From Salinispira pacifica (GTDB taxonomy: Bacteria > Spirochaetota > Spirochaetia > DSM-27196 > Salinispiraceae): a DNA stretch of 64,000 nucleotides. The stretch is from positions 2,147,501-2,211,500 of the forward strand of contig NC_023035.1 in assembly GCF_000507245.1 (NCBI RefSeq). Reading direction: 5' to 3'. Below the pieces are notes generated by a model. The model had not been told where the DNA came from, made no database searches, and saw only the letters and a list, made by a program, of their open reading frames with translations. A program made the translations under genes and the position numbers. This document shows, piece after piece, positions 1 to 64,000 of the stretch (the first letter of the stretch is position 1; each line of letters starts with the position of its first letter).

Positions 1-1536
1 TTAATCATTGCAGGTCTCTACATCTGGCTGTTCCCTCCGCTGCTGGCTGCCAATCCGCCTTTTTGGGATACCGGCGCACGGGGTTACGATCTGGGAATGT
101 CGCCTTCTATTCTTCGGAGCATTTCAGCCAAATACGTCGCCAACGGACTGTTTGCTGTCATCATTGCTGAAACTTCTCTTCAGATCGCTGCGGTAAGAAA
201 AGTCTACGGACTTCCTATACACAGATATCATCGGGAAAACGCCATCATTCTTCCGGGGAGCATGTCAGTGGCCCTCCTGGTCTGGCTCGTGTTCTTTCTG
301 CTTGATCATCTGCTGATTGCTCCCGGGTATGACGGTCCCCGGATGTATATAGACCTCTCACTTATGATTATGCTCAGCGCCGGTATCTGTGTGGGGCGGG
401 TAATAATGTACAATAACCGCATCAGGATGGAAGCTGAGGAGTCACGTAACCGTTTTCTGGCCAATATGAGTCATGAACTTCGAACACCTCTTAACGGCAT
501 AACCGGTATGATTGATCTTCTTGACCGCAGCTTACGTGAGAAGGAGCCGAAACATCTCATTGCCCTCGCCCGGCGTTCCACCAACCATCTCAGCAATATG
601 GTAGAGGATCTGCTCACCCTGTCCAGGATTCAGACCGGTAATTTCACCCTGAACCGGGAGGTTTTTGATCTGGATGCCCTGCTGAAAGAGCTTGCAGATA
701 TTCAGCGTAATGATGCGCTCAAGGCGGGCATGGACCTGAACTACCGCAGGAATGTGGACTCCGCATATATCGATTCCGATCCCCAGAGAATCACCCAGAT
801 TATTCTCAATCTTGTATCCAATGCCATTAAATATGCAGGAAGGGGTGAAATTCGTATCAGCCTGAATATTTCAGACGATATTTCAATTCGGGTATCGGAT
901 CAGGGAGAAGGGATCCCGTCGGATCAGCTGGAACTTGCATTTCAGCCGTTCACACAGCTGGAGAATCCTTTTTCCAAATCCCACGGAGGAATGGGTGCGG
1001 GATTGAGCATATCAAGGTCCCTTGCGGAACTGCTGGACGGGAGCCTGCATGCAGAGTCCCGGCTTGGAAAGGGATCCACCTTCACCCTGAGCCTTCCCCT
1101 CTCCGTGCTGAAACCGAAGACTGAAAGGGATGCTTCCCCGCCGCCTGCAGAAATACAGGAGCGGGGATGCAGGGAACTGTATGTTGTGGTGGTGGATGAT
1201 GACTTCATCAACCGTCTGTACATGAAAAACACTCTTGTGGAGGGCGGATGCCGGGTGGAACAGGCGGTAAATGCCGAGCAGGCACTGAAGATTATTGAGA
1301 TGACCCCGCCGGATATGGTGCTCATGGATATCGGGCTGCCGGGAATGAGCGGAGAAGATGCAATCGAACTGATGCGAAAAGAAAAGCGCTATGCCGGCCT
1401 TCCTATAGTGGCAGTAACCGCCCATGCCCATGAGAAGGATGTCCGCCGTTTTATTCAGAAAGGCGCAGACAGCGTACTGGTGAAGCCTTATACAGCGGAC
1501 CAACTCCTGAAACTGGTGTATGAAGTGTGTACTTAG
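1..1536 (+). CDS. Hybrid sensor histidine kinase/response regulator (5' partial)
   Basis: The reading frame is open to the left edge, so the true start lies outside the window. The visible part begins with hydrophobic, probably membrane-spanning segments. It then has a HisKA domain with the phospho-acceptor motif NMSHELRTPLNG, an HATPase domain (NLVSNAIKYA, DQGEGIP, GGMGAGLSIS, GKGSTF) and a C-terminal receiver domain with the phospho-acceptor Asp in VLMDIGLPGMSG and the conserved Lys in VLVKPY. This is an inner-membrane hybrid kinase that autophosphorylates on His and passes phosphate to its own receiver Asp. No periplasmic sensor domain is visible, so the signal is unknown. Its stop overlaps the convergent pflA stop. 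Confidence 0.93.
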   Translation, partial: LIIAGLYIWLFPPLLAANPPFWDTGARGYDLGMSPSILRSISAKYVANGLFAVIIAETSLQIAAVRKVYGLPIHRYHRENAIILPGSMSVALLVWLVFFLLDHLLIAPGYDGPRMYIDLSLMIMLSAGICVGRVIMYNNRIRMEAEESRNRFLANMSHELRTPLNGITGMIDLLDRSLREKEPKHLIALARRSTNHLSNMVEDLLTLSRIQTGNFTLNREVFDLDALLKELADIQRNDALKAGMDLNYRRNVDSAYIDSDPQRITQIILNLVSNAIKYAGRGEIRISLNISDDISIRVSDQGEGIPSDQLELAFQPFTQLENPFSKSHGGMGAGLSISRSLAELLDGSLHAESRLGKGSTFTLSLPLSVLKPKTERDASPPPAEIQERGCRELYVVVVDDDFINRLYMKNTLVEGGCRVEQAVNAEQALKIIEMTPPDMVLMDIGLPGMSGEDAIELMRKEKRYAGLPIVAVTAHAHEKDVRRFIQKGADSVLVKPYTADQLLKLVYEVCT

Positions 1537-2300
1537 CCTGCTATTTCCACAGGGATGCCGGCAGCTTCAAAATCAACATTCAGCTTCCGGATAAATTCCG
1601 GATCCGGGGCGGGGGTATCTTTCAGGGTATATCGTTTTCCCAGTTCAGCCCATTTGGCCTCCCCCATCTTGTGGAACGGGAGAAACTCAAACCGCTGCAG
1701 GTTGGGGATGGTAAGCAGCAGCTGTTTCAGAAACTCAAGATCCTCAGCTCCGTCGGTGAGGCCCGGGACAATTACATGGCGCACCCATAAATTCCTGTTC
1801 GTTTCAATGAGATAATCCAGGCTTTGCCGGATAACCGAAAGATTCACTCCGCACAGATCTTTATGAAGCTCGGGGTTGGCGGTTTTAATATCCAGCATCA
1901 CCAGGTCGGCTGCATCGAAGCAGGGAGAAATAACACTGAGACGGCCGTAACCCGATGTGTCCAGTGCGGTGTGAATCCCCTCATCCCGGGCCCTCAGCAG
2001 AATATCCCTGGTGAACTCGGGCTGGGCCAGGGATTCCCCTCCGCTGATAGTCAGCCCTCCGCCGCTTGAGTCCATCCAGGTCTTATACCCCCTGGCCTTC
2101 TGAATCACCTCGGCGGAGCTCATCTCCATGGCCGCTGCGTTCATGGCCCAGGTATCAGGATTATGACAGAACAGACAGCGCAGCGGACAGCCCTGGAGAA
2201 ACACTACAAAACGTAACCCCGGACCATCCACCATTCCGCCGCTCTCGAAGGAGTGCACCCTTCCCCGGACAGGCTCATTGGCGGCCTCAAGCACAGACAT
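1533..2300 (-). CDS. pflA: Pyruvate formate-lyase activating enzyme
   Basis: This 255-residue radical SAM enzyme has the CxxxCxxC cluster motif (GCPLRCLFCHNPDTW, Cys 38, 42 and 45) and the glycine-rich SGGGLTISGGES stretch that follows it. With S-adenosylmethionine and a 4Fe-4S cluster it installs the glycyl radical on PflB in the cytoplasm. Length and motif spacing fit the family. It lies 6 bases after the pflB stop on the same strand, so the two are probably co-transcribed in the order pflB-pflA, as in many bacteria. The start is the only ATG that keeps the N-terminal region intact. Confidence 0.95.
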   Translation of the reverse strand: MSVLEAANEPVRGRVHSFESGGMVDGPGLRFVVFLQGCPLRCLFCHNPDTWAMNAAAMEMSSAEVIQKARGYKTWMDSSGGGLTISGGESLAQPEFTRDILLRARDEGIHTALDTSGYGRLSVISPCFDAADLVMLDIKTANPELHKDLCGVNLSVIRQSLDYLIETNRNLWVRHVIVPGLTDGAEDLEFLKQLLLTIPNLQRFEFLPFHKMGEAKWAELGKRYTLKDTPAPDPEFIRKLNVDFEAAGIPVEIAG

Positions 2301-2306
2301 ACAGCT

Positions 2307-4532
2307 CTACACCATTGAGTGGAAGGTGCGGCTGATTACGTCCTCCTGCTGCTCCCGGGTCAGCTTCACGAAATTCACCGCATAGCCGGAAACCCGGATG
2401 GTCAGCTGAGGATAATTCTCGGGATGTTCCATTGCATCCAGGAGAGTGTCTCTGTTCAGAACATTAATGTTCACATGATGGCCGCCGTTGAGAAAGTAGC
2501 CGTCCAGGAGGGAGATCAGATTCTTCTCCCGCTCAGCTTCAGTTTTGCCAAGCGCCTGGGGAACTATGGAGAATGTGTAGGAAATCCCGTCGGTTGAGTG
2601 CTCGTAGGGAAGTTTGGCAACCGAGGCAAATGCCGCAAGAGCACCCGATGTATCCCGGCCGTGAACGGGGTTTGCACCGGGACCGAAGGGAATGCCGGCT
2701 TTCCGCCCGTCGGGGGTTGAACCGGTCTTCTTCCCGTACACCACATTACTTGTGATGGTGAGAATCGACTGGGTGGGCTCAGCGTTGCGGTAGGTCTTCT
2801 GCTTGCGAAGCTTATTCATGAAGGTCTCCACCAGGTCGGCGGCAATTCTGTCCACATCGTCGTCATTGTTTCCGAATGCGGGATAATCACCCTCAACCTC
2901 ATAATCCACTGCAAGACCTTCTTCATTGCGGATCACCTTCACCCGGCTGTGCTTGATGGCAGAAAGTGAATCGGCGGCGACCGAAAGACCGGCAATACCG
3001 CAGGCCATGGTTCTGTGCACTTCCCGGTCATGGAGGGCCATCTGCAGGGACTCATAGTTGTACTTATCGTGCATGAAGTGAATTACATTCAGAGTCTTGA
3101 TATACAAACCCGCCAGCCATTCAAGAACCGCGTCGAAACGCTCCTTCACCAGACTATAATCCAGATACTCGTCGGTAATGGGACGCAGAGCGGGAGCCAC
3201 CTGTACGCCGGTTTTCTCATCCCGTCCGCCATTGATGGCGTAGAGCAGTGCCTTTGCCAGGTTTGCCCGGGCGCCGAAGAACTGCATCTGCTTGCCCACC
3301 TTCATGGCGGATACACAGCATGCAATGGCATAATCATCTCCGAAAAAGGTACGCATGGTGCAGTCATTCTCGTACTGGATGGCAGAGGTCTCGATTGAGA
3401 GTCGGCTGCAGTATTCCTTGAAACCCTGGGGAAGCCGGGGCGTCCATAGAACCGTAAGGTTGGGTTCCGGAGCGGGGCCCAGATTTTCAAGGGTGTGAAG
3501 GATGCGGAAACTTGTCTTGCTCACCAAAGGCCGGCCGTCAACGCCGATACCGCCCAGGGCTTCGGTCACCCAGGTGGGGTCCCCGGAAAACAGCTCATTA
3601 TAGGCCGGGGTTCGCAGGAAGCGCACCATCCGCAGCTTCATTACAAAATGATCGATGAACTCCTGGGCGTCGGCTTCGCTGATCATTCCTTCATCCAGGT
3701 CCCGCTGGATGTAGATATCCAGAAATGTCGCCACCCGGCCCAGGGACATGGCGGCGCCGTCCTGCTCCTTAATGGCTGCCAGATAGGCGAAATAGGTCCA
3801 CTGTATGGCTTCCTGAGCAGTTTCCGCAGGCCGGGAAATATCAAACCCGTAGCTTCCGGCCATGCTTTTCAAGGCCTTCAGGCTTTCCACCTGTTCGCTC
3901 AATTCTTCACGGCTGCGGATATTTTCCTCGTCCAGCTGGGTGGTATCGAATATTTCACCGGATTCCTGCTTATCTTCAATCAGGCGGTCAACACCGTAGA
4001 GCGCAACCCTGCGGTAATCACCGATAATCCGGCCTCTTCCGTAGGCATCGGGCAATCCGGTAAGAATTCCCGATTTCCGGGCCCGGCGCATTTCCGGGCT
4101 GTATGCAGAGAAAACTCCGTCGTTGTGGGTTTTCCGCTCCTTGCCGAACACCCGGGCTACCGAATCATCCATTTCATATCCGTAGGATTCCAGAGCGGAT
4201 TTCACAACCCGCCAGCCGCCCCGGGGCATAATCGCCCGCTTTAAGGGAGCGTCAGTCTGCAACCCCACAATCGATTCAAGATTTTGGTCCACATATCCCG
4301 CCCCATAGGCTGTCACTGAAGAAGGAATGCTTGTTTCCGCATCGATAATGCCTTTCTTTTGCTCAAGTTTCATCAGCTCGGAGGTTTTTTCCCACAACTT
4401 ACGGGTACGTTCTGTGGGAGGCGCCAGGAAACTGGAATCACCCTCATAGGCCGTATAATTCTTCTGGATAAAATCCCTGACATCAATCTTGTATTTCCAG
4501 GCACCGTCGCTGAAGCTTCGCCATTGTTTCAT
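2307..4532 (-). CDS. pflB: Pyruvate formate-lyase (formate C-acetyltransferase)
   Basis: This protein of about 741 residues converts pyruvate and CoA to acetyl-CoA and formate under anaerobic conditions. The adjacent catalytic cysteines are in IACCVSAM near the middle. The C-terminal glycyl-radical motif is RVSGYAVNF, with the radical Gly near residue 716. I chose the ATG at 4532 (MKQWRSF) because AGGAAG lies just upstream; a longer ORF from 4592 runs into the predicted promoter. The gene is followed directly by pflA. It indicates fermentative or mixed-acid energy metabolism. No truncation was seen. Confidence 0.96.
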
Positions 4533-4570
4533 GTTGATCTTCCTTTGAAATGGTTTTGGTATGGTATGTA

Positions 4571-4599
4571 ATAGTATTTTACTCAGCAACAAACTACAA
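4571..4599 (-). promoter_or_regulatory. Predicted sigma70-type promoter of pflBA
   Basis: On the minus strand TTGTAG (-35) and TACTAT (-10) are separated by 17 bases, about 40 bases upstream of the chosen pflB start. Position and spacing fit; the boxes are only moderately close to consensus. Confidence 0.5.
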
Positions 4600-4637
4600 G
4601 TTCAGAGAAGAAAAATCAACTGGGAAATTAATATGTT

Positions 4638-5240
4638 TTAACTGAATTGAAATATGGCCGGTGCAGTGGAAAATACCAGGGCTGCCGCCATGGTCCAGTT
4701 AAACGCACTCAGCCGGCGAGGACTTGAAAGAAATCTCTGGAACACCCTTCCGAAAAGCGTCCAACTGCATATGGATGCGGCGGCGATGATCATAATAGAG
4801 ATGGAGTTCAAACTCATACTTTGCCAGTAGTTTTGCGGATCCGTGAATGTGGATACGATGGTGAGAGAGGCAAACCATGCCTTGGGATTCACCCATTGAA
4901 ACAGCGCCGAGGCGAACAGACTGTTGGGTTTTTCTCGGTCTTTCACCGATCCGATTGCTCCGCTGGTGCCCATCTTCCAGGCCAAAAGCATTAAATACAA
5001 CAGGCAGGCAACCTGGAGAACATTGTACACCACAGGAACCGCCTCAAACAGGGCTCCAAGTCCCAATCCCACAAGAAAAAGCATGAATCCGAAACCCAGA
5101 GCAACCCCTGTCAAATGGGGCAGGGTTTTCCGGAAACCGAAATTGGCTCCGCTTGAAAGAGCTATGAGATTATTGGGTCCGGGGGTAAACGAAGCGGCAA
5201 TGGCAAAGCCCAGAAATCCGGCATACAGTGTCCAGTTCAT
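4638..5240 (-). CDS. LysE/RhtB-family amino acid exporter
   Basis: This 200-residue membrane protein has the family N-terminus with FTPGPNNLIALSSG after the first hydrophobic segment. About six hydrophobic stretches are spread over its length. LysE/RhtB proteins export amino acids or their analogues across the inner membrane; the substrate cannot be told from sequence. The GP motif and the WVNPKAW segment in the middle are typical of the family. It stands alone between pflBA and the Ate-like gene, in the same direction as both. Confidence 0.88.
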   Translation of the reverse strand: MNWTLYAGFLGFAIAASFTPGPNNLIALSSGANFGFRKTLPHLTGVALGFGFMLFLVGLGLGALFEAVPVVYNVLQVACLLYLMLLAWKMGTSGAIGSVKDREKPNSLFASALFQWVNPKAWFASLTIVSTFTDPQNYWQSMSLNSISIMIIAAASICSWTLFGRVFQRFLSSPRRLSAFNWTMAAALVFSTAPAIFQFS

Positions 5241-5273
5241 ATGTTCTGATTATGCCGGTGCAGACAAATCAGG

Positions 5274-5984
5274 TCAAAGGGGGGACTTCAGTGAAAAGTC
5301 AACTTTCCACAATCCGCTCTCTCCCGCCCAGCTTCCGGTAACAGGTCCCCCCTGGGGCACAAAGTATTGTACATGTTCCTTCCCCAGAAAAAGCTTGTAG
5401 TCCATCCGGGGATTATTCTCTATTATATAGCCGGGATAGTACCATTCCAGTTTGTGTTTACGGCAATAATCCAGGGTGAGCAGAATGAGATATTTTCCCG
5501 GACTGAAGCGGCGGTATTCCGGATGAAAAAAATGGAGAATTGATGCAGCCGAATTCGTTCCGGTGTAGAAAATACCGCAGGAAATCGGCTGTGTTCCGTC
5601 ACGTACGATCCAGGCCTTTCCGTTGTAGATGTTTGTTTTTCCCCGGCCACAGGTTGCATCCTGTATGCTTTCATATCCGTCGAAGTCTATGGAGCTGAAA
5701 TAGTGTTCATACAGTCGGTCCAGCTCTCTCCGATGCTGAAATGGATCAAGAAGCTCAACGCTAAAACCCCGGTTTTTCCTGCGGATTCTTTTATGTGAAG
5801 AGCGGTCCATTACACCGGATACAGGATAGCGGATCCAATGTACCCTCTGGGGCTCTTCGCTCCCGGTATCCAGGTGTGAGGTTGTGAATATCCCCTGTCC
5901 CATGGGATACCATCCAAGGGAGAGGAACAGGTCGAAAAGATCCGGCGGCAGCTGTGCGGGGGTAAAATATTCATGATAAAACAT
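5274..5984 (-). CDS. Arginyl/leucyl-tRNA--protein transferase-like protein (Ate C-terminal domain)
   Basis: This 236-residue protein has the hallmark Ate/Bpt C-terminal region: HFFHPEYRRFSPGKYLIL, then YYPGYIIENNPRMDYK. The residues that in the family form the GNAT-fold aminoacyl-tRNA binding site are in this part. The family moves an amino acid from aminoacyl-tRNA to the N-terminus of target proteins, marking them for Clp degradation. The N-terminal Cys-rich part of classical Ate is not obvious here, so the substrate rule is uncertain. No Clp adaptor lies nearby. It is a separate gene with its own start near the OMP gene. Confidence 0.7.
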   Translation of the reverse strand: MFYHEYFTPAQLPPDLFDLFLSLGWYPMGQGIFTTSHLDTGSEEPQRVHWIRYPVSGVMDRSSHKRIRRKNRGFSVELLDPFQHRRELDRLYEHYFSSIDFDGYESIQDATCGRGKTNIYNGKAWIVRDGTQPISCGIFYTGTNSAASILHFFHPEYRRFSPGKYLILLTLDYCRKHKLEWYYPGYIIENNPRMDYKLFLGKEHVQYFVPQGGPVTGSWAGESGLWKVDFSLKSPL

Positions 5985-6099
5985 TCGTACCCTCTACAAT
6001 GGGATATTTTCGAATCACAATCAAGCAGTGCTTACAGCAGCGTGGGTGATGGAGACCGACGCAGCCGGCGGCTGCTCCTCCCATCCCTTGGAACGGTCC

Positions 6100-6672
6100 T
6101 TAAAACAACGACAGCTCTCTGTTGGGAAAGTGAAAACCAATGCCGAATTCCAGGTTCAAGTAGGGTTCATCGGGGAACCTGCGGTCATCATCGAAATTCA
6201 GCCTTACAGCCTCCAGGCGGACAAAAGGAGCAACCCTGGGCTGTACAAATGCCATCAGTTTGAAGAAAGGAATAATCTGATATCCGCTTAACTGATCATA
6301 CGCCCCGGTGTAGATATATGCGTCAGCCCCCAGGGACGGTACAAGTCCTGCCTGCCGGTTGGGATAGCTCACAAAACTGTAGCTGGCGCCAAGTTTTACC
6401 GTCAGATAATTAAACGCATCATATTTATCTTCAAGATGCAGAAAGGCGCCGGCTTCCAACGCCAGAGAATCTACTACGAAAAAAGAGAAATTGGGAGAAA
6501 CCTTCAACTCCCACTCCCGGTCACCTTCATCTTCATCCACCAGATTGTTGAAATAGTACCCTGAAAGACTCAGTACCACTCCGCCGGCTTCAAAATTTTC
6601 TCCCACCGTCTGGGCGCTCACCCCGGCGGTTATCAGACAGAAAATCAGAATCATAATCATTCGATTGTGCAT
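6100..6672 (-). CDS. Predicted outer-membrane beta-barrel protein
   Basis: This protein of about 190 residues begins with a signal peptide (a hydrophobic run ending in GVSAQT). Alternating polar and hydrophobic strands follow, and it ends with an aromatic residue (…LSLF), as outer-membrane barrels do. I chose the ATG at 6672 because GAGGAG lies about seven bases upstream; the track's longer start at 6723 has no ribosome site. No named family was recognised. It is divergent from the large hydrolase gene. Confidence 0.6.
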   Translation of the reverse strand: MHNRMIMILIFCLITAGVSAQTVGENFEAGGVVLSLSGYYFNNLVDEDEGDREWELKVSPNFSFFVVDSLALEAGAFLHLEDKYDAFNYLTVKLGASYSFVSYPNRQAGLVPSLGADAYIYTGAYDQLSGYQIIPFFKLMAFVQPRVAPFVRLEAVRLNFDDDRRFPDEPYLNLEFGIGFHFPNRELSLF

Positions 6673-6890
6673 CAAAAACTCCTCAGCGTGCATCCTACCC
6701 GGGAACTCATATTTTCTCAACACAATTTATATATTGGGGCTATACGATTTTTTGTCCCTGATCGGTTGATATGATGCATAAATGGAGACGCTATGAGTCT
6801 GAAGCTGGTATACCGGTACTGCTGCGGAATGATCGTTTATGTTCATTTAACCACTTTCAGACGGAATACTTTGTTTATTTGGGAAAATAT

Positions 6891-6919
6891 TTGACAGGTT
6901 TTGATAAGGGCCTGATAAT
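6891..6919 (+). promoter_or_regulatory. Strong predicted sigma70-type promoter
   Basis: TTGACA and GATAAT are separated by 17 bases (11 of 12 consensus positions). The pair ends 57 bases before the ATG of the hydrolase-membrane gene at 6977, which also has a strong AGGAGG site. Confidence 0.75.
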
Positions 6920-6976
6920 TTCATCAGCCATAGTAGTTTTGTCAGAAATATCTGACCAAGTTAAGAGGAGGATGCA

Positions 6977-8836
6977 ATGGCTGATGCGAAAAAACTGGCC
7001 TGGAAATGGCTGGGAGTCGCTCTGATACTCGTGCTGGTGAGCGCAATCGGAGCTTCCATTGTTCAAACATCCGGTGGAAGGGTGGAGATCAAGGACCTTC
7101 GTTGGGAGACTGCTTCCGGCGACTTGATGAGCGCCTTGCTGTTCATTCCGCCCAATGCGAGTGAGGATAACCCCGCGCCCGGAATTGTCACCAGTCACGG
7201 ATGGTACAACAACCGGGAGATGCAGGACCTTAACTATGTTGAATGGGCGAGGCGCGGATATGTGGTAATGTCCATCGACATGTACGGTCATGGGCATTCC
7301 GACGCAGTTACCCCTGCGGAATGGTATGTTGCGGGTACCGGAATGTACGATGCGGTAAAACTCATGGCAGATTTCCCCTATGTTGATACCGACAAAATCG
7401 GGGTAACCGGGCATTCCAACGGTGCCAGAGCGGCGAACCTCTCTATCCGGGAAGATAACATGGCCGAAGAACCGCTGATTGATTCGGTACTCCTGGTGGC
7501 CAACGATGCAATGTACACCACATCTGAAAACGAGCCCTTGTATACCGGCATTATTGCTCCGGACGCACGGGAGCCCTATACGAACCGCTACGGTACCCGG
7601 GATGTTGGCATTATTGCCGCACAGTTTGATGAGTTTTTCTTCCGTACCGTACAGGCCGACGGGACTCAGACCCTTCCCAGGGATTTTATCACCACCGAGT
7701 ACGCACAGTCGTTTCTGAACTTCGGAAGCGATCCGGTGGAGGTTCGTGAGAGCGGCGTGTTTTATACCAATCGTGTGAACGGAGAGTTGGCTCTGCGGGT
7801 AATTTACACCCCCTGGGAGATTCATCCATGGAATCATTTCTCCATGAAATCTGCAGCCCAGGGTATTGAATATTGGGAAGAGTCATTCGGAGCACCCAAC
7901 CCCATCCCCAAGTCGAACCAGATTTGGATTTTCAAGGCAATGTTCAATTTCATCGGTCTGGTGGGCTGGGTGATCTTCATAGTGGCTTTCGCCAAGGTGC
8001 TGCTGTTCACCCCGGCATTTGCATCATTACGAAAGGATCAGGAACCCAAAACCATGGTTCTGAACCGCAACGGGAAGCTGTGGTTCTGGATCGGTTCTGC
8101 AGTGGTAGCAGTCATTGCCGCCGTTTCCTACCTGAACCTGGGAGCATGGACCAGGGCCAACCGTCCTGCCTTCCTTCCCCAGGCACCCACCTATTTTATC
8201 GGTGTGTGGAGTACCGTGGTAGGTGTTTCACTGATTGTCCTTCTGGTACTGAGTTATTATCTGTACTCGCGGAAGAACGGGTATGACCCCAAAGAACGGG
8301 GAATTGCCATTGCTCTCATGCCGCTGATCAAGACAGTTGCCCTGGCAGTGACCGTCCTGGCGTCTGCGTTTGCTCTGGTGTTTGCAGTTGATTATTTTTT
8401 CAAGGCGGATTTCCGGTTCTGGGTTCTGACGGTTCGTACGTTCAGCCCGGATAAGATCGGTATTGCGCTGCGCTACGCACCGCTGTTCCTTCTGTACTAC
8501 ATCCCCATGTCGGTTGCCACCAACAGTTTCAACCAGTTCAAGCTGGGAGATAAGGAATGGTACAACACCGCGGTAGCAGCTGGCTTCACGGGTCTGGCTC
8601 CCGGGATCATGATTATTCTCCAGTATGTGACGTTTATGTCCACCGGAGATGTGTTTTTCAAGGGCATTTCAAATATCTACGGTATTTGGCTGTTCCCCAT
8701 TGTGGTAATTATTCCTGTGGGTGCGATTGTTTCCCGGAAGCTGTATAAACTGACGGGGAACCCGTATCTTGGAGGTATTATCTGGGGACTTCTGGTGCCC
8801 ATGATTATGGCAAGTAATACACTTACCCAGATCTAA
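6977..8836 (+). CDS. Alpha/beta hydrolase fused to a polytopic membrane domain
   Basis: This 619-residue protein has an N-terminal membrane anchor (about residues 10-30) followed by a serine-hydrolase domain to about residue 300. The likely nucleophile elbow is GHSNGA, the oxyanion region SHGWYNN, and a later IHPWNHF may supply the catalytic His. From about 315 on there are several hydrophobic segments forming a multi-spanning C-terminal domain. The substrate is unknown. The hydrolase domain probably lies outside the cytoplasm, judged from the single N-terminal anchor. It has a strong promoter, an AGGAGG site and a terminator of its own, so it is a monocistronic gene. Confidence 0.75.
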   Translation: MADAKKLAWKWLGVALILVLVSAIGASIVQTSGGRVEIKDLRWETASGDLMSALLFIPPNASEDNPAPGIVTSHGWYNNREMQDLNYVEWARRGYVVMSIDMYGHGHSDAVTPAEWYVAGTGMYDAVKLMADFPYVDTDKIGVTGHSNGARAANLSIREDNMAEEPLIDSVLLVANDAMYTTSENEPLYTGIIAPDAREPYTNRYGTRDVGIIAAQFDEFFFRTVQADGTQTLPRDFITTEYAQSFLNFGSDPVEVRESGVFYTNRVNGELALRVIYTPWEIHPWNHFSMKSAAQGIEYWEESFGAPNPIPKSNQIWIFKAMFNFIGLVGWVIFIVAFAKVLLFTPAFASLRKDQEPKTMVLNRNGKLWFWIGSAVVAVIAAVSYLNLGAWTRANRPAFLPQAPTYFIGVWSTVVGVSLIVLLVLSYYLYSRKNGYDPKERGIAIALMPLIKTVALAVTVLASAFALVFAVDYFFKADFRFWVLTVRTFSPDKIGIALRYAPLFLLYYIPMSVATNSFNQFKLGDKEWYNTAVAAGFTGLAPGIMIILQYVTFMSTGDVFFKGISNIYGIWLFPIVVIIPVGAIVSRKLYKLTGNPYLGGIIWGLLVPMIMASNTLTQI

Positions 8837-8906
8837 CCGCTGCGTGAATGCAGCATATGTAAAGAAGTGAGTTGTGCCGGTGAAGGTTGTGCGGCCGGCA
8901 CCCCCT

Positions 8907-8939
8907 GGCTCTGGAGCATTGGCTTCAGAGCCTTTTTTT
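8907..8939 (+). terminator. Rho-independent terminator
   Basis: The 7-bp stem GGCTCTG/CAGAGCC with a 12-base loop is followed by seven T residues, 70 bases after the stop of the hydrolase gene. Confidence 0.85.
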
Positions 8940-9295
8940 ATTGAGACACGTCGGATAGAGACAGCTGGCGAGGAGTTTTTTTTGATTGATGGTGCTTCAT
9001 TCAGGCTGATATTGATGGCGGTTCTCTTTCACTTTTTGGGGGTAAACCGCCAATGGCACGACGGAGCGCGACAGAAGGGGGAACCGGGAGCGGGGTTATT
9101 GGAATTGCCGTACCATAATGCACTGTACATGAAGCTTCGTGAACCGGGGTGTGCGGTTCATTTCCGGATGCCGTCCGGGCTCGAATTCAGTTCCGCCGGA
9201 AACGATGACCAGGTTACCCGGAAAGAATGATGCCCCTTGAATAACGGGATGATCGGGTATTCCTGTTGGCTCCAATCGCCCCCACACCGGTGATC
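8940..9295. other. Intergenic stretch without a supported gene
   Basis: The short ORFs here (plus strand to 9230, minus strand 9096-9287) show no family resemblance and no ribosome site. They run across the terminator or have biased composition. I see no RNA gene or repeat. Confidence 0.5.
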
Positions 9296-10171
9296 TCAGA
9301 AATCGATAATCTCACCTGTTTCATCCCAGACATTTTCCTCCCAGAGATCCACTTCTCCGGTCAGGACTCCGTAATGATAATACGCTTCGTCACCGAAACG
9401 GTTGCCGCGTAAAGACATCCCCGGGACTCCATAAACAGTGAACCCTCCTCCGTAAAGCCAGTTATATTCCACCAGAATATCGGTGTACCGTTCGGTGTCG
9501 GTCATCATAAATGTGGTGTTGGCCTTATAGGGACTTCCAGGATAGTGACTCGATGCTTCACCGGGAATATAGAAATGGTTGTAGCGAAATATCGCATCCG
9601 ATCCGCCGCTTCTCATCTGAACCGCATCGGCATGGGCTCCATCTCTCATGCCGAGTTTTTCAATGAAACAGGCTTCTATCAAGGTTCGATTGCCGTCAGA
9701 AACCTTAATTCCATCACCGCCTGTGTCATGGATGTAGAGGTGCCGGGCAGTGAAGCCGCTGCCCAGGATCCCGGCACTCAGTACTCTTCGGATTTCTCCA
9801 TATTCAAATGTAGCATTGGTGCCACCGGACATTTTAATGCCGTAAAAATTACCGGTTTCCTCAATCGGATCATATATGCCATCCCCATGGATTACAAAAT
9901 CTCGTAGGACCACATTGTCTGCTTCTATCCAAATCTCACCCTCAAGGGAAAAGCCCTCGAGAACCGCACCGTCTTCCTTAATTTTGGTAAGGCCAGGCTC
10001 CCAGATCTCAAGATCAGTGGTGCGCGGACCGGTATTTGTCCTGTCCGGTTTCGGGTAGGCTTCCGACGGAGGAGTAATGTCTTTCTCTTCAACCTCCATG
10101 GGGAACCTGCAACCCTGGCTTAAAAGGATCAAAAGGATCAAAAGGAATAGAAAGACAATCTGTTTATGCAT
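9296..10171 (-). CDS. Secreted lipoprotein with right-handed beta-helix fold
   Basis: This 291-residue protein has a lipoprotein signal peptide with lipobox LSQGC. A run of short repeating strands follows, rich in isolated G, N and D turns (for example VVLRDFVIHGDGI, ARHLYIHDTGGDGIKV). This is typical of the parallel beta-helix seen in pectate-lyase-like and polysaccharide-binding or -cleaving proteins. No catalytic set could be assigned. GAGGTG lies just upstream of the ATG. It is the first of three neighbouring secreted lipoproteins on this strand. Confidence 0.75.
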   Translation of the reverse strand: MHKQIVFLFLLILLILLSQGCRFPMEVEEKDITPPSEAYPKPDRTNTGPRTTDLEIWEPGLTKIKEDGAVLEGFSLEGEIWIEADNVVLRDFVIHGDGIYDPIEETGNFYGIKMSGGTNATFEYGEIRRVLSAGILGSGFTARHLYIHDTGGDGIKVSDGNRTLIEACFIEKLGMRDGAHADAVQMRSGGSDAIFRYNHFYIPGEASSHYPGSPYKANTTFMMTDTERYTDILVEYNWLYGGGFTVYGVPGMSLRGNRFGDEAYYHYGVLTGEVDLWEENVWDETGEIIDF

Positions 10172-10187
10172 ATTTCACCTCACCTTT

Positions 10188-10590
10188 TCATTCAATAGGG
10201 ATTTTCCATAGCTGCTGGATATTCCCATACCGACAGTTCTCCATCCTGCAAAGCTCCAATATGCCCCGGGCTATGGTTTCCATTTCATTTCTGGCCGTAT
10301 TGGCATGTGCCGCCAAAGCAATCCGGGCCAGGGGGCTTTTAAAGAGAATTTGAAACTGGATTCTTAAAAGAAAAACGGGAGCAAGAAGAAAAATGCAAAG
10401 TTTCAAGGGATAGATGGGCAACCCGTGTTTTCTGACGCCGACAAGCCCCTCCTTAATCGCCCTGACAGATAATGTCAAAAGATACCTGTCCACTGCCAGG
10501 GCAGGAAGATTTTCGTTCTTTGCATATATTGCCCCTGCCAGGCCGCATATCAAAGCACCATAAAAGAGCCGTAATGTCCTGAACGACTCA
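10188..10590 (-). pseudogene. C-terminal fragment resembling the ketopantoate reductase family
   Basis: An open frame of about 130 residues has a C-terminal part (SPLARIALAAHANTARNEMETIA) that reminds me of the end of ketopantoate-reductase-like (ApbA) proteins. The NAD-binding N-terminal Rossmann domain is absent. The frame extends upstream only by overlapping the end of the next gene out of frame, and there is no ribosome site. The likely reading is a remnant left when the lipoprotein gene or a deletion removed the 5' part. The family assignment is from memory and weak; it could be a small membrane-associated protein. Confidence 0.35.
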
Positions 10591-11535
10591 CGAGTCCTGA
10601 TCACTCCACCCGGCGATTCTTGCAAACAGCCACCAGGCGGCATAGGCTTTCATATTGGCATTCAGGGCTTGGCTGTGAGCGGAATCACAGCTGTACCATT
10701 CTACTCCTTCTATATGACTGTTCTGCCAATCAGCCGCCCAGTTCCTGTCTCTAGATCCATCTCCGTCACTGTCGTAGTTGCATCCATCATCGGCATACTT
10801 TTCCAAATAGGAAATCCCGTCAGGGTCGTAGCTTTCAATATCAGCAAAGTCAAACAACCACGTATTATTGGATATGCAGTATTCTCGGATTTCCTCATTT
10901 CGCAGGTGCAGATTCCCTGACTCACCCGTGCCGTCCAGATGACCGGTCATATAGACAAATGTAACTTCTGGATATTCAATCTCCAGTTGAGCCATTTTAT
11001 CCAGGTAGTTATCCCGCAGTTCTTCCGAACTCCATCCGCTGAGCTGACCGCAAAAGGACCAGATGATAGTATTGTAGTCCGCATATTCAGGGTCATCGAG
11101 AAAATCCCTGGTTTTTTCATCCCAGCCGCTGTAGCCTGCATCAAGCTCGAGGTGGCCGTCAGAATACCCTGACCCTTCATACAGATCGAGAGCTCCCTCT
11201 GCACCGCCGCGGTTCCATACAAAAAGATCGGTGGTATAGGAGTTGTTCAGATGACCGTTATTGGCGAATACCACCAGACCTGCCATTCCGTCAGTCACCT
11301 GTGACCCATGACTGGTATGACCGTATCCGATGTGCAACGTGTCGATTGCTTTTTGAATGGCCGATTCGGGAATCTGGCCTGCCTTTAATACGGGGACAAT
11401 GCTGTGATCAGCCATGCGAGAAGGGGATCTTTCAGGATTTTGATGGTCCTCGGGGTCGTCTTCAACAACAGGCAGCGTGCATCCGCCTATTAAAAGTAGA
11501 ACCAGCATCAATATACAACATTTTTGCAATTTCAT
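10588..11535 (-). CDS. Secreted lipoprotein, SGNH-hydrolase-like
   Basis: This 315-residue protein has signal peptide and lipobox LLLIGGCT. The mature part includes IGYGHTSHGSQ near the start and, towards the middle, TIIWSFCGQ and FVYMTGHLDG. It ends with a DSDGDGSRDRNW stretch and SCDSAHSQALNANMKA, which contains an SAH triplet. This layout resembles a family of extracellular proteins with an SGNH-type fold, but I cannot point to the catalytic Ser with confidence. No Shine-Dalgarno site is clear. It overlaps the fragment downstream by a few bases. Confidence 0.55.
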   Translation of the reverse strand: MKLQKCCILMLVLLLIGGCTLPVVEDDPEDHQNPERSPSRMADHSIVPVLKAGQIPESAIQKAIDTLHIGYGHTSHGSQVTDGMAGLVVFANNGHLNNSYTTDLFVWNRGGAEGALDLYEGSGYSDGHLELDAGYSGWDEKTRDFLDDPEYADYNTIIWSFCGQLSGWSSEELRDNYLDKMAQLEIEYPEVTFVYMTGHLDGTGESGNLHLRNEEIREYCISNNTWLFDFADIESYDPDGISYLEKYADDGCNYDSDGDGSRDRNWAADWQNSHIEGVEWYSCDSAHSQALNANMKAYAAWWLFARIAGWSDQDS

Positions 11536-11678
11536 ATGTAATGATAGAAAAAGCCTTAACGGTCTGGCAAGTCTCGAAGCGGGCAGCAGAAGATATTTCA
11601 GTGCACTGAAGCTTGAAAACCGTATCTTTAGGGCATCCCGGACTCAGATATGGCGATGACCCTCATACCAGCCATCAG

Positions 11679-12581
11679 CTATTCCAGGGAAAAACCGTAC
11701 AACCAGGCCAGAAGCTCCGGCAGCCGTTCTCTCCAAGCCGTTTCATTGTGTCCGGCATCTTCATCTATGACAAGCTTGATATCCTCAACACCCTGTTTCC
11801 GGAGGAGCTCAGCCATTTGCCGGGTTAACGCAACATTTTCATTCCCTTCGCCGGTTCCCATATCCAGATACACTCGAAGGTCTTCAGCCCCGGGATTCTG
11901 CCTCGACAAATCCTGAATAATTGATGCATCGGCAACCCAGATGGACGGGCTCATGGCGATAATACTCTTGAACTCACCGGGTATCACCAACGGGGCATAG
12001 AGGGAGATCAGACCTCCGAGACTGCTTCCGGCCAGGCTGTGGTATTCACTGCCCGGAAGAACACGGTAATTCTCTTCAACCCAGGGCTTCACCAGGTTTA
12101 CCAGATCCCGTAGATATTCAACCGCCAGGGTTTCCATTCCGTTGAAATCCGTCGGATAGGGGCTGTATTCGGAAACCCGTCGTTCCCCGCCGTTGCCAAC
12201 GCCCACCACAATGGCTCCGGAGAAATAATCCAGGGCGTACAGCCCGTCCATCACCTCATCCACCATCCACTCACCGCTGAACGCAAGATCCCGAAAAAAT
12301 AGGTTCTGTCCGTCATGCATGTATATCACCGGGTAACGTGATTCCTGTTCATGATAGCCCGGGGGTGTATATATCCAGATATCTCTTTGAGTTTCCAGTT
12401 CAGTCATGGAAAAGTCCTGGATATGCGTAATTGTACCCCGCTTCTCCTTCCCGGCCTGCTGCAGTGTTTCCAGTAAACCCGGTTCAGGTCTCTGCCCCGG
12501 AGGCGGAGGGGGAAGAGTGTCGGTGACACAGGAACTGAGAATCAGGAGCAGTGCACCTGCAAGCAAAAAGTACGGCTTCAT
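11679..12581 (-). CDS. Putative esterase lipoprotein (enterochelin-esterase/esterase D-like fold)
   Basis: This protein of about 300 residues has lipobox LSSC, then the esterase domain: IWIYTPPGYHEQE, PVIYMHDGQNLF, the nucleophile elbow GSSLGG, and a late DAGHNETAW that supplies the catalytic His. Such secreted esterases act on acyl, feruloyl or siderophore esters. I prefer the ATG at 12581 because GAGG lies six bases upstream, inside the first codons of the longer ORF from 12593. It is the third secreted lipoprotein of the group; none of the three shares an operon overlap, but all point the same way. Confidence 0.82.
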   Translation of the reverse strand: MKPYFLLAGALLLILSSCVTDTLPPPPPGQRPEPGLLETLQQAGKEKRGTITHIQDFSMTELETQRDIWIYTPPGYHEQESRYPVIYMHDGQNLFFRDLAFSGEWMVDEVMDGLYALDYFSGAIVVGVGNGGERRVSEYSPYPTDFNGMETLAVEYLRDLVNLVKPWVEENYRVLPGSEYHSLAGSSLGGLISLYAPLVIPGEFKSIIAMSPSIWVADASIIQDLSRQNPGAEDLRVYLDMGTGEGNENVALTRQMAELLRKQGVEDIKLVIDEDAGHNETAWRERLPELLAWLYGFSLE

Positions 12582-12593
12582 GAAGAACCTCAT

Positions 12594-12933
12594 CTATGTT
12601 GAATTATGTTGAACTATGATGGATTGTAACACAACGGGCGGCAGTTGCGGCTGATTCTTTTATCCCATACCCTTGTTCTGTCCGGCTGGGATCCGGCTGG
12701 ACAAAATCGAATGCCCAAGAATGCAGAATGCTGCTGATTTTCCTTGTGCTCATTCGTATACTCTACTACGCTTTTGTGTTGTTGATGATGTATGCATCAA
12801 ATGCCAGAAAATTCTGTTCACTGCCTGACCTGCTTGCAGTACCGTTTCCACTGCATAATTATAAAAGAGAAGTCATAGCGGCAGGTACCTCCGAAGCATT
12901 GCATATGAGTGCCGTGATTAGAAAGGGATCTTA
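12594..12933. other. Intergenic region between divergent genes
   Basis: It separates the esterase (minus) from the antiporter (plus). A 68-codon ORF at 12728 ends on the antiporter start but has no ribosome site and low complexity. The AT-rich stretch near 12855 could hold promoter elements, but no convincing pair was found. Confidence 0.4.
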
Positions 12934-13971
12934 ATGCTGATATTTCAAACCGCGAACTGGACATTACTGGAAAGCAGCCTGGTATTCGGCGGATGTGCAC
13001 TGGTAATCACTTTCGCCGGCACACGGATAACCCGGGTGGTGGATCAGCTTGCCGACCGAACCGGAATCGGCGAGGCGGCTGCCGGAGCCATTCTTCTGGG
13101 TGCTTCAACATCCTTAAGCGGTGTCGTATTGTCGGTGACTGCGGCCTGGAACGGACATGCCGAACTGGCGGTGAGCAACGCACTTGGCGGAATCGCCGTG
13201 CAGACGTTCTTCCTTGCAATTGCAGATATTGTCTATCGCCGGGCGAACCTGGAACATGCCGCGGCATCCGCTCCCAACATGCTCCAGAACGGTCTGTTGA
13301 TCACCCTTCTCGCCTGGATACTGCTTGCACCCAATCTGCCGGATGCAACGATCTGGGGGATCCACCCCGTAACCCCGATTCTGTTCGCCTTTTACATCTT
13401 CGGAATTCACCTGATCCGAGGGGTGAAAGCAGCCCCCATGTGGCATCCGTCAGTAACCCGGGATACCCGCCAGGACCAACCCGACCCTGAGAGCCGCATA
13501 CCCTCCCTTCTCCGCCTGTGGAGCGAATTTATTGTACTCATGGCCGTCCTGGGAGCTGCCGGGTTAACCCTTGAGCCCGCCGCAACCAGCATTATTGCGC
13601 AAACCGGTCTCTCCCAGACAGTGGTAGGCGTACTGCTCACCGCAGTGAGCACCTCAATTCCTGAGCTGGTAACATCCATCGCCGCCGTACGCAGGGGCGC
13701 TCTGACTCTTGCGGTGAGCGGTATCATCGGGGGCAATGCCTTCGACACCCTGTTCACCGCCGTCTCGGATATCGCCTACCGTGAAGGCTCGATCTATCAC
13801 GCCATCACTTCCGAGGTGGAATTCTGGGTCTCCTTAACCCTGCTGATGTGCGGCATACTGATGATCGGACTGGTTCGACGGGAACGTTACGGCCTTGGGC
13901 GCATCGGCTTCGAGAGTTCTGCGATTCTGGTTCTGTACATCGCAGGCGTGGTGATGCTGCTGATCTCATAA
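12934..13971 (+). CDS. Calcium/cation antiporter (CaCA) family membrane protein
   Basis: This 345-residue inner-membrane protein has the two inverted alpha repeats of the family. The first contains LGASTSLSGVVLS then SNALGG; the second contains TAVSTSIPELVTSI then GIIGGNAFDT. In known members the acidic residue in each repeat binds the ion. Here repeat 2 keeps the Glu (PEL), while repeat 1 has SLSGVV where an acidic residue is usual. So ion choice may differ from classic Na+/Ca2+ exchangers. About ten hydrophobic segments are seen. AAGGGA precedes the ATG. Confidence 0.85.
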   Translation: MLIFQTANWTLLESSLVFGGCALVITFAGTRITRVVDQLADRTGIGEAAAGAILLGASTSLSGVVLSVTAAWNGHAELAVSNALGGIAVQTFFLAIADIVYRRANLEHAAASAPNMLQNGLLITLLAWILLAPNLPDATIWGIHPVTPILFAFYIFGIHLIRGVKAAPMWHPSVTRDTRQDQPDPESRIPSLLRLWSEFIVLMAVLGAAGLTLEPAATSIIAQTGLSQTVVGVLLTAVSTSIPELVTSIAAVRRGALTLAVSGIIGGNAFDTLFTAVSDIAYREGSIYHAITSEVEFWVSLTLLMCGILMIGLVRRERYGLGRIGFESSAILVLYIAGVVMLLIS

Positions 13972-13997
13972 AGCAAAATCGGGTATAATATATATTA

Positions 13998-14981
13998 ATG
14001 CATCTACTCTTTCGTCTGCTGACAATCTACGCTACGGGACTCATCTTGATGTTTTTCTCCGAGTACTTCTTTGTAAACGAGGGCCCGGCACAGGCTATTA
14101 TCGGTATTTTCCAAAGCACCAGTACGGCCGGCCTTGTCAGCTACATTGAATTATCCCTGTATTATGCCCTTTTCGCAGTATGGCTGCTTATACCTCTTTA
14201 CTATTTCAAGATTGGCAATTTCTGGGCACTCTATATAGCAGCCGGTTTTTTTGGAATAGCAACAGAGGGAGTGGTTATTCCTCTCATTTTCACCGAAAGC
14301 CTTAGCTGGCCTGCATTGTCATGGCACGTTATTGCGGATGTTTTACTGGGGTGGTACCTGATGCGCCGCATTCTCATAAAAAATTCCATGCTGTTTACTA
14401 TCATGGCTTCCATAAGCCTGGGTCTCTTCTGGGCATTCTGGGCGTCCTGGTCTCATATTTCCGATCTCCCATTTATCCTTTCCCCCGGGCAGTTTACCGT
14501 CTATGCACTTATAACCAGCGCCGGCCTTATTACCGGCTATGTTTTACTGAATTTTCTGCGAAAGACCGAATTCACCCCCCAAAAAACCGAAGTGGTGTTT
14601 TTTTCCGTTCTCACCCTGGCTCTGTGGTTGCTGATGCTTTCTGAACAGGGGATACAACTGCTCGTCATGAACCCGCGGAATTCCATTTTGCTGGTAATAT
14701 ATTTGGGCATTGCCATCTACACCCTGTACAGCTATAGAAATATTGCACAAGAAGAGAAGATCCTTTACCTATTCCGGACAGGTATTGCTTGGTGGAATAT
14801 GCTCATCCTATTGCTCATGCCTCTCAGCGCAAGCGGCGCATATTATTTTGTGTACCATTATCAAATCTACCCTCCCACCGGGCTTATTGTCACATTACTG
14901 CACTCTTCTTCGCATATCTTTCTGGGCATTTCGCTGTTCATGGTTTGGCGGCAGATTGTACAGGCCAGGCACAACATATAA
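13998..14981 (+). CDS. Polytopic membrane protein of unknown function
   Basis: This 327-residue protein consists almost entirely of hydrophobic segments (about eight to nine helices) joined by short loops. No known domain was recognised. There is no Shine-Dalgarno site; TATAAT lies only nine bases upstream of the ATG (13984-13989), which would fit a leaderless transcript or co-translation with the antiporter 26 bases upstream. An ATG about 10 residues in would not change the picture. Function unknown. Confidence 0.6.
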   Translation: MHLLFRLLTIYATGLILMFFSEYFFVNEGPAQAIIGIFQSTSTAGLVSYIELSLYYALFAVWLLIPLYYFKIGNFWALYIAAGFFGIATEGVVIPLIFTESLSWPALSWHVIADVLLGWYLMRRILIKNSMLFTIMASISLGLFWAFWASWSHISDLPFILSPGQFTVYALITSAGLITGYVLLNFLRKTEFTPQKTEVVFFSVLTLALWLLMLSEQGIQLLVMNPRNSILLVIYLGIAIYTLYSYRNIAQEEKILYLFRTGIAWWNMLILLLMPLSASGAYYFVYHYQIYPPTGLIVTLLHSSSHIFLGISLFMVWRQIVQARHNI

Positions 14982-15028
14982 ATTTGAACGTTCTTTTGAT
15001 GACTTAAGAACTACCCGAGGAGGCTGAC

Positions 15029-15817
15029 ATGATGATAACCACTCTTATGGAAAACCTGGTATATCAGAAACGGTTAACCGCAGAGCATGGACTGGCTCTG
15101 CATGTTGAGGTGGACGGACAGCAGATTCTTTTTGACACCGGTCAGACTGAAGGGCTGATTCAAAATGCCGGGGAGCTGGGAATCGATCCCGGAAACATTG
15201 ATCACTGTATTATCAGCCACGGACACTATGACCATACCGGAGGGCTCGGTGAGGTTATGTCCATGAATCCCCGAATGAAGCTCTGGATCCATCCCCAGGC
15301 CTCCCTTCCCCGCTATAACCGCCATGGAGAATATATCGGCATGGCCTCACCGGAGCTGACCAAAGCCTCCTCCCGAACTGAAGGCGTTACCCGAATAAGT
15401 GAAACCGTCTACATTCTTCCTGCGGCATCAATCACCTACCCCGAAGATCTGAACATGGAGGGGTTCACCATGGATATAGATGGAAAGAGGGTTCCGGATA
15501 AGTTTTCAGACGAGCAGAGCCTGGTTTTAGTGCGAAACGGCAGGCTGCAAATCCTCAGCGGCTGTTCCCATCGGGGTATCACCAATATTATTCAGTCCGC
15601 CGTTGATCATTTTCACCTGCCGGTTGATCTGGTAGTAGGAGGCTTCCACCTTCGTCACAGCCAGGATCTGGATGCTATAGCCCGGATCCTTAACGGGTTC
15701 AAAATCCGGCGGATCGGCGTCTCTCACTGCACCGGTGTACGCCAGTATACCCAGCTGCAAACTCTGGTAAATGCAGAAGTTTTCTACAACCATACCGGTT
15801 CAATTATCACCATATAA
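15029..15817 (+). CDS. Metallo-beta-lactamase-fold hydrolase
   Basis: This 262-residue protein has the metal-binding motif SHGHYDHTGG near residue 65, a later GCSHRGITN and VVGGFHLRH, and a final SHCTG. This order is typical of the group annotated as dihydropterin ribofuranosyl-aminobenzene 5'-phosphate synthase-like, whose real substrates in bacteria are mostly unknown. It is soluble and cytoplasmic. AGGAGG lies just upstream of the ATG pair. It is a single gene following the unknown membrane protein. Confidence 0.85.
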   Translation: MMITTLMENLVYQKRLTAEHGLALHVEVDGQQILFDTGQTEGLIQNAGELGIDPGNIDHCIISHGHYDHTGGLGEVMSMNPRMKLWIHPQASLPRYNRHGEYIGMASPELTKASSRTEGVTRISETVYILPAASITYPEDLNMEGFTMDIDGKRVPDKFSDEQSLVLVRNGRLQILSGCSHRGITNIIQSAVDHFHLPVDLVVGGFHLRHSQDLDAIARILNGFKIRRIGVSHCTGVRQYTQLQTLVNAEVFYNHTGSIITI

Positions 15818-16006
15818 CCCTGAACTCTCAATACCGCAACAGCTCCTGACACTCGTTGAGGGCGGAATTATCCATCCGGTTCCTGTACTCCCTACCCGCT
15901 CATGTTGACATAATCTTCAAACTATAGTTAGATATTTTATATCGATATTTTTTATCCGAATATGCTCTATTGGGTGCATGCAGGATAAATATCAAAGGGG
16001 GAAACA

Positions 16007-17164
16007 ATGAAAGTGATTTACGTTGCCGGATTTCGTCAGCATGCAGGAAAAACTATGACCAGCCTGGGGATTATCAGCCAGTTGAAAAAGTTTATTCCCG
16101 CAGAGAAAATCGGCTACATTAAGCCCGTCGGCCAGGAATTGGTTCAGCTCATGGACGGCCGCAATGTAGATAAAGATGCCACAATCATTCAGCGCTTTGC
16201 ATTGCCGAATATTGATATGTCAGCGGTCTCCCCTGTCCGCCTGGGCAGCGGTGTCACAAAGTCATTTCTGGAGCAGGGGGATCAAAGCCTGGTTACTGCA
16301 GGATTTGAGACCGATATTGTCACAGCCATGGAGAAACTGTCGGACAAAACTGTGGTAATCGCAGAGGGTACGGGACATTTGGGGGTGGGAGGCATCGTCG
16401 GCCTTTCAAATTCCCGGGTAAGTCGGCTCATAGATGCAGAGATTGTGTATCTGGCAGGAGGGGGCCTGGGAAAAACCCTGGATATGCTTGAGGTTGATTT
16501 CACCTATATGCGCTGCACCGGTGCAAAGGTGCGGGGCGTGATCTTCAATAAGCTCCTGCCGGAAAAAATCGGTCAAATGGAGCGCCTGATCACTCCGGAA
16601 TATCTTACAAAACGATTCGGCTCCCCGGAAAACACCATATCAATTTTCGGCTTTTTACCCAGTGTCGACCGTCTGGGCAAACCCTCCATGGAACAACTGT
16701 CCCAGTATTTTTCCGTGTACGAAGCTGCGGGCGATAAGGACAGCGAGTTCTGGCACGTTCCCAGCGCTGGTGTGTCGATAATCTCCCAATCCCACGAAAA
16801 CCTGCTGCCCTCAGAATCCATAGATCCCGGAGATATAGTCATCCTTTCCTCCATGTCACGCAGACGTCTGCGGTTGATTCTGGAAGATAATGCCCGACGC
16901 CCGGCGGAAAAGCGCATCGCTGGCCTGGTTCTCACATCAACAAAACCTGCCGCCCGGCTGGAAGACAGTATGGACATGGTACGACAATACGGGGTGCCGG
17001 CCCTCTATGTCCCCGACGACACCCACTCCGCGGATGAGAAAGTGTACAAATGCATTCAAAATACCAAGCTTCAACCGTATGATGAGGAAAAAAACAGTCA
17101 GATTGTCGATCTGTTTGAAAAACACTTTTACACTGAAGCGTTCCTGAAAGCCTGGAACCTGTAA
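16007..17164 (+). CDS. BioD-like P-loop domain plus DRTGG domain protein
   Basis: This 385-residue cytoplasmic protein starts with a BioD/CobQ-type P-loop (FRQHAGKTMTS) and conserved KPVGQE. It then has the second-half motif IAEGTGHLGVGG. From about residue 210 it continues into a DRTGG-type domain. This arrangement matches the N-terminal part of the long phosphotransacetylases without the catalytic domain, a stand-alone regulatory or nucleotide-binding form. AGGGGGA precedes the ATG. Its partner is not evident; no acetate kinase lies in the window. Confidence 0.8.
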   Translation: MKVIYVAGFRQHAGKTMTSLGIISQLKKFIPAEKIGYIKPVGQELVQLMDGRNVDKDATIIQRFALPNIDMSAVSPVRLGSGVTKSFLEQGDQSLVTAGFETDIVTAMEKLSDKTVVIAEGTGHLGVGGIVGLSNSRVSRLIDAEIVYLAGGGLGKTLDMLEVDFTYMRCTGAKVRGVIFNKLLPEKIGQMERLITPEYLTKRFGSPENTISIFGFLPSVDRLGKPSMEQLSQYFSVYEAAGDKDSEFWHVPSAGVSIISQSHENLLPSESIDPGDIVILSSMSRRRLRLILEDNARRPAEKRIAGLVLTSTKPAARLEDSMDMVRQYGVPALYVPDDTHSADEKVYKCIQNTKLQPYDEEKNSQIVDLFEKHFYTEAFLKAWNL

Positions 17165-17203
17165 TCTGCCGTCCAGAACCTGATTCGGTCAGGAACGCGG
17201 GTG

Positions 17204-17764
17204 TTACGGGAGTTCCCGTTCAAAAAAGGACCTGGCCATGGTATGACTCTCAATGCCGTATCTGAGTGTAGCCCGCTGATACCGGAATACTTCCTGCAAT
17301 TCGCCGGATACATCCATGGAATCAAGGGTTTTTTCAAGAGCCAGCAGTTCTTCAAGTCCGTTGTTTATGGCAGTTCTGATATTCTCGCCCAGATGCTTTC
17401 GCCCATCATCATCGGGAAGAAGTCCTGCGAAATAGACCCGGGAAAGAATCTGCACCTCAAGTTTGGTACCGGAAGGAATGGACATCATCCACTCATAAAA
17501 TGCCTCCCTGCCCGCAGGAAGAATACCATAGCGTTTCCGCCTTCTGCCTTCAGTTTCATAATCGGCAATTTCAATTTTTCCTTCCCTCAGGAGCTTCGCA
17601 ATAGCCGCCTGAATGCTGCCGTAACTGGCTGAATAAAAAAGGGATATACCTGCTTTTACCGCTGCGTTCATGTCATAGATTGTCTGTGCCCCCAGCATGA
17701 TAAGTCCCAACACTACAAAATCCACAATGCCCCCTCGGTTGCTTTCCCGCAAATCTGCACTCAT
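17204..17764 (-). CDS. PadR-family transcriptional regulator
   Basis: This 186-residue protein has an N-terminal winged helix-turn-helix (VLGLIMLGAQTIYDM through SASYGSIQAAIAKLL and the wing GRRRKRYGILPAGREAF). A C-terminal helical dimerisation domain follows. PadR proteins are usually repressors lifted by a small molecule. It is divergent from a serine hydrolase, and a perfect palindrome lies between them. It probably controls itself and that neighbour. Confidence 0.88.
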   Translation of the reverse strand: MSADLRESNRGGIVDFVVLGLIMLGAQTIYDMNAAVKAGISLFYSASYGSIQAAIAKLLREGKIEIADYETEGRRRKRYGILPAGREAFYEWMMSIPSGTKLEVQILSRVYFAGLLPDDDGRKHLGENIRTAINNGLEELLALEKTLDSMDVSGELQEVFRYQRATLRYGIESHTMARSFFERELP

Positions 17765-17832
17765 TATACCCGAATGCCATGGATTGAAAAATCAACTTCC
17801 TGCTCTTGATTCATTGTAACAAACATACTATG

Positions 17833-17845
17833 TTACTATTAGTAA
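17833..17845. promoter_or_regulatory. Candidate PadR operator
   Basis: The perfect 13-base palindrome TTACTATTAGTAA lies between the divergent PadR gene and the serine hydrolase, 18 bases before the latter's ATG. A looser repeat, GTAACA…TGTTAC, lies just upstream. Binding is inferred from position. Confidence 0.5.
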
Positions 17846-17863
17846 TATTTAAGGAGAAATATC

Positions 17864-19051
17864 ATGCCACTCATCAGTATTTTATTCCTGCTATTTCTTG
17901 CAGTGCTGATACTCATCATCCTGGCTAAAGCACCTGTCTCTGCTGCCAAGGCCGGGACTCAGATCCACAAGTTGGTTGAAAAACTCATAAAACGTAAGCA
18001 GCCACCGTCAGCCCTTCTGTATATCAACCGCCGGGACGCCAACTTTTCCTTATCCTATTCCAGAAACGATTCTGGAATTGAAACTTCAGGTGTAGATGAG
18101 GTGAAACAGCAGCCCTTTCACATTGCATCAGTCGGAAAATTATTCACCAGCACTGTCATATTCAGTCTCATAGAGCAGAAAAAATGCTCGCTGGATACAA
18201 AAATATTCACCATACTCCCGGCCCCCTGGCTGAAAGATTTATTTGTCTGCAACAACACCGATTTCTCGGAGATGGTCACCATTGAGCATTTACTGAGCCA
18301 TACTAGCGGTGTTGCCGACTATTTCTCTGATCCCCAACACGATGAAGACAGCCTCCAGGCTACGCTTCTCAAAAACCCGGATAATGCATATACCCCTCTG
18401 GATCTGCTGGATATCAGCCGATTGAACCAAAGCGCCCACTTCAGACCGGGTCAGGGTTTTCACTATTCGGATACCGGATATATTTTGCTGGGACTGATCA
18501 TTGAGAAACTTGCGGGAAAAGAATTTCATGTAATTCTGGATGAATGGATATTCACTCCTCTCGGAATGGAACACAGTTATCTGGCAACCCGGGGGCCGCA
18601 TCCGGACAACACACAGCTGCCTGCACCAATTCTGGTTGGAGGGCTGGATTTGAGAAATACTCCTGCCCTCTCTGCGGATTGGAGCGGCGGCGGTATCATA
18701 TCCACGGCAGGCGACCTTGAGCTTTTTGTTCGGGCACTTTTCTCCGGCTCACTGATTTCAAAAGCATCACTTAACCAAATGATGCAGGAGAAAAACACAT
18801 TTGTCCGGGGAATCAAATATGGAACCGGCATGATGAAGATCAAGTTTGGTGATTTTTTTCCACTTCTGCGTTTCATGAATCATATGTACGGGCATATGGG
18901 CATTCTGGGCACCCAGCTTTTCTTTGATCACCGGGATGATACGGTGTACATAAGCAACTTCAGCAGCGACAAGTTTGCCGAACATAGCGTTCGCCTGCTT
19001 ATCCCGGCTGTCAGTTTGATATCCAGAATCAGAAAAGATAAAAGAGAATGA
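17864..19051 (+). CDS. Beta-lactamase/PBP-like serine hydrolase (class C fold), membrane-anchored
   Basis: This 395-residue protein has an N-terminal hydrophobic anchor. It then has the catalytic SxxK in ASVGKLFTS, a second motif YSDTGY at the place of YxN, and HMGILGTQ near the end at the place of the KTG motif. This family covers beta-lactamases, D-amino-acid peptidases and esterases. The unusual second and third motifs argue against a true beta-lactamase. AAGGAG precedes the ATG. It is divergent from padR and probably regulated by it. Confidence 0.83.
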   Translation: MPLISILFLLFLAVLILIILAKAPVSAAKAGTQIHKLVEKLIKRKQPPSALLYINRRDANFSLSYSRNDSGIETSGVDEVKQQPFHIASVGKLFTSTVIFSLIEQKKCSLDTKIFTILPAPWLKDLFVCNNTDFSEMVTIEHLLSHTSGVADYFSDPQHDEDSLQATLLKNPDNAYTPLDLLDISRLNQSAHFRPGQGFHYSDTGYILLGLIIEKLAGKEFHVILDEWIFTPLGMEHSYLATRGPHPDNTQLPAPILVGGLDLRNTPALSADWSGGGIISTAGDLELFVRALFSGSLISKASLNQMMQEKNTFVRGIKYGTGMMKIKFGDFFPLLRFMNHMYGHMGILGTQLFFDHRDDTVYISNFSSDKFAEHSVRLLIPAVSLISRIRKDKRE

Positions 19052-19131
19052 GGTTATGGTGACCTCTTTAATGGATCAGCGTTTAATAAATTCTTATAAG
19101 CAAAGTAATTTAGTTTTTTTGTAAATTTCAC

Positions 19132-19160
19132 TTGTGAACATACGACGGTGCATCTATAAT
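19132..19160 (+). promoter_or_regulatory. Predicted promoter of the small lipoprotein gene
   Basis: TTGTGA (19132) and a perfect TATAAT (19155) are separated by 17 bases. They lie about 40 bases upstream of the lipoprotein start. Confidence 0.75.
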
Positions 19161-19200
19161 CTTGTCAAGAAAAACACATACATAGGAGATTTGTATAAAA

Positions 19201-19644
19201 TTGAGCAAAACGATAAGCATGGTTCTTGTAGCCGTGTTCCTTGTTGCCTCGGTAGGCAGTTGTGCGCTGTTTAACCCCGTAACCGAAGAGCAGGCGTCTG
19301 AAGCATTTGGTATTTCTTATAGCACATATGTTGCGGCACTTTTCACTCTGGGTTTTGGAGGCTCTCTTGAGGGAGCTTCAATTGATGAAGAGACAGGCAC
19401 CATTACATTAGAGGAAGTTGATCTTGTTGAACTGTATGGAACAGAAGCCGGGGAGTATACACTCATTTCTGGTACATATGAAATCAACGAAGACGGTTCA
19501 CTTGAAGTTTCAAATACATTTGAGGGTGGGCCTGTTAAAACTCTCAGCTATACTGTAAGTGAGGAATTCCTGAATACCGAAACCGGTGAATTGACAGTTA
19601 CCGCCAATGGCAAGACATTTGAATTAGTTGATTTCTCTCTTTAA
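19201..19644 (+). CDS. Small secreted lipoprotein, unknown function
   Basis: This 147-residue protein uses a TTG start with AGGAGA about 11 bases upstream. The N-terminus is a signal peptide with lipobox ASVGSC. The mature part is acidic and made of short alternating strands (for example TGTITLEEVDLVELYG, YTLISGTYEINEDGSLEV), which suggests a lipocalin-like or small beta-sheet protein. No family was recognised. It has its own promoter and strong terminator, so it is probably well expressed and monocistronic. Confidence 0.72.
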   Translation: MSKTISMVLVAVFLVASVGSCALFNPVTEEQASEAFGISYSTYVAALFTLGFGGSLEGASIDEETGTITLEEVDLVELYGTEAGEYTLISGTYEINEDGSLEVSNTFEGGPVKTLSYTVSEEFLNTETGELTVTANGKTFELVDFSL

Positions 19645-19670
19645 TCCCTGTATTGTCTTTCCACTATTCA

Positions 19671-19698
19671 GACTGCCCGTCTCTGGGCAGTCTTTTTT
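19671..19698 (+). terminator. Rho-independent terminator
   Basis: The 8-bp stem GACTGCCC/GGGCAGTC is followed by seven T residues just after the small lipoprotein gene, and just before the stop of the convergent GGDEF gene. Confidence 0.92.
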
Positions 19699-21216
19699 TC
19701 ACCCGTCATGGAGGACAGGTTTTAAAGCCGTGGACTCGCCAATACTGTTGGAAGCAGAGCCCCTGTCCCGGCCGGCTTCCTTCGCTTTATACAGCTCCTG
19801 ATCGGCTGCATTGCTGAATTCCCGTACATCCATGGAAGTGCCGGGTTTAATGGATGCCACTCCTATACTGAGGGTAATTCGACCCAGGGGTGACGCAGTA
19901 TTTTCAACATTCATCTCCCGTACAGCAGTAATAATCTTATCTGCAACCTTTTCAGCGTCCTCCTTCTTAACCTGCTGGAGAAGAACCGTAAACTCTTCGC
20001 CGCCGTAACGGGCGAACACATCCTCTCTGCGTATACTGTTTTCAATCCCCCGGGTAACGGATTTTAGTACTTCATCTCCTTCAATGTGGCCGTAGGTATC
20101 GTTATATCCCTTGAAATAATCAATATCCAACATCAGGAGACTCACTACAGTTACATCAGCAGGGGATTTCCAGAGATGCTCCATGTACAGGTTAAAGTAC
20201 CTTCTATTATAAATGCCCGTAAGAAAGTCCCGTTGGTTATCCAGCGTGAGGAGCTGATTTTTCTGCAACAGTTCATTTTTGATGTTTATAACAAGCCGGA
20301 GGAGAATCAGCACCACCACAAGAGAAAGTACGTTGAAAGTGATGGTACGACGGTTCATATTAATAAAGTTTCGTATATCATTATTCTCGTATGATGCAAC
20401 AGCAAGATACCAGTCGCTATCATCAATCTGTTGAATTATACCCAATGTTTTTTTACCGCTGGCAATATATTCCATCCGAACTGACTGACCGCTGCGCTTC
20501 ACCTCTTCGAAAAAATCAAGGAAGGTCTGCTTCCTGGCAAAAAAGGTTTCATAGAACTCATCATCCTCGTATATATTGCTCCCGACGATCCCGGAGCGCA
20601 GGGTATGAAGAATTACAGTTCCTCCGCCATCAAGGAGATATGTATATATATTTTTCCGGTTTATCTCATCAGTAAGCCAGCGGCTGATATCTTCCATGAA
20701 TACATCGGCGGCTATTACCCCAGCGAAGCCGTTTTCCATATACAGTGGAGAACTTATAGTTACAGTCCTGTCTCCTGTTTCCCGGTCTATATAGACATCT
20801 GAGATTATCGTCTCATCCGCCTGAACTGCTTCCCTGTACCAGACCCGGGATCTGGGATCATAATCTTCAGGGGGTATCCATTCCCCCCCGGTAATGAAAT
20901 TTCCATTGGCAAGGCCTATGTAAATTTGGGAGATGTTCTGGTCGTCATTATTGATATTAAGGTACGGATTCATGGTGCTTCGGGCTATCACCTCATCGAT
21001 ACTGAAATTATCAACAAAATCCCGGGCTGTATCCACAATTTCCTTCTTCCTTTCCAGCCAGGTGGTAAAGTCCGTAGTGTCTTGGTATAAGTCCTGAATC
21101 AGACGGTTATAGATATTCTCGTTATTCTTCGTACTGAGATCGTATGCGTTATATGTGGTGAAGATCACGATTGAAAGAATCAACAACGAGATCACTATCC
21201 GAAATTTTCTCAGCAT
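19699..21216 (-). CDS. Diguanylate cyclase with extracellular Cache sensor
   Basis: This 505-residue protein has a first membrane helix (about 8-28), a double-Cache-type periplasmic sensor (with SRVWYREAV and DVYIDRETGDRTVTIS) to about 285, and a second membrane helix (about 290-310). The GGDEF domain has the intact active motif RYGGEEFTVLL. It makes cyclic di-GMP from GTP in response to an external small molecule. I did not see a clear inhibitory RxxD site. It is convergent with the small lipoprotein gene. Confidence 0.92.
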   Translation of the reverse strand: MLRKFRIVISLLILSIVIFTTYNAYDLSTKNNENIYNRLIQDLYQDTTDFTTWLERKKEIVDTARDFVDNFSIDEVIARSTMNPYLNINNDDQNISQIYIGLANGNFITGGEWIPPEDYDPRSRVWYREAVQADETIISDVYIDRETGDRTVTISSPLYMENGFAGVIAADVFMEDISRWLTDEINRKNIYTYLLDGGGTVILHTLRSGIVGSNIYEDDEFYETFFARKQTFLDFFEEVKRSGQSVRMEYIASGKKTLGIIQQIDDSDWYLAVASYENNDIRNFINMNRRTITFNVLSLVVVLILLRLVINIKNELLQKNQLLTLDNQRDFLTGIYNRRYFNLYMEHLWKSPADVTVVSLLMLDIDYFKGYNDTYGHIEGDEVLKSVTRGIENSIRREDVFARYGGEEFTVLLQQVKKEDAEKVADKIITAVREMNVENTASPLGRITLSIGVASIKPGTSMDVREFSNAADQELYKAKEAGRDRGSASNSIGESTALKPVLHDG

Positions 21217-21267
21217 GTATGGTTACCCTACCCCATTATAAGATCTCAATGGAAGGCCTGCCAGCGT

Positions 21268-21945
21268 ATGAAATCGTGCCCGGATGAGCTGTATCATCTT
21301 GATGAAGTTCTCCGACAGTATGCCAGGCTTCAGCTCAAATCTGCAGATATCAGCGCTGAATTATTGAAGAAGGGCGTACCGGACCGGCGGCTGGAAGCCA
21401 TGCCTCTGTTGTACACCTCCCTTCTCTCCCGGCATGAAATGCTCCTTGACAGTTACCTCGGCAAGGGGGCAGGTCTCACCAAAGAACAGCTGAACCATGC
21501 CCACCGGAAAAGTTCAGCTCTGTCATCCTTTTCCGGGCAGCTGGCATCGGCGGGCATTCCGGCTACCCTGCATCATGACGATTTTCATGATGCAAATATT
21601 CTTGTACATCTAAAGGGGATTCACTTCATCGACTGGGGAGAAGCATCCATAGCCCATCCCTTTTATTCGTTACTGATAATGAAGCGCAGCCTTTCCTATC
21701 ATCTGAAGCTGGATTCCCGGGACCCCGCCCTGATGAGACTGACTGACCTGTACCTGGAAATGTGGGAAGACTACGGCAGCAAAATGCAGCTGCGGGAGGC
21801 ATTTACTATTGCCCAAAAACTGGCAGTAATAAACCGTTGCTTCACCCGGAATGGCATCCTTTCCGGACTGAGCCTGCAGGAACAGGGCGAAGATTTTGAC
21901 ACGGTGGCAGCCTGGCTGAAAGAATGGCTTACTGCAGCAGCTTAG
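21268..21945 (+). pseudogene. Phosphotransferase (APH/choline-kinase-like), N-lobe missing
   Basis: The 225-residue ORF has the kinase C-lobe: catalytic loop HHDDFHDANILV and metal-binding FIDWGEASIAHPF. The ATP-binding N-lobe of about 80-100 residues expected in this family is absent. The same frame stays open upstream into the start of the divergent GGDEF gene (WKACQRM…). The first visible residues (EVLRQYARLQLKSADIS) match the usual region just after the N-lobe. No ribosome site is clear. It is most likely a 5'-truncated remnant, though a short functional form cannot be excluded. Confidence 0.55.
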
Positions 21946-22000
21946 CACATAACGGAATGACCGGTGATTGACTGTGTTCGGGATTACCACCCTGATCAAA

Positions 22001-23362
22001 TCAACGTCCTCTGTTGGGTTTGCCCCTGCCCCGGTTTGATTGTCTTCCGCCATCGGAGTTGTTGGTTGGGCGCCTTCGTCCGGATCCGCCGAGTGTGGAT
22101 TCCTTGTGTGCAGATCCGCCGCTGCCCGCCGGTCCTTTCCCCCGGGACGACCGGCCTGCCGGCTTTTTCCGCCTCCCCGCCGGTGATGTTGCACCGCTTG
22201 TTCGGCGGTCATTTACCCCGGGCTTAGCCGCAGCTTGTAATGGCTCAAAACCTGGAACCGTTTTTCCGGGTATTGAAGATTTCAGGAGATGCTCAATGTC
22301 CGCCAGCTTTTTCCCGTCTTCTTCTGTAATAAAGGAAATGGCATCCCCGGATTTTCCGGCCCTGCCGGTCCGGCCGATACGGTGCACATAATCCTCCGCC
22401 TGCTGTGGAAGATCAAAGTTCACCACATGGCTCAGATCGGTGAGGTCGATACCCCGGGCTGCAATATCTGTAGCAATGAGTGCCTGCAGATCACCTTTCT
22501 TGAATTTTTCCAGGGCTCGTGTTCGAGCCCCCTGCTTCTTGTCTCCGTGGATAGCCATACTGGGAATATCCGCTTTATTCAGCTTCTTGGCGAGACGGTC
22601 TGCACCATGCTTGGTCCGCACAAAGACCAGAACCTGATACCAGCTTCCGCTTTGAATAAGATGGATAAGGAGATCAACCCGTTTTACCCTGCCCACGTTA
22701 TACGCGATCTGCCGCACATCAGAGCCTGCAGAGTTCCGGGGAGCGACATCGGCGCGGACAGGATCATTCAAAATCTTCAATGCAAGCTTTTCAACATCCT
22801 TACCGTAGGTGGCGGAAAACATGAGAGTCTGACGGACAGGTTTTTTCAGTTCATTCAGAATTGCCTTGATATCATTTATAAAGCCCATATCCAGCATGCG
22901 GTCAGCTTCATCAAGTACCAGAATATCTATTTTTGATAGGTCAATTGTTTTCTGTCCCAGATGATCCCTGAGACGTCCCGGCGTAGCAACAATAATATCG
23001 ACTCCCCGGGCCAGACTCTTCTTCTGGGGGTTCATGGAAACGCCCCCGTAGATTTTCAGCACCTTCAGCTCAAGATGACTTCCGTAAGCGATAAAACTTT
23101 CAGCCACCTGGTCCGCAAGTTCACGGGTGGGAGTGAGAATAAGGGCCCGGGGTGCTTCCGACTTGTGCGTCCCCAGACGCTGAAGCATGGGAAGGGCAAA
23201 CGCAGCGGTTTTGCCGGTGCCGGTCTGGGCCCCTCCAAGAACATCTTTCCCTTCAAGAATGGCGGGAATGGTGGCAGCCTGAATAGGGGTCGCTTCGCTG
23301 TACCCCCGTTCCCGGACCGCCTTGCATAATTCAGGCATCAGCCCGAGATTCTGAAATTTCAT
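22001..23362 (-). CDS. DEAD-box ATP-dependent RNA helicase, RhlE type
   Basis: This 453-residue protein has all core motifs: Q motif with TPIQ, AQTGTGKT, PTRELADQ, the DEAD box in VLDEADRMLDMGF, FSATY, and HRIGRTGRAG. The last 70 or so residues are a basic, Gly/Arg/Ser-rich tail typical of RhlE proteins that bind structured RNA. It unwinds RNA in ribosome assembly or cold adaptation. AAGGAGA precedes the ATG. RhlE is inferred from the short GF-rich motif and basic tail. Confidence 0.93.
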   Translation of the reverse strand: MKFQNLGLMPELCKAVRERGYSEATPIQAATIPAILEGKDVLGGAQTGTGKTAAFALPMLQRLGTHKSEAPRALILTPTRELADQVAESFIAYGSHLELKVLKIYGGVSMNPQKKSLARGVDIIVATPGRLRDHLGQKTIDLSKIDILVLDEADRMLDMGFINDIKAILNELKKPVRQTLMFSATYGKDVEKLALKILNDPVRADVAPRNSAGSDVRQIAYNVGRVKRVDLLIHLIQSGSWYQVLVFVRTKHGADRLAKKLNKADIPSMAIHGDKKQGARTRALEKFKKGDLQALIATDIAARGIDLTDLSHVVNFDLPQQAEDYVHRIGRTGRAGKSGDAISFITEEDGKKLADIEHLLKSSIPGKTVPGFEPLQAAAKPGVNDRRTSGATSPAGRRKKPAGRSSRGKGPAGSGGSAHKESTLGGSGRRRPTNNSDGGRQSNRGRGKPNRGR

Positions 23363-23564
23363 TATACCTATCTCCTTAGGTTACGGCTGCAAACAGTTAT
23401 CAGGTTTCATGATTAAATGAATACATCGCGGCTGAATGGTATGAAATCGGATTTTGACAGCTTGAAGATATCCTTTGTACCACAAAGCGACTGCATATGC
23501 AATTGCGACGGCGGATTAGTATCACCAGCTTGATGAAGTCGACTTATCCATACATCATAGGAAA

Positions 23565-24275
23565 ATGCGCTACCTGCTTTTATCCGACATTCACGGGAAT
23601 CTGCCCGCCGCCCGCGCTGCAATTGCTCTGGCGAAGGAACTTCAGGCTGACGAAATCATTCACATCGGAGACTCGGTTTCCATAGGCCCTCAGCCTTCCG
23701 AAACTCTGGATTATCTCTCGAAGCATAATGTACGCCTTCTGAAGGGCAACCACGAAGAATACATTTACAGCGAGCCTCCTCCTGCTGCAAGGATGAGCCA
23801 AAACGAAATTCTGCATAATGATTGGCTTCGCAAACAGCTCCGGGCTGACCAGATTCAGCTTTGCAGGGAGATGCCCTACATTCACAGAATCGGGGAAGGA
23901 ATCCTCTTGCAGCACTTTGTCCTTGATCACACACAGCAAATATCTACCCAACGCCTTGATCTTCGGCATGACGATCTGCGGCAATCATTCAGCACGAACG
24001 GTGAACAGCTGGTGATCTTCGGCCACATTCACACCCCGTTTCAGCGGACGATAAATTCAATCCCCTTCATCAGCTTCGGTACTTCCGGCTGCGTAATGCA
24101 AAACGGCCTGGGTAAACAGGCGCTGTTATTGGAAACGGAGGGTGACAGTTACTCGTGTGAGGAACACAGTCTGAACTGGGATGCCGCAGAGCTGCGGGCG
24201 GAACTGAAAAAGCGCAGAGTTCCGGCAGCAGACGAAGTGATAGATATCTTTTTTAATCTGGCACATACCGATTGA
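23565..24275 (+). CDS. Calcineurin-like metallophosphoesterase (YfcE/MJ0936 type)
   Basis: This 236-residue protein has the metal-binding motifs in order: SDIHGN near the N-terminus, GDSVSIGP, GNHEEY, and the C-terminal GHIHTPF. The family splits phosphodiesters or acts on small phosphate compounds; no substrate can be named. AGGA lies just before the ATG. It is the last gene of the ordinary chromosomal part: the AT-richer island with cassette-like genes begins after its stop. Confidence 0.88.
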   Translation: MRYLLLSDIHGNLPAARAAIALAKELQADEIIHIGDSVSIGPQPSETLDYLSKHNVRLLKGNHEEYIYSEPPPAARMSQNEILHNDWLRKQLRADQIQLCREMPYIHRIGEGILLQHFVLDHTQQISTQRLDLRHDDLRQSFSTNGEQLVIFGHIHTPFQRTINSIPFISFGTSGCVMQNGLGKQALLLETEGDSYSCEEHSLNWDAAELRAELKKRRVPAADEVIDIFFNLAHTD

Positions 24276-24327
24276 CTGTAGCGTGCTGGTATTTACCTGA
24301 CACATGGTGGTAGTAAAAGGTAGCCGC

Positions 24328-24564
24328 TTAGCATGTGCCGATAACTTCTTCATCTTTGCAAATTGCATACCTAACTTGCCGGCCATGCTCATAATTCCTT
24401 AGCCAACCTTCAATTTGGTCTACGGCTTGGCTCAAGTCATTAAACGGGGATAGATCGTAGAAATCACAGACTTCGCTTTTCGAGAATATATTATAGATCG
24501 CGCTCGCATCATCCCTTTGGATTCGACGGATGCTTATCCTGTTGCCTTTCCTTATAGGTGCATT
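24328..24564 (-). pseudogene. GNAT acetyltransferase N-terminal remnant
   Basis: On the minus strand one frame reads RISIRRIQRDDASAIYNIF, then DLSQAVDQIEGWL and RYAICKDEEVIGTC before a stop. This is the usual start of a RimJ/RimL-type GNAT protein. The acetyl-CoA site (R/QxxGxG/A) and the rest are missing. No in-frame start codon exists between this segment and the stop of the antitoxin gene just upstream. It is a broken leftover of a larger gene and too short for normal ORF calling. The family call is from pattern only. Confidence 0.5.
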
Positions 24565-24570
24565 AAAATT

Positions 24571-24849
24571 TTATTTCTCAACCAACTGCCCGGTAATGTA
24601 TTTGTGTAATACGCTTTTTACGAATGTTTGATATCGTAATCCTTCGCGCGCAGCTCTTTCCTTGATTTTTTCCAATTCATACGGATCAATCCGGATATTC
24701 ATTTTCTTTTCAGAGGTGACAAATTCCTTTGCGGCAGTTCTAAATTTCTTTTGCTCTTCTTCTGAAGGTTTAAATGATTTCGAAGAGTCGGCATTTTCAT
24801 ATGCCTCTATCAAATCTTTTTCTTCATTATCCAAATATTTAGAATCCAT
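24571..24849 (-). CDS. Ribbon-helix-helix-type antitoxin (BrnA/CopG-like)
   Basis: This 92-residue protein has an acidic N-terminal half and a C-terminal DNA-binding-like part: KKMNIRIDPYELEKIKERAAREGLRYQTFVKSVLHKYI. This layout is usual for antitoxins of the BrnA and CopG type. AGGAGAAGG lies just upstream of the ATG. Its start overlaps the end of the BrnT-like frame upstream by about 11 bases, the standard toxin-first order. It should bind the toxin and repress the pair's promoter. Confidence 0.7.
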   Translation of the reverse strand: MDSKYLDNEEKDLIEAYENADSSKSFKPSEEEQKKFRTAAKEFVTSEKKMNIRIDPYELEKIKERAAREGLRYQTFVKSVLHKYITGQLVEK

Positions 24850-25129
24850 TATCCTTCTCCTGGTTGGAAAGGAGATACATATATTTTCGATTCGGAAAAA
24901 TTGTTTTCAAGAAATATGTATCGCCATCAATCACATAGGGTACACAGTATGTGTATTGATTATGCTCGATCACAAACATCCATTGATTCGGATATTGATC
25001 TCGATTTGGATGCGGAATATTTAGCAGTACTCCGCTCTCAGCAATTGTTTCGATGATCTGATAAAAAGTAACTCCTCTTGTTTGAAAAAGCAGTTCATTT
25101 TTATCGGCATCGAAATCAAAATTTATAAT
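24839..25129 (-). pseudogene. BrnT-like toxin frame lacking a standard start codon
   Basis: The minus-strand frame reads NFDFDADKNELLFQTRGVTF at its N-terminus, VLLNIPHPNRDQYPNQWMF in the middle and FLKTIFPNRKYMYLL near its end. This is the pattern of BrnT-type ribonuclease toxins (about 95 residues). The frame is open only to TTA-ATT-ATA after an in-frame TAA, so no ATG, GTG or TTG start exists and there is no ribosome site. ATA sits where ATG would be expected. Either the toxin lost its start, or it uses a rare ATT/ATA start. The ORF track misses it for that reason. Confidence 0.6.
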
Positions 25130-26194
25130 TAATTATATGACGATGTGCGCACGAAGTCTACCTGGGATCTGTGAAATTTCAACATAACGAGGCTGTAGAA
25201 AAAGCCTGCTGCGGCCTCTCTTCATTTTATGCCGGTTCAATATTTTTGGGAAAGTGCAAAATTCTAAATACCATGACTGTTATGATTAAATCCTTTCATT
25301 ACCCCGTTTCCTATCGTTCCCTGCTTCCTTCATTTACATGTGGAACATTTTTCATTACCAGCATAGTTTCAGCTTTCCAATATTGTGTACCAGGCAAAAC
25401 AAACGCCATTGGGTACTCACCTTTTTTAGCCCTCGTAAAGTGAAATGATTAAGTCCTTTGGTGCTTCGCAGATGGCCAAACACCGGTTCCACGGTTCCCA
25501 TACGCCTGGAATACATCGTCCTTGAGGTGGCCGTATCGAATTTCTCTTTAGCCATATTGAGGAAATCCGGACCTTCAATACTCCGGTGAAAGAAGGTTAC
25601 CTGACGAAATGGAGTTTGAGGATTTCGAATGCATTTATCTCGAAGAGTACATTCGCGACAGACTTTTTCTATCCCTCTGAATCGATCTCCCGTGTATTTC
25701 CCATCTTCTGCTTTATAATTTTTCATATTCAACCGGAGTGGATGCCCGGCAGGACAGCTGGCTGTGTGCTTTTTATGGTTATAGTGAAAGTCTTCCGGTG
25801 CAAAATATTTTTTACTGTGAACCGGTCGCCAGTTGGCCGTTTTCTTTTTATGCTCTCCTGACGATTCAAAGCGCACATCCCGGGACCGAAATTTATTGTC
25901 GGGGATGTATGTATCAATTTCATGCTCTATGCAGTATTTCATGTTTACTTCATTGTGAAATCCGGAGTCTGCGGTGATGGCTACAGTGTGGACAATATCT
26001 TCAGATATCCCTGCATCCTTGCACTGTTTTTCCAGGTCCTGCAGGATCTGTGGTAAATGGCCGGCTTCATTAATATCACCATATGCATCGGCCCACACGA
26101 CTATCTGATTTTTGTCATCTACCGCGGCAATTCCATTGTAGCCCTGAATAACACCATGTGAAGAAAGCATTTTTGCACTTTCATTATCAGTGAT

Positions 26195-27461
26195 CACTGC
26201 TGTCCGGTTAAATAAAAAAAGCTAGTAATTTGCCTTTTATCTGTGCATAATGTGTTTACCACTAAACCATTACACAAAAGGAAATTACTAGCATGAAAAA
26301 GTATAGCACGGTGCTTGGCACATTGAATAGCGTCATTTCACGATATGATTTCAAGAAAATTGTCGATTTGCACGATGGAGATAAAGGAATACGGACCCTC
26401 TCCACAGATCTTCTTCTTAAAACAATGACCTATGCACAAGTTTCACAGGCATTCAGTCTGAATGAAGTCATAGCAACCATGCACTCCCAGCATGCTAAAC
26501 TCTATCATGCCGGCATGGCGCCGGTAAAAAAATCCACTGTCGCTGATGCCCTGGCAAAACGCAGCAGTGATATCTTTAAGGATTTATTTTATCAGCTCCT
26601 TGGTCAGGCAGGTACAATGCATACGCCGAACCACCGTTTTCGCAATCCCTTGCAAATCATTGATGCCACGACAATCGACCTCTGCCTCTCGCGCTATGAC
26701 TGGGCTCAGTTTCGTACAACAAAGGGGGCAATAAAACTGCACGCCAGCTATAACAGTGACAGCGCACTACCAAATTATGTACAGCTGAGTACCGGTAAAC
26801 TCCATGAGACGAATACGCTTTTAGATTTTCCCCGCAAGAAGGGAGATATTATGGTTTTTGATCGGGGGTATAATAACTATAAGTCATTTCACAAATTGCA
26901 ATTAGATGACGTTACATTCGTAACCAGATTAAAGAAGAATGCCAAGGTGAGAACAACTCTTGTATACCATAAGAATCCCGATGGGCCGGTACTTGAAGAT
27001 GCTTGGATGAAGTTTACCCAAGATAGTGCCGAAGCAAACTATCCCGACCTGATCCGAGTGGTTACGTATAAAGATCCGGAGCATGGGAAGGTATACCGTT
27101 TTCTCACAAACAACTTCGACTTGCCAGCACATGAGATCGCGGATATTTATAAGGAACGCTGGCAGGTTGAGCTATTCTTTAAATGGATCAAGCAAAATCT
27201 GAAAATTAAAACTTTCTTCGGAACGAGTAAGAATGCAGTATGGAGTCAAATCTGGATAGCATTAATTGTGTATGTTCTCATTTGGATGATGAAGGTACTA
27301 CATGGAATTGAATCGACGTTTCAAAAAATAATGCAGGTCCTCAAGTTAACCATTCTGGATCGCCGGGATATCTCCGAATTATTTCATCCGCCTCCACCTT
27401 CCCCTATTTCATCAAATCTTTGGCTTTTTGAGGGGGCTGGAAATTAAACCGGACAGCAGTG
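26195..27461 (+). mobile_element. IS4-family insertion sequence
   Basis: The 1267-bp element is bounded by inverted repeats CACTGCTGTCCGGTT. A nine-base target duplication ATCAGTGAT lies at 26186-26194 and 27462-27470. It carries one intact transposase gene and lies antisense within the IS1182 transposase. The exact duplication suggests a recent insertion. Confidence 0.92.
26293..27447 (+). CDS. IS4-family transposase
   Basis: This 384-residue DDE transposase has the first Asp in IIDATTID, the second in MVFDRGYNNY, and the third-motif signature YKERWQVELFFKWIKQNL with the catalytic Glu, the YREK-type signature of the IS4 family. The length is usual for this family. The gene fills almost the whole element and ends 14 bases before its right end. 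No frameshift was seen, so it may be active. Confidence 0.93.
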   Translation: MKKYSTVLGTLNSVISRYDFKKIVDLHDGDKGIRTLSTDLLLKTMTYAQVSQAFSLNEVIATMHSQHAKLYHAGMAPVKKSTVADALAKRSSDIFKDLFYQLLGQAGTMHTPNHRFRNPLQIIDATTIDLCLSRYDWAQFRTTKGAIKLHASYNSDSALPNYVQLSTGKLHETNTLLDFPRKKGDIMVFDRGYNNYKSFHKLQLDDVTFVTRLKKNAKVRTTLVYHKNPDGPVLEDAWMKFTQDSAEANYPDLIRVVTYKDPEHGKVYRFLTNNFDLPAHEIADIYKERWQVELFFKWIKQNLKIKTFFGTSKNAVWSQIWIALIVYVLIWMMKVLHGIESTFQKIMQVLKLTILDRRDISELFHPPPPSPISSNLWLFEGAGN

Positions 27462-28270
27462 ATCAGTGATATTACTCTTCACCGCTTTGCCCGATGCACC
27501 CATGCGGTCATTGTGTTCACTCAGCCAGCTCTCGATTTTATCAGCCTTGGCACTCAGCTTTTCTATTGCAGCAGTTTCTTTCTCCAGGTCTTTGTTTTTC
27601 GCGCCGTGCAGATCTTCATGCTGATGCTTACCGACCAGGAAGGATATTGATTTCCGTATCTTCTCAACTTTCCGCACGAGGTCGGCCTTGGTACCGCTCC
27701 ACTCTTTTGAACAATTAGATGAAATCTTACAGCCATCGATGGCGAACATTTCCTTGCCAATGAGATTTTCTGAATAACAGATGGCCAGAACCTTAGTGAA
27801 TAGATCAATACACTCTTTATCCATAGACGAAATAAAATCTGCAATGGTTGTGAAATGCGGATGAGTATCCGCAGATAACGCCATACAGACAATATTCTCA
27901 TCACAAAACCGGGCTATTCTTCGGCTGCTGGTAATTCCCCGTGAGTATGCAAAGAGAATGATCTTCAGAAGAACCGCGGGGTCAAAAGCCGGGGCTCCAG
28001 TTTCCTCATTCTGAAAGCGATCATAAAAGACTGAGAGATCCAATTTCTCACTAAACAGGACATGAAGGGTGTATTCAAAGGTTCCAGGCAAAATCTGCTT
28101 GGAAAGTGTAATTGGCAGCATCAGTTGCTGATCGTATGAATAGTCCTTGAACCGGGGCATTTTTCCCTCCCATGATGAGCAGGTTCAGTGCGATTGCAAA
28201 ATCCCGGCTCGCCTAATGAAATTTTACCATGGTTTTTCTGGTACTAGAAGAGGACTTTTTCTACAGCCTC

Positions 28271-28394
28271 AACAACGAGTTGAGATGATTTTTCGGCCTG
28301 AGCGAAGCGAAGGCTTGGCATGCGTTTTTGCCACCGAAGGTGAGCAAAAATCCATGCCAAAGAAAAATTCATTCTCGAACTCTTTGTTATATAG
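28271..28394 (-). repeat. attC-like recombination site (imperfect hairpin), interrupted by IS1182
   Basis: A long imperfect inverted repeat pairs across a short apex. One arm carries GAGTTGAGATGATTTTTC and GGCATGCGTTTTTGC, the other GGATTTTTGC/GCAAAAATCC and GAATGAATTTTTC with unpaired extra bases, as in folded attC sites. The outer boxes ATATAACAA and (split by the IS) TTGTTATGT pair again once the IS and one GTT are removed. It lies 3' of vapC, as a cassette attC should. The core is shared with the second site at 35.6 kb. Confidence 0.5.
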
Positions 28395-28827
28395 CATTCA
28401 ACTATCTACCGAGATAATCAAACACCAAAATCAGAATTTACTTTTCCTTAATTTGTGATTGTCCAATTCTCGATTTCAAGTGACTCGATCCTTTGAAATT
28501 CTTTCTCGTTATTTGTCACAAGTATAAGATCTCTCGCCCGCGCCTGAGCACCAATGAGCATATCCATATTGCCGATAAGTATTCCTTGATTTTTTAAGTG
28601 TGTTCTAATTTGCCCGTATTCAAATGCATCTGTACTGGAAAATTCGATAATATCAAATGGAATGAGGAATTCCATGAGGGCATTTCTATTTTGTTCTAGT
28701 TTTTCAGGATCTGAGTTCGCAATGCCAAATTCAAGTTCTGCTAGAGTTATTGTCGATATTCCAATATTTTCTATTCCGATTGATTCAATTCTGTCGAGCA
28801 TCGCCGGAAATTTATTTTTTATTAGAT

Positions 28828-30706
28828 GACTCCCCTGAAAAAAGGTAGGGAATTCCCAAAATTTTGTTGATAGGGTAAAATTCCGCATCGGGGGGAGCGG
28901 ATGTTTCGAAAGAACGAAGGACATAAGCAGCAGAGAATGTTTACATCGGTGGACCAACTTCCTGAGACTGCAAGAAAACACCTTGAACAGTCCTGGGCAC
29001 AGGTTTTCTACCATGAATATTTCTGCAGGATTAACGAGGAGGTCTTCTCCGTTCTCTACAGTGATAAGCATTCACGGCCCAACACGCCTATCAATATTCT
29101 GGTAGGCTTTGAAACCCTCAAATCCGGATTCGGCTTAAGTGACGAGCGACTCTATGATCATTTCATGTTTGATCTGAAGTTCCGCTACGCCCTGGGCTTG
29201 AAGGACTTTGACGAAGGAAACTTTGAGCTGCGTACTATCTACAACTTCCGCTCAGCGGTGAGTGCCTATGAAGAGGAACACAGGGTTAATCTGATTCACA
29301 AGGCAAGTGAACAGATAACCGACGAGCAATTGAAACAGTTTCAGATAAAAACCGGCCTACAGCGGATGGATTCAACCATGGTGCAGAGTAACATCCGCAA
29401 GATGAGCCGTCTGCAGCTGTTGGTAGAAATCATCCATCGCTTTTACCGTATGCTCAGTGAAGAAGAACAGAAAGCGTATGAGCAGCTGTTTGCCAGGTAT
29501 GTGAAAGAAGACTCCCTGCACTATTGCTGCCGGGTGAAACGGGACGAGATGGACGGGCGACTTGAGCAGCTTGGAAAAGATCTATCGACTATGCTGGAAT
29601 GTTTTGAAGACGTGCACGGAGATGAAAAAGCGTACCAGCAGGCCTTCAGGGTTTTTGGTGAACACTTTCGTTTTGAACAGGAATCTATCGTTGTGCGAGA
29701 AAGTAAAGAACTCGGTGGTAGCACCTTGCAGTCTCCTGATGATGAAGAGGCCACCTTCAGGACGAAAAGCAGAGAAAGCTCCCGGGGGTATGGTGCAAAT
29801 ATCACGGAAACTTGCGATGAAGATAATAATCTCCAACTCATCAGCAGGGTAAGTGTGGCGCCAAACATAACCGATGACCAGCAATTTCTGGCCGAAGATA
29901 TTGAGAACCTGAAAGAGCGGGAGGGAATCGATGAAGTGTATACCGATGCGGGGTATACGGGAGAGGCGGCAGCCAAGGCAACAGCAACATATCAGGTAAG
30001 CCAGCACGTGAGTGCCATCAAGGGAAGGAAAAAAGAGAAGACGAGAGTGGGCCTGGAAGATTTCACCGTCACTCGAACCAGTGAAGGAAAGGTGACTGCT
30101 ATCATCTGTCCAAATGGCCAGGGCGGGGAGCTGCGGGAAAGTAAAAAAGCAGCAGACCGCTATACCGCCGGGTTTTCTGCCGACGGCTGTCAGGCTTGCC
30201 CCTTTGTCAACCAGTGCCCGGCAAAGCGGCTGAAAAAGCGACCAAGTTATGTTCTTCATTTTACTGCGACCGATTTGCGGGTTGCCGCCACCAGGAAGCA
30301 GGTAGCAGAAACAGGAAAAGAGATTACCAATAAGCGGGCATCAATAGAGAGTACCGTTCGAAGTGTTATTCACCCCTTTGGTGGCCATCTCTGTAAACTA
30401 CCAGTGCGGGGCAGGCATCGGGTTACCACCATGATGGTCTTGAGTGCCATGATGGTTAACATTCGCAGAATCAGGGGATACCTGTTTCCCGAAGATGGGT
30501 CAAAACCAATTCCGGATGGATATGCACTCTGTTAGAAGCGAAAAGGGGAAAGGGAAAGCCCTTCGGGGTGGGGGTACAGATAAATAGCCGGTAAAGAAAG
30601 TGGCGGGGGCCCTCCCATAGGGTTATCTCCCCCTATGGGGCTGGATTCCCCGACCAATTTTTCCGGGTTTTTTTGAATTTACCATCAAGCTTTTTTCAGG
30701 GGAGTC
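28828..30706 (+). mobile_element. IS1182-family insertion sequence inside vapC
   Basis: The 1879-bp element has inverted repeats GACTCCCCTGAAAAAAG at both ends and a six-base target duplication TTAGAT (28822-28827 and 30707-30712). A GC-rich hairpin pair lies in its tail near 30610-30640. It differs in sequence from the neighbouring IS1182 element. Confidence 0.9.
28901..30535 (+). CDS. IS1182-family transposase
   Basis: This intact 544-residue DDE transposase has an N-terminal domain with RPNTPINILVGFETLKSG and the first motif LQRMDSTMVQSN. It then has VYTDAGYTGE with the second Asp, the zinc-like Cys set CQACPFVNQCPAKR, and the end motif RASIESTVRSVIHPFGGH with the catalytic Glu. GGGGGGAG lies just upstream of the ATG. 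The element is complete and could be active. Confidence 0.93.
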   Translation: MFRKNEGHKQQRMFTSVDQLPETARKHLEQSWAQVFYHEYFCRINEEVFSVLYSDKHSRPNTPINILVGFETLKSGFGLSDERLYDHFMFDLKFRYALGLKDFDEGNFELRTIYNFRSAVSAYEEEHRVNLIHKASEQITDEQLKQFQIKTGLQRMDSTMVQSNIRKMSRLQLLVEIIHRFYRMLSEEEQKAYEQLFARYVKEDSLHYCCRVKRDEMDGRLEQLGKDLSTMLECFEDVHGDEKAYQQAFRVFGEHFRFEQESIVVRESKELGGSTLQSPDDEEATFRTKSRESSRGYGANITETCDEDNNLQLISRVSVAPNITDDQQFLAEDIENLKEREGIDEVYTDAGYTGEAAAKATATYQVSQHVSAIKGRKKEKTRVGLEDFTVTRTSEGKVTAIICPNGQGGELRESKKAADRYTAGFSADGCQACPFVNQCPAKRLKKRPSYVLHFTATDLRVAATRKQVAETGKEITNKRASIESTVRSVIHPFGGHLCKLPVRGRHRVTTMMVLSAMMVNIRRIRGYLFPEDGSKPIPDGYALC

Positions 30707-30748
30707 TTAGATAGATGCAAATATTGGTATCGAATAGATAAATCATGT

Positions 30749-30976
30749 CTACAATGTTTCCCGTTCCTGTGGAGCGTCATTTTCACGAGTGAAGTCCAGC
30801 TCTGAGGAAAATTTATCGAATGATTCTCGAAATAGTTTCCAGATTTTATCTTTGGGAATGAGCATTACGATATCATCAATTTTTTTTATAAATACATCGG
30901 ATCCTGAAAATCGATATTCTTTGGGTAAGCGAACCGCCTGGCTTTTCCCATTCACAAAGAGTTTTGCTGTATCCAC
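30749..30976 (-). CDS. vapB: VapB-type AbrB-fold antitoxin
   Basis: This 75-residue protein has the swapped-hairpin DNA-binding motif [19 protein letters not shown] at its N-terminus and a C-terminal toxin-binding tail. It starts with GTG, fixed by AGGAGG seven bases upstream. It precedes vapC by two bases. Together with VapC it would bind the palindrome upstream of the gene. Its toxin is now broken by an IS. Confidence 0.9.
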
Positions 30977-30996
30977 AAAGCGCCTCCTCTGGAAGG

Positions 30997-31014
30997 TATA
31001 TATTGCAATATATA
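30997..31014 (-). promoter_or_regulatory. Candidate VapBC operator
   Basis: The perfect 18-base palindrome TATATATTGCAATATATA lies about 20 bases upstream of the vapB start, as expected for autoregulation. Promoter boxes are probably within this AT-rich stretch. Confidence 0.6.
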
Positions 31015-31060
31015 TTATTTGCGCTGAGAGTTCAATTTCTTAGGGCCTCCTGAAAAAACC

Positions 31061-32571
31061 CTATGCTGCCATATTACCATACCCCAATACCACGGGGAAA
31101 TGAGACTTCGGAATTTTTCGGCTGCGCCGTATAGCTATGATAAAGACGCAAAAAAGATCCATGCGAATCTTTTCCAGGTTCATCACCAGCATGACCATGG
31201 CCACCTGCGTTTCACTGGTCTCAGAAAGCTTTGTCATTAATCGACCCATTGAGTACCGTCGTTTTGCTCTACCGAATGTCCCTTCGACAGCTATTCTATC
31301 CAGCTCATCCTGACGGGCCAGCTTCTTTCGTTCCCGATTTTCTCCACGATCTTTCGGTGGACGACCCAGTGGTGGACCAGATAATCTGATTCCCCGTTTC
31401 TTGCACCAATTTCGGTTGTCCCTGGTGCGGTAAATCTGATCGGCGTGTATTGATTCCGGATACACGCCATATCTCTGTTTGTAATTTTCAGCCTGCATGT
31501 CTAAATCACCAGACTCGTTGTATGGATCCCATGAAAATCGGTCGATAAACATGTACCCGTTAATATTGGCGGATGAAATCTTCATGCCGAACTCAACCGG
31601 GGTACCGGCTTTTCCCCTAACGATGGGCCGAATATGGGGTTGGGAGATACTCACAATCCGGCCCGATATTCGATGATCTTTGGATTCATACATCAGTGCC
31701 TGCTGGCGAAAGACTTCCGAGATCACCAGCATATTCCGGTACTGCTGCCGAGACAGGCTATTCAAGCCTACTACCGTCGCTAATTGCTCTATATGCCGGA
31801 GATTACGGCGTATGTACCCCAGCTGCTTGCGTATTGCCTTGCGAATCTTGTTCTTGCTGGCTTTCCTCTTTTTGATCACCGCCAAAAAATCCTTTCGCGC
31901 TCTCTGCCGGTAGGTTCGGGGTTTTGTCGCCCCCTTGGCCCGTTCTGCGTGAAGAACGTCTATGATGGTTTCCAGTTTTTCCCGGCTCTCATTTAAAAGG
32001 GAAAGGTCTGTGGGATATCGAATATCACCGGGCACGCAGGTGGCATCAATCAGAAGCTTTCCGTTGTTTTCTACCTCAGGATTTTCTTCTTTTTCAGCTT
32101 CCGTATCATCTTCAGTTTTTTTTTACGTTCTTCGGCAATAATCAATTCATTTGCGTGAGTGATCATGTCCATGCTGATTCGCTTTCTGAAATGCACCATC
32201 CCGGATGCACGGCCGGGCAACGAGCGTAGCGAGTGACCAGGCATTGATGGATCAAAAGGAGCCTCATCCTGGTAACCCTGCATTCCGATGAGATATTGCA
32301 GGTAAGGCGTCTCACGAATCTGCTCCACGGTTTCCTCATCTGTAATTCCTAATTTTTCCTTTATAATCAGGGCACCCAATGCTGTACGGAAACGGATCGC
32401 CGGAGCGCCTTGCCCGCTTTCGATAGCAAACTGTGAGGCATATTCTGCTTCTAAATCCTCCCAGGGGATTAAATCGGCAAGCTGAACCCAGCGGTTATTG
32501 GGGTTCAGTTTGCCTCCAAATGGCAGATAGAAATCTTCAAATGAAAGCTGCGTTTTGTCCTCAGTTCTATA
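31061..32571 (-). CDS. IS5-family transposase, two frames (copy 1)
   Basis: The first frame starts at 32571 (MYRTEDKTQLSFEDFYLP) with GGGAGGG upstream, and reaches MVHFRKRISMDMI. The second begins near 32130, encoding (without own start) ENNGKLLIDATCVPGDIRYPTD, and continues with the core and VEGTFGRAKRRYSMGRLM, bearing the catalytic Glu. The two are joined at a run of nine A residues, where a -1 slip restores one protein. Programmed or transcriptional slippage is plausible for this family. A 15-codon insert lies between DPSM and VHFRKR. Confidence 0.8.
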
Positions 32572-32699
32572 CATAATCCCTCCCGCCAAGAAAACAGGTG
32601 CAAGGGTTTTTGCCTGGTTTTCGCAAAAACCGTGCACTGTAGAGTAGACATGCTATCGCCTTCCTTCATCAAGAGAGTTACGAGAGCATGCCCCTCCCA

Positions 32700-32732
32700 G
32701 AACCGTACGTGCGCAACTAACGCATACGGCTC
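32700..32732 (-). ncRNA. Group II intron domain V
   Basis: The 33-34-base hairpin GAGCCGTATGCG…CGTACGGTTC is the conserved catalytic domain V, placed just before the 3' end of the intron and after the RT gene. Confidence 0.93.
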
Positions 32733-32738
32733 CCAGCA

Positions 32739-34046
32739 CTAAACATTCGACCATTGCCAGATGTCTTTGCAAATTTTCGGTCTTGGTATTAATTTCCATA
32801 TCTTTTCAAATGTCTCCCAAATTATCTTGTGCTTCTGGCCTCTACGCCTTAGAACCTTATACAGTGTGTATCTGATGTAAGTGTAGAACTTGTACAGTCC
32901 TTTCAGATTTCCGTTGACCCCGTAGTAATTGTAGTGCCCAACCAGTTTCCGGCTTAGTGCTCTGACAATTTTCATGACAGGTCGATGCATGTTCCATCTG
33001 ATCCACTGTTTTGCGCTCTGGCGTTTAGCCTTCAGCTTCTTCTTGCTTGTCAGGTGCAGGACTGTGTACTTACCAGTCCTTGTACTGGCGTTCACGTGGG
33101 TGAATCCAAGAAAATCAAATGTCTCCTTGGTTCCTTTGTACCTTCCAAACGGAATGATCCTTGTCTTCTCTTCGGCCACCGTTAGCTTGAACTTTGCAAG
33201 CCTTTTCAGCATCACCTCGTAGAATCTTTTCGCATCATCCTCGTACTGGAATAATACCACATAATCATCGGCATATCGGTACAAGTATGTCTCACCCCTC
33301 AGATGCCTTTTTGCCACCTTCTCAAACCACAAGTCGAGTACATAATGAAGATACACGTTAGCCAGCACCGGCGAAATAAGTCCTCCTTGCGGAGTCCCCT
33401 TGTCACTGTCGCTGACGTTCCCATTCTCCATGATCCCCGCCTTGAGAAATCTTACTACATAACGAATGAAATTCTTGTCCTGTATATCATTCTCCAGAAA
33501 CTTCACCAGCCATTCATGGTCAACATTGTCAAAGAACCCTTTGATGTCGGCATCAAGAATATAATTTATCTTCTTCGTCATGATCGTCTGGTTTATTTCC
33601 CGTATCACATCATGACAATTCCGGTTCGGCCTGAACCCATAGGAACAGTCCAGAAACCTCGGTTCATATATCTCTGTCAGCACCTTCGCCATTATTCCTT
33701 GTACCAGTTTATCCTCATACGCCGGAATTCCAAGCGGTCGTACCGTGCCATCCGTCTTGGGTATGTATGTTCTTCTCACCGCCTGCGGTCTGTAACTGAA
33801 GGATTTCATCCGTCCAAGCAATGCATCCACATGCTCTTCCAGTCCGGACTCATAGCTCTCCTTCGTCGCTCCGTCTATGCCTGCGGCTTTTCCTCTGACC
33901 TGCGCCCGATGCTCTGCTTTCAGGTTCTCCCTGTTGACATAGTGCATGAGCGTCTGCATCTTCGCGTGACTCTCCGACAACCTCCTCAACTCCCCATAGC
34001 TGTTTTCCACTCTTTCAGAACCTCCAGTGTTCCTGGTGTTGGCCAC
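32739..34046 (-). CDS. ltrA: Group II intron reverse transcriptase/maturase
   Basis: This 435-residue protein has the RT blocks in order: IPKTDGTVRPLGIPAYEDKLVQ, YGFRPNRNCHD, DADIKGFFDNVDHEWL, GTPQGGLISPVLAN, the catalytic YADDYVVLF, and DFLGF. A maturase X domain follows (LVGHYNYYGVNGNLKGL). No HNH endonuclease domain is seen at the C-terminus, so mobility probably uses nascent strands at replication forks. It is intact and lies fully inside the intron. Confidence 0.95.
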   Translation of the reverse strand: MANTRNTGGSERVENSYGELRRLSESHAKMQTLMHYVNRENLKAEHRAQVRGKAAGIDGATKESYESGLEEHVDALLGRMKSFSYRPQAVRRTYIPKTDGTVRPLGIPAYEDKLVQGIMAKVLTEIYEPRFLDCSYGFRPNRNCHDVIREINQTIMTKKINYILDADIKGFFDNVDHEWLVKFLENDIQDKNFIRYVVRFLKAGIMENGNVSDSDKGTPQGGLISPVLANVYLHYVLDLWFEKVAKRHLRGETYLYRYADDYVVLFQYEDDAKRFYEVMLKRLAKFKLTVAEEKTRIIPFGRYKGTKETFDFLGFTHVNASTRTGKYTVLHLTSKKKLKAKRQSAKQWIRWNMHRPVMKIVRALSRKLVGHYNYYGVNGNLKGLYKFYTYIRYTLYKVLRRRGQKHKIIWETFEKIWKLIPRPKICKDIWQWSNV

Positions 34047-34588
34047 AAGAAATACGTTTAATGCCCAAACCCCTTCGCTCCACCGACTTTCACCGGTTTC
34101 ATCACTACTATGAGTCTGTCCGACTGCTGATGCCCCATACAGGTTTCTTGACTCTTCGCCTTTACGTCCCCTCTTAGTCCAACGGACAGGACCTCAGCCC
34201 TCCCAGGTACGCTTGATCTACCTTGTGTGCTCGCCATGCTCTCAGACCCCGTTGGGTTCTCCGCACTCTCGCCTTTTCCGAGTGCTTCTTGCTGGTTGCT
34301 GTCACATGAAAAACATCACCACCCAATCCTTATACTAACGAGGCTCAATCACGTTCAACCTTTCGGCTTATGGCTCTCACACTCCTATGCCTACGCTTAA
34401 ACCTCACCTCACGGCTTCGGCTCCAAGGCTAAGTACCGGCTGTTGGCTAAACTTTACCGGACAGGGTGTCTCACCCTGCTATATATCAAACGCCGAACTG
34501 GCGCACTCATGCACAAATTCTAGCAGTATTTCATTTATATGTATAGGGTTAAGGTTTTTTCAGGAGGCCCTACTTATCTCCTAGCTTA

Positions 34589-35194
34589 TCAATCCTGAAG
34601 TGAGCGGTTTATACTCTTCTGCTGGTAGTTTGTGCGCAAGTCCCTGATTATCGCCTCATCCCAAACCTGCGCCTCAATGTAGCGTACTGGACCCAACTCT
34701 CCAAAAGGATTTGTGGCTTGAGGCAATCCAAATGTTTCGATGAGATCCTCGAGGTCCTTCTTTAAATAAACCCTTTTTTCGTGCAGCAGGCCTTTGTTTT
34801 CCAGAAATGCTGGAAACAGGTCTCCATAGGTAAAACTCACCACATCTTGAGGAATATGCTTAAGCGAAACTCCCAGAACATCCGGCTGAGGGTACCAGCT
34901 TTCAAGCCAATCACATTGCCCCAGAGTCAATGTATAGGGCCTTTCTATTTTCGGATTTCCACCTAACTGAATGAACATATCTCTTGCATGATTTTCCAGT
35001 CTGAACCGCGTAGCGATGTAATCATCAGTTCGTTTTGAAGCAAAGAAATTGGGGTTTTCACTCAATTTCTGTTGTTCAATGAGTGCCGAACCCTCATCGA
35101 GGGAAGAAAGGTTCAAAAAGGGCCCGGTTTTCCGATCAAAGTAGTGGAATAGGAGAGCTGGAACAGAGTAAGACTTCTTTTCTTCAGGGTTCAT
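34589..35194 (-). CDS. Uncharacterised partner of a small nucleotidyltransferase
   Basis: This 201-residue protein has no family I can name. Conserved-looking parts are SVPALLFHYFDRKTGPFLNL near the start, VVSFTYGDLFPAF in the middle, and GPVRYIEAQVWDEAII near the end. Its start overlaps the stop of the nucleotidyltransferase gene upstream by four bases, so the two are translated together. In MNT-HEPN systems the second gene is a HEPN toxin, but no RxxxxH HEPN motif is seen here. It could be a new partner or an effector. It lies directly next to IS5 copy 1. Confidence 0.6.
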   Translation of the reverse strand: MNPEEKKSYSVPALLFHYFDRKTGPFLNLSSLDEGSALIEQQKLSENPNFFASKRTDDYIATRFRLENHARDMFIQLGGNPKIERPYTLTLGQCDWLESWYPQPDVLGVSLKHIPQDVVSFTYGDLFPAFLENKGLLHEKRVYLKKDLEDLIETFGLPQATNPFGELGPVRYIEAQVWDEAIIRDLRTNYQQKSINRSLQD

Positions 35195-35535
35195 GACTCA
35201 TTAAAAAACGAGAGAAGATTTGTTCTAAAGAGTGTTTCTCTGGCTGTATAGTCATCAATAGATGAGCTGGGCATGTTGATAATCTTACTAAAATCATGAT
35301 CATAATCCAAGCCGATTAAGTCTACACTTCGGCTTGGTTTTTCAATGAGCTCCCCGTATGCCGTAAAAACTTTGCTTTTAGGGAGGCCGACGACCGCGAT
35401 ATCGATATCCGAATTTTCCGTGAAATTTCCTTCAATTAAGGATCCAAAAATATAGATTTCACGGCATCCAAATTTCAGAAGAATTTCTTTTGCGAGATCT
35501 ATATCTTCTTTGGTCTTTGTATCTGCCTTAATCAT
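35191..35535 (-). CDS. Minimal nucleotidyltransferase (MNT)
   Basis: This 114-residue protein has the polymerase-beta-type motif FGSLIEGNFTENSDIDIAVVG with the catalytic GS and DxD. A third Asp may be in SRSVDLIGLDYD. Such stand-alone domains often act as antitoxins that AMPylate a HEPN toxin, or as modifiers of tRNA or protein. It is the first gene of a two-gene unit with the unknown protein at 34589, with a four-base overlap. The start has no strong ribosome site. Confidence 0.82.
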   Translation of the reverse strand: MIKADTKTKEDIDLAKEILLKFGCREIYIFGSLIEGNFTENSDIDIAVVGLPKSKVFTAYGELIEKPSRSVDLIGLDYDHDFSKIINMPSSSIDDYTARETLFRTNLLSFFNES

Positions 35536-35616
35536 TAATCCAATTCTATTTTATAGATTTGAAAAACACAAGAATTCGGTAAGACTGCCTGTTAATCAAA
35601 AATATTAAAAATGTGT

Positions 35617-35708
35617 GCATAACACAGAGGTGAGCTCTGAGCCGTCCATTGGCATGCGTTTTTGCGGCTGCAAAAACCATGACAATAGGCGAATGACCCC
35701 CTGTGTCA
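35617..35708 (-). repeat. Second attC-like hairpin
   Basis: Arms GGCATGCGTTTTTGC and GCAAAAACCATGACAAT pair around a GGCT apex, with outer parts ACACAGAGG and CCCCCTGTGT and unpaired bases on one arm. The left box reads GCATAAC. The right box is altered where the 61-base inverted repeat joins. The core matches the first site at 28.3 kb. It lies 3' of the hsdM fragment, the expected side for a cassette. Confidence 0.45.
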
Positions 35709-35755
35709 ACATAGAAGTCACCTGAAAGGAGGCTTTTATGTTGACACAGGGGGTC
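35695..35755. repeat. 61-base inverted repeat (abutted element ends)
   Basis: The 19-base arms GACCCCCTGTGTCAACATA are perfect inverted copies with a 23-base spacer; similarity extends into AGAAGTCACC and AAAAGCCTCC. It looks like two outer ends of a lost element placed together. No target duplication is seen. It marks the point where hsdM breaks off and also overlaps the attC-like hairpin. Confidence 0.7.
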
Positions 35756-36556
35756 CCGCAGGCACCGTCATACACCAGGTAGCTGCCAGATTCGATTTGG
35801 TCTGCAATTGGCAGGAAGATCAGGTCAGCCATCAACTTCACCACATCACGAGGGGTAAAATGCTCTCCAGCCTCTTCGTTATTTTCTTCGTTGAAGCGGC
35901 GAATCAATTCTTCAAAGACCGTTCCCATGCTGTGATTATCCAGCCCGGGAAGTTTTTCATTACCATCGGCATCCAGCACCGGCTTGGGGCTTAGATTGAT
36001 GCTTGGATTCAGATATTTTTCAATCAAAGCGCCGAGGATATCAGCATCCACAAGCGTCGGGATCTGGTTGCGGAATTTGAACTTATCCAGAATTTCCTGA
36101 ACGTTGGGTGAGAAGCCATCGAGATAGGCTTCAAAGTCAGCTTTCAATTGCTGAACCTTGGCTCTGTTTTTCAGGTCTTTAAGAGTAAATGGGGAGCTGT
36201 TGAAAAAAGCTTCGCCGGATGCCTGACACAGAGCTGCGTTCTGATTGGCAATCCCCGCAGAATCAAGCTGTTTTTTCATATTAAGGACAGCTTCTTTGGT
36301 CGGCTCAAGAAGTGCATCAAGACGGCGAATAACGGTCATCGGCAGAATAACGTCCCGGTATTTACCACGGACATATACATCTCTCAGGACATCATCTGCA
36401 ATGTTCCAGATGAAATTTGTTATTGTATTATGGATACTGTAATTCATCTAAACTTCCCCTAATATTTCCTTGATTTCCATCGTGTAGTTGGAAGTCTAAT
36501 TATCGTCTGTAGAAAATTGTTATATTCATTCATTTTTTTCCCATCTTCTTGTTGAA

Positions 36557-36931
36557 GTGTCTTATGACTTCGTCGCATGGCCTTCGGGAGCAGCGTTTCC
36601 GGTATCCTTCCTGCCTTCTGATGAGTTTTGGACGGTCCATCTAAATTCTGGTATCTTTAACCCTCCGGTGAAATCGGAAGTTTCGGTCTCAATTCAGCGG
36701 CAATCAGACGGAGTGACCTGGCTCATCGATGAATCGTCAAGCGGCTCGGGGGAATACTTCGACACTGGCTCTGGGGGCTATGCGCTTACGCCTATGATCA
36801 TTTTCCGTTTCGATGATACGCCGGGAATCGTAGCTGGCGAGACTTTCTCAGTGAGCATTCACGGCTTGACCTACAAAGACGACAGCGCCGCAAGCCTTGA
36901 ATACCAAGTGGAGCTGTTTGATTTACAGTAA
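36557..36931 (+). CDS. Small protein resembling the C-terminal domain of CAP-type secreted proteins
   Basis: This 124-residue ORF has a GTG start without a clear ribosome site. It has VAWPSGAAFPVSFLPSDEFWTVHLN, then PPVKSEVSVSIQRQSDGVTWL and PGIVAGETFSVSIHGLTY. This resembles the beta-sandwich tail of some CAP/SCP-domain proteins, a recall-based guess. Neither CAP domain nor signal peptide is present, and the frame is open upstream. So it may be a 5'-truncated fragment or a cassette gene. GC content is higher than that of its neighbours. Confidence 0.45.
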   Translation: MSYDFVAWPSGAAFPVSFLPSDEFWTVHLNSGIFNPPVKSEVSVSIQRQSDGVTWLIDESSSGSGEYFDTGSGGYALTPMIIFRFDDTPGIVAGETFSVSIHGLTYKDDSAASLEYQVELFDLQ

Positions 36932-37030
36932 GCTGTGCGCGTTAACGCTTGAATTAGCACCGGCAGCTATTCAAGGCCCCGGAGAAGGTTTCTTTATCTT
37001 TCAGACGGGCTTAACAGACAGGTCAGAATA

Positions 37031-37447
37031 TTGTTCGATTCGCTGAATCATCAGACTCTGGTACTCATGGATCATTTCTTTCTCTGGTTTCATGGGATCT
37101 TTCTGCTCTTCAACATGGTCGGATGGATTTGGCGCTATACCCGTCGCATTCATTTGCTCACCATCGGCCTCACCTTGTTTTCCTGGCTGTTCCTGGGTAT
37201 TTGGTATGGCTTTGGATACTGCTTCTGTACCGACTGGCACTGGCAGATCCGGTCGCTTCTGGGAAATCCGCCGAACCATTATTCCTACATACAGTTCCTG
37301 GTGCACCAGATCACCGGATGGAATCCTCCAAGGCAATTGACCAATACGCTGACTGTCCTCGCATTCGCCGCCATCATCACTTTGAGCCTTGCGCTGAACC
37401 TGCGGGATTTGCTCAACAGAAAGAAAACAAACGGCGGCGCTTGGTAA
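37031..37447 (+). CDS. Small membrane protein, DUF2784-like
   Basis: This 138-residue protein has about four hydrophobic segments. The conserved-looking region GYCFCTDWHWQIRSLLG after LFSWLFLGIWYGF recalls the DUF2784 family, whose function is unknown. The start at 37031 is TTG; an ATG at 37067 (MDHFFLW) is an alternative, and neither has a good ribosome site. It points the same way as the stress-protein gene downstream. Confidence 0.6.
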   Translation: MFDSLNHQTLVLMDHFFLWFHGIFLLFNMVGWIWRYTRRIHLLTIGLTLFSWLFLGIWYGFGYCFCTDWHWQIRSLLGNPPNHYSYIQFLVHQITGWNPPRQLTNTLTVLAFAAIITLSLALNLRDLLNRKKTNGGAW

Positions 37448-37613
37448 GCGAATACATATCGACGGCACTGCAATACTCCGGTGAATTGTCTCATGGAAAT
37501 CGGGAATTTTTTATTATTTTTTTATCGATATATGTTTACCTAATTGTGTAAGTTTCCAATTCTTCCTATACTGTTCCTGTTTTTGATAAACCACCATAAG
37601 GCAGGGTTCAATC

Positions 37614-38057
37614 ATGGAAAGTCTTCTCGTATGCATCGATTTTTCACCCCTCACCGATCGTATCGTGGATACCGCCAGGGGAATGGCGCAGTGTATGTCC
37701 CGGGGGCTTCACCTGGTGCATGTTCAACCTGAACGAAATTCTATCCCCACCGCGGTGATTTCGAATACCGCCGGAAGCGCCGGGAAGGAAGAATCTCTGA
37801 CCAGGCGTAAAGAGGTCGCAATGCTCGCCAAACTGTGCAAGCGGCTTCAGGACGAGGGCATCAGGACCAGTTGTTCAACTCCTGCAGGCAGGATAGACGA
37901 AATGCTTACCAGGGAGGCTCGGGAGCACAACGCCAAAATGGTGATTATGGGAAGCCATGGAAACGGTGCAATGTATCACCTGGTGGTAGGATCAGTGGCA
38001 GAAGGGGTGTTGAGCAACCTGGGTATTCCGGTGGTTTTGGTCCCGGCTCAGGCGTGA
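37614..38057 (+). CDS. Universal stress protein, UspA family
   Basis: This 147-residue protein has the N-terminal LLVCIDFSP strand and the C-terminal ATP-binding motif MGSHGNGAMYHLVVGSVAEGVL (GxxGx9GS type). So it belongs to the ATP-binding branch. It is a cytoplasmic dimer linked to stress survival. GGCAGGG lies some bases upstream of the ATG. A short inverted-repeat element follows directly after the stop. Confidence 0.92.
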   Translation: MESLLVCIDFSPLTDRIVDTARGMAQCMSRGLHLVHVQPERNSIPTAVISNTAGSAGKEESLTRRKEVAMLAKLCKRLQDEGIRTSCSTPAGRIDEMLTREAREHNAKMVIMGSHGNGAMYHLVVGSVAEGVLSNLGIPVVLVPAQA

Positions 38058-38066
38058 AGCTAGGTT

Positions 38067-38215
38067 AGTGCCCCGAAAACTGTTGATTTTGACTGCGTAT
38101 CGCTCAACCAGACAGTGAGATAGCTAACGCAAATCGATTTCAGGGGTTTTTCGATGATTGATATCATTCCCCGACAGTGATTTATGGGATTTAAATCAAC
38201 AGTTTTCGGGGCACT
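38067..38215. repeat. MITE-like element with 23-base perfect inverted repeats
   Basis: The ends start AGTGCCCCGAAAACTGTTGA and the other end is its exact inverse; the arms are 23 bases and the element 149 bases. No ORF lies within. It sits 10 bases after the stress-protein stop. No clear target duplication is seen. It is probably a non-autonomous element or the shortened remains of an IS. Confidence 0.65.
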
Positions 38216-38321
38216 TCATTTTATTTTCTCATTTCAGACGCTATCATTTATATAAGTCCTGAATCCGTAGAGAAATAAGTAGCAGTCCAAGCCATCCTGT
38301 TGTGGTATAATGATTTAACTA

Positions 38322-39979
38322 GGGCCTCCTGAAAAAACCCTATGCTGCCATATTACCATACCCCAATACCACGGGGAAATGAGACTTCGTAATTTTTCGG
38401 CTGCGTAGCATAGCTATGATAAAGACGTAAAAAAGATCCTTCCGAATCTTTTCCAGGTTCATCACCAGCATGATCATGGCCACCTGCGATTCACTGGTCT
38501 CAGCAAGCTTTGTCATTAAACGACCCATTGAGTACCGTCGTTTTGCTCTGCCAAATGTCCCTTCGACAGCTATTCTATCCAGCTCATCCTGACGAGCCAG
38601 CTTCTTTCGTTCCCGATTTTCACCACGATCTTTCGGTGGACGACCAAGCGGCGGACCGGATAATCTGATTCCCCGTTCCTTGCACCAATTCCGGTTGCCC
38701 CTGGTGCGGTAAATCTGATCGGCGTGTATTGATTCCGGATACACACCATATCTGTGCCTGTACTTTTCAGCCTGCATGACTAAATCACCAGACTCGTTGT
38801 ATGGATCCCATGAACAGCGATCGATAAACATGTACCCGTCAATATTGGCGGATGAAATCTTCATGCCGAACTCAACCGGGGTACCGGCTTTTCCCCTGAC
38901 GATGGGTCGAATATGGGGTTGGGAGATACTCACAATCCGGCCCGATATTCGATGATCTTTGGATTCATACATCAGTGCCTGCTGGCGAAAGACTTCCGAG
39001 ATAACCAGCATATTCCGGTACTGTTTCCGTGACAGGCTTTTCAAACCGACACCTGCTGCTAATTGCTCTATATGCCGGAGATTACGGCGTATGTACCCCA
39101 GCTGCTTGCGTATTGCCTTGCGCATCTTGTTCTTGCTTGCTCTGCGCTTTTTGATGACCGCCAAAAAATCCTTTCGCGCTTTCTGCCGGTAGGTTCGGGG
39201 TTTTGTCGCCCCTTGGCCCGTTTTGCGTGAAGAACGTCTATGATGGTTTCCAGTTTTTCCCGGCTCTCGTTTAAAATCGAAAGATCGGTGGGATATCGAA
39301 TATCACCGGGTACGCAGGTGGCATCAATCAGAAGCTTTCCGTTGTTTTCTACCTCAGGATTTTCTTCTTTTTCAGCTTCCGTATCATCTTCAGTTTTTTT
39401 TACGTTCTTCGGCAATAATCAATTCATTTGCGTGAGTGATCATGTCCATGCTGATTCGCTTTCTGAAATGAACCATCCCGGATGCACGGCCGGGCAACGA
39501 GCGTAGCGAGTGACCAGGCATTGATGGATCAAAAGGAGTCTCATCTTGGTACCCCTGCATTCCGATGAGATATTGCAGGTAAGGCGTCTCACGAATCTGC
39601 TCCACGGTTTCCTCATCTGTAATTCCTAATTTTTCCTTTATAATCAGGGCACCCAATGCTGTACGGAAACGGATCGCCGGAGCGCCTTGCCCGCTTTCGA
39701 TAGCAAACTGTGAGGCGTATTCTGCTTCTAAATCTTCCCAGGGAATTAAATCAGCAAGCTGAACCCAGCGGTTATTGGGGTTCAGTTTGCCTCCAAATGG
39801 GAGATAGAAATCTTCAAATGAAAGCTGCGTTTTGTCCTCAGTTCTATACATAATCCCTCCCGCCAAGAAAACAGGTGCAAGGGTTTTTGCCTGGTTTTCG
39901 CAAAAACCGTGCACTTCATACACAAATCCTAGCAGTATTTCATTTATATGTATGGGGTTAAGGTTTTTTCAGGAGGCCC
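38322..39979 (-). mobile_element. IS5-family element, copy 2
   Basis: The same ends (GGGCCTCCTGAAAAAACC) and flanking TA as copy 1; length 1658. It lacks the intron and so gives the empty intron site. It lies between a TATAAT-like box and the IS1380 transposase, separating that gene from its likely promoter. Confidence 0.92.
38340..39851 (-). pseudogene. IS5-family transposase, two frameshifts (copy 2)
   Basis: It starts at 39851 (MYRTEDK). Relative to copy 1 the A-run after EERKK has eight rather than nine A residues, and a C-run near 39212 has four rather than five C residues. The reading therefore breaks twice (frames 39390-39851, 39068-39415, 38340-39164). The second break has no known slippage explanation, so this copy is probably inactive. 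The 15-codon insert after DPSM is present here too. Confidence 0.82.
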
Positions 39980-40014
39980 TAACTACAAACCAACACACAC
40001 CCAGGAGGTGCGGC

Positions 40015-41322
40015 TTGAACTACCAAATTGATACTACCACAGAGCGCATTTTCAGCACAGGTGGCATTGCCCTGGTGGGGAAAATTTGCGAACGGATTGG
40101 ATTTGCAACCAATACTTCAGCGCTTGTCCACCCGTCAGTTCCCCGATCTTTGATTGGCCTTTTTTGCATGGGGCGCACCCGGTTTGAAGAGATCGCTTTA
40201 TTCCGCCAGGATACTTTATTCAAAGAAAGCTTTCAGCTCCCCTATGTACCAGCAAAGGAAACTCTGCGCCTTTACCTTGAAAGAATTGCTGTTCAACCCA
40301 AGCTTTTGACCGAAGAAGTGGATTCTGCAGTATGTGCTCTTCTTCAACGCTCGACGCTTTCAAAGGTTTACACAGAGCATCAGTCGTATCTTCCAATAGA
40401 TGTCGACACATCTCCACTGGACAATTCGAAAAGCAACAAGGAAGGGGTGAGTCGAACCTACAAGCAATATGATGGCTACCACCCGATTTTCAGCTATGTA
40501 GGGACTGAAGGCTATATGCTCAATTGCGAACTACGGGAAGGAAAACAGCATTGTCAAAAGGGAACCCCGGGCTTTTTGAAGGAGTCATTGGAACGGCTCG
40601 ACAGGTCGGGCATCACAGGCCCCAAGCTCTTTCGCCTTGATGGAGGAAACGATTCACAAGATACCTTGGCTCAATTGTGCGGACGAGAGGATGTGTTTTT
40701 CATAGTGAAGCGGAACCTTCGCCGCGAACAACGAGAATACTGGCTTTCAATCGCCCAATCTGAAGGTGAGTTGAGTTACCGTGATGAGAAAAAAGCCGTC
40801 TACACTGGATTTCATACCGGCAAGTCCTCTACCGAGGATGAGTCGGCGATGGATATCATTTTCCAAGTAACCGTCCGTCAGATAGGGGCCGATGGAAATG
40901 AACTCCTTTTTCCTGACATTGAAGTGGAGACATTCTGGACTAATCTGAGTGATCCGCCGGAAACGGTGTTACAGTTCTATCATGACCATGGCACGAGTGA
41001 GCAATTTCATAGTGAACTCAAAAGCGATATGAATGTCGAACGGCTTCCGTCAGGAAAGTTTGCGGTGAACGCTGCGGTTCTACAGATTGCAATGGTGGCG
41101 TTCAATATCCTCCGGTTCATTGGACAATCGGCCCTTGTAGCTGATGACTATCCAGTACAGACGAAGGTAAAGAGAAAGCGACTTCGCAAAGTCATCGATG
41201 ATCTGGTACGCATTGCTGTAAAGTTCGTACACCATGGGCGTACCGTGATTCTGAAATTATGGTATAGAGACCCATGGTGGCGGTGCTTCCGAAAGCTCTA
41301 TGAAAAATGCTGTGTAATGTGA
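40015..41322 (+). CDS. IS1380-family transposase
   Basis: This protein of 435 residues starts at a TTG (NYQIDTTTERI follows) with AGGAGG six bases upstream; the longer ORF from 39832 only reads through IS5 copy 2. The DDE residues are in DVDTSPLDNS, FRLDGGNDSQ and HGTSEQFHSELKSDM. The length fits the family. The element's ends were not found: its left part is cut by IS5 copy 2, and the right side has no clear repeat before 41.5 kb. Confidence 0.88.
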   Translation: MNYQIDTTTERIFSTGGIALVGKICERIGFATNTSALVHPSVPRSLIGLFCMGRTRFEEIALFRQDTLFKESFQLPYVPAKETLRLYLERIAVQPKLLTEEVDSAVCALLQRSTLSKVYTEHQSYLPIDVDTSPLDNSKSNKEGVSRTYKQYDGYHPIFSYVGTEGYMLNCELREGKQHCQKGTPGFLKESLERLDRSGITGPKLFRLDGGNDSQDTLAQLCGREDVFFIVKRNLRREQREYWLSIAQSEGELSYRDEKKAVYTGFHTGKSSTEDESAMDIIFQVTVRQIGADGNELLFPDIEVETFWTNLSDPPETVLQFYHDHGTSEQFHSELKSDMNVERLPSGKFAVNAAVLQIAMVAFNILRFIGQSALVADDYPVQTKVKRKRLRKVIDDLVRIAVKFVHHGRTVILKLWYRDPWWRCFRKLYEKCCVM

Positions 41323-41582
41323 ATCAGGAGCACGTGCTCAAACCGTGCCATGGGATACGTATGCCCTCATATGAATGTCGGGTTACAATCTTCCATTAAA
41401 ACCAGGAATAACTTGAGTACCAGGGTACCAATAAGTACCGGGTAAGCACGAAGTGTCAGGATGTACTGAAATGACTGGCTTATCGGACTTATCCAAGAGG
41501 GATCTGCGCGATCTTATACGGATTCAGGTAAGTATTACTCTCAGAAAACAAACTGCATGATAGGTCCTGAGCGAGGAACTCC

Positions 41583-44029
41583 ATGAGACGAAATCTGATC
41601 GTCAAAACAAGAAATCTGGCCGGAAATGCTTCAGTTCTGATTCTCATCGGCATGGTATCAGCTTTGCTTTTCATCGGCTGCGGTAGTGCGGCTGAATCGG
41701 CATCAGAAGGCCAGTCGAACACCAGGGTAGTCGAGCAGGAGTTGGAAGCCATAGCGGTATCACCGGAGTCACCGGCAGTCGTAGTTTTTCTGCTCGGGGA
41801 AGTGGAGGTCTACCGTGATGGAACCTGGTCTTCTCTGGAAATCGGCAGTCAGCTTCGTGAATCGGACCGGGTGAGAACCGGCCCGGCTGCCGGCCTGGAA
41901 ATCCAGTTGGCTGATCTGGCGCTCATCGTCCTTGAGAACAGTACCGAAATACTGCTTCGGAGCATTAACATTCGGGACGGGTTAACCTCGGGTGAGGCGG
42001 AGCTGCTGGGCGGGACCATTGTCAGCAAAGTGAGAGCCCTTTCGGAACAAGAGAGTTTCAGGATTCGTGGAAGGACCCGACTTCCGGGGTCAGGGGTACG
42101 ACGTTCTCGGTTCAATCGGATGAGACCGGATCAACCAGGGTCGCCGTCCTTGAAGGGGCGGTCGCTGTTCTACCATCTCCGGAAGCCCTCGATGAGGCAC
42201 TGGGAATCCTTGAGGATGAGGATCAAGGGGAAGCCGTCCGAGGAGAAATTGAACGGAACGCCGAAGCGCTTGTCGCGGGTTCATCGATCGAGATCAGCCC
42301 CCGGCAGGCCGATGAATCGGCCAGGGCTTTCGCGGTACTCCGAAACGGCATTCAGGCGTCATTGAACGCAGAGGGGGATGTGCTCCAGAACATTCAAACG
42401 AATATCCGGGAAACTCTCAGCACCTTGAACGAGCAGGCTCCAGCGTTAGAACCCATTTCTGAAGAGCAACGGGAATTGCTGGAGAAAACTGAGAGGAGGA
42501 ATTTCATCCGAATCTTCGGAGCTGAAACCGCGGAAGCATCTGATCCCGGGGTTCTCATCCCCGTCGTGATCAGCGCCAGTCCGGCAGGATCCGTGATTTT
42601 CATCGACGGAGAACGCCGTGGGGTCAATTCGCTTTCCCTCCTGAGCGATCCCGGATCAGAAATCAGGATTGAGGTTCGTGCGGATGGTTTCGAATCCTTT
42701 GTTCAGGATCTGATGCTTGGGGATGAACAGGGGATTTCGCTGAATGTCAGCCTTGAGTCATCACCTCAAGCTACGGATACCGGCGCATCCGATGATTCCG
42801 ACAGTCCCGCGAATCCCGAACAGGACTCGGAGAATGCCGACACGGATGAAACCGCAGGGGAGACTACGGGTGGGCAGCAGGCAGCAACTGACGACCCAGA
42901 GGAAACGCCGGAAACTGAGGCCGCGCAGGAAACAGCGCGAACGGCGAATGTCGGAGATGCTCCGGGAGAATCATCAGGGGAAAACAATGAACCGTTGGCC
43001 CTCGGTGCGCTTCAAATCAAAGTCAGCGATTCGCCAATCAGCACCGCCCTGGTAAGCGACGGAGTTCGGGTGTATGCCGCGGATCAAAATGGAACCGTCT
43101 ATGCCCTGGACAGCGAGGGACGCTTGATTTGGCGGACTCCAACCGGAAACCGCTCGAACAACCGAAACCTCCTGGTGGTTTCCCAAAATGATTTGTATTT
43201 CCAGGGAACCGAGGAACTGCTGCTGTTATCGGCGCGGGATGGGAGCATCATCGCCCGCAGGAATCTGGGCGACGCGTCCGCGTCGCGGCTTGGCCGCCAT
43301 CCCGCACTTCGGGGGGAACAGGTATTTATCCCAACAGACAACGGATATCTGCGCTTCAGAACCGGAAGCCTCGATCGGATCGATGTGACCGATCCTTTGT
43401 TTGCCGAAAGACGGAGCACCCAATCGAACTTTCGCGCCACCCCGGCTTTCTGGCAGGACGAGGTGATCCTGGTCGATACAGAGGGAACAATTTTCCGCTA
43501 CGATCCCCGGCGGGGACGCATTATCGCCGGCATGGAATCTGGTCTTCGGGAAATTACGGGGATGCAGCCCTTGGTAACTGGAAACCGCGTATTTCTGGCC
43601 GATTCCCGGGGAAATATCGTCGCCGTAGCCCTGCCCGAGTTGGAGGTTCTCTGGAGAAGTTCCATGGAGGGCGGCGTGTTTTTCCAGCCGGTATGGACTC
43701 CCCTCGGCATCTTCGCATATAGCCGGGAAGCCCGGTTGGTCAAACGCTTCGATGCGCGCAGCGGTGAAAATACCGAGAATTGGGGAAACGTTTCCGCCCC
43801 TCCGTTCTGGCTGGAAGGGTTTATTTTGATACCCAACAGCACCGGCGGCCTTGATGTGGCGAATCTCGAGCTCAACTGGATTCATGCGAATATTCCGTTT
43901 CCGGATATCATCAGCGCCAGACCAGTCAGGCTCGAAAACCGAATTTTTCTGGGCTCCAGGCGCGGAAACATATATGTACTGAACATTCCCAGGATCATCG
44001 AAGAGGCCAGAGCGAATCCTCGACCCTGA
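41583..44029 (+). pseudogene. FecR-PEGA-beta-propeller lipoprotein, one frameshift
   Basis: The first frame (41583 to about 42076) has a lipobox (LLFIGCG) and the first half of a FecR domain (GEVEVYRDGTW, SDRVRTGPAAGLEIQL). The second frame continues with PTSGVRGTTFSV and TRVAVLEGAVAVLP. It then has a helical part, a PEGA domain (PAGSVIFIDGERRG), an acidic low-complexity linker, and a PQQ-like beta-propeller (YAADQNGTVYALDSEGRLIW and repeats). Adding one C to the CCC at 42076 would restore about 815 residues. It could be an envelope protein linked to surface sensing or assembly. True decay or read error cannot be told apart. Confidence 0.78.
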
Positions 44030-44067
44030 TCCATGAATTATTGGTGGAATTCAGACAGAATTTTCTC

Positions 44068-44108
44068 ATATGTGAGGCTCGTATAACTTATATTTCAGCC
44101 TCACATAT
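44068..44108. repeat. Inverted repeat upstream of the ABC exporter operon
   Basis: Perfect 12-base arms ATATGTGAGGCT and AGCCTCACATAT are separated by 17 bases, ending 15 bases before the first ABC gene. There is no T-run after it, so an operator or RNA hairpin is more likely than a terminator. Confidence 0.5.
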
Positions 44109-44122
44109 TCTAAGCTTAGGGC

Positions 44123-46198
44123 ATGAGCGTTTCCAGAAGCCTTCTCAAAGCCATGATGCTTATTCTCGGCCTGATATTCACCGCCGTAGGGGTCGTCGGC
44201 GTATTCCTGCCCTTCCTCCCGACCACCCCGTTCCTGCTCGTAGCCGCCGGTCTGTTCTTGCGTTCCTCCGAGAGCCTACATCGGAAGCTGATGAATCATC
44301 CCAAATTCGGACCGGCGATACGACGGATTCAGGAGGGAAAGGGCATCAGCCTGCGGACCAAAATTCTCAGTTCCCTGATCGCGGGATCCATGATACTGGC
44401 ATTCGCGATCTGGGGAACCGATAGCCTTCATTTGCGCATTTTTCTCGGCGTGATTATCGTCGCAAAGCTGGTGACCATGGCGGTACTTCCGACGTATCGC
44501 CCGGATACTGATGAATCGGGCGAACGCCCCGTGCGGAGCAAAGCGTTTCGGATCCAAGCTCCCCGGTTGTTGACCCTGCTGGTGTTCGCCGCCGGCAGCG
44601 CGTTCGTCCTGATCCAGGTACTGTTCGCCCTGGAACTCGGACGATGGAGCATCTCCCTCATCGGGGGGGTGACGGTGTTTCCCCTGGCATTGTTGGCCTA
44701 TTCGGCGATTCGATGGGTCCTGATCATGGCAAATCGCTTCCTGGGGGGGATAATTTCCCGGGGAGTCAGAATTAAAACCCGACGCCGGCTCCTGGCAGCC
44801 ATCGCCGAGGGCGGGGCGGAAGCGGTTCGAGAAAAAGGGATCGGGAACTACCAGGAAATGCTCAGCGAACGCATCGAATCCCTCGATCCAATGTACAGTC
44901 TGTTCCTCCCCCAGCTTTTTATCGGAATCATTTCACCGATCGCAGTCATCGCGGTGATCATGACCTATGACCGGTATACCGCCTTGATGCTCGCTGCGGT
45001 GCTGCCGGTCACCCCCCTTATCCTGGGGCTATTGGCGAGGAATTTCGCCCGGGTCGGGAAGCAGTATTCCCGATCCGCAGCGGAACTCGGCGCATGGTAC
45101 GTGGAGAGCATCAGGGCGCTTCCCACCCTGGCCGTCTTCCAGCGAATCAACAGTTATCGCTTACGACTGGCCAAAACCAGTGGTACTTTGAAGGATACGA
45201 CTATCAAACTGCTCACGGTCAACCAACTTTCGATTCTTCTGGTAGAAGTGTTCTTCTCCCTGGCTTTGGTGGCCTTCGCGACATTCCTGGGAGTTCGGCG
45301 TTTTCAATCGGGTTTTCTGCCGGGTGCATTCGCCCTGGCCGTCCCCTTCCTGACGATCGAACTGATCCGCCCCATCAATCTCGTGGGGGCGTTTTTCTTT
45401 GCCGGAGCCGCAGGGCGCCAGTCGAAAAAAATGATCGAGGCGGAAATTAACGAACTGGAACGGCTAAACCGCCCGATCCGTATTGAAGCGTCAGGTTCCC
45501 CCGATGACAACAGACATGCTCCTGAGTCGATTGAAGGCAGTCCGGGTCTGATAATCAGGGAGCTCAGCTTCGCATACCCGTCCAATCCCCATCACCGAGT
45601 ACTGGATGGTTTTTCCCTTTCGCTGAAACGGGGTGAAATCATCGGTATCCGGGGGCCCAGCGGCTCAGGTAAGAGCACCCTCGCCAAAATGATCCTCGGG
45701 TATCACCGTCCCCAACGGGGAAGCATCGTACTGGACGGCAGGGAACTCAGCGATCTGCCCCGAAACGAACGGATGAGCCTGGTGGGTTATCTGCCCCAGC
45801 GTCCGTACCTGTTCGGCCGCACTCTCAGGGAGAACTTAGTGATGGGTCGTCCCGATCCGGGAGATGAGGTTCTTCAGAGCGCCTTGAGGGCAGCGGGTCT
45901 GAATTCCTTCGCCGAGCGTGGTCTGGATTCGCCCGTCGGAGAAAATGCGGCACAGGTTTCCGGCGGTGAACGAATGCGGCTGGCCCTGGCTCGGGTGCTT
46001 CTCAGCGGAGCGAGTTACATCGTTCTGGACGAGCCGACGGCGGAAATCGACGGCATTACCGAACTGGGTATCTGGCAGGAATTGCGGCGCACCGGGGCGG
46101 GAATTATCGCCATCGCCCACCGAAAACGGACACTGAGTGCCTGCGATTCAGTGGTCGATATGCCAGCGGTCGCCAGAATAAGCGGGGTACGATCATGA
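44123..46198 (+). CDS. DUF454-CydD-like ABC exporter half
   Basis: This 691-residue protein has two parts. Residues 1 to about 120 form a DUF454 (YbaN-like) membrane domain with GVVGVFLPFLPTTPFLLVAA and LMNHPKFGPAIRRIQEGKGI. From about 145 there is a six-helix ABC export domain (YVESIRALPTLAVFQRIN) and then the ATPase with GPSGSGKST, VSGGE and YIVLDEPTAEID. The transporter part is most like CydD, which with CydC exports cysteine and glutathione. DUF454 is normally a separate small protein, so the fusion is unusual. No cydAB is nearby. Confidence 0.82.
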   Translation: MSVSRSLLKAMMLILGLIFTAVGVVGVFLPFLPTTPFLLVAAGLFLRSSESLHRKLMNHPKFGPAIRRIQEGKGISLRTKILSSLIAGSMILAFAIWGTDSLHLRIFLGVIIVAKLVTMAVLPTYRPDTDESGERPVRSKAFRIQAPRLLTLLVFAAGSAFVLIQVLFALELGRWSISLIGGVTVFPLALLAYSAIRWVLIMANRFLGGIISRGVRIKTRRRLLAAIAEGGAEAVREKGIGNYQEMLSERIESLDPMYSLFLPQLFIGIISPIAVIAVIMTYDRYTALMLAAVLPVTPLILGLLARNFARVGKQYSRSAAELGAWYVESIRALPTLAVFQRINSYRLRLAKTSGTLKDTTIKLLTVNQLSILLVEVFFSLALVAFATFLGVRRFQSGFLPGAFALAVPFLTIELIRPINLVGAFFFAGAAGRQSKKMIEAEINELERLNRPIRIEASGSPDDNRHAPESIEGSPGLIIRELSFAYPSNPHHRVLDGFSLSLKRGEIIGIRGPSGSGKSTLAKMILGYHRPQRGSIVLDGRELSDLPRNERMSLVGYLPQRPYLFGRTLRENLVMGRPDPGDEVLQSALRAAGLNSFAERGLDSPVGENAAQVSGGERMRLALARVLLSGASYIVLDEPTAEIDGITELGIWQELRRTGAGIIAIAHRKRTLSACDSVVDMPAVARISGVRS

Positions 46199-47910
46199 AC
46201 ATGCCGCTGATTCGGATGCTCGCCTTCATCAGAGGCCATATCTACAAAATCGCCCTCAGTTCCCTTTTACGGATCGTCAATGTGTTCGCCGGCTCGGCCC
46301 TGTTCGGATTAAGCGGGTACCTGCTTGCCGACGTGCTGATTTCCCGACGTCAGCCCCAGAGTGCCCTCTGGATCTCCCTTGCGGTCATCGGGATTTTAAA
46401 AGCCGCCGCCCGATACGCCGAGCAGATCAGTGGGCATAACGCCGCATTCAATATTCTCGACATCCTTCGACAGAAATTATTCCACGCATTCAGCGAGAAA
46501 GACGCCGACAGCCTGGCCAGCAGCCGAACCGGAGATCTGGCGGTCAGGGCCATGGGGGACGTGGATCTTATCGAGATTTTCTATGCCCACACGTTGGCTC
46601 CGGCCCTGAGCGCGGTACTTTTTATCCTCATCGCCGCAGCGGCAGCCGCAGTTCTTGTGAGTCCGGTTGCCGCCGCCGCAGTGGCCGCCATGTACCTCTG
46701 CGCTGGAATCGGCATCCCCGTCTTGTTCCAGGCCGCATCATCTTCGGCGGCACAACGATATCGCGGAGCGCAGGCGGCCCTCAGCGCGGATCTCAGCGAA
46801 TCGCTGGCGGGCATCCAGGATCTTCAGGCATTCGCCGCCGTTGATGCCGAGCAAGCCCGCCATCGCCGCAGCGCCGAGAAGGCATACGGGCTGAACCAGG
46901 GCCTGCAGATGCTCAGCGGTTTTCGGGACGTCCTGGTCGACCTGCTGCTTGGCACATCCCTGATCGTCCTCATTTTTCTGGCAGCCCGGGAAAATCTGCT
47001 GGGGACCGATCCTCTCTCCTGGGCCCTGGTCTGCGCGCTGGCCGGCGGATTCAGCGCCATTCTGGGCATCAATCGGGCGGTGGATGACCTGCCCAAAAGC
47101 CGGGCCGCAGCGCAACGCATCCTGCAGGTACTGGATGAACCCTCAGATTCCCCTGCCTGGACCGCCTCTTCGGCGGACGGAGACCCCTCGGGATATGATA
47201 TTTCCGTGGAGAATCTCAGTTTCAGCTACGGCAATAATCAGGGCATTCGGGATATTAGCTTCCGCCTGAAGCAGGGCGAGCACCTGTTGATCACCGGCCA
47301 GACCGGTTCGGGTAAGACCACCCTGGCCACCGCCATCCTGGGGCTGCTCGAACCCGAAGGCGGATGCGTTCGCATCGGAGGGATCGATGTGAGATCCATC
47401 GAGCCTTCCAGGCGCTTCGCCCTGATCACCGCGGCCCGTCAGAACCTGATGCTGGTTAGGGGAAGCGCCATGGAGAACATCGAGCTCGGCGTCCCCGCCG
47501 AAGGGACCCCGGTACCCGGGCATGCGCTGGAAATCGCCGAAATCCCGCAGCTGATGACGGAACTGCCCGATGGGGAAGACACGTTAGTGAGCGGCACCGA
47601 TGAGCAGATTTCCGGCGGTCAGCGCCGGCGAATCGGACTTGCCGCTGCCCTCGCCCGTTCGGCCAGGATCATGGTACTCGATGAAGCCTTCGCCGGGCTT
47701 GATGACGATTTGAGGAAGCGGATCCGCGGCAAGCTCCTGGACTGGGCCCGCAGAGAAGGAATCAGCATCATAGAGCTCTCCCACGATCTGAGCGACAGTG
47801 TGGATACCGCTCGGATCGCCGTACTGGCCGGCGGCTCGCTGATCGAATCAGGCAGCTATGATGAGCTGATGGAGCGCCGAGGCGCATTCTGGGATATGGC
47901 GGTGTTATAG
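46195..47910 (+). CDS. CydC-like ABC exporter half
   Basis: This 571-residue protein has a six-helix membrane domain and an ATPase with TGQTGSGKTT, ISGGQRRR and IMVLDEAFAGLD. The gene starts four bases before the stop of the DUF454-CydD gene, so the two are translated together and should form a heterodimer. It resembles CydC. The substrate is unknown; the B12 operon that converges on it may be only a chance neighbour. The intergenic distance to cobC (convergent) is about 30 bases. Confidence 0.85.
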   Translation: MNMPLIRMLAFIRGHIYKIALSSLLRIVNVFAGSALFGLSGYLLADVLISRRQPQSALWISLAVIGILKAAARYAEQISGHNAAFNILDILRQKLFHAFSEKDADSLASSRTGDLAVRAMGDVDLIEIFYAHTLAPALSAVLFILIAAAAAAVLVSPVAAAAVAAMYLCAGIGIPVLFQAASSSAAQRYRGAQAALSADLSESLAGIQDLQAFAAVDAEQARHRRSAEKAYGLNQGLQMLSGFRDVLVDLLLGTSLIVLIFLAARENLLGTDPLSWALVCALAGGFSAILGINRAVDDLPKSRAAAQRILQVLDEPSDSPAWTASSADGDPSGYDISVENLSFSYGNNQGIRDISFRLKQGEHLLITGQTGSGKTTLATAILGLLEPEGGCVRIGGIDVRSIEPSRRFALITAARQNLMLVRGSAMENIELGVPAEGTPVPGHALEIAEIPQLMTELPDGEDTLVSGTDEQISGGQRRRIGLAAALARSARIMVLDEAFAGLDDDLRKRIRGKLLDWARREGISIIELSHDLSDSVDTARIAVLAGGSLIESGSYDELMERRGAFWDMAVL

Positions 47911-47941
47911 GGCAAGCAAACTCACCGCACTCATGTTCGGA

Positions 47942-48502
47942 TTAGTGCTTTACGGGTATCTGATCCATCAGTTCAAAAAACGGCACGGATCGACTCATGG
48001 CATGTTCCAAGGACTCTGCCAATGTCTGCGCCCAGACCAGCCGGATTACCCCGGCGTGGGTGAGCAGCAGCGCCGGTCCCTCGGGAAGCGCGGTGATAAA
48101 TTTCCACACCCGCTTGTTCACCATCGGAAGGGATTCGCCTCCAGGTATCTGAGCGCTCTGCCAGTTTTCAGTCCAGTGTCGGTACGCCGGCTCATCACGC
48201 CACAAATCCTCATACGTCCGGCCTTCCCAGTCCCCGAAATCCATCTCGCGCAGATGCTCGTCGCAAATGTGCGCAATTTCAAGACGGGCGGCGAGGTAAG
48301 CTGCCGGTACTGCGCACCGGCGAGAAGGGCTGCAATATATTGCTCGCAATCCATTCGTAGTTATATATGGCAGCATCGAAATTTGCTTTGCCAATTCGTC
48401 TGCGCTGGATTCCCAACCCGGGATCAGCGGCACATCCAGCCGCCCGTAACAGACTCCCGGAGAGACGTCTGCCGGAGGATGGCGAAGAAGATGCAGCATC
48501 AC
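47942..48502 (-). CDS. cobC: Alpha-ribazole phosphatase (histidine phosphatase family)
   Basis: This 186-residue protein has the phospho-His motif LLRHP, the ISMLPYITTNGL…IYCSPSRRC pair region, the acid/base Glu in MDFGDWEGRTY, and the second His in LLLTHAGVIR. CobC removes phosphate from alpha-ribazole phosphate or adenosylcobalamin phosphate at the end of nucleotide-loop assembly. It is the last gene of the operon and overlaps cobS by four bases. The operon context supports CobC over other members of the family. Confidence 0.88.
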   Translation of the reverse strand: MMLHLLRHPPADVSPGVCYGRLDVPLIPGWESSADELAKQISMLPYITTNGLRAIYCSPSRRCAVPAAYLAARLEIAHICDEHLREMDFGDWEGRTYEDLWRDEPAYRHWTENWQSAQIPGGESLPMVNKRVWKFITALPEGPALLLTHAGVIRLVWAQTLAESLEHAMSRSVPFFELMDQIPVKH

Positions 48503-49266
48503 AGGGCCGCCATAGCCGCGATGGCAGCGAGGATGGCGACTTCACCCAACTGCTCCGCTGCGCCTAACAGGTCACCGGTATATCCCCCCAGCATCCGCCG
48601 GTAATAGGCGGCGATGATCGGCGAGACAGCGAGCGGCAGGGCCGGGATCAGAATGAGCCAGGGATTTCCCGGCCGAAACACCAGGTAAAGCCCCGCCACC
48701 ATGACGGCAGCGGAAAAACATCCAGCCATAAGGATCAGAGGGCTGATGCCCTTGGATACCGGTTTGGCCTTGCTGAGTTCATCGACCCGGACATAGGGTA
48801 GCTGGCGAATAAGCATTAACGGCAGCAGCCTGGCAGCAATGTGGCTGCTCATCAGGGAGAATGGGAGCAACATCGGGGCCAATGAAGACAACAGCGCATA
48901 TTTCAGCAGGAATAAGAGAATAAGTCCGGTGAGCGCATAGGACCCGACCCGACTGTCCTTCATGATCCGTAGTCTGTCGCTCACGCTCCAGCCGCCCCCC
49001 AGGCCGTCGCAGGTATCGGCGAAGCCGTCTTCGTGGAAAGCGCCGGTGGCCAGTACGCCGGCAATCAGGGCGATAACCACCGATGGTCCGTGGGGGAGCA
49101 GCAGCGAAGAAACTACGAATGCTCCGGCGGACAATCCCCCGACGATGAGGCCGATACCTGGCAAAAAACCGGTGGCCCTGTTGAGGTCTTGCTCATCCCC
49201 CGGCAGGTTCTTTCCGGCGGGAATGCGGGTATAGAACATCAAGGCGATCCGCAGGAGTCGTATCAT
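48499..49266 (-). CDS. cobS: Adenosylcobinamide-GDP ribazoletransferase
   Basis: This 255-residue inner-membrane protein with about six hydrophobic helices has the family motif HEDGFADTCDGLGGGWSVSDRL and IMKDSRVGSYA. The acidic residues of that motif bind Mg2+. It joins alpha-ribazole to adenosylcobinamide-GDP. The gene overlaps cobT upstream and cobC downstream by four bases each, so the three are translated in sequence. Confidence 0.95.
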   Translation of the reverse strand: MIRLLRIALMFYTRIPAGKNLPGDEQDLNRATGFLPGIGLIVGGLSAGAFVVSSLLLPHGPSVVIALIAGVLATGAFHEDGFADTCDGLGGGWSVSDRLRIMKDSRVGSYALTGLILLFLLKYALLSSLAPMLLPFSLMSSHIAARLLPLMLIRQLPYVRVDELSKAKPVSKGISPLILMAGCFSAAVMVAGLYLVFRPGNPWLILIPALPLAVSPIIAAYYRRMLGGYTGDLLGAAEQLGEVAILAAIAAMAAL

Positions 49267-50303
49267 TGCCCCTCCCCTTCGTTATCTTCCGCTCCATCGA
49301 CACCGCTGACTCCCGCCGAAGAAAAGCTCGCCATTTCGTTAAAAAAAGCCAGGGCGTTCACGAGGAGGGGATATGCCACCGCCGCCCCGGAACCTTCGCC
49401 CAGGCGCATGCTCAAATTCAGCAGGGGCTTGGCATCAAGATGATCCAGCAGGAGACGGTGACCCTGCTCATCGCTCAAGTGGCAGAAAATGACGTTGTCC
49501 GCCACCTCGCTGCGAATCCGGCTTGCCGCCAGGTAAGCTGCGGAGGCGATGAACCCGTCGATGAGGATCACCATGGACCGGCGGCGGGCTTCAAGGATTC
49601 CGCCGGCAATCATGGCGATTTCCAGTCCGCCCATGCGGGCGAGGATGGATTTCGCATCGCTTAGGTGATCCCGGTGGTAGGCAAGCCCTCGCTCGATGAC
49701 CTCAATCTTCCGTGCCAGTCCACGGTCGTCCAGGCCGGTTCCCCGGCCGGTGCAGCGTTCAACGGGGTAACCGGTGTAGGCGCTCATCAGAGCCGCCGCA
49801 GAAGTGGTGTTACCGATTCCCATTTCCCCGAAGCCGATGCAATTACATCCGGCTTTTGCCGCCCGGACTGCCGCCCGGGCACCTTCGGCCAGGGCATCCT
49901 CCAGATCCCGTGGGCTCATTGCCTCGGCCATGGTAAAATTTTCCGTGCCGGGCTTGATTTTGGCATGCACCAGGCCGGCAAGAGCGGTCAAATCGGCGTT
50001 CACTCCTGCATCGACGATCTCCAGTTCGATTCCGCTGGTACGGCAAAACGCATTGACCGCAGCACCTCCGGCGAGAAAGTTTTTCACCATCTGAGCGGTG
50101 ACCTCACTGGGGTAAGGGCTCACTCCCTCTGCGCAGACCCCGTGGTCTCCGGCGAATATCACGATGCGGGGCCTGCTCAGCCGGGGGGTGAGGCTATTTT
50201 GAATGCGTGCGATCCGGAAGGCCAGCGACTCCAGCATTCCCAGGGAGCCCGGAGGCTTGGTCTTCTCATCAATAATCCTTTGAATCTCTGTTTCAATGCT
50301 CAC
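49263..50303 (-). CDS. cobT: Nicotinate-nucleotide--dimethylbenzimidazole phosphoribosyltransferase
   Basis: This 346-residue protein starts IDEKTKPPGSLGMLE and has IFAGDHGVCAEGVSPYP, GEMGIGNTTSAAAL and the late LRLGEGSGAAVA with the catalytic Glu. It makes alpha-ribazole phosphate from the lower-ligand base and nicotinate mononucleotide. The base source (BluB or BzaF) is not in this window. Overlaps on both sides are four bases. Confidence 0.96.
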   Translation of the reverse strand: MSIETEIQRIIDEKTKPPGSLGMLESLAFRIARIQNSLTPRLSRPRIVIFAGDHGVCAEGVSPYPSEVTAQMVKNFLAGGAAVNAFCRTSGIELEIVDAGVNADLTALAGLVHAKIKPGTENFTMAEAMSPRDLEDALAEGARAAVRAAKAGCNCIGFGEMGIGNTTSAAALMSAYTGYPVERCTGRGTGLDDRGLARKIEVIERGLAYHRDHLSDAKSILARMGGLEIAMIAGGILEARRRSMVILIDGFIASAAYLAASRIRSEVADNVIFCHLSDEQGHRLLLDHLDAKPLLNLSMRLGEGSGAAVAYPLLVNALAFFNEMASFSSAGVSGVDGAEDNEGEGQ

Positions 50304-50896
50304 ACCGGCGCTCCTTTGATTTCCAGGGCAGAACCGGACAGCATAAGAATCTGGCGCTGAGCATGCCCGGCAATGTGCTGATTGATAAATCCCTGCAAAT
50401 CGGCGAATTTCCGGGCTAGCTCATTGTCGGGCATCACTCCCATGCCGATCTCATTGCTTACCACGATGGCCCGAATATCCAGGAGGGCAAAACGATCCCA
50501 TTCTGCAATGATTTGTTCCATGGCGCTATCCATATTCCCATGGGCATCGCTGAAAAAGTTCGTCACCCAGAGGGTAATACAGTCCAGAAGAATTACCGGT
50601 GAATCGGGGGCTTCGGTAATTCCCCGGTCGGAGTTCGACGTCGCCTCGCCATCGATATGCAACCCCTCGGGCAGCAGATGTCGGCCCAGATCGGAAATGT
50701 TCCGGTCAATCTCCACCGTTCTCCAGCGCTCGTCCCGGTCCGACCGGTGACGTTGGATCCGTGTGCGAAATTCATCATCCCAAATTCGGGCAGTCGCCAA
50801 GTACACCGGACTGGCGCTCATGCCGAGCGCAAGCTGCTGGGCGTAGCGGCTCTTGCCCGAGCGCTGGCCGCCGGATATATAGGTGAGTTCCCTCAT
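50300..50896 (-). CDS. cobU: Adenosylcobinamide kinase/guanylyltransferase
   Basis: This 198-residue protein has the P-loop GGQRSGKSRYAQ at the N-terminus, RIQRHRSDRDERWRTVE with the residues used for GMP transfer, and ILLDCITLWVTN. It phosphorylates adenosylcobinamide, then adds GMP. Both activities are expected from the complete motif set. It overlaps the CbiA gene upstream and cobT downstream by four bases each. Confidence 0.95.
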   Translation of the reverse strand: MRELTYISGGQRSGKSRYAQQLALGMSASPVYLATARIWDDEFRTRIQRHRSDRDERWRTVEIDRNISDLGRHLLPEGLHIDGEATSNSDRGITEAPDSPVILLDCITLWVTNFFSDAHGNMDSAMEQIIAEWDRFALLDIRAIVVSNEIGMGVMPDNELARKFADLQGFINQHIAGHAQRQILMLSGSALEIKGAPV

Positions 50897-52632
50897 ACTT
50901 CCCCTCCTTCCCCGCGAAGATAGTCATTAAGGCAGTCTTCGCATATGCAGCGCCCGGCGGGAACCCGGGCCTTTAAGTCATCGGGGAAGATGCGGGAAAA
51001 GCACCAGCAGCTTCCGCTCTCCACACCACAACGATTCGGCCTTCCGCACAACGGACAACAGCCGCGTACTCTCCGATGATAAGCCCGCGCCTGCCTTACA
51101 AATGATGCCGCGGTCTCCGGGTTCGATGCGAAATGCAGGTGAAGCCAGCTGGCTGTGCTGTTATACCGCTGCCGGCCCAGGTTCATATCGCGGGTTCGGG
51201 TCTCAGCCCGGTAAGAGACGGCGAATTCCACCGCCCGCTCCCGGGCATGGGCAAATCGAGGTCCTCCAGTGGCTTGGTCGCTATCCGCGGGTCCGTCTTC
51301 GCTCATATCCGGCTCGTCGGTAATATCGGCCCAGTGAAAGACATGGCCCCGAGCCGACATCCCGGCATCGCCTATGGCCGAGTCACCGGTTAGCCGAACA
51401 TCGGCGTATCCCAGAGCCCGTAACCGGGAGCCCATCCTGGCAGTTCCGCTGAACAGGCCGACCATGGTATGCCGGGTACCCTGCGCATCGACGATGGCCC
51501 GGCTAAGGTACATGTACCCACCGCATTCGGCGTAGACCGGCATACCAGCTTCGGCAGCTCGGAGTATTGCCCGATGCATGGAAACGTTGGCAGATAGCCT
51601 CTGGGCATGCAATTCGGGGTATCCCCCGCCGATGTACAAGGCGCAGCACCCCGGCGGAAGCCCTTGATCATGTAAGGGGCTGAAAAACGCCAGCTGAGCA
51701 CCATATGCTTCCAGCAATTCCAGATTTTCCTCGTAGTAGAAGGTAAACGCCTCATCCCTGGCTACGGCGATGACAGGAACCGGGGCATCATCTCCCGGTT
51801 CTCCGGCGGGCGTCGCGGCATCGGTTTCGAGGCCGTTGCTCCCGGCGCGCAGCTGGGCAGCAGTTCTCATAGCCTGCAGATCGCGAAGCGGTTTTGCCGT
51901 CGCGGCGATATCCAGCAGCAGGTCCCGGTTCATGGATTTGCCGATGTACTCTCCCAGAGCTTCGAGCCGGGTCTGACTAGGGGAATCCGGGCTATCTTCG
52001 CCCTGCCACCAGGGCACCAGACCCAGATGGCGTTCTGCCATAAACCAGTCATCCCGGCGTTCCAGGGTCAAAAGCACCGGTACGCCGGCGGCATCTTCCA
52101 CCGCCCGGCGTACCATTTCGCCGTGGCGCACTGATCCCAGGCGATTAAGCACCACGGCGTCGACATGCACTGCCGGATCGAATGCCGCGAAACCGGCAAC
52201 CAGGGCGGCGGCGCTGCGAACCATGGCCCGGGCATCCACTACCAGGATCACCGGCAGTCCCAGGAGCCTGGCCAGGTGGGCCGCCCCGCCCCGTTCATCA
52301 TCGGGACCGGCTCCGTCGAACAGGCCCATCACCCCTTCAACCACGGCGATATCACTTCCCCGGGACGTGCGGGCGTATATTTCAGCAACGGTGATATCAT
52401 CGAGCATCCGGGTATCGAGATTCCGGCAGGCACGGCCTGCGGCCAAGCGATGAAACGCCGGGTCGATAAAATCCGGACCACATTTGTATGGCTGGACTGT
52501 CAGGCCGGCCTGGCCAAGGGCTGCGATGATGCCCATGGTAACAGTGGTCTTTCCGCAACCTGAGTGGGTTCCGGCGATAATTACTCCGTTCTGCCGGCGT
52601 GGGACGCTCTCATGTTCCACCGGACTAGCCAT
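50893..52632 (-). CDS. cbiA: Cobyrinate a,c-diamide synthase with C-terminal cysteine-rich CWC domain
   Basis: This 579-residue protein has the P-loop GTHSGCGKTT, VEGVMGLFDG, and the amidotransferase Cys in YAECGGYMYL, followed by RALGYADV and RGHVFHW. It makes the a,c-diamide from cobyrinate, glutamine and ATP. After about residue 515 comes an extra tail: CCPLCGRPNRCG, CWCF and CICEDCL, a Cys_rich_CWC domain usually found as a small separate protein. Nine cysteines suggest metal binding. A fusion of these two is not something I know of. It overlaps cbiB by eight bases. Confidence 0.93.
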   Translation of the reverse strand: MASPVEHESVPRRQNGVIIAGTHSGCGKTTVTMGIIAALGQAGLTVQPYKCGPDFIDPAFHRLAAGRACRNLDTRMLDDITVAEIYARTSRGSDIAVVEGVMGLFDGAGPDDERGGAAHLARLLGLPVILVVDARAMVRSAAALVAGFAAFDPAVHVDAVVLNRLGSVRHGEMVRRAVEDAAGVPVLLTLERRDDWFMAERHLGLVPWWQGEDSPDSPSQTRLEALGEYIGKSMNRDLLLDIAATAKPLRDLQAMRTAAQLRAGSNGLETDAATPAGEPGDDAPVPVIAVARDEAFTFYYEENLELLEAYGAQLAFFSPLHDQGLPPGCCALYIGGGYPELHAQRLSANVSMHRAILRAAEAGMPVYAECGGYMYLSRAIVDAQGTRHTMVGLFSGTARMGSRLRALGYADVRLTGDSAIGDAGMSARGHVFHWADITDEPDMSEDGPADSDQATGGPRFAHARERAVEFAVSYRAETRTRDMNLGRQRYNSTASWLHLHFASNPETAASFVRQARAYHRRVRGCCPLCGRPNRCGVESGSCWCFSRIFPDDLKARVPAGRCICEDCLNDYLRGEGGEV

Positions 52633-53716
52633 TATTCACCCCCGCATGTTCCATCAGAAGCACCAGTACTGCACCAATGATGACCAGGATCAGGGCGAGG
52701 GCCGCCCGGTTCAGAGCGATGGCCCGGGAAATGTGATCCGGAATGGCCACCCCCTCACCAATCAGGGGATTGTCAACCAGCTGTCCAGCATACCTCGCCG
52801 GGCCGCCCAGACCGATGCCGATGGCCCCGGCGCAGGCTGCTTCCACCCACCCCGAATTTGGACTGCGGCTTTTACGTCCGTCCATTCCGCAGACTGCAGC
52901 GGCCCGGAACATCGCCGACCCGGGGACCGCCAGGGCGGCGATAACCAGAAGCGGGGCAGCGAGTCGGGCCGGCAGGAAATTGAGGCAATCGTCCAGCCTG
53001 GCCGCAGCCTTGCCGAATCGCTCGTAGCGTCGGCTGCGATACCCCCACATGGCATCCAAAGTGTTCACGCAACGGTAGCCCCAGGCCCCGGCAAGCAGTC
53101 CCGCCAGCGTCTGGACGATACCATCGCTGTGAGATCCCACCGCGCCCAGGGAGGCAAGCCCCGCGCCAAGCAGGGCCCACATAAGAGGCGCAGCGACGCT
53201 GTCGAGCCAATTCTCCGACAGACTTTCCACGGTTCCCCTGATAATTTCATCATGACCCAGCTCTGCGGTTTGACGGCTGACAATCATCGACAGCCGTTTA
53301 CGGGCTTCGGGAATATCGCCGGAAACCAGGGCCCGGTGAACCCGGCGTCCGGAGGCGTTTAATTCATGGCTGGAAAAAGAGAAAGACAACAAGAACGATC
53401 CAAATGCGATAGTCAGCGCATCCGCAGTCAGGGTGCGGCTTGCGACAAGCATGACCGCTGACAAAAACAGCGGCACGGCGAGGGCGGAAATGGCGGTTAC
53501 GATAAGAACCATGGCAGTCAGGGCCAAAAATCCCGCCGCTACGCTCCGACCGAAAAAGCGGGTCGTGATAGACTCCGTTGCGTTGGCCAGTCGCCCGATT
53601 CCCCTCACCGGGTGAGGTAAGCCCGGCGGGTCGCCGACGATGGCATCTAAGAACGTCGCGCTCAGGACGCATAAAAGGGCGGCGATGGTTCCCTCGCCAT
53701 AGAATCCGGTGTTCAT
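52625..53716 (-). CDS. cbiB: Adenosylcobinamide-phosphate synthase
   Basis: This 363-residue inner-membrane protein has the family motifs DAIVGDPPGLPHPVRGIG near the start, VESLSENWLDSVAAPLMWALL in the middle and NTLDAMWGYRSRRYERFG. It attaches aminopropanol phosphate (made by the CobD partner) to cobyric acid. The length is slightly above usual because of an extra C-terminal membrane helix. It overlaps both neighbours (four and eight bases). Confidence 0.94.
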   Translation of the reverse strand: MNTGFYGEGTIAALLCVLSATFLDAIVGDPPGLPHPVRGIGRLANATESITTRFFGRSVAAGFLALTAMVLIVTAISALAVPLFLSAVMLVASRTLTADALTIAFGSFLLSFSFSSHELNASGRRVHRALVSGDIPEARKRLSMIVSRQTAELGHDEIIRGTVESLSENWLDSVAAPLMWALLGAGLASLGAVGSHSDGIVQTLAGLLAGAWGYRCVNTLDAMWGYRSRRYERFGKAAARLDDCLNFLPARLAAPLLVIAALAVPGSAMFRAAAVCGMDGRKSRSPNSGWVEAACAGAIGIGLGGPARYAGQLVDNPLIGEGVAIPDHISRAIALNRAALALILVIIGAVLVLLMEHAGVNNG

Positions 53717-56484
53717 GACTGATCACCTCGGTATCCGCTGATGGAGATTAGCTCATCCACGTCAACGTGCTCTTCGAATATCAGAGAGAAGCGATCCAAA
53801 GCCGCTTCCAGGCTGCGGACGGCGGCATCAGGTCCGGGCTGCCCCTTGGGTTCATCCGGTTCATTCCGGGCGAGACTATTGAGCAGGGAACGGGCGGGGA
53901 AGTCATCAGGTCTGAGAGCCCGGGCGGAGCTGATCAGGTCGTTCAGAAAACTCCGGTTTTCAAGGACCCCATGCAGGTATGTGCCCCAGATTGATTGTTG
54001 CCGGGCACCCAGCCCAGGATCGTCGAACAATTCCAGGGAATCGGAGTATTCGCTTTTTCCATGATGGATCTCATATCCCTCAATGGCCGCACCGCCGTCG
54101 GAAAGCCTGGTCCTGCGCCGTACAGTGGTCTTTCCTTCTTGGAGAATTGTGCTGACCGGTAGAAGCCCCATGGCAGTGCAGGTTTCGCCCGGGTCAGTTT
54201 CTACGCCCAGCGGATCGGCAATATGATTTCCCAGCATTTGAAACCCCCCGCAGATTCCCAGTATCGCCGTGCGACCGGATAAAGCCTGCCGGCTGATAGC
54301 AGCACTCACGCCGCTCGATTCCAGGATGCGGTAATCGGCGATGACGTTCTTCGAACCGGGTATAATGATCAGATGGGGGTCGAAATCCACCAGCTCCGAT
54401 CCGTTGACGAACAGCCGCAGATCCAGGTTATTCACCGCAAGAAGCGGATCAATGTCAGTGGAATTGGATATGTGCCGCAGGGCAATCACCGCGATCCTCA
54501 ACGTTGTGTTTCCCCCGTCGACATCCTGCCCGTCAGCAGGTCTGGCGGCGGCGGTGGCTGATGCGCCGACTTCCCGCCGATAGCGCAAATCGAAATCTAC
54601 CCCGTCCTCTTCGGGCAAGCGATGGTCCGGAACATAGGGCATAATCCCCAGCACCGGCAGCCCGGTGCTCTCGTGGAGATACTCATGAGCATCGGCCAGT
54701 AAGCTTTCATCGCCCCGAAAGCGATTCACCAGGAATCCAGCGGTAAGCTCCCGTTCCCACTCCTCCATCACCTCCATATGACCGATGAATGAGGCGTAGA
54801 CACCGCCACGGTCGATATCGCCCACCAGGACCACCGGACTGCATGCATGTCGAGCCATGGCCATGTTGACGATATCTGCTCGTTTCAGATTGACCTCTCC
54901 GGGGGACCCGGCTCCCTCGAGCACGATGAAATCATAATCTCCTGCCAAACGGTCGTAGGCTTGAAACACGGTCTGCCGAAGCCGGTCTTTCTGATTGTAA
55001 TAATCCGATGCCTCGAAATTCCGCCAGGGTTTGCCCAAAACTACTACCTGGGATCCGGTTTCCGAATTCGGTTTGAGCAACACCGGATTCATCTCTACCC
55101 GGGGTTCAATCCCGGCAGCCCTGGCCTGCAGGGCCTGGGCCCGTCCGATCTCCCCGCCGTCCAAAGTGACCATGGAATTGAGGGACATGTTCTGAGCCTT
55201 GAACGGTGCGCAGCGAATACCCCGGCGTTTGAGGCAGCGAAGGAAGGCTGCGGTCATCAAACTTTTCCCGGCATTCGAGCCGGTTCCCTGGAACATGATT
55301 GCCGATACCCGACGGATCGCAAACTCCGATCCATTTACTTGATGATTAGGACCGCATGTCTTCATCGAAGCGGTTGAAGCGGACCACTGGCCGAGGGCGT
55401 GTATGACCTGCCGATTCACATCCTTGGTAGAGATGCCCAGGCGGAACCAATGAGGCCCAAGATTCCGGTAATCATCGCAACGGCGCAGCAGAATCCCGCG
55501 CTTGATCATAAACGAATAGAAGCGATCCCCGGGCGGCTCGTCATCGCTCTGATCGACGGAAAACAGCAGGAAATTCGCCTGCGACGGGATGAGGCGGATA
55601 CCCTCCGCCCTCCCCAAAGCCGCGCTTAACAGCTCACGCTGCCCGGTAATGAATGAACGGCTCTCCTCCCGGTGGCCGGAATCTGTCAAAAGCCGTTGGC
55701 CCAAGGCCGCGGCCAGGGACCCCACATTCCAGCTTGGCAGCTGGCGGTCTACTCTCCGGATGAAATACGCAGCGGCGATGCAGAACCCCAGACGAATACC
55801 CGGAACAGCATATATCTTGGTAAGACTTTTTATCCGTACCAGGTTGGGAGTTTGTTCCGGAGCGGGCAAGACTTGTGCTGCGTCTTCCACCCCTTCTCCT
55901 ACGAACTCCAGATACGCCTCATCAATGATGATCATAACATCCATCCTCAGAGAAACCAGGGCGAGGATGTCCCGCCTGCGGTAGCAACTCCCCACAGGGT
56001 TGACCGGATTGGCAAGTATGACGGCGCTTCCACCCGGAGCTTTGCGGATGACTGCGGAGAGTTCTGAGATGAATTCTGTGTCGCAAGGAGAAAAGTCGGC
56101 CTTGTCGGGGAGGTTCACGAAGCGGGTTGGAATCTCCAAAGCGTCGGCGTAGCGTTCGTAATCGATATACGCGGGAACGGGAATAATCAACTCGCCGGAG
56201 CTGCCCCGGTGGTATCGTGCCCGCAACACGGCCTGCAACAATTCGGAGCTGCCGTTTCCAGCGGAAATCTGGCCCGGGTCCACCGACCATGCGCCAGCGG
56301 CGGCAGCTTTCAGGTCGGGGTAATCAGGGTCCGGATAGCGGCTGAGCTGTGATACATTCCGGCTGACGAGCTGCCTGGTCCAGGCAGGAAAGCCCAGCGG
56401 GTTGATGCAGGCGCTTACATCGTAGAGACCCGCGGGATCGATACCAAGCTCCGAAGCTACTTTTTCGGGGTTTCCGCCATGCAT
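53713..56484 (-). CDS. Fusion of threonine-phosphate decarboxylase and cobyric acid synthase
   Basis: This 923-residue protein has two enzymes. Residues 1 to about 370 are a PLP-dependent CobD: HGGNP at the start and the Schiff-base Lys in RIKSLTKIYAVPGIRLGF. From about 390 a CbiP/CobQ domain follows: MFQGTGSNAGKS, FKAQNMSLNSMVT, VLEGAGSPGEVNL, the amidotransferase Cys in GICGGFQMLG, and the His in GTYLHGVLEN. It therefore makes both substrates that CbiB joins. The fusion places them on one chain. It lies one base after the btuD stop. Confidence 0.95.
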   Translation of the reverse strand: MHGGNPEKVASELGIDPAGLYDVSACINPLGFPAWTRQLVSRNVSQLSRYPDPDYPDLKAAAAGAWSVDPGQISAGNGSSELLQAVLRARYHRGSSGELIIPVPAYIDYERYADALEIPTRFVNLPDKADFSPCDTEFISELSAVIRKAPGGSAVILANPVNPVGSCYRRRDILALVSLRMDVMIIIDEAYLEFVGEGVEDAAQVLPAPEQTPNLVRIKSLTKIYAVPGIRLGFCIAAAYFIRRVDRQLPSWNVGSLAAALGQRLLTDSGHREESRSFITGQRELLSAALGRAEGIRLIPSQANFLLFSVDQSDDEPPGDRFYSFMIKRGILLRRCDDYRNLGPHWFRLGISTKDVNRQVIHALGQWSASTASMKTCGPNHQVNGSEFAIRRVSAIMFQGTGSNAGKSLMTAAFLRCLKRRGIRCAPFKAQNMSLNSMVTLDGGEIGRAQALQARAAGIEPRVEMNPVLLKPNSETGSQVVVLGKPWRNFEASDYYNQKDRLRQTVFQAYDRLAGDYDFIVLEGAGSPGEVNLKRADIVNMAMARHACSPVVLVGDIDRGGVYASFIGHMEVMEEWERELTAGFLVNRFRGDESLLADAHEYLHESTGLPVLGIMPYVPDHRLPEEDGVDFDLRYRREVGASATAAARPADGQDVDGGNTTLRIAVIALRHISNSTDIDPLLAVNNLDLRLFVNGSELVDFDPHLIIIPGSKNVIADYRILESSGVSAAISRQALSGRTAILGICGGFQMLGNHIADPLGVETDPGETCTAMGLLPVSTILQEGKTTVRRRTRLSDGGAAIEGYEIHHGKSEYSDSLELFDDPGLGARQQSIWGTYLHGVLENRSFLNDLISSARALRPDDFPARSLLNSLARNEPDEPKGQPGPDAAVRSLEAALDRFSLIFEEHVDVDELISISGYRGDQS

Positions 56485-56485
56485 A

Positions 56486-57295
56486 TCAGAGTTCTCCTGC
56501 GAGAGCCTGTCCTGCCACCAGGTGAGGGGCCTCGTTGAAGGGGTTTATCAGGCTTCGGAAACGAAGACGGTACACGTGCTCCAGGATCGGGGATCCGGCG
56601 AGCTTCCGGGGTGTATCCCAGGCGGCCATGCGACCGCCATCGAGAAGAAGCAGCCGGTCGGCGAAGCCCATGGCCAGATTGATGTCGTGGAATACCGATA
56701 TCACCGTCAGCTCCCGCCGGCGCTGCTCTTCGGCGATCATCTCCAACAGATTAAGCTGATGTCGCAGATCAAGATGATTGGTAGGCTCATCCAGCAAGAT
56801 CAGCGGAGTTCGCTGAACGAAGGCCCGGCCAAGCAGGACCCGTTGGTATTCCCCGCCACTTAAGGTGGTGACCGGCCGATACCTCAGCTGCGCGAGATCC
56901 AGCCGCTTGATAATGTCCTCAACGATTTCCCGGTCACCCTTACCGGGGCGGTAAAAAAGCCGGGTGCCATGGGGATAACGGCCCATTGCGATGATATCCT
57001 CTGCGGCGTAGGCGTACTGGCTGGCAGCCATCTGGGGGACGTATGAAACCAGCTGTGCCAGATCTTTTTGCGGGATGTCGGCGATATCCCGCTGATCATA
57101 CAGCATCATACCCGTCGGGGGACTGAGGATTTTCAGCAGAAGGCGGATGATGGTACTCTTGCCCGATCCGTTAGGCCCCAGGATTCCTACCCGCATACCG
57201 CCGCTGATTTCGAGGGAAATATCCTCCAGACGGAATCCTGCTGATCCGCTAGGATCATAGGCATAGCTCAGGCTTTTCAGACTCAAGGACTTCAT
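56486..57295 (-). CDS. btuD: Vitamin B12/corrinoid ABC transporter ATPase
   Basis: This 269-residue ATPase of the FecCD/BtuCD importer class has GPNGSGKST, the Q-loop LVSYVPQ, signature LSGGEYQRVLLGRAF, and LILLDEPTNHLD. In this operon, behind a B12 riboswitch, it should drive corrinoid import. It overlaps btuC by four bases. Length and motifs are normal. Confidence 0.93.
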   Translation of the reverse strand: MKSLSLKSLSYAYDPSGSAGFRLEDISLEISGGMRVGILGPNGSGKSTIIRLLLKILSPPTGMMLYDQRDIADIPQKDLAQLVSYVPQMAASQYAYAAEDIIAMGRYPHGTRLFYRPGKGDREIVEDIIKRLDLAQLRYRPVTTLSGGEYQRVLLGRAFVQRTPLILLDEPTNHLDLRHQLNLLEMIAEEQRRRELTVISVFHDINLAMGFADRLLLLDGGRMAAWDTPRKLAGSPILEHVYRLRFRSLINPFNEAPHLVAGQALAGEL

Positions 57296-58310
57296 CGGAA
57301 ATCCCCCCGCCGACGCCGGCTTATGAGGATGTACAATAGATACGGCGCACCGAGCATGGATGTAATGACCCCCACCGGAAGTTCCGCCGGCGAAAGAAGC
57401 ACCCGGCCGACCATGTCCGCTAACATCAGAAACAACGCGCCCCCTAAAACTGAAAGGGGCAGGAGGCTCCGGTGATCCGGTCCGCTGATCATCCTGATCA
57501 CATGAGGCACCATCAGCCCGGCGAACCCGATGATTCCGGTGACCGAAACGGTGATGGCGGTTACGAACGAAGCCGACAGCAATAGCCGCACTCTGGCCCG
57601 CCCCGGTACCAAACCCAGGGACCGGGCACTGTCATCGCCCTGGGAAAGCAGGTTCACATCCCGCCACTGGATGAGAATGAGCAGCAGCCCCGCAATCTGA
57701 AACCAGAACGCAGACCTCAGCTTGCCCCAACCGGCCGAGCTGAGGCTTCCGAAGGTCCAGAATATGATTTTTTCGGCCTGCTCATGATTCATATACATAA
57801 TCAGGGATACCCTGAGGACAACATCACCGATATGGCGATGCCTGCTAGCAGCAAACCGGTGGATTCTCCCCGGCGACTTGCAAGCCCGGCCACCGCCAAC
57901 ACCAGGGCCACGGCGCCGGCTGATCCGATGAGGGCGAATATCTGCAAGGTGATCTGATTCGAGGTTCCCAGGATGATGCCGATGGCCACGGCGAACGCCG
58001 CACCTGAGGATATCCCCATCACGTAGGGATCGGCCATGGGGTTGAGAAACACCCCTTGAAGAACCGCCCCTGCTGCGGCCAGGCAGGCTCCGGAACTCAG
58101 GGCGAGCAGGATACGAGGGAGGCGAAGGTTCAGGATGATGATTCGCGAACTATCGGCTATGCCCTCGAAGCTACCCGCCCCCATACTCGCGCCGAGGACG
58201 CGGAGGGTTTCCGGGACAGTGATATCTGCGGTGCCCACGGTCACCGAGATAAGGGCGGCGAAAGGTATCGCCGCCCCGAGAAAGGCAAACAAGAACGATG
58301 TTTTTTTCAC
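57292..58310 (-). pseudogene. btuC: Corrinoid ABC transporter permease, one frameshift
   Basis: Two frames cover a FecCD-type permease: 58310-57801 (LRLPRILLALSSGACLAAAGAVLQG, NPMADPYVMGISSGA) and 57798-57292 (FWTFGSLSSAGW, GFAGLMVPHVIRMISG). The break is in a GGG run near 57813. A fourth G would join VMLSSG to VSLIMYMN and give a normal permease of about 340 residues. The operon is otherwise intact. So either a sequencing error, or a loss of import. About ten helices are expected. Confidence 0.85.
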
Positions 58311-58318
58311 CCGAAACC

Positions 58319-59245
58319 TCAGAACAGGTCGGGATGGATAGTGGTAGCCAGGGCAAGCAGCCCATCAGCGAGCCGAGGACCCTGGCGGTCGATGAGGTTA
58401 TTGTTCAGCGGCCGAAGGTTGCCGTTTTTAATGGCGTTGAGATCCCCATAGCCCTCGGCAGCCTGAAGCGAAGCCGGCGTATCATAAAATTCCGAGCAGA
58501 TGATGATTTCGGGGTCGTTTTCAACGATCTTTTCAAAGCTGTAGGACCAGCCCTCGACATCGGAGGCGATATTGTCACCGCCGGCCATTACTATCATCTC
58601 GCCGATAAAGGTATCGCCTCCGGCAGTGTAGTCACCCCACTGGCCGAAGCCGACCACATAATAGACCTTCGGACGCTCGTTGACCGTCGCAATTCGCTCG
58701 GTGACCATCGCCACGGTTTCCCGCATTTCGTCAACCAGGGCTTCGGCTGCATCTTCGGTATCGAGGAGCTCTCCCATGATCCGCGCCAGTTCATAGACGC
58801 CTTCGAAGCTTTCTTCGTTGTACAGCGAAACCACTACGATACCCAGTTCTTCGAGCGTGTTCAGGTTGTCTTCAGTAAAGTGAGTGGAAACCAGGACCAC
58901 ATCGGGGTTAAGCTCGACGATACGCTCGAGATTCGGCTCACGCAGGGAGCCGATACTCTCTATATCGTTGACGGCCGCAGGGTAATTGCAAAAATCGGTC
59001 CGACCGATCAGGCGGTCTCCGGCGCCCAGGGCATACACGAACTCGGTGATGCTCGGGGCTACAGAAATGATGCGCTGGGGCGCCTCGGAAAAACTGATGG
59101 ACCGACCATACGAGTCGACGATATCGACCTGATATGCCTCCTCGATTACCACCGGTTCGGTGGCGGTAGACGGCTCACTCTGCCCACCGGCAAACAGGGC
59201 CAATGGCAGGAGAAGAAGGAAAAAAACGGGAAGTGCGCGTTTCAT
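58319..59245 (-). CDS. btuF: Corrinoid-binding protein of the ABC importer
   Basis: This protein of about 308 residues has a signal peptide (MKRALPVFFLLLLPLALF, then AGGQSEP, a style common in spirochaetes). The BtuF/FhuD fold follows: PQRIISVAPSITEFVYALGAGD, GRTDFCNYP, and LNPDVVLVSTHF. I chose the ATG at 59245 because AAAGGA lies upstream; the longer ORF from 59371 runs into the riboswitch. It is the first gene of the operon. Confidence 0.93.
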   Translation of the reverse strand: MKRALPVFFLLLLPLALFAGGQSEPSTATEPVVIEEAYQVDIVDSYGRSISFSEAPQRIISVAPSITEFVYALGAGDRLIGRTDFCNYPAAVNDIESIGSLREPNLERIVELNPDVVLVSTHFTEDNLNTLEELGIVVVSLYNEESFEGVYELARIMGELLDTEDAAEALVDEMRETVAMVTERIATVNERPKVYYVVGFGQWGDYTAGGDTFIGEMIVMAGGDNIASDVEGWSYSFEKIVENDPEIIICSEFYDTPASLQAAEGYGDLNAIKNGNLRPLNNNLIDRQGPRLADGLLALATTIHPDLF

Positions 59246-59337
59246 GGCAACATCCTTTATACAAGATATTTCGGGCGGGATGCTGACGTGGGATGCAATC
59301 CGGCCCCGGAACCATACACCGTGGTCCCTTGGGCATA

Positions 59338-59530
59338 TCATCCGGCAGGTCTCCTGGCTGAGAGGAATCAAAAATGCCGCCTTCCCAAGAAACTGTTCTC
59401 AGTGGCGTACCGCCGCGACTTGACCGCGGGGGGCATTTAAACCTCAATCACAGTGGCGGGACCGCGCAGGAATTGCACCTGCTTCCCTTTTCATCCATTC
59501 GGTCCTGGCGGACCGTTTGGAAACCGGATG
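59338..59530 (-). promoter_or_regulatory. Cobalamin riboswitch
   Basis: On the minus strand the conserved core reads GGGAAGCAGGTGCAATTCC, then CCCGCCACTGTGA, and closes with the B12 box AGCCAGGAGACCTGCC. The P1 stem pairs CATCCGG with CCGGATG at its two ends. It lies between the promoter and the btuF start, so adenosylcobalamin should switch off the whole operon. Confidence 0.96.
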
Positions 59531-59543
59531 TTATGAGAAATTC

Positions 59544-59572
59544 ATCGTAGTCCCAGGCGGCTTATCTGTCAA
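59544..59572 (-). promoter_or_regulatory. Promoter of the B12 operon
   Basis: TTGACA and TACGAT on the minus strand have 17 bases between them. They end just upstream of the riboswitch. Confidence 0.82.
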
Positions 59573-59626
59573 TCGAGCTATTCATTAATTTCCATACATT
59601 AGTGACAACATCCCGTTCCATTTACT

Positions 59627-60211
59627 ATGCTGTATAGAATGAAAATATCGACGGGAAAAGGCGATGCCGGTCAGACCGGCGTGGGCGGCGGACTACGAGT
59701 GGACAAGGATGATGTGCGGGTCGAATGCCTTGGTGAAATAGACGAATTCAACAGCGGCATTGGCCTGCTTCGGGCCTGGCTTGGCCCGGAGCATAGGTGG
59801 CAAGAGGACCTTCAGAAGGTCCAAACGGACATGATGGAAATTATGTCACACCTCGCTACCCCGGGGGACATGGCAAAGCAGAACACACGGCCGCACCCTG
59901 AGGATGGTCCGCGCTACCTGGAAATGTGGAGTTTTGAGCTAGAAAAGTCTCTTGATGAGGCCTCGGACTGGTTTCTTCTGCCCGGCGGTAATGTTGCCTC
60001 CTCACAATGCCATCTGGTACGAACCGCTGTCCGTCGAGCTGAACGACGCTTAATCAGCCTGAAAAAGGCTGATCCGGATTGTGTCTTGCCCTATATGCTG
60101 GTTTACGTTAACCGCTTGAGCGACACTCTGTTCCTCATGGCCAGGGTGCTGATGCAGGATGAGGGAGTGTCGGAAGAAAAGTGGAAGCTGTTTAAGCCGC
60201 CAGCGGAATAA
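59627..60211 (+). CDS. Cob(I)alamin adenosyltransferase, PduO type
   Basis: This 194-residue protein has the ATP-binding start STGKGDAGQTGVGGG and RVDKDDVRVECLGEIDEFNS, and the later VRTAVRRAERRLISL and YVNRLSDTLFLMAR. It transfers the adenosyl group of ATP to cobalt(I). The usual TRTGDxG is here STGKGDAG, still compatible. It is divergent from the B12 operon, so the riboswitch does not cover it. The start may be 59627 or 59639; neither has a ribosome site. Confidence 0.9.
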   Translation: MLYRMKISTGKGDAGQTGVGGGLRVDKDDVRVECLGEIDEFNSGIGLLRAWLGPEHRWQEDLQKVQTDMMEIMSHLATPGDMAKQNTRPHPEDGPRYLEMWSFELEKSLDEASDWFLLPGGNVASSQCHLVRTAVRRAERRLISLKKADPDCVLPYMLVYVNRLSDTLFLMARVLMQDEGVSEEKWKLFKPPAE

Positions 60212-60292
60212 AAGGCATTTCTTCTCGGTCATGCCACCGTCGGTTCCACGAACTTTAAAACCAAGTTTTCATTATGTGCTGGATGGATTCTG

Positions 60293-61522
60293 TCAGTAAG
60301 CCATATCCACCAGGTTCTTTGGCCAGGGATCCTCGAACTCATGTCCGTTCTTCCACAACTCTATCTCTTCGTCGCTGAGGAAACAGGATTGCAGCGCTTC
60401 GGCAAAACGATCGACATGGGCGGCATCGCCGATAACCGTAATATCGCAACAGCGGTCGCCGAAGCGATTTCCTTCGGCTTTGAGTCGTTTTTTCAAAATC
60501 TCTATTTCATATGATGAAACCCCGGGGTTCTCGTCCTCGGCGATTCCCGCTCTCCAGGAACCATTGATTCCCAAAGTGATTCCCCCGGCTGATTGATTCC
60601 ACAAGAGAGAGTGCTTGCTCCGGCTCGCAAGCCAAAAAAACCCTTTGCTCCGATGAATCCGTTTGTCCAACAGGGTGTGACAGACTTCCCACAGGCGCTG
60701 GGGATGGAATGGCCGGTCATCTTTTATCACCCGGGCAGCCAAATCGAACGGACGGTCGCTTTTTGCATCGGCGGCTACGGCAGGACGAATTTCATCCATG
60801 AGCCGGGACACCCGATGATAATCGTATTCGGGCAACTCGAGAATCGCCTCAAGAGGATAATTCCCATAATGGAGCGAGAACGCCGGTACATATGGATTGA
60901 TTTCCTGGACAGAGGAGACGATGTTCTGAAATTGCGCATCCTGCAATCGATCAGCCTTAGAAAACATGATATGGCTGCAGAACATAATTTGCTCAACCAG
61001 GAGATTGACGGTGCCGCGAACCTGTGTCACGACATTTTTCTGCATTGCGGGAAACAGCCCCCTTCCGTCATCATAATCGTGAGACAGCATCAGACTATCC
61101 ACCAGGACACATACGCCGCAGAGCATCAACCGGCTCTCGTTTTGGAAATACTCGATCAGAGGCATAGGATGACAGCTACCCGAGGTCTCGATGATAAGGA
61201 GATCCGGATTCCCATCACTCAGCAATTCCTCAATTGCCTGATCGAGCATCGCGATTCCCTTCTCACTGCTGAGCACGACGGAGCTGATTGAACGAAGCAG
61301 CGAAGCATTCGCTTCGATAATCCCGGTATTTCCGATCAACTCGCCATCGATATCAAGTTCGCTCATATCATTGACGATGGCTCGTACATCCAGCCTCCGC
61401 TTGTGCGCCTGGGCCAGGAGTTTGCGAAAGAGGGTGGTTTTTCCGGAACCAAGAAATCCGCTTAAGATCAGCGCGGGAATCGGCGATTTGGCTCGGCCGG
61501 ACTGGTGTTCATTGGTTTTCAC
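60293..61522 (-). CDS. COG0523 (CobW/ZigA-type) GTPase lacking the CxCC motif
   Basis: This 409-residue protein has the P-loop GFLGSGKTT, the switch region VNDMSELDIDGELI, and LLIIETSGSCHPMPL. The C-terminal domain (ITVIGDAAHVDRFAEALQSC) is typical. The metal-binding CxCC that normally follows the switch (GCICC) is replaced by SSVVLSSEKGIAM. The start is GTG. COG0523 proteins hand metals to partner enzymes; next to B12 genes a cobalt role is expected, but loss of the site makes it uncertain. Its 5' flank is cut by a transposon remnant. Confidence 0.8.
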   Translation of the reverse strand: MKTNEHQSGRAKSPIPALILSGFLGSGKTTLFRKLLAQAHKRRLDVRAIVNDMSELDIDGELIGNTGIIEANASLLRSISSVVLSSEKGIAMLDQAIEELLSDGNPDLLIIETSGSCHPMPLIEYFQNESRLMLCGVCVLVDSLMLSHDYDDGRGLFPAMQKNVVTQVRGTVNLLVEQIMFCSHIMFSKADRLQDAQFQNIVSSVQEINPYVPAFSLHYGNYPLEAILELPEYDYHRVSRLMDEIRPAVAADAKSDRPFDLAARVIKDDRPFHPQRLWEVCHTLLDKRIHRSKGFFWLASRSKHSLLWNQSAGGITLGINGSWRAGIAEDENPGVSSYEIEILKKRLKAEGNRFGDRCCDITVIGDAAHVDRFAEALQSCFLSDEEIELWKNGHEFEDPWPKNLVDMAY

Positions 61523-61548
61523 TGGTCTTCTTTACCACGGATGGGTAG

Positions 61549-62652
61549 ATGCCGCCAAGCTTGACGCAAGATGGCGGGCGGAAAATCGAAGCCTTGTTCC
61601 CCGAAAGCCGGGGAGACAAGGGGCGAATGAGAAGCATTACCGATGAGCAAATTGATGCGCTCATGCTGCTTCGAAAAGAGCATCCAAAACTCTCCACCCC
61701 GCGTCTGGTTGAAATTGCTCAAGGAAACGGCGTCTTTCCGTCCGGAAAAGAGGTCTCCATGGCCAGCATTTACCGGCTCATGAAGATCCGCAAAGCCCAA
61801 CGGGTCAAGGTCGAGTCTGACATGAGGAAGTTCGAGGTACAACTACCCAACGACCTGTGGCAGTCAGACTGCATGCACGGTCCGAAAGTTCTGCATGGCG
61901 GGAAACTGAGAAAGACCTATCTGTTTGCAATCATTGACGACCATTCAAGGCTCATTACCCATGGCCAGTTCTACCTGGCTGAAACACTGGAAAATTACCT
62001 GGACTGCTTATGGACGGCGTTACGCAAGCGGGGAGTTCCCCGAAAGCTCTATGTCGATAACGGGGCATCATTTAAGGCGCACAGGCTCCAGTTGGGATGT
62101 GCTTCGCTGGAAATCGGGCTGCGCTATGCACGGCCGTACCGTCCCCAGGGAAAGGGCAAGATTGAACGGTTCTTTCGTACCGTACGTAGCCAGTTTATCC
62201 CCGAGCTGCCTGATGAACTTCCTCTGGATGAGATCAACCGGCTGTTTCACCACTACATTGAAAACGGTTATCACCAGAGGATCCATGGCGGTACGGGGCA
62301 GAAGCCCCTGGAGCGTTACCTGCAGGATGCCCATGCCTTGCGAAAAGCGCCGGAGAACTTGCCTGAATACTTTCGAAAACGCGAGGAGCGAACGGTAAAC
62401 AACGACCGTACAGTGAAACTCGATGGCCGTTTGTATGAAGCTCCTGCGGGGTTGCTGGGCATGAAAGTCGTCCTGCGGTTTGAGAATTACGACCGGATTG
62501 AAGTCTTTCTCGACGATCAGTCCAAGGGATTCTTAAGAGATCTGGATCAGGGAGTGAACAGCCGCATTAAGCGGGACGGCACGGGTCCGGTCATGCCGTC
62601 GGCTTCGGGGGGAGCTCTTTTTGAAAAGCTGGGCTCAAAGGCAGGTAGCTAA
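61549..62652 (+). pseudogene. DDE (Mu/IS481-like) transposase, N-terminal domain missing
   Basis: The 367-residue ORF has the catalytic core: LWQSDCMHGPKVL with the first Asp, KLYVDNGASFKAHR with the second, and PYRPQGKGKIERFFRTVR with the Glu. It ends with a C-terminal beta domain. The N-terminal helix-turn-helix domain of about 80-100 residues seen in this group is absent: homology starts at GGRKIEALFPESR, 26 bases after the start of the divergent CobW-like gene. So its 5' end was lost by deletion or rearrangement at this junction. Confidence 0.72.
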
Positions 62653-63458
62653 TGGATACGCTGCGCCACCACTTTGGATTCCGGCACGACCCGTTTCCGC
62701 AGAATGTAGCGGTAAAGGACCTGTATCCCCTGCCGGCATTGGAACCCCTGCGGCAGCGGGTGTTCTTTGCCCTGGAGCAGAAAGCCATTGCCGTCATCAC
62801 CGGAGATGTGGGGTCGGGAAAGTCTACGTCATTGCGCTATGTCTCAAGCAAATGCCATTCGAGTGAGTATGAACTGATTACCATTGTCGGCGGGAACTTC
62901 TCACCCATGGAACTGTACCGGCAGATCCTGCTCACTTTCGGCATGAGCTATATGTCGTTCCAGGTATCGATCATGATCTCGAAGATCCGGGAGCTTATTC
63001 TGGAAATTGCATCCCGCAATGTCATCCCGGTGCTGGTAATCGATGAGGCTCATCTGCTGAAACGGTCGGTGTTTACCCAGCTGCATACCCTTGCTCAGTT
63101 TGAATTCGATTCCAAGCCGGTCATGCCGATGATTCTCTGCGGTCAGGATTTCCTGCTCGATCATCTGATGGCTAACTCAGTTCGGCCTCTGGCGTCCCGG
63201 GTGCTGGGAAAGAATCATCTGGAGTCTATTAAGAAGGAGGTGATGGAGGATTACCTGAACCATCATATCACCTTGGCCGGTGGAGCAAAGAAAGTCTTCA
63301 GTGATGAGGCGATCTTTGCCATTCATCAGGGATCCGGTGGTCTCTTGCGAAAAGCCAACTCTCTGGCAAAAACGGCTCTCCTTGCCTGTGCCGGAGATGG
63401 CGGACAGACTGTTTCTGCAGAACACATTCGGGTCGCTTCCACTGAGATATTTATGTAG
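62652..63458 (+). CDS. ExeA/TniB-like AAA+ ATPase of the transposon, 3' end cut by IS5
   Basis: This 268-residue ATPase has FGFRHDPFPQN, the P-loop GDVGSGKST, Walker B VLVIDEAHLL, and the sensor region GQDFLLDHLM…RPLASRV. It serves as target-selecting partner of the adjacent transposase; the genes overlap by one base. Its stop codon TAG is formed by the junction with IS5 copy 3 (TA plus G), so the natural C-terminus may be lost. The protein looks nearly full length. Confidence 0.85.
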   Translation: MDTLRHHFGFRHDPFPQNVAVKDLYPLPALEPLRQRVFFALEQKAIAVITGDVGSGKSTSLRYVSSKCHSSEYELITIVGGNFSPMELYRQILLTFGMSYMSFQVSIMISKIRELILEIASRNVIPVLVIDEAHLLKRSVFTQLHTLAQFEFDSKPVMPMILCGQDFLLDHLMANSVRPLASRVLGKNHLESIKKEVMEDYLNHHITLAGGAKKVFSDEAIFAIHQGSGGLLRKANSLAKTALLACAGDGGQTVSAEHIRVASTEIFM

Positions 63459-64000
63459 GGCCTCCTGAAAAAACCCTATGCTGCCATATTACCATACCCC
63501 AATACCACGGGGAAATGAGACTTCGTAATTTTTCGGCTGCGTAGCATAGCTATGATAAAGACGTAAAAAAGATCCTTCCGAATCTTTTCCATGTTCATCA
63601 CCAGCATGATCATGGCCACCTGCGATTCACTGGTCTCAGCAAGCTTTGTCATTAAACGACCCATTGAGTACCGTCGTTTTGCTCTGCCAAATGTCCCTTC
63701 GACAGCTATTCTATCCAGCTCATCCTGACGAGCCAGCTTCTTTCGTTCCCGATTTTCACCACGATCTTTCGGTGGACGACCAAGCGGCGGACCGGATAAT
63801 CTGATTCCCCGTTCCTTGCACCAATTCCGGTTGCCCCTGGTGCGGTAAATCTGATCGGCGTGTATTGATTCCGGATACACACCATATCTGTGCCTGTACT
63901 TTTCAGCCTGCATGACTAAATCACCAGACTCGTTGTATGGATCCCATGAACAGCGATCGATAAACATGTACCCGTCAATATTGGCGGATGAAATCTTCAT
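63458..64000 (-). mobile_element. IS5-family element, copy 3 (cut by the window edge)
   Basis: It begins with the same end GGGCCTCC after a flanking TA. Over the visible part it is nearly identical to copy 2 and shares its differences from copy 1 (for example YRHRYGVY, NWCKERG). It has the same orientation as copies 1 and 2. Confidence 0.92.
63476..64000 (-). CDS. IS5-family transposase, C-terminal part
   Basis: The last 174 residues of the transposase are visible, with DADQ-like SIHADQIYRT and the catalytic Glu in VEGTFGRAKRRYSMGRLM. It runs out of the window, so the state of the A- and C-runs that are altered in copies 1 and 2 cannot be seen. Compared with copy 2 one residue differs near the end (MNMEKIR for MNLEKIR). 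Confidence 0.88.
   Translation of the reverse strand: MKISSANIDGYMFIDRCSWDPYNESGDLVMQAEKYRHRYGVYPESIHADQIYRTRGNRNWCKERGIRLSGPPLGRPPKDRGENRERKKLARQDELDRIAVEGTFGRAKRRYSMGRLMTKLAETSESQVAMIMLVMNMEKIRKDLFYVFIIAMLRSRKITKSHFPVVLGYGNMAA

Follow-up and report, generated by a model that had tools for sequence, protein, structure and literature searches.

What does DUF454 (YbaN), a widespread family of small membrane proteins of unknown function, do when it is built into one half of an ABC transporter? The question is raised by two adjacent genes of Salinispira pacifica, which lie in a stretch of 64,000 nucleotides referred to here as the window (contig NC_023035.1, positions 2,147,501 to 2,211,500; coordinates below are counted from its first base). 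An earlier reading of this DNA, made from the sequence only, described a DUF454-CydD fusion paired with CydC and proposed thiol or heme-related export or cytochrome bd assembly as its possible roles.

The placement of DUF454 at the N-terminus of a CydD-like exporter half stands: 44123..46198 (+) is one open frame encoding one protein of 691 aa, in which DUF454 precedes a CydD-like ABC half (TMD, NBD), as indicated by Pfam, NCBIfam, and homologous fusions at two other loci (L103 and L105). The DUF454 domain (PF04304; aa 9-124, 44147..44494, +) is matched with 107.9 bits, against a cut-off of 35.1, and covers the Pfam profile in full (1-115). C-terminal to it are PF00664 (aa 165-398) and PF00005 (aa 494-640), an exporter-type TMD and NBD that are both complete. 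The best NCBIfam match of this ABC part is CydD (TIGR02857; 314 bits, E 2.2e-93), which is nearly whole within the protein, profile positions 10-529 aligning with aa 152-680 (44576..46162, +); the equivalog cut-off of 435 is missed. Both Walker motifs look canonical in the alignment. The family motif of DUF454 (G16, G23, G26, P30, LPTTPF at 32-37, S49, and K80), conserved across about 80 aligned relatives, is kept in the fusion, and for this reason the domain looks functional; its match to the YbaN equivalog NF007818 reaches 68.3 bits against a cut-off of 163. Hydropathy of the N-terminus shows one long hydrophobic stretch at aa 1-46 followed by two more peaks within DUF454; all the DUF454 peaks precede the first CydD helix, and their exact helix number is not fixed by hydropathy. 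AlphaFold2, run on the single sequence with no alignment, gave a pLDDT of 41 and a pTM of 0.24, too low for the model to be of use.

The second gene (46195..47910, +) encodes a CydC-like ABC half of 571 aa, whose best NCBIfam match is CydC (TIGR02868; 260.9 bits, below the equivalog cut-off of 329). Its start codon overlaps the stop of the fusion gene in the sequence ATGA (46195-46198), so the four-base overlap reported earlier is real. Fusion and partner are adjacent CydD-type and CydC-type halves, each placed in its own branch by NCBIfam matches and trees. Among PDB sequences the CydC-like half matches 6p6i, a solved structure that we take to be YbtPQ, at 1.4e-39, as good as its match to CydC; PDB E-values do not separate exporter-fold families and are uninformative on function for either half.

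The fusion is neither chance nor an assembly artefact, because homologous fusions with the same domain order occur in two further genomes; an assembly error, which the sequence-only reading had named as a possible cause, is thereby dismissed. A search of 46 genomes of the same order found close orthologues of the CydD part in 3 others. The fusion of a member of the same family (G336, locus L103) is 50% identical to the window protein in its CydD part and is followed by a CydC-like gene 46% identical to the window partner; that of a genome from another family (G335, locus L105) is 46-47% identical. The third orthologue (G313) is 36% identical and unfused: one contig of this genome ends within a CydC-like gene downstream of the CydD-like gene (L126), and another begins within an exporter half, not closely similar to the window CydC, with DUF454 directly after it (L111). 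The natural reading is a CydD-CydC-DUF454 order split across the two contigs. No further orthologue of the CydD part passed that threshold when the sample was widened to 393 genomes from the phylum, so that the fusion appears rare and patchy, and a related-locus search of genome contigs returned solely an unrelated exporter half of a Brevibacillus.

Unfused DUF454 genes are also found with CydDC-like pairs, and the earlier expectation that ybaN and cydDC should associate in other genomes is upheld. DUF454 occurs in 96 of 296 Spirochaetota genomes, and 42 of the 45 with a CydD-like gene (scoring at least 345 bits; three above the CydD cut-off were left out) also carry it. In 30 of these 42, DUF454 lies at most 7 kb from the CydD-like gene, with 0.38 expected; most of the genomes come from two families and are not independent, though their arrangements differ. 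Treponeme-type genomes have the order YgbA-CydD-CydC-DUF454 or CydD-CydC-DUF454-YgbA, often adjoining ExbB, ExbD, TonB, and a TonB-dependent receptor, and in Brachyspira-type genomes DUF454 and a TetR gene accompany CydD-CydC. The spread outside Spirochaetota was read from plasmid records: a Subdoligranulum (Clostridia) record holds CydD-like, CydC-like, YgbA, and DUF454 genes in a row, with proteins 50-59% identical to those of treponemes. This record is labelled a plasmid and carries no annotation. The literature searched contained no joint mention of ybaN and cydD and no description of the treponeme/Brachyspira/Subdoligranulum cassette. TonB/ExbBD and TonB receptor genes also adjoin YbaN genes in Cetobacterium and Alteromonas.

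When exporter halves were placed in trees, CydD-like rows formed one branch and CydC-like rows another. In the fuller tree, true CydD and true CydC are the sister groups of the two halves of the fusion lineage (support 85 and 88, under the starred level), and the unfused DUF454-linked pairs of the treponeme/Brachyspira/Clostridia type form another branch with support 100. In a DUF454 tree, which has few columns and weak deep support, the fused domains cluster with other DUF454 sequences from their own order rather than with those of treponemes and Brachyspira. The two types are thus apart in both their transporter halves and their DUF454, and the linkage occurs in two branches. This suggests repeated recruitment of DUF454 to CydDC-type pairs, although an ancestral linkage with later losses may also account for it. 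DUF454 together with a CydDC-type pair is a well-supported module. DUF454 is found in unrelated settings as well, and these count against the module: E. coli has priC-ybaN-apt, away from cydDC; one genome (G130) has DUF454 upstream of a YkoF/ECF operon; and in two frames (L104 and L107) it is fused to an aldo/keto reductase, an architecture that differs from that of the window and was set aside.

The genome in which the pair lies excludes a role in cytochrome bd assembly. The gene for cytochrome bd subunit I (cydA, PF01654) has no match in the complete genome (G000; 3,782,798 bases in one contig), and S. pacifica L21-RPul-D2, sequenced with long reads at 365x coverage, is an aerotolerant fermenter for which cytochromes, respiratory quinones, and terminal oxidases were not predicted (PMC4511686). 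Of 21 other genomes tested, whose pairs are fused, adjacent, or related, only two (G275 and G230) have cydA, each at a separate cydABDC locus. Searches at default thresholds gave no ferrochelatase, no YgbA, and no TonB-dependent receptor (PF00593, the only Pfam family tried) in S. pacifica. On the last of these results a connection to TonB was dismissed for this species, and the iron-uptake context of the unfused cassettes is not simply transferable to a genome that has neither a TonB-dependent receptor nor YgbA.

The surroundings of the pair give few further clues. An inverted repeat (CATATGTGAGGCT - 17 nt - AGCCTCACATATT; 44067..44109; RNA fold z -2.65) ends 13 nt ahead of the ATG of the fusion gene and is possibly an operator or a 5' hairpin; its core has a single occurrence in the genome, and on that ground it was rejected as the operator of a regulon. 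Upstream, where a FecR-PEGA-propeller gene had been described, the beta-propeller is present (PQQ_2, Pfam), but FecR and PEGA received no Pfam call and the reading frame is broken between frames 41571-42365 and 41996-44029. Downstream, a cobalamin (B12) operon does converge on the pair: a His_Phos (CobC-like) gene and CobS are called by Pfam, and later cob genes were read from translations. Neither the propeller gene nor the B12 operon is conserved beside the fused pair in L103, and the B12 operon, convergent and lacking near that orthologous fusion, was rejected as a functional partner.

What, then, does the pair move? Structures and ATPase assays identify CydDC of E. coli as a heme transporter, with the heme held between CydC His85 and CydD His312 together with CydC Arg81 and Arg136 (PMC10374445, PMC10691846), and the window pair could be a similar exporter or flippase of heme or another tetrapyrrole that serves heme detoxification or delivery rather than cytochrome bd. 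The first axial ligand is in place: His81 of the CydC-like half (46435..46437, +) aligns with His85 (ligand role, PMC10374445), as does a histidine in every CydC-like partner examined. At the second, His312 (ligand role, PMC10374445, PMC10691846), the window fusion has Phe426 (45398..45400, +), and phenylalanine is also found in both homologous fusions and in the unfused G313 protein; histidine stands there in true CydD and, among the unfused pairs examined, in those of treponemes, Brachyspira, and other DUF454-type genomes. In the CydC-like half of the window, Arg81 is replaced by Gln and Arg136 by His. Moreover, His85 is not specific, being found in some other exporter halves (L075_03, L080_08), as is a histidine at position 136 in some unrelated ones, so either residue alone is weak evidence. 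With one of the two axial ligands changed and no ferrochelatase in a genome for which no cytochromes are reported (PMC4511686), sequence comparison makes heme an unlikely substrate of the window pair, and the heme-related export proposed earlier is disfavoured; that the pair is nonetheless a tetrapyrrole transporter of the E. coli kind we consider unlikely. Heme is a plausible substrate of the unfused relatives, and transport of heme is more likely for those that are host-associated than for the window pair.

Other substrates and other roles for DUF454 have less in their favour. An iron-chelate importer on an exporter fold, like YbtPQ or IrtAB and with DUF454 as its accessory, would fit the ExbB, ExbD, TonB, and TonB receptor genes that adjoin unfused cassettes and the 6p6i match of the CydC-like half; that match carries the limits of PDB E-values already given, no TonB-dependent receptor was matched in S. 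pacifica, and the two halves group with CydD and CydC respectively, albeit in trees without YbtPQ or IrtAB rows, all of which makes import decidedly unlikely. Quite as unlikely is that DUF454 is merely a stability, targeting, or regulatory domain on an ordinary lipid or drug exporter: its several unrelated contexts and fusions would be accounted for, but the repeated linkage to the CydD and CydC branches in two phyla would be left unexplained. The older view of CydDC, export of a thiol (cysteine or glutathione), here for the envelope redox balance of an aerotolerant fermenter, has the names of TIGR02857 and TIGR02868 behind it, which NCBIfam calls thiol reductant exporter subunits, and YgbA of the unfused cassettes is a member of the NO-responsive NsrR regulon in E. 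coli. Yet both equivalog cut-offs are missed, no thiol-specific neighbour was seen, and the ATPase of E. coli CydDC is stimulated by heme and not by thiols (PMC10374445); we give thiol export only a slight chance.

The reading that we prefer, at about an even chance, is a heterodimeric ABC transporter of type IV, the exporter fold, which belongs to the CydDC superfamily, works without cytochrome bd and has DUF454/YbaN built into its CydD-like half as an accessory. DUF454 and the ABC pair would share a substrate or form a single complex. Because DUF454 precedes the CydD-like half in the chain and so adjoins its elbow helix, it would probably sit in the membrane beside the lateral entry gate, which in E. 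coli CydDC is closed by the elbow helix of CydD (PMC10374445). There its part may be delivery, shielding, or gating of the cargo, a hydrophobic cofactor or metal chelate that the ABC pair would carry across the inner membrane with ATP. By analogy with other organisms, whose DUF454 genes are under Fur control or respond to iron, the pair probably serves iron or cofactor homeostasis: ybaN belongs to the Fur regulon in E. coli (PMC7157518, PMC10164565), Avibacterium raises DUF454 when iron is restricted (PMC7970244), and DUF454 co-occurs with heme-oxygenase genes and genes of T11SS, a hemophore-type secretion system (PMC12282271). The TonB neighbours of several unfused cassettes point the same way. 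The substrate in S. pacifica is probably one other than heme. A broader proposal, which we put forward tentatively, is that a class of CydDC transporters independent of cytochrome bd has DUF454 as its dedicated partner, acquired in two branches, and that along the fusion branch the domain came with a switch to a substrate other than heme. A cytochrome-free fermenter would then use a CydDC-type pump for a different cofactor or metal chelate, the lateral gate being the place of DUF454.

For DUF454, the fusion, together with operons that recur with a single class of ABC transporter, provides a first concrete partner to test, a place in the membrane, and direct tests. For CydDC-type transporters, the pairs described here are separated from cytochrome bd, and many oxidase-free genomes keep such a pair; because they are kept without cytochrome bd, the automatic annotation "thiol reductant ABC exporter CydDC" deserves doubt in genomes that lack the oxidase.

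Judged by its sequence, the window pair is a transporter of the CydDC superfamily, has DUF454 built in, and lies outside CydDC proper. It resembles E. coli CydDC, which cytochrome bd requires, in having two halves of the CydD and CydC branches encoded by adjacent genes, near-full-length matches to TIGR02857 and TIGR02868, and the CydC His85 equivalent; it differs in carrying DUF454, in missing both equivalog cut-offs, in having Phe in place of CydD His312, in the absence of cytochrome bd from its genome, and in belonging to a sister branch outside true CydDC. The DUF454 domain shares the Pfam family PF04304 and the motif residues with E. coli YbaN, but YbaN is a stand-alone inner-membrane protein of 125 aa encoded beside priC and apt, and its equivalog cut-off is not reached by the domain in the window. 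YbtPQ and IrtAB, the siderophore importers, have the same heterodimeric exporter fold, and an iron context is suggested for relatives of the window pair; unlike them, the window locus has no siderophore or receptor gene. The treponeme/Brachyspira/Subdoligranulum cassette, like the window, combines DUF454 with a CydDC-like pair and lacks cytochrome bd where tested; in that cassette DUF454 is unfused, the pair belongs to the other branch and mostly keeps both axial histidines, and YgbA and TonB genes are often present.

The fusion gene of DUF454 and a CydD-like ABC half is immediately preceded by an inverted repeat (window 44067-44109) with 13 bp arms and a 17 nt spacer, the core of which occurs only once in the S. 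pacifica genome. The FecR-like/propeller gene upstream is shared between two overlapping frames, 41571-42365 and 41996-44029; this split within 41571-44029 is a frameshift, either real or a sequencing error. Elsewhere the window carries three transposase-like frames, near-identical by eye (31061-32637, 38340-39923, and 63476-64000), and a frame that by eye resembles a reverse transcriptase (32739-34046).

The second DUF454 gene of S. pacifica (L053:7928-8422; G000:C1 about 3646056) stands alone, belongs to a different subgroup from the window DUF454, and has no CydDC-type pair nearby. Another fusion type, in which DUF454 and an aldo/keto reductase share a single frame, is found in two genomes of the taxonomic order that includes S. 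pacifica (L104:2276-3796 and L107:2945-4531). In spirochaete genome G335 (L106:3203-7092), a second DUF454 frame runs right up to a gene that by eye is catalase-peroxidase-like. In G130, a DUF454 gene is followed by genes for YkoF, an ABC_cobalt-family permease, a double ATPase, and CbiQ (L034:3528-7537); these downstream genes form an ECF-type operon, the substrate of which is probably a thiamine precursor.

In G273 (L068:5340-12004), a CydDC-like pair lacking DUF454 lies upstream of genes that resemble ExbB/ExbD/TonB and of an ECF transporter of the Trep_Strep/CbiQ kind. In S. pacifica (L075:1584-5852), a regulator gene, DtxR-like by eye, is immediately 5' of a further exporter-type ABC pair, distinct from the fusion pair.
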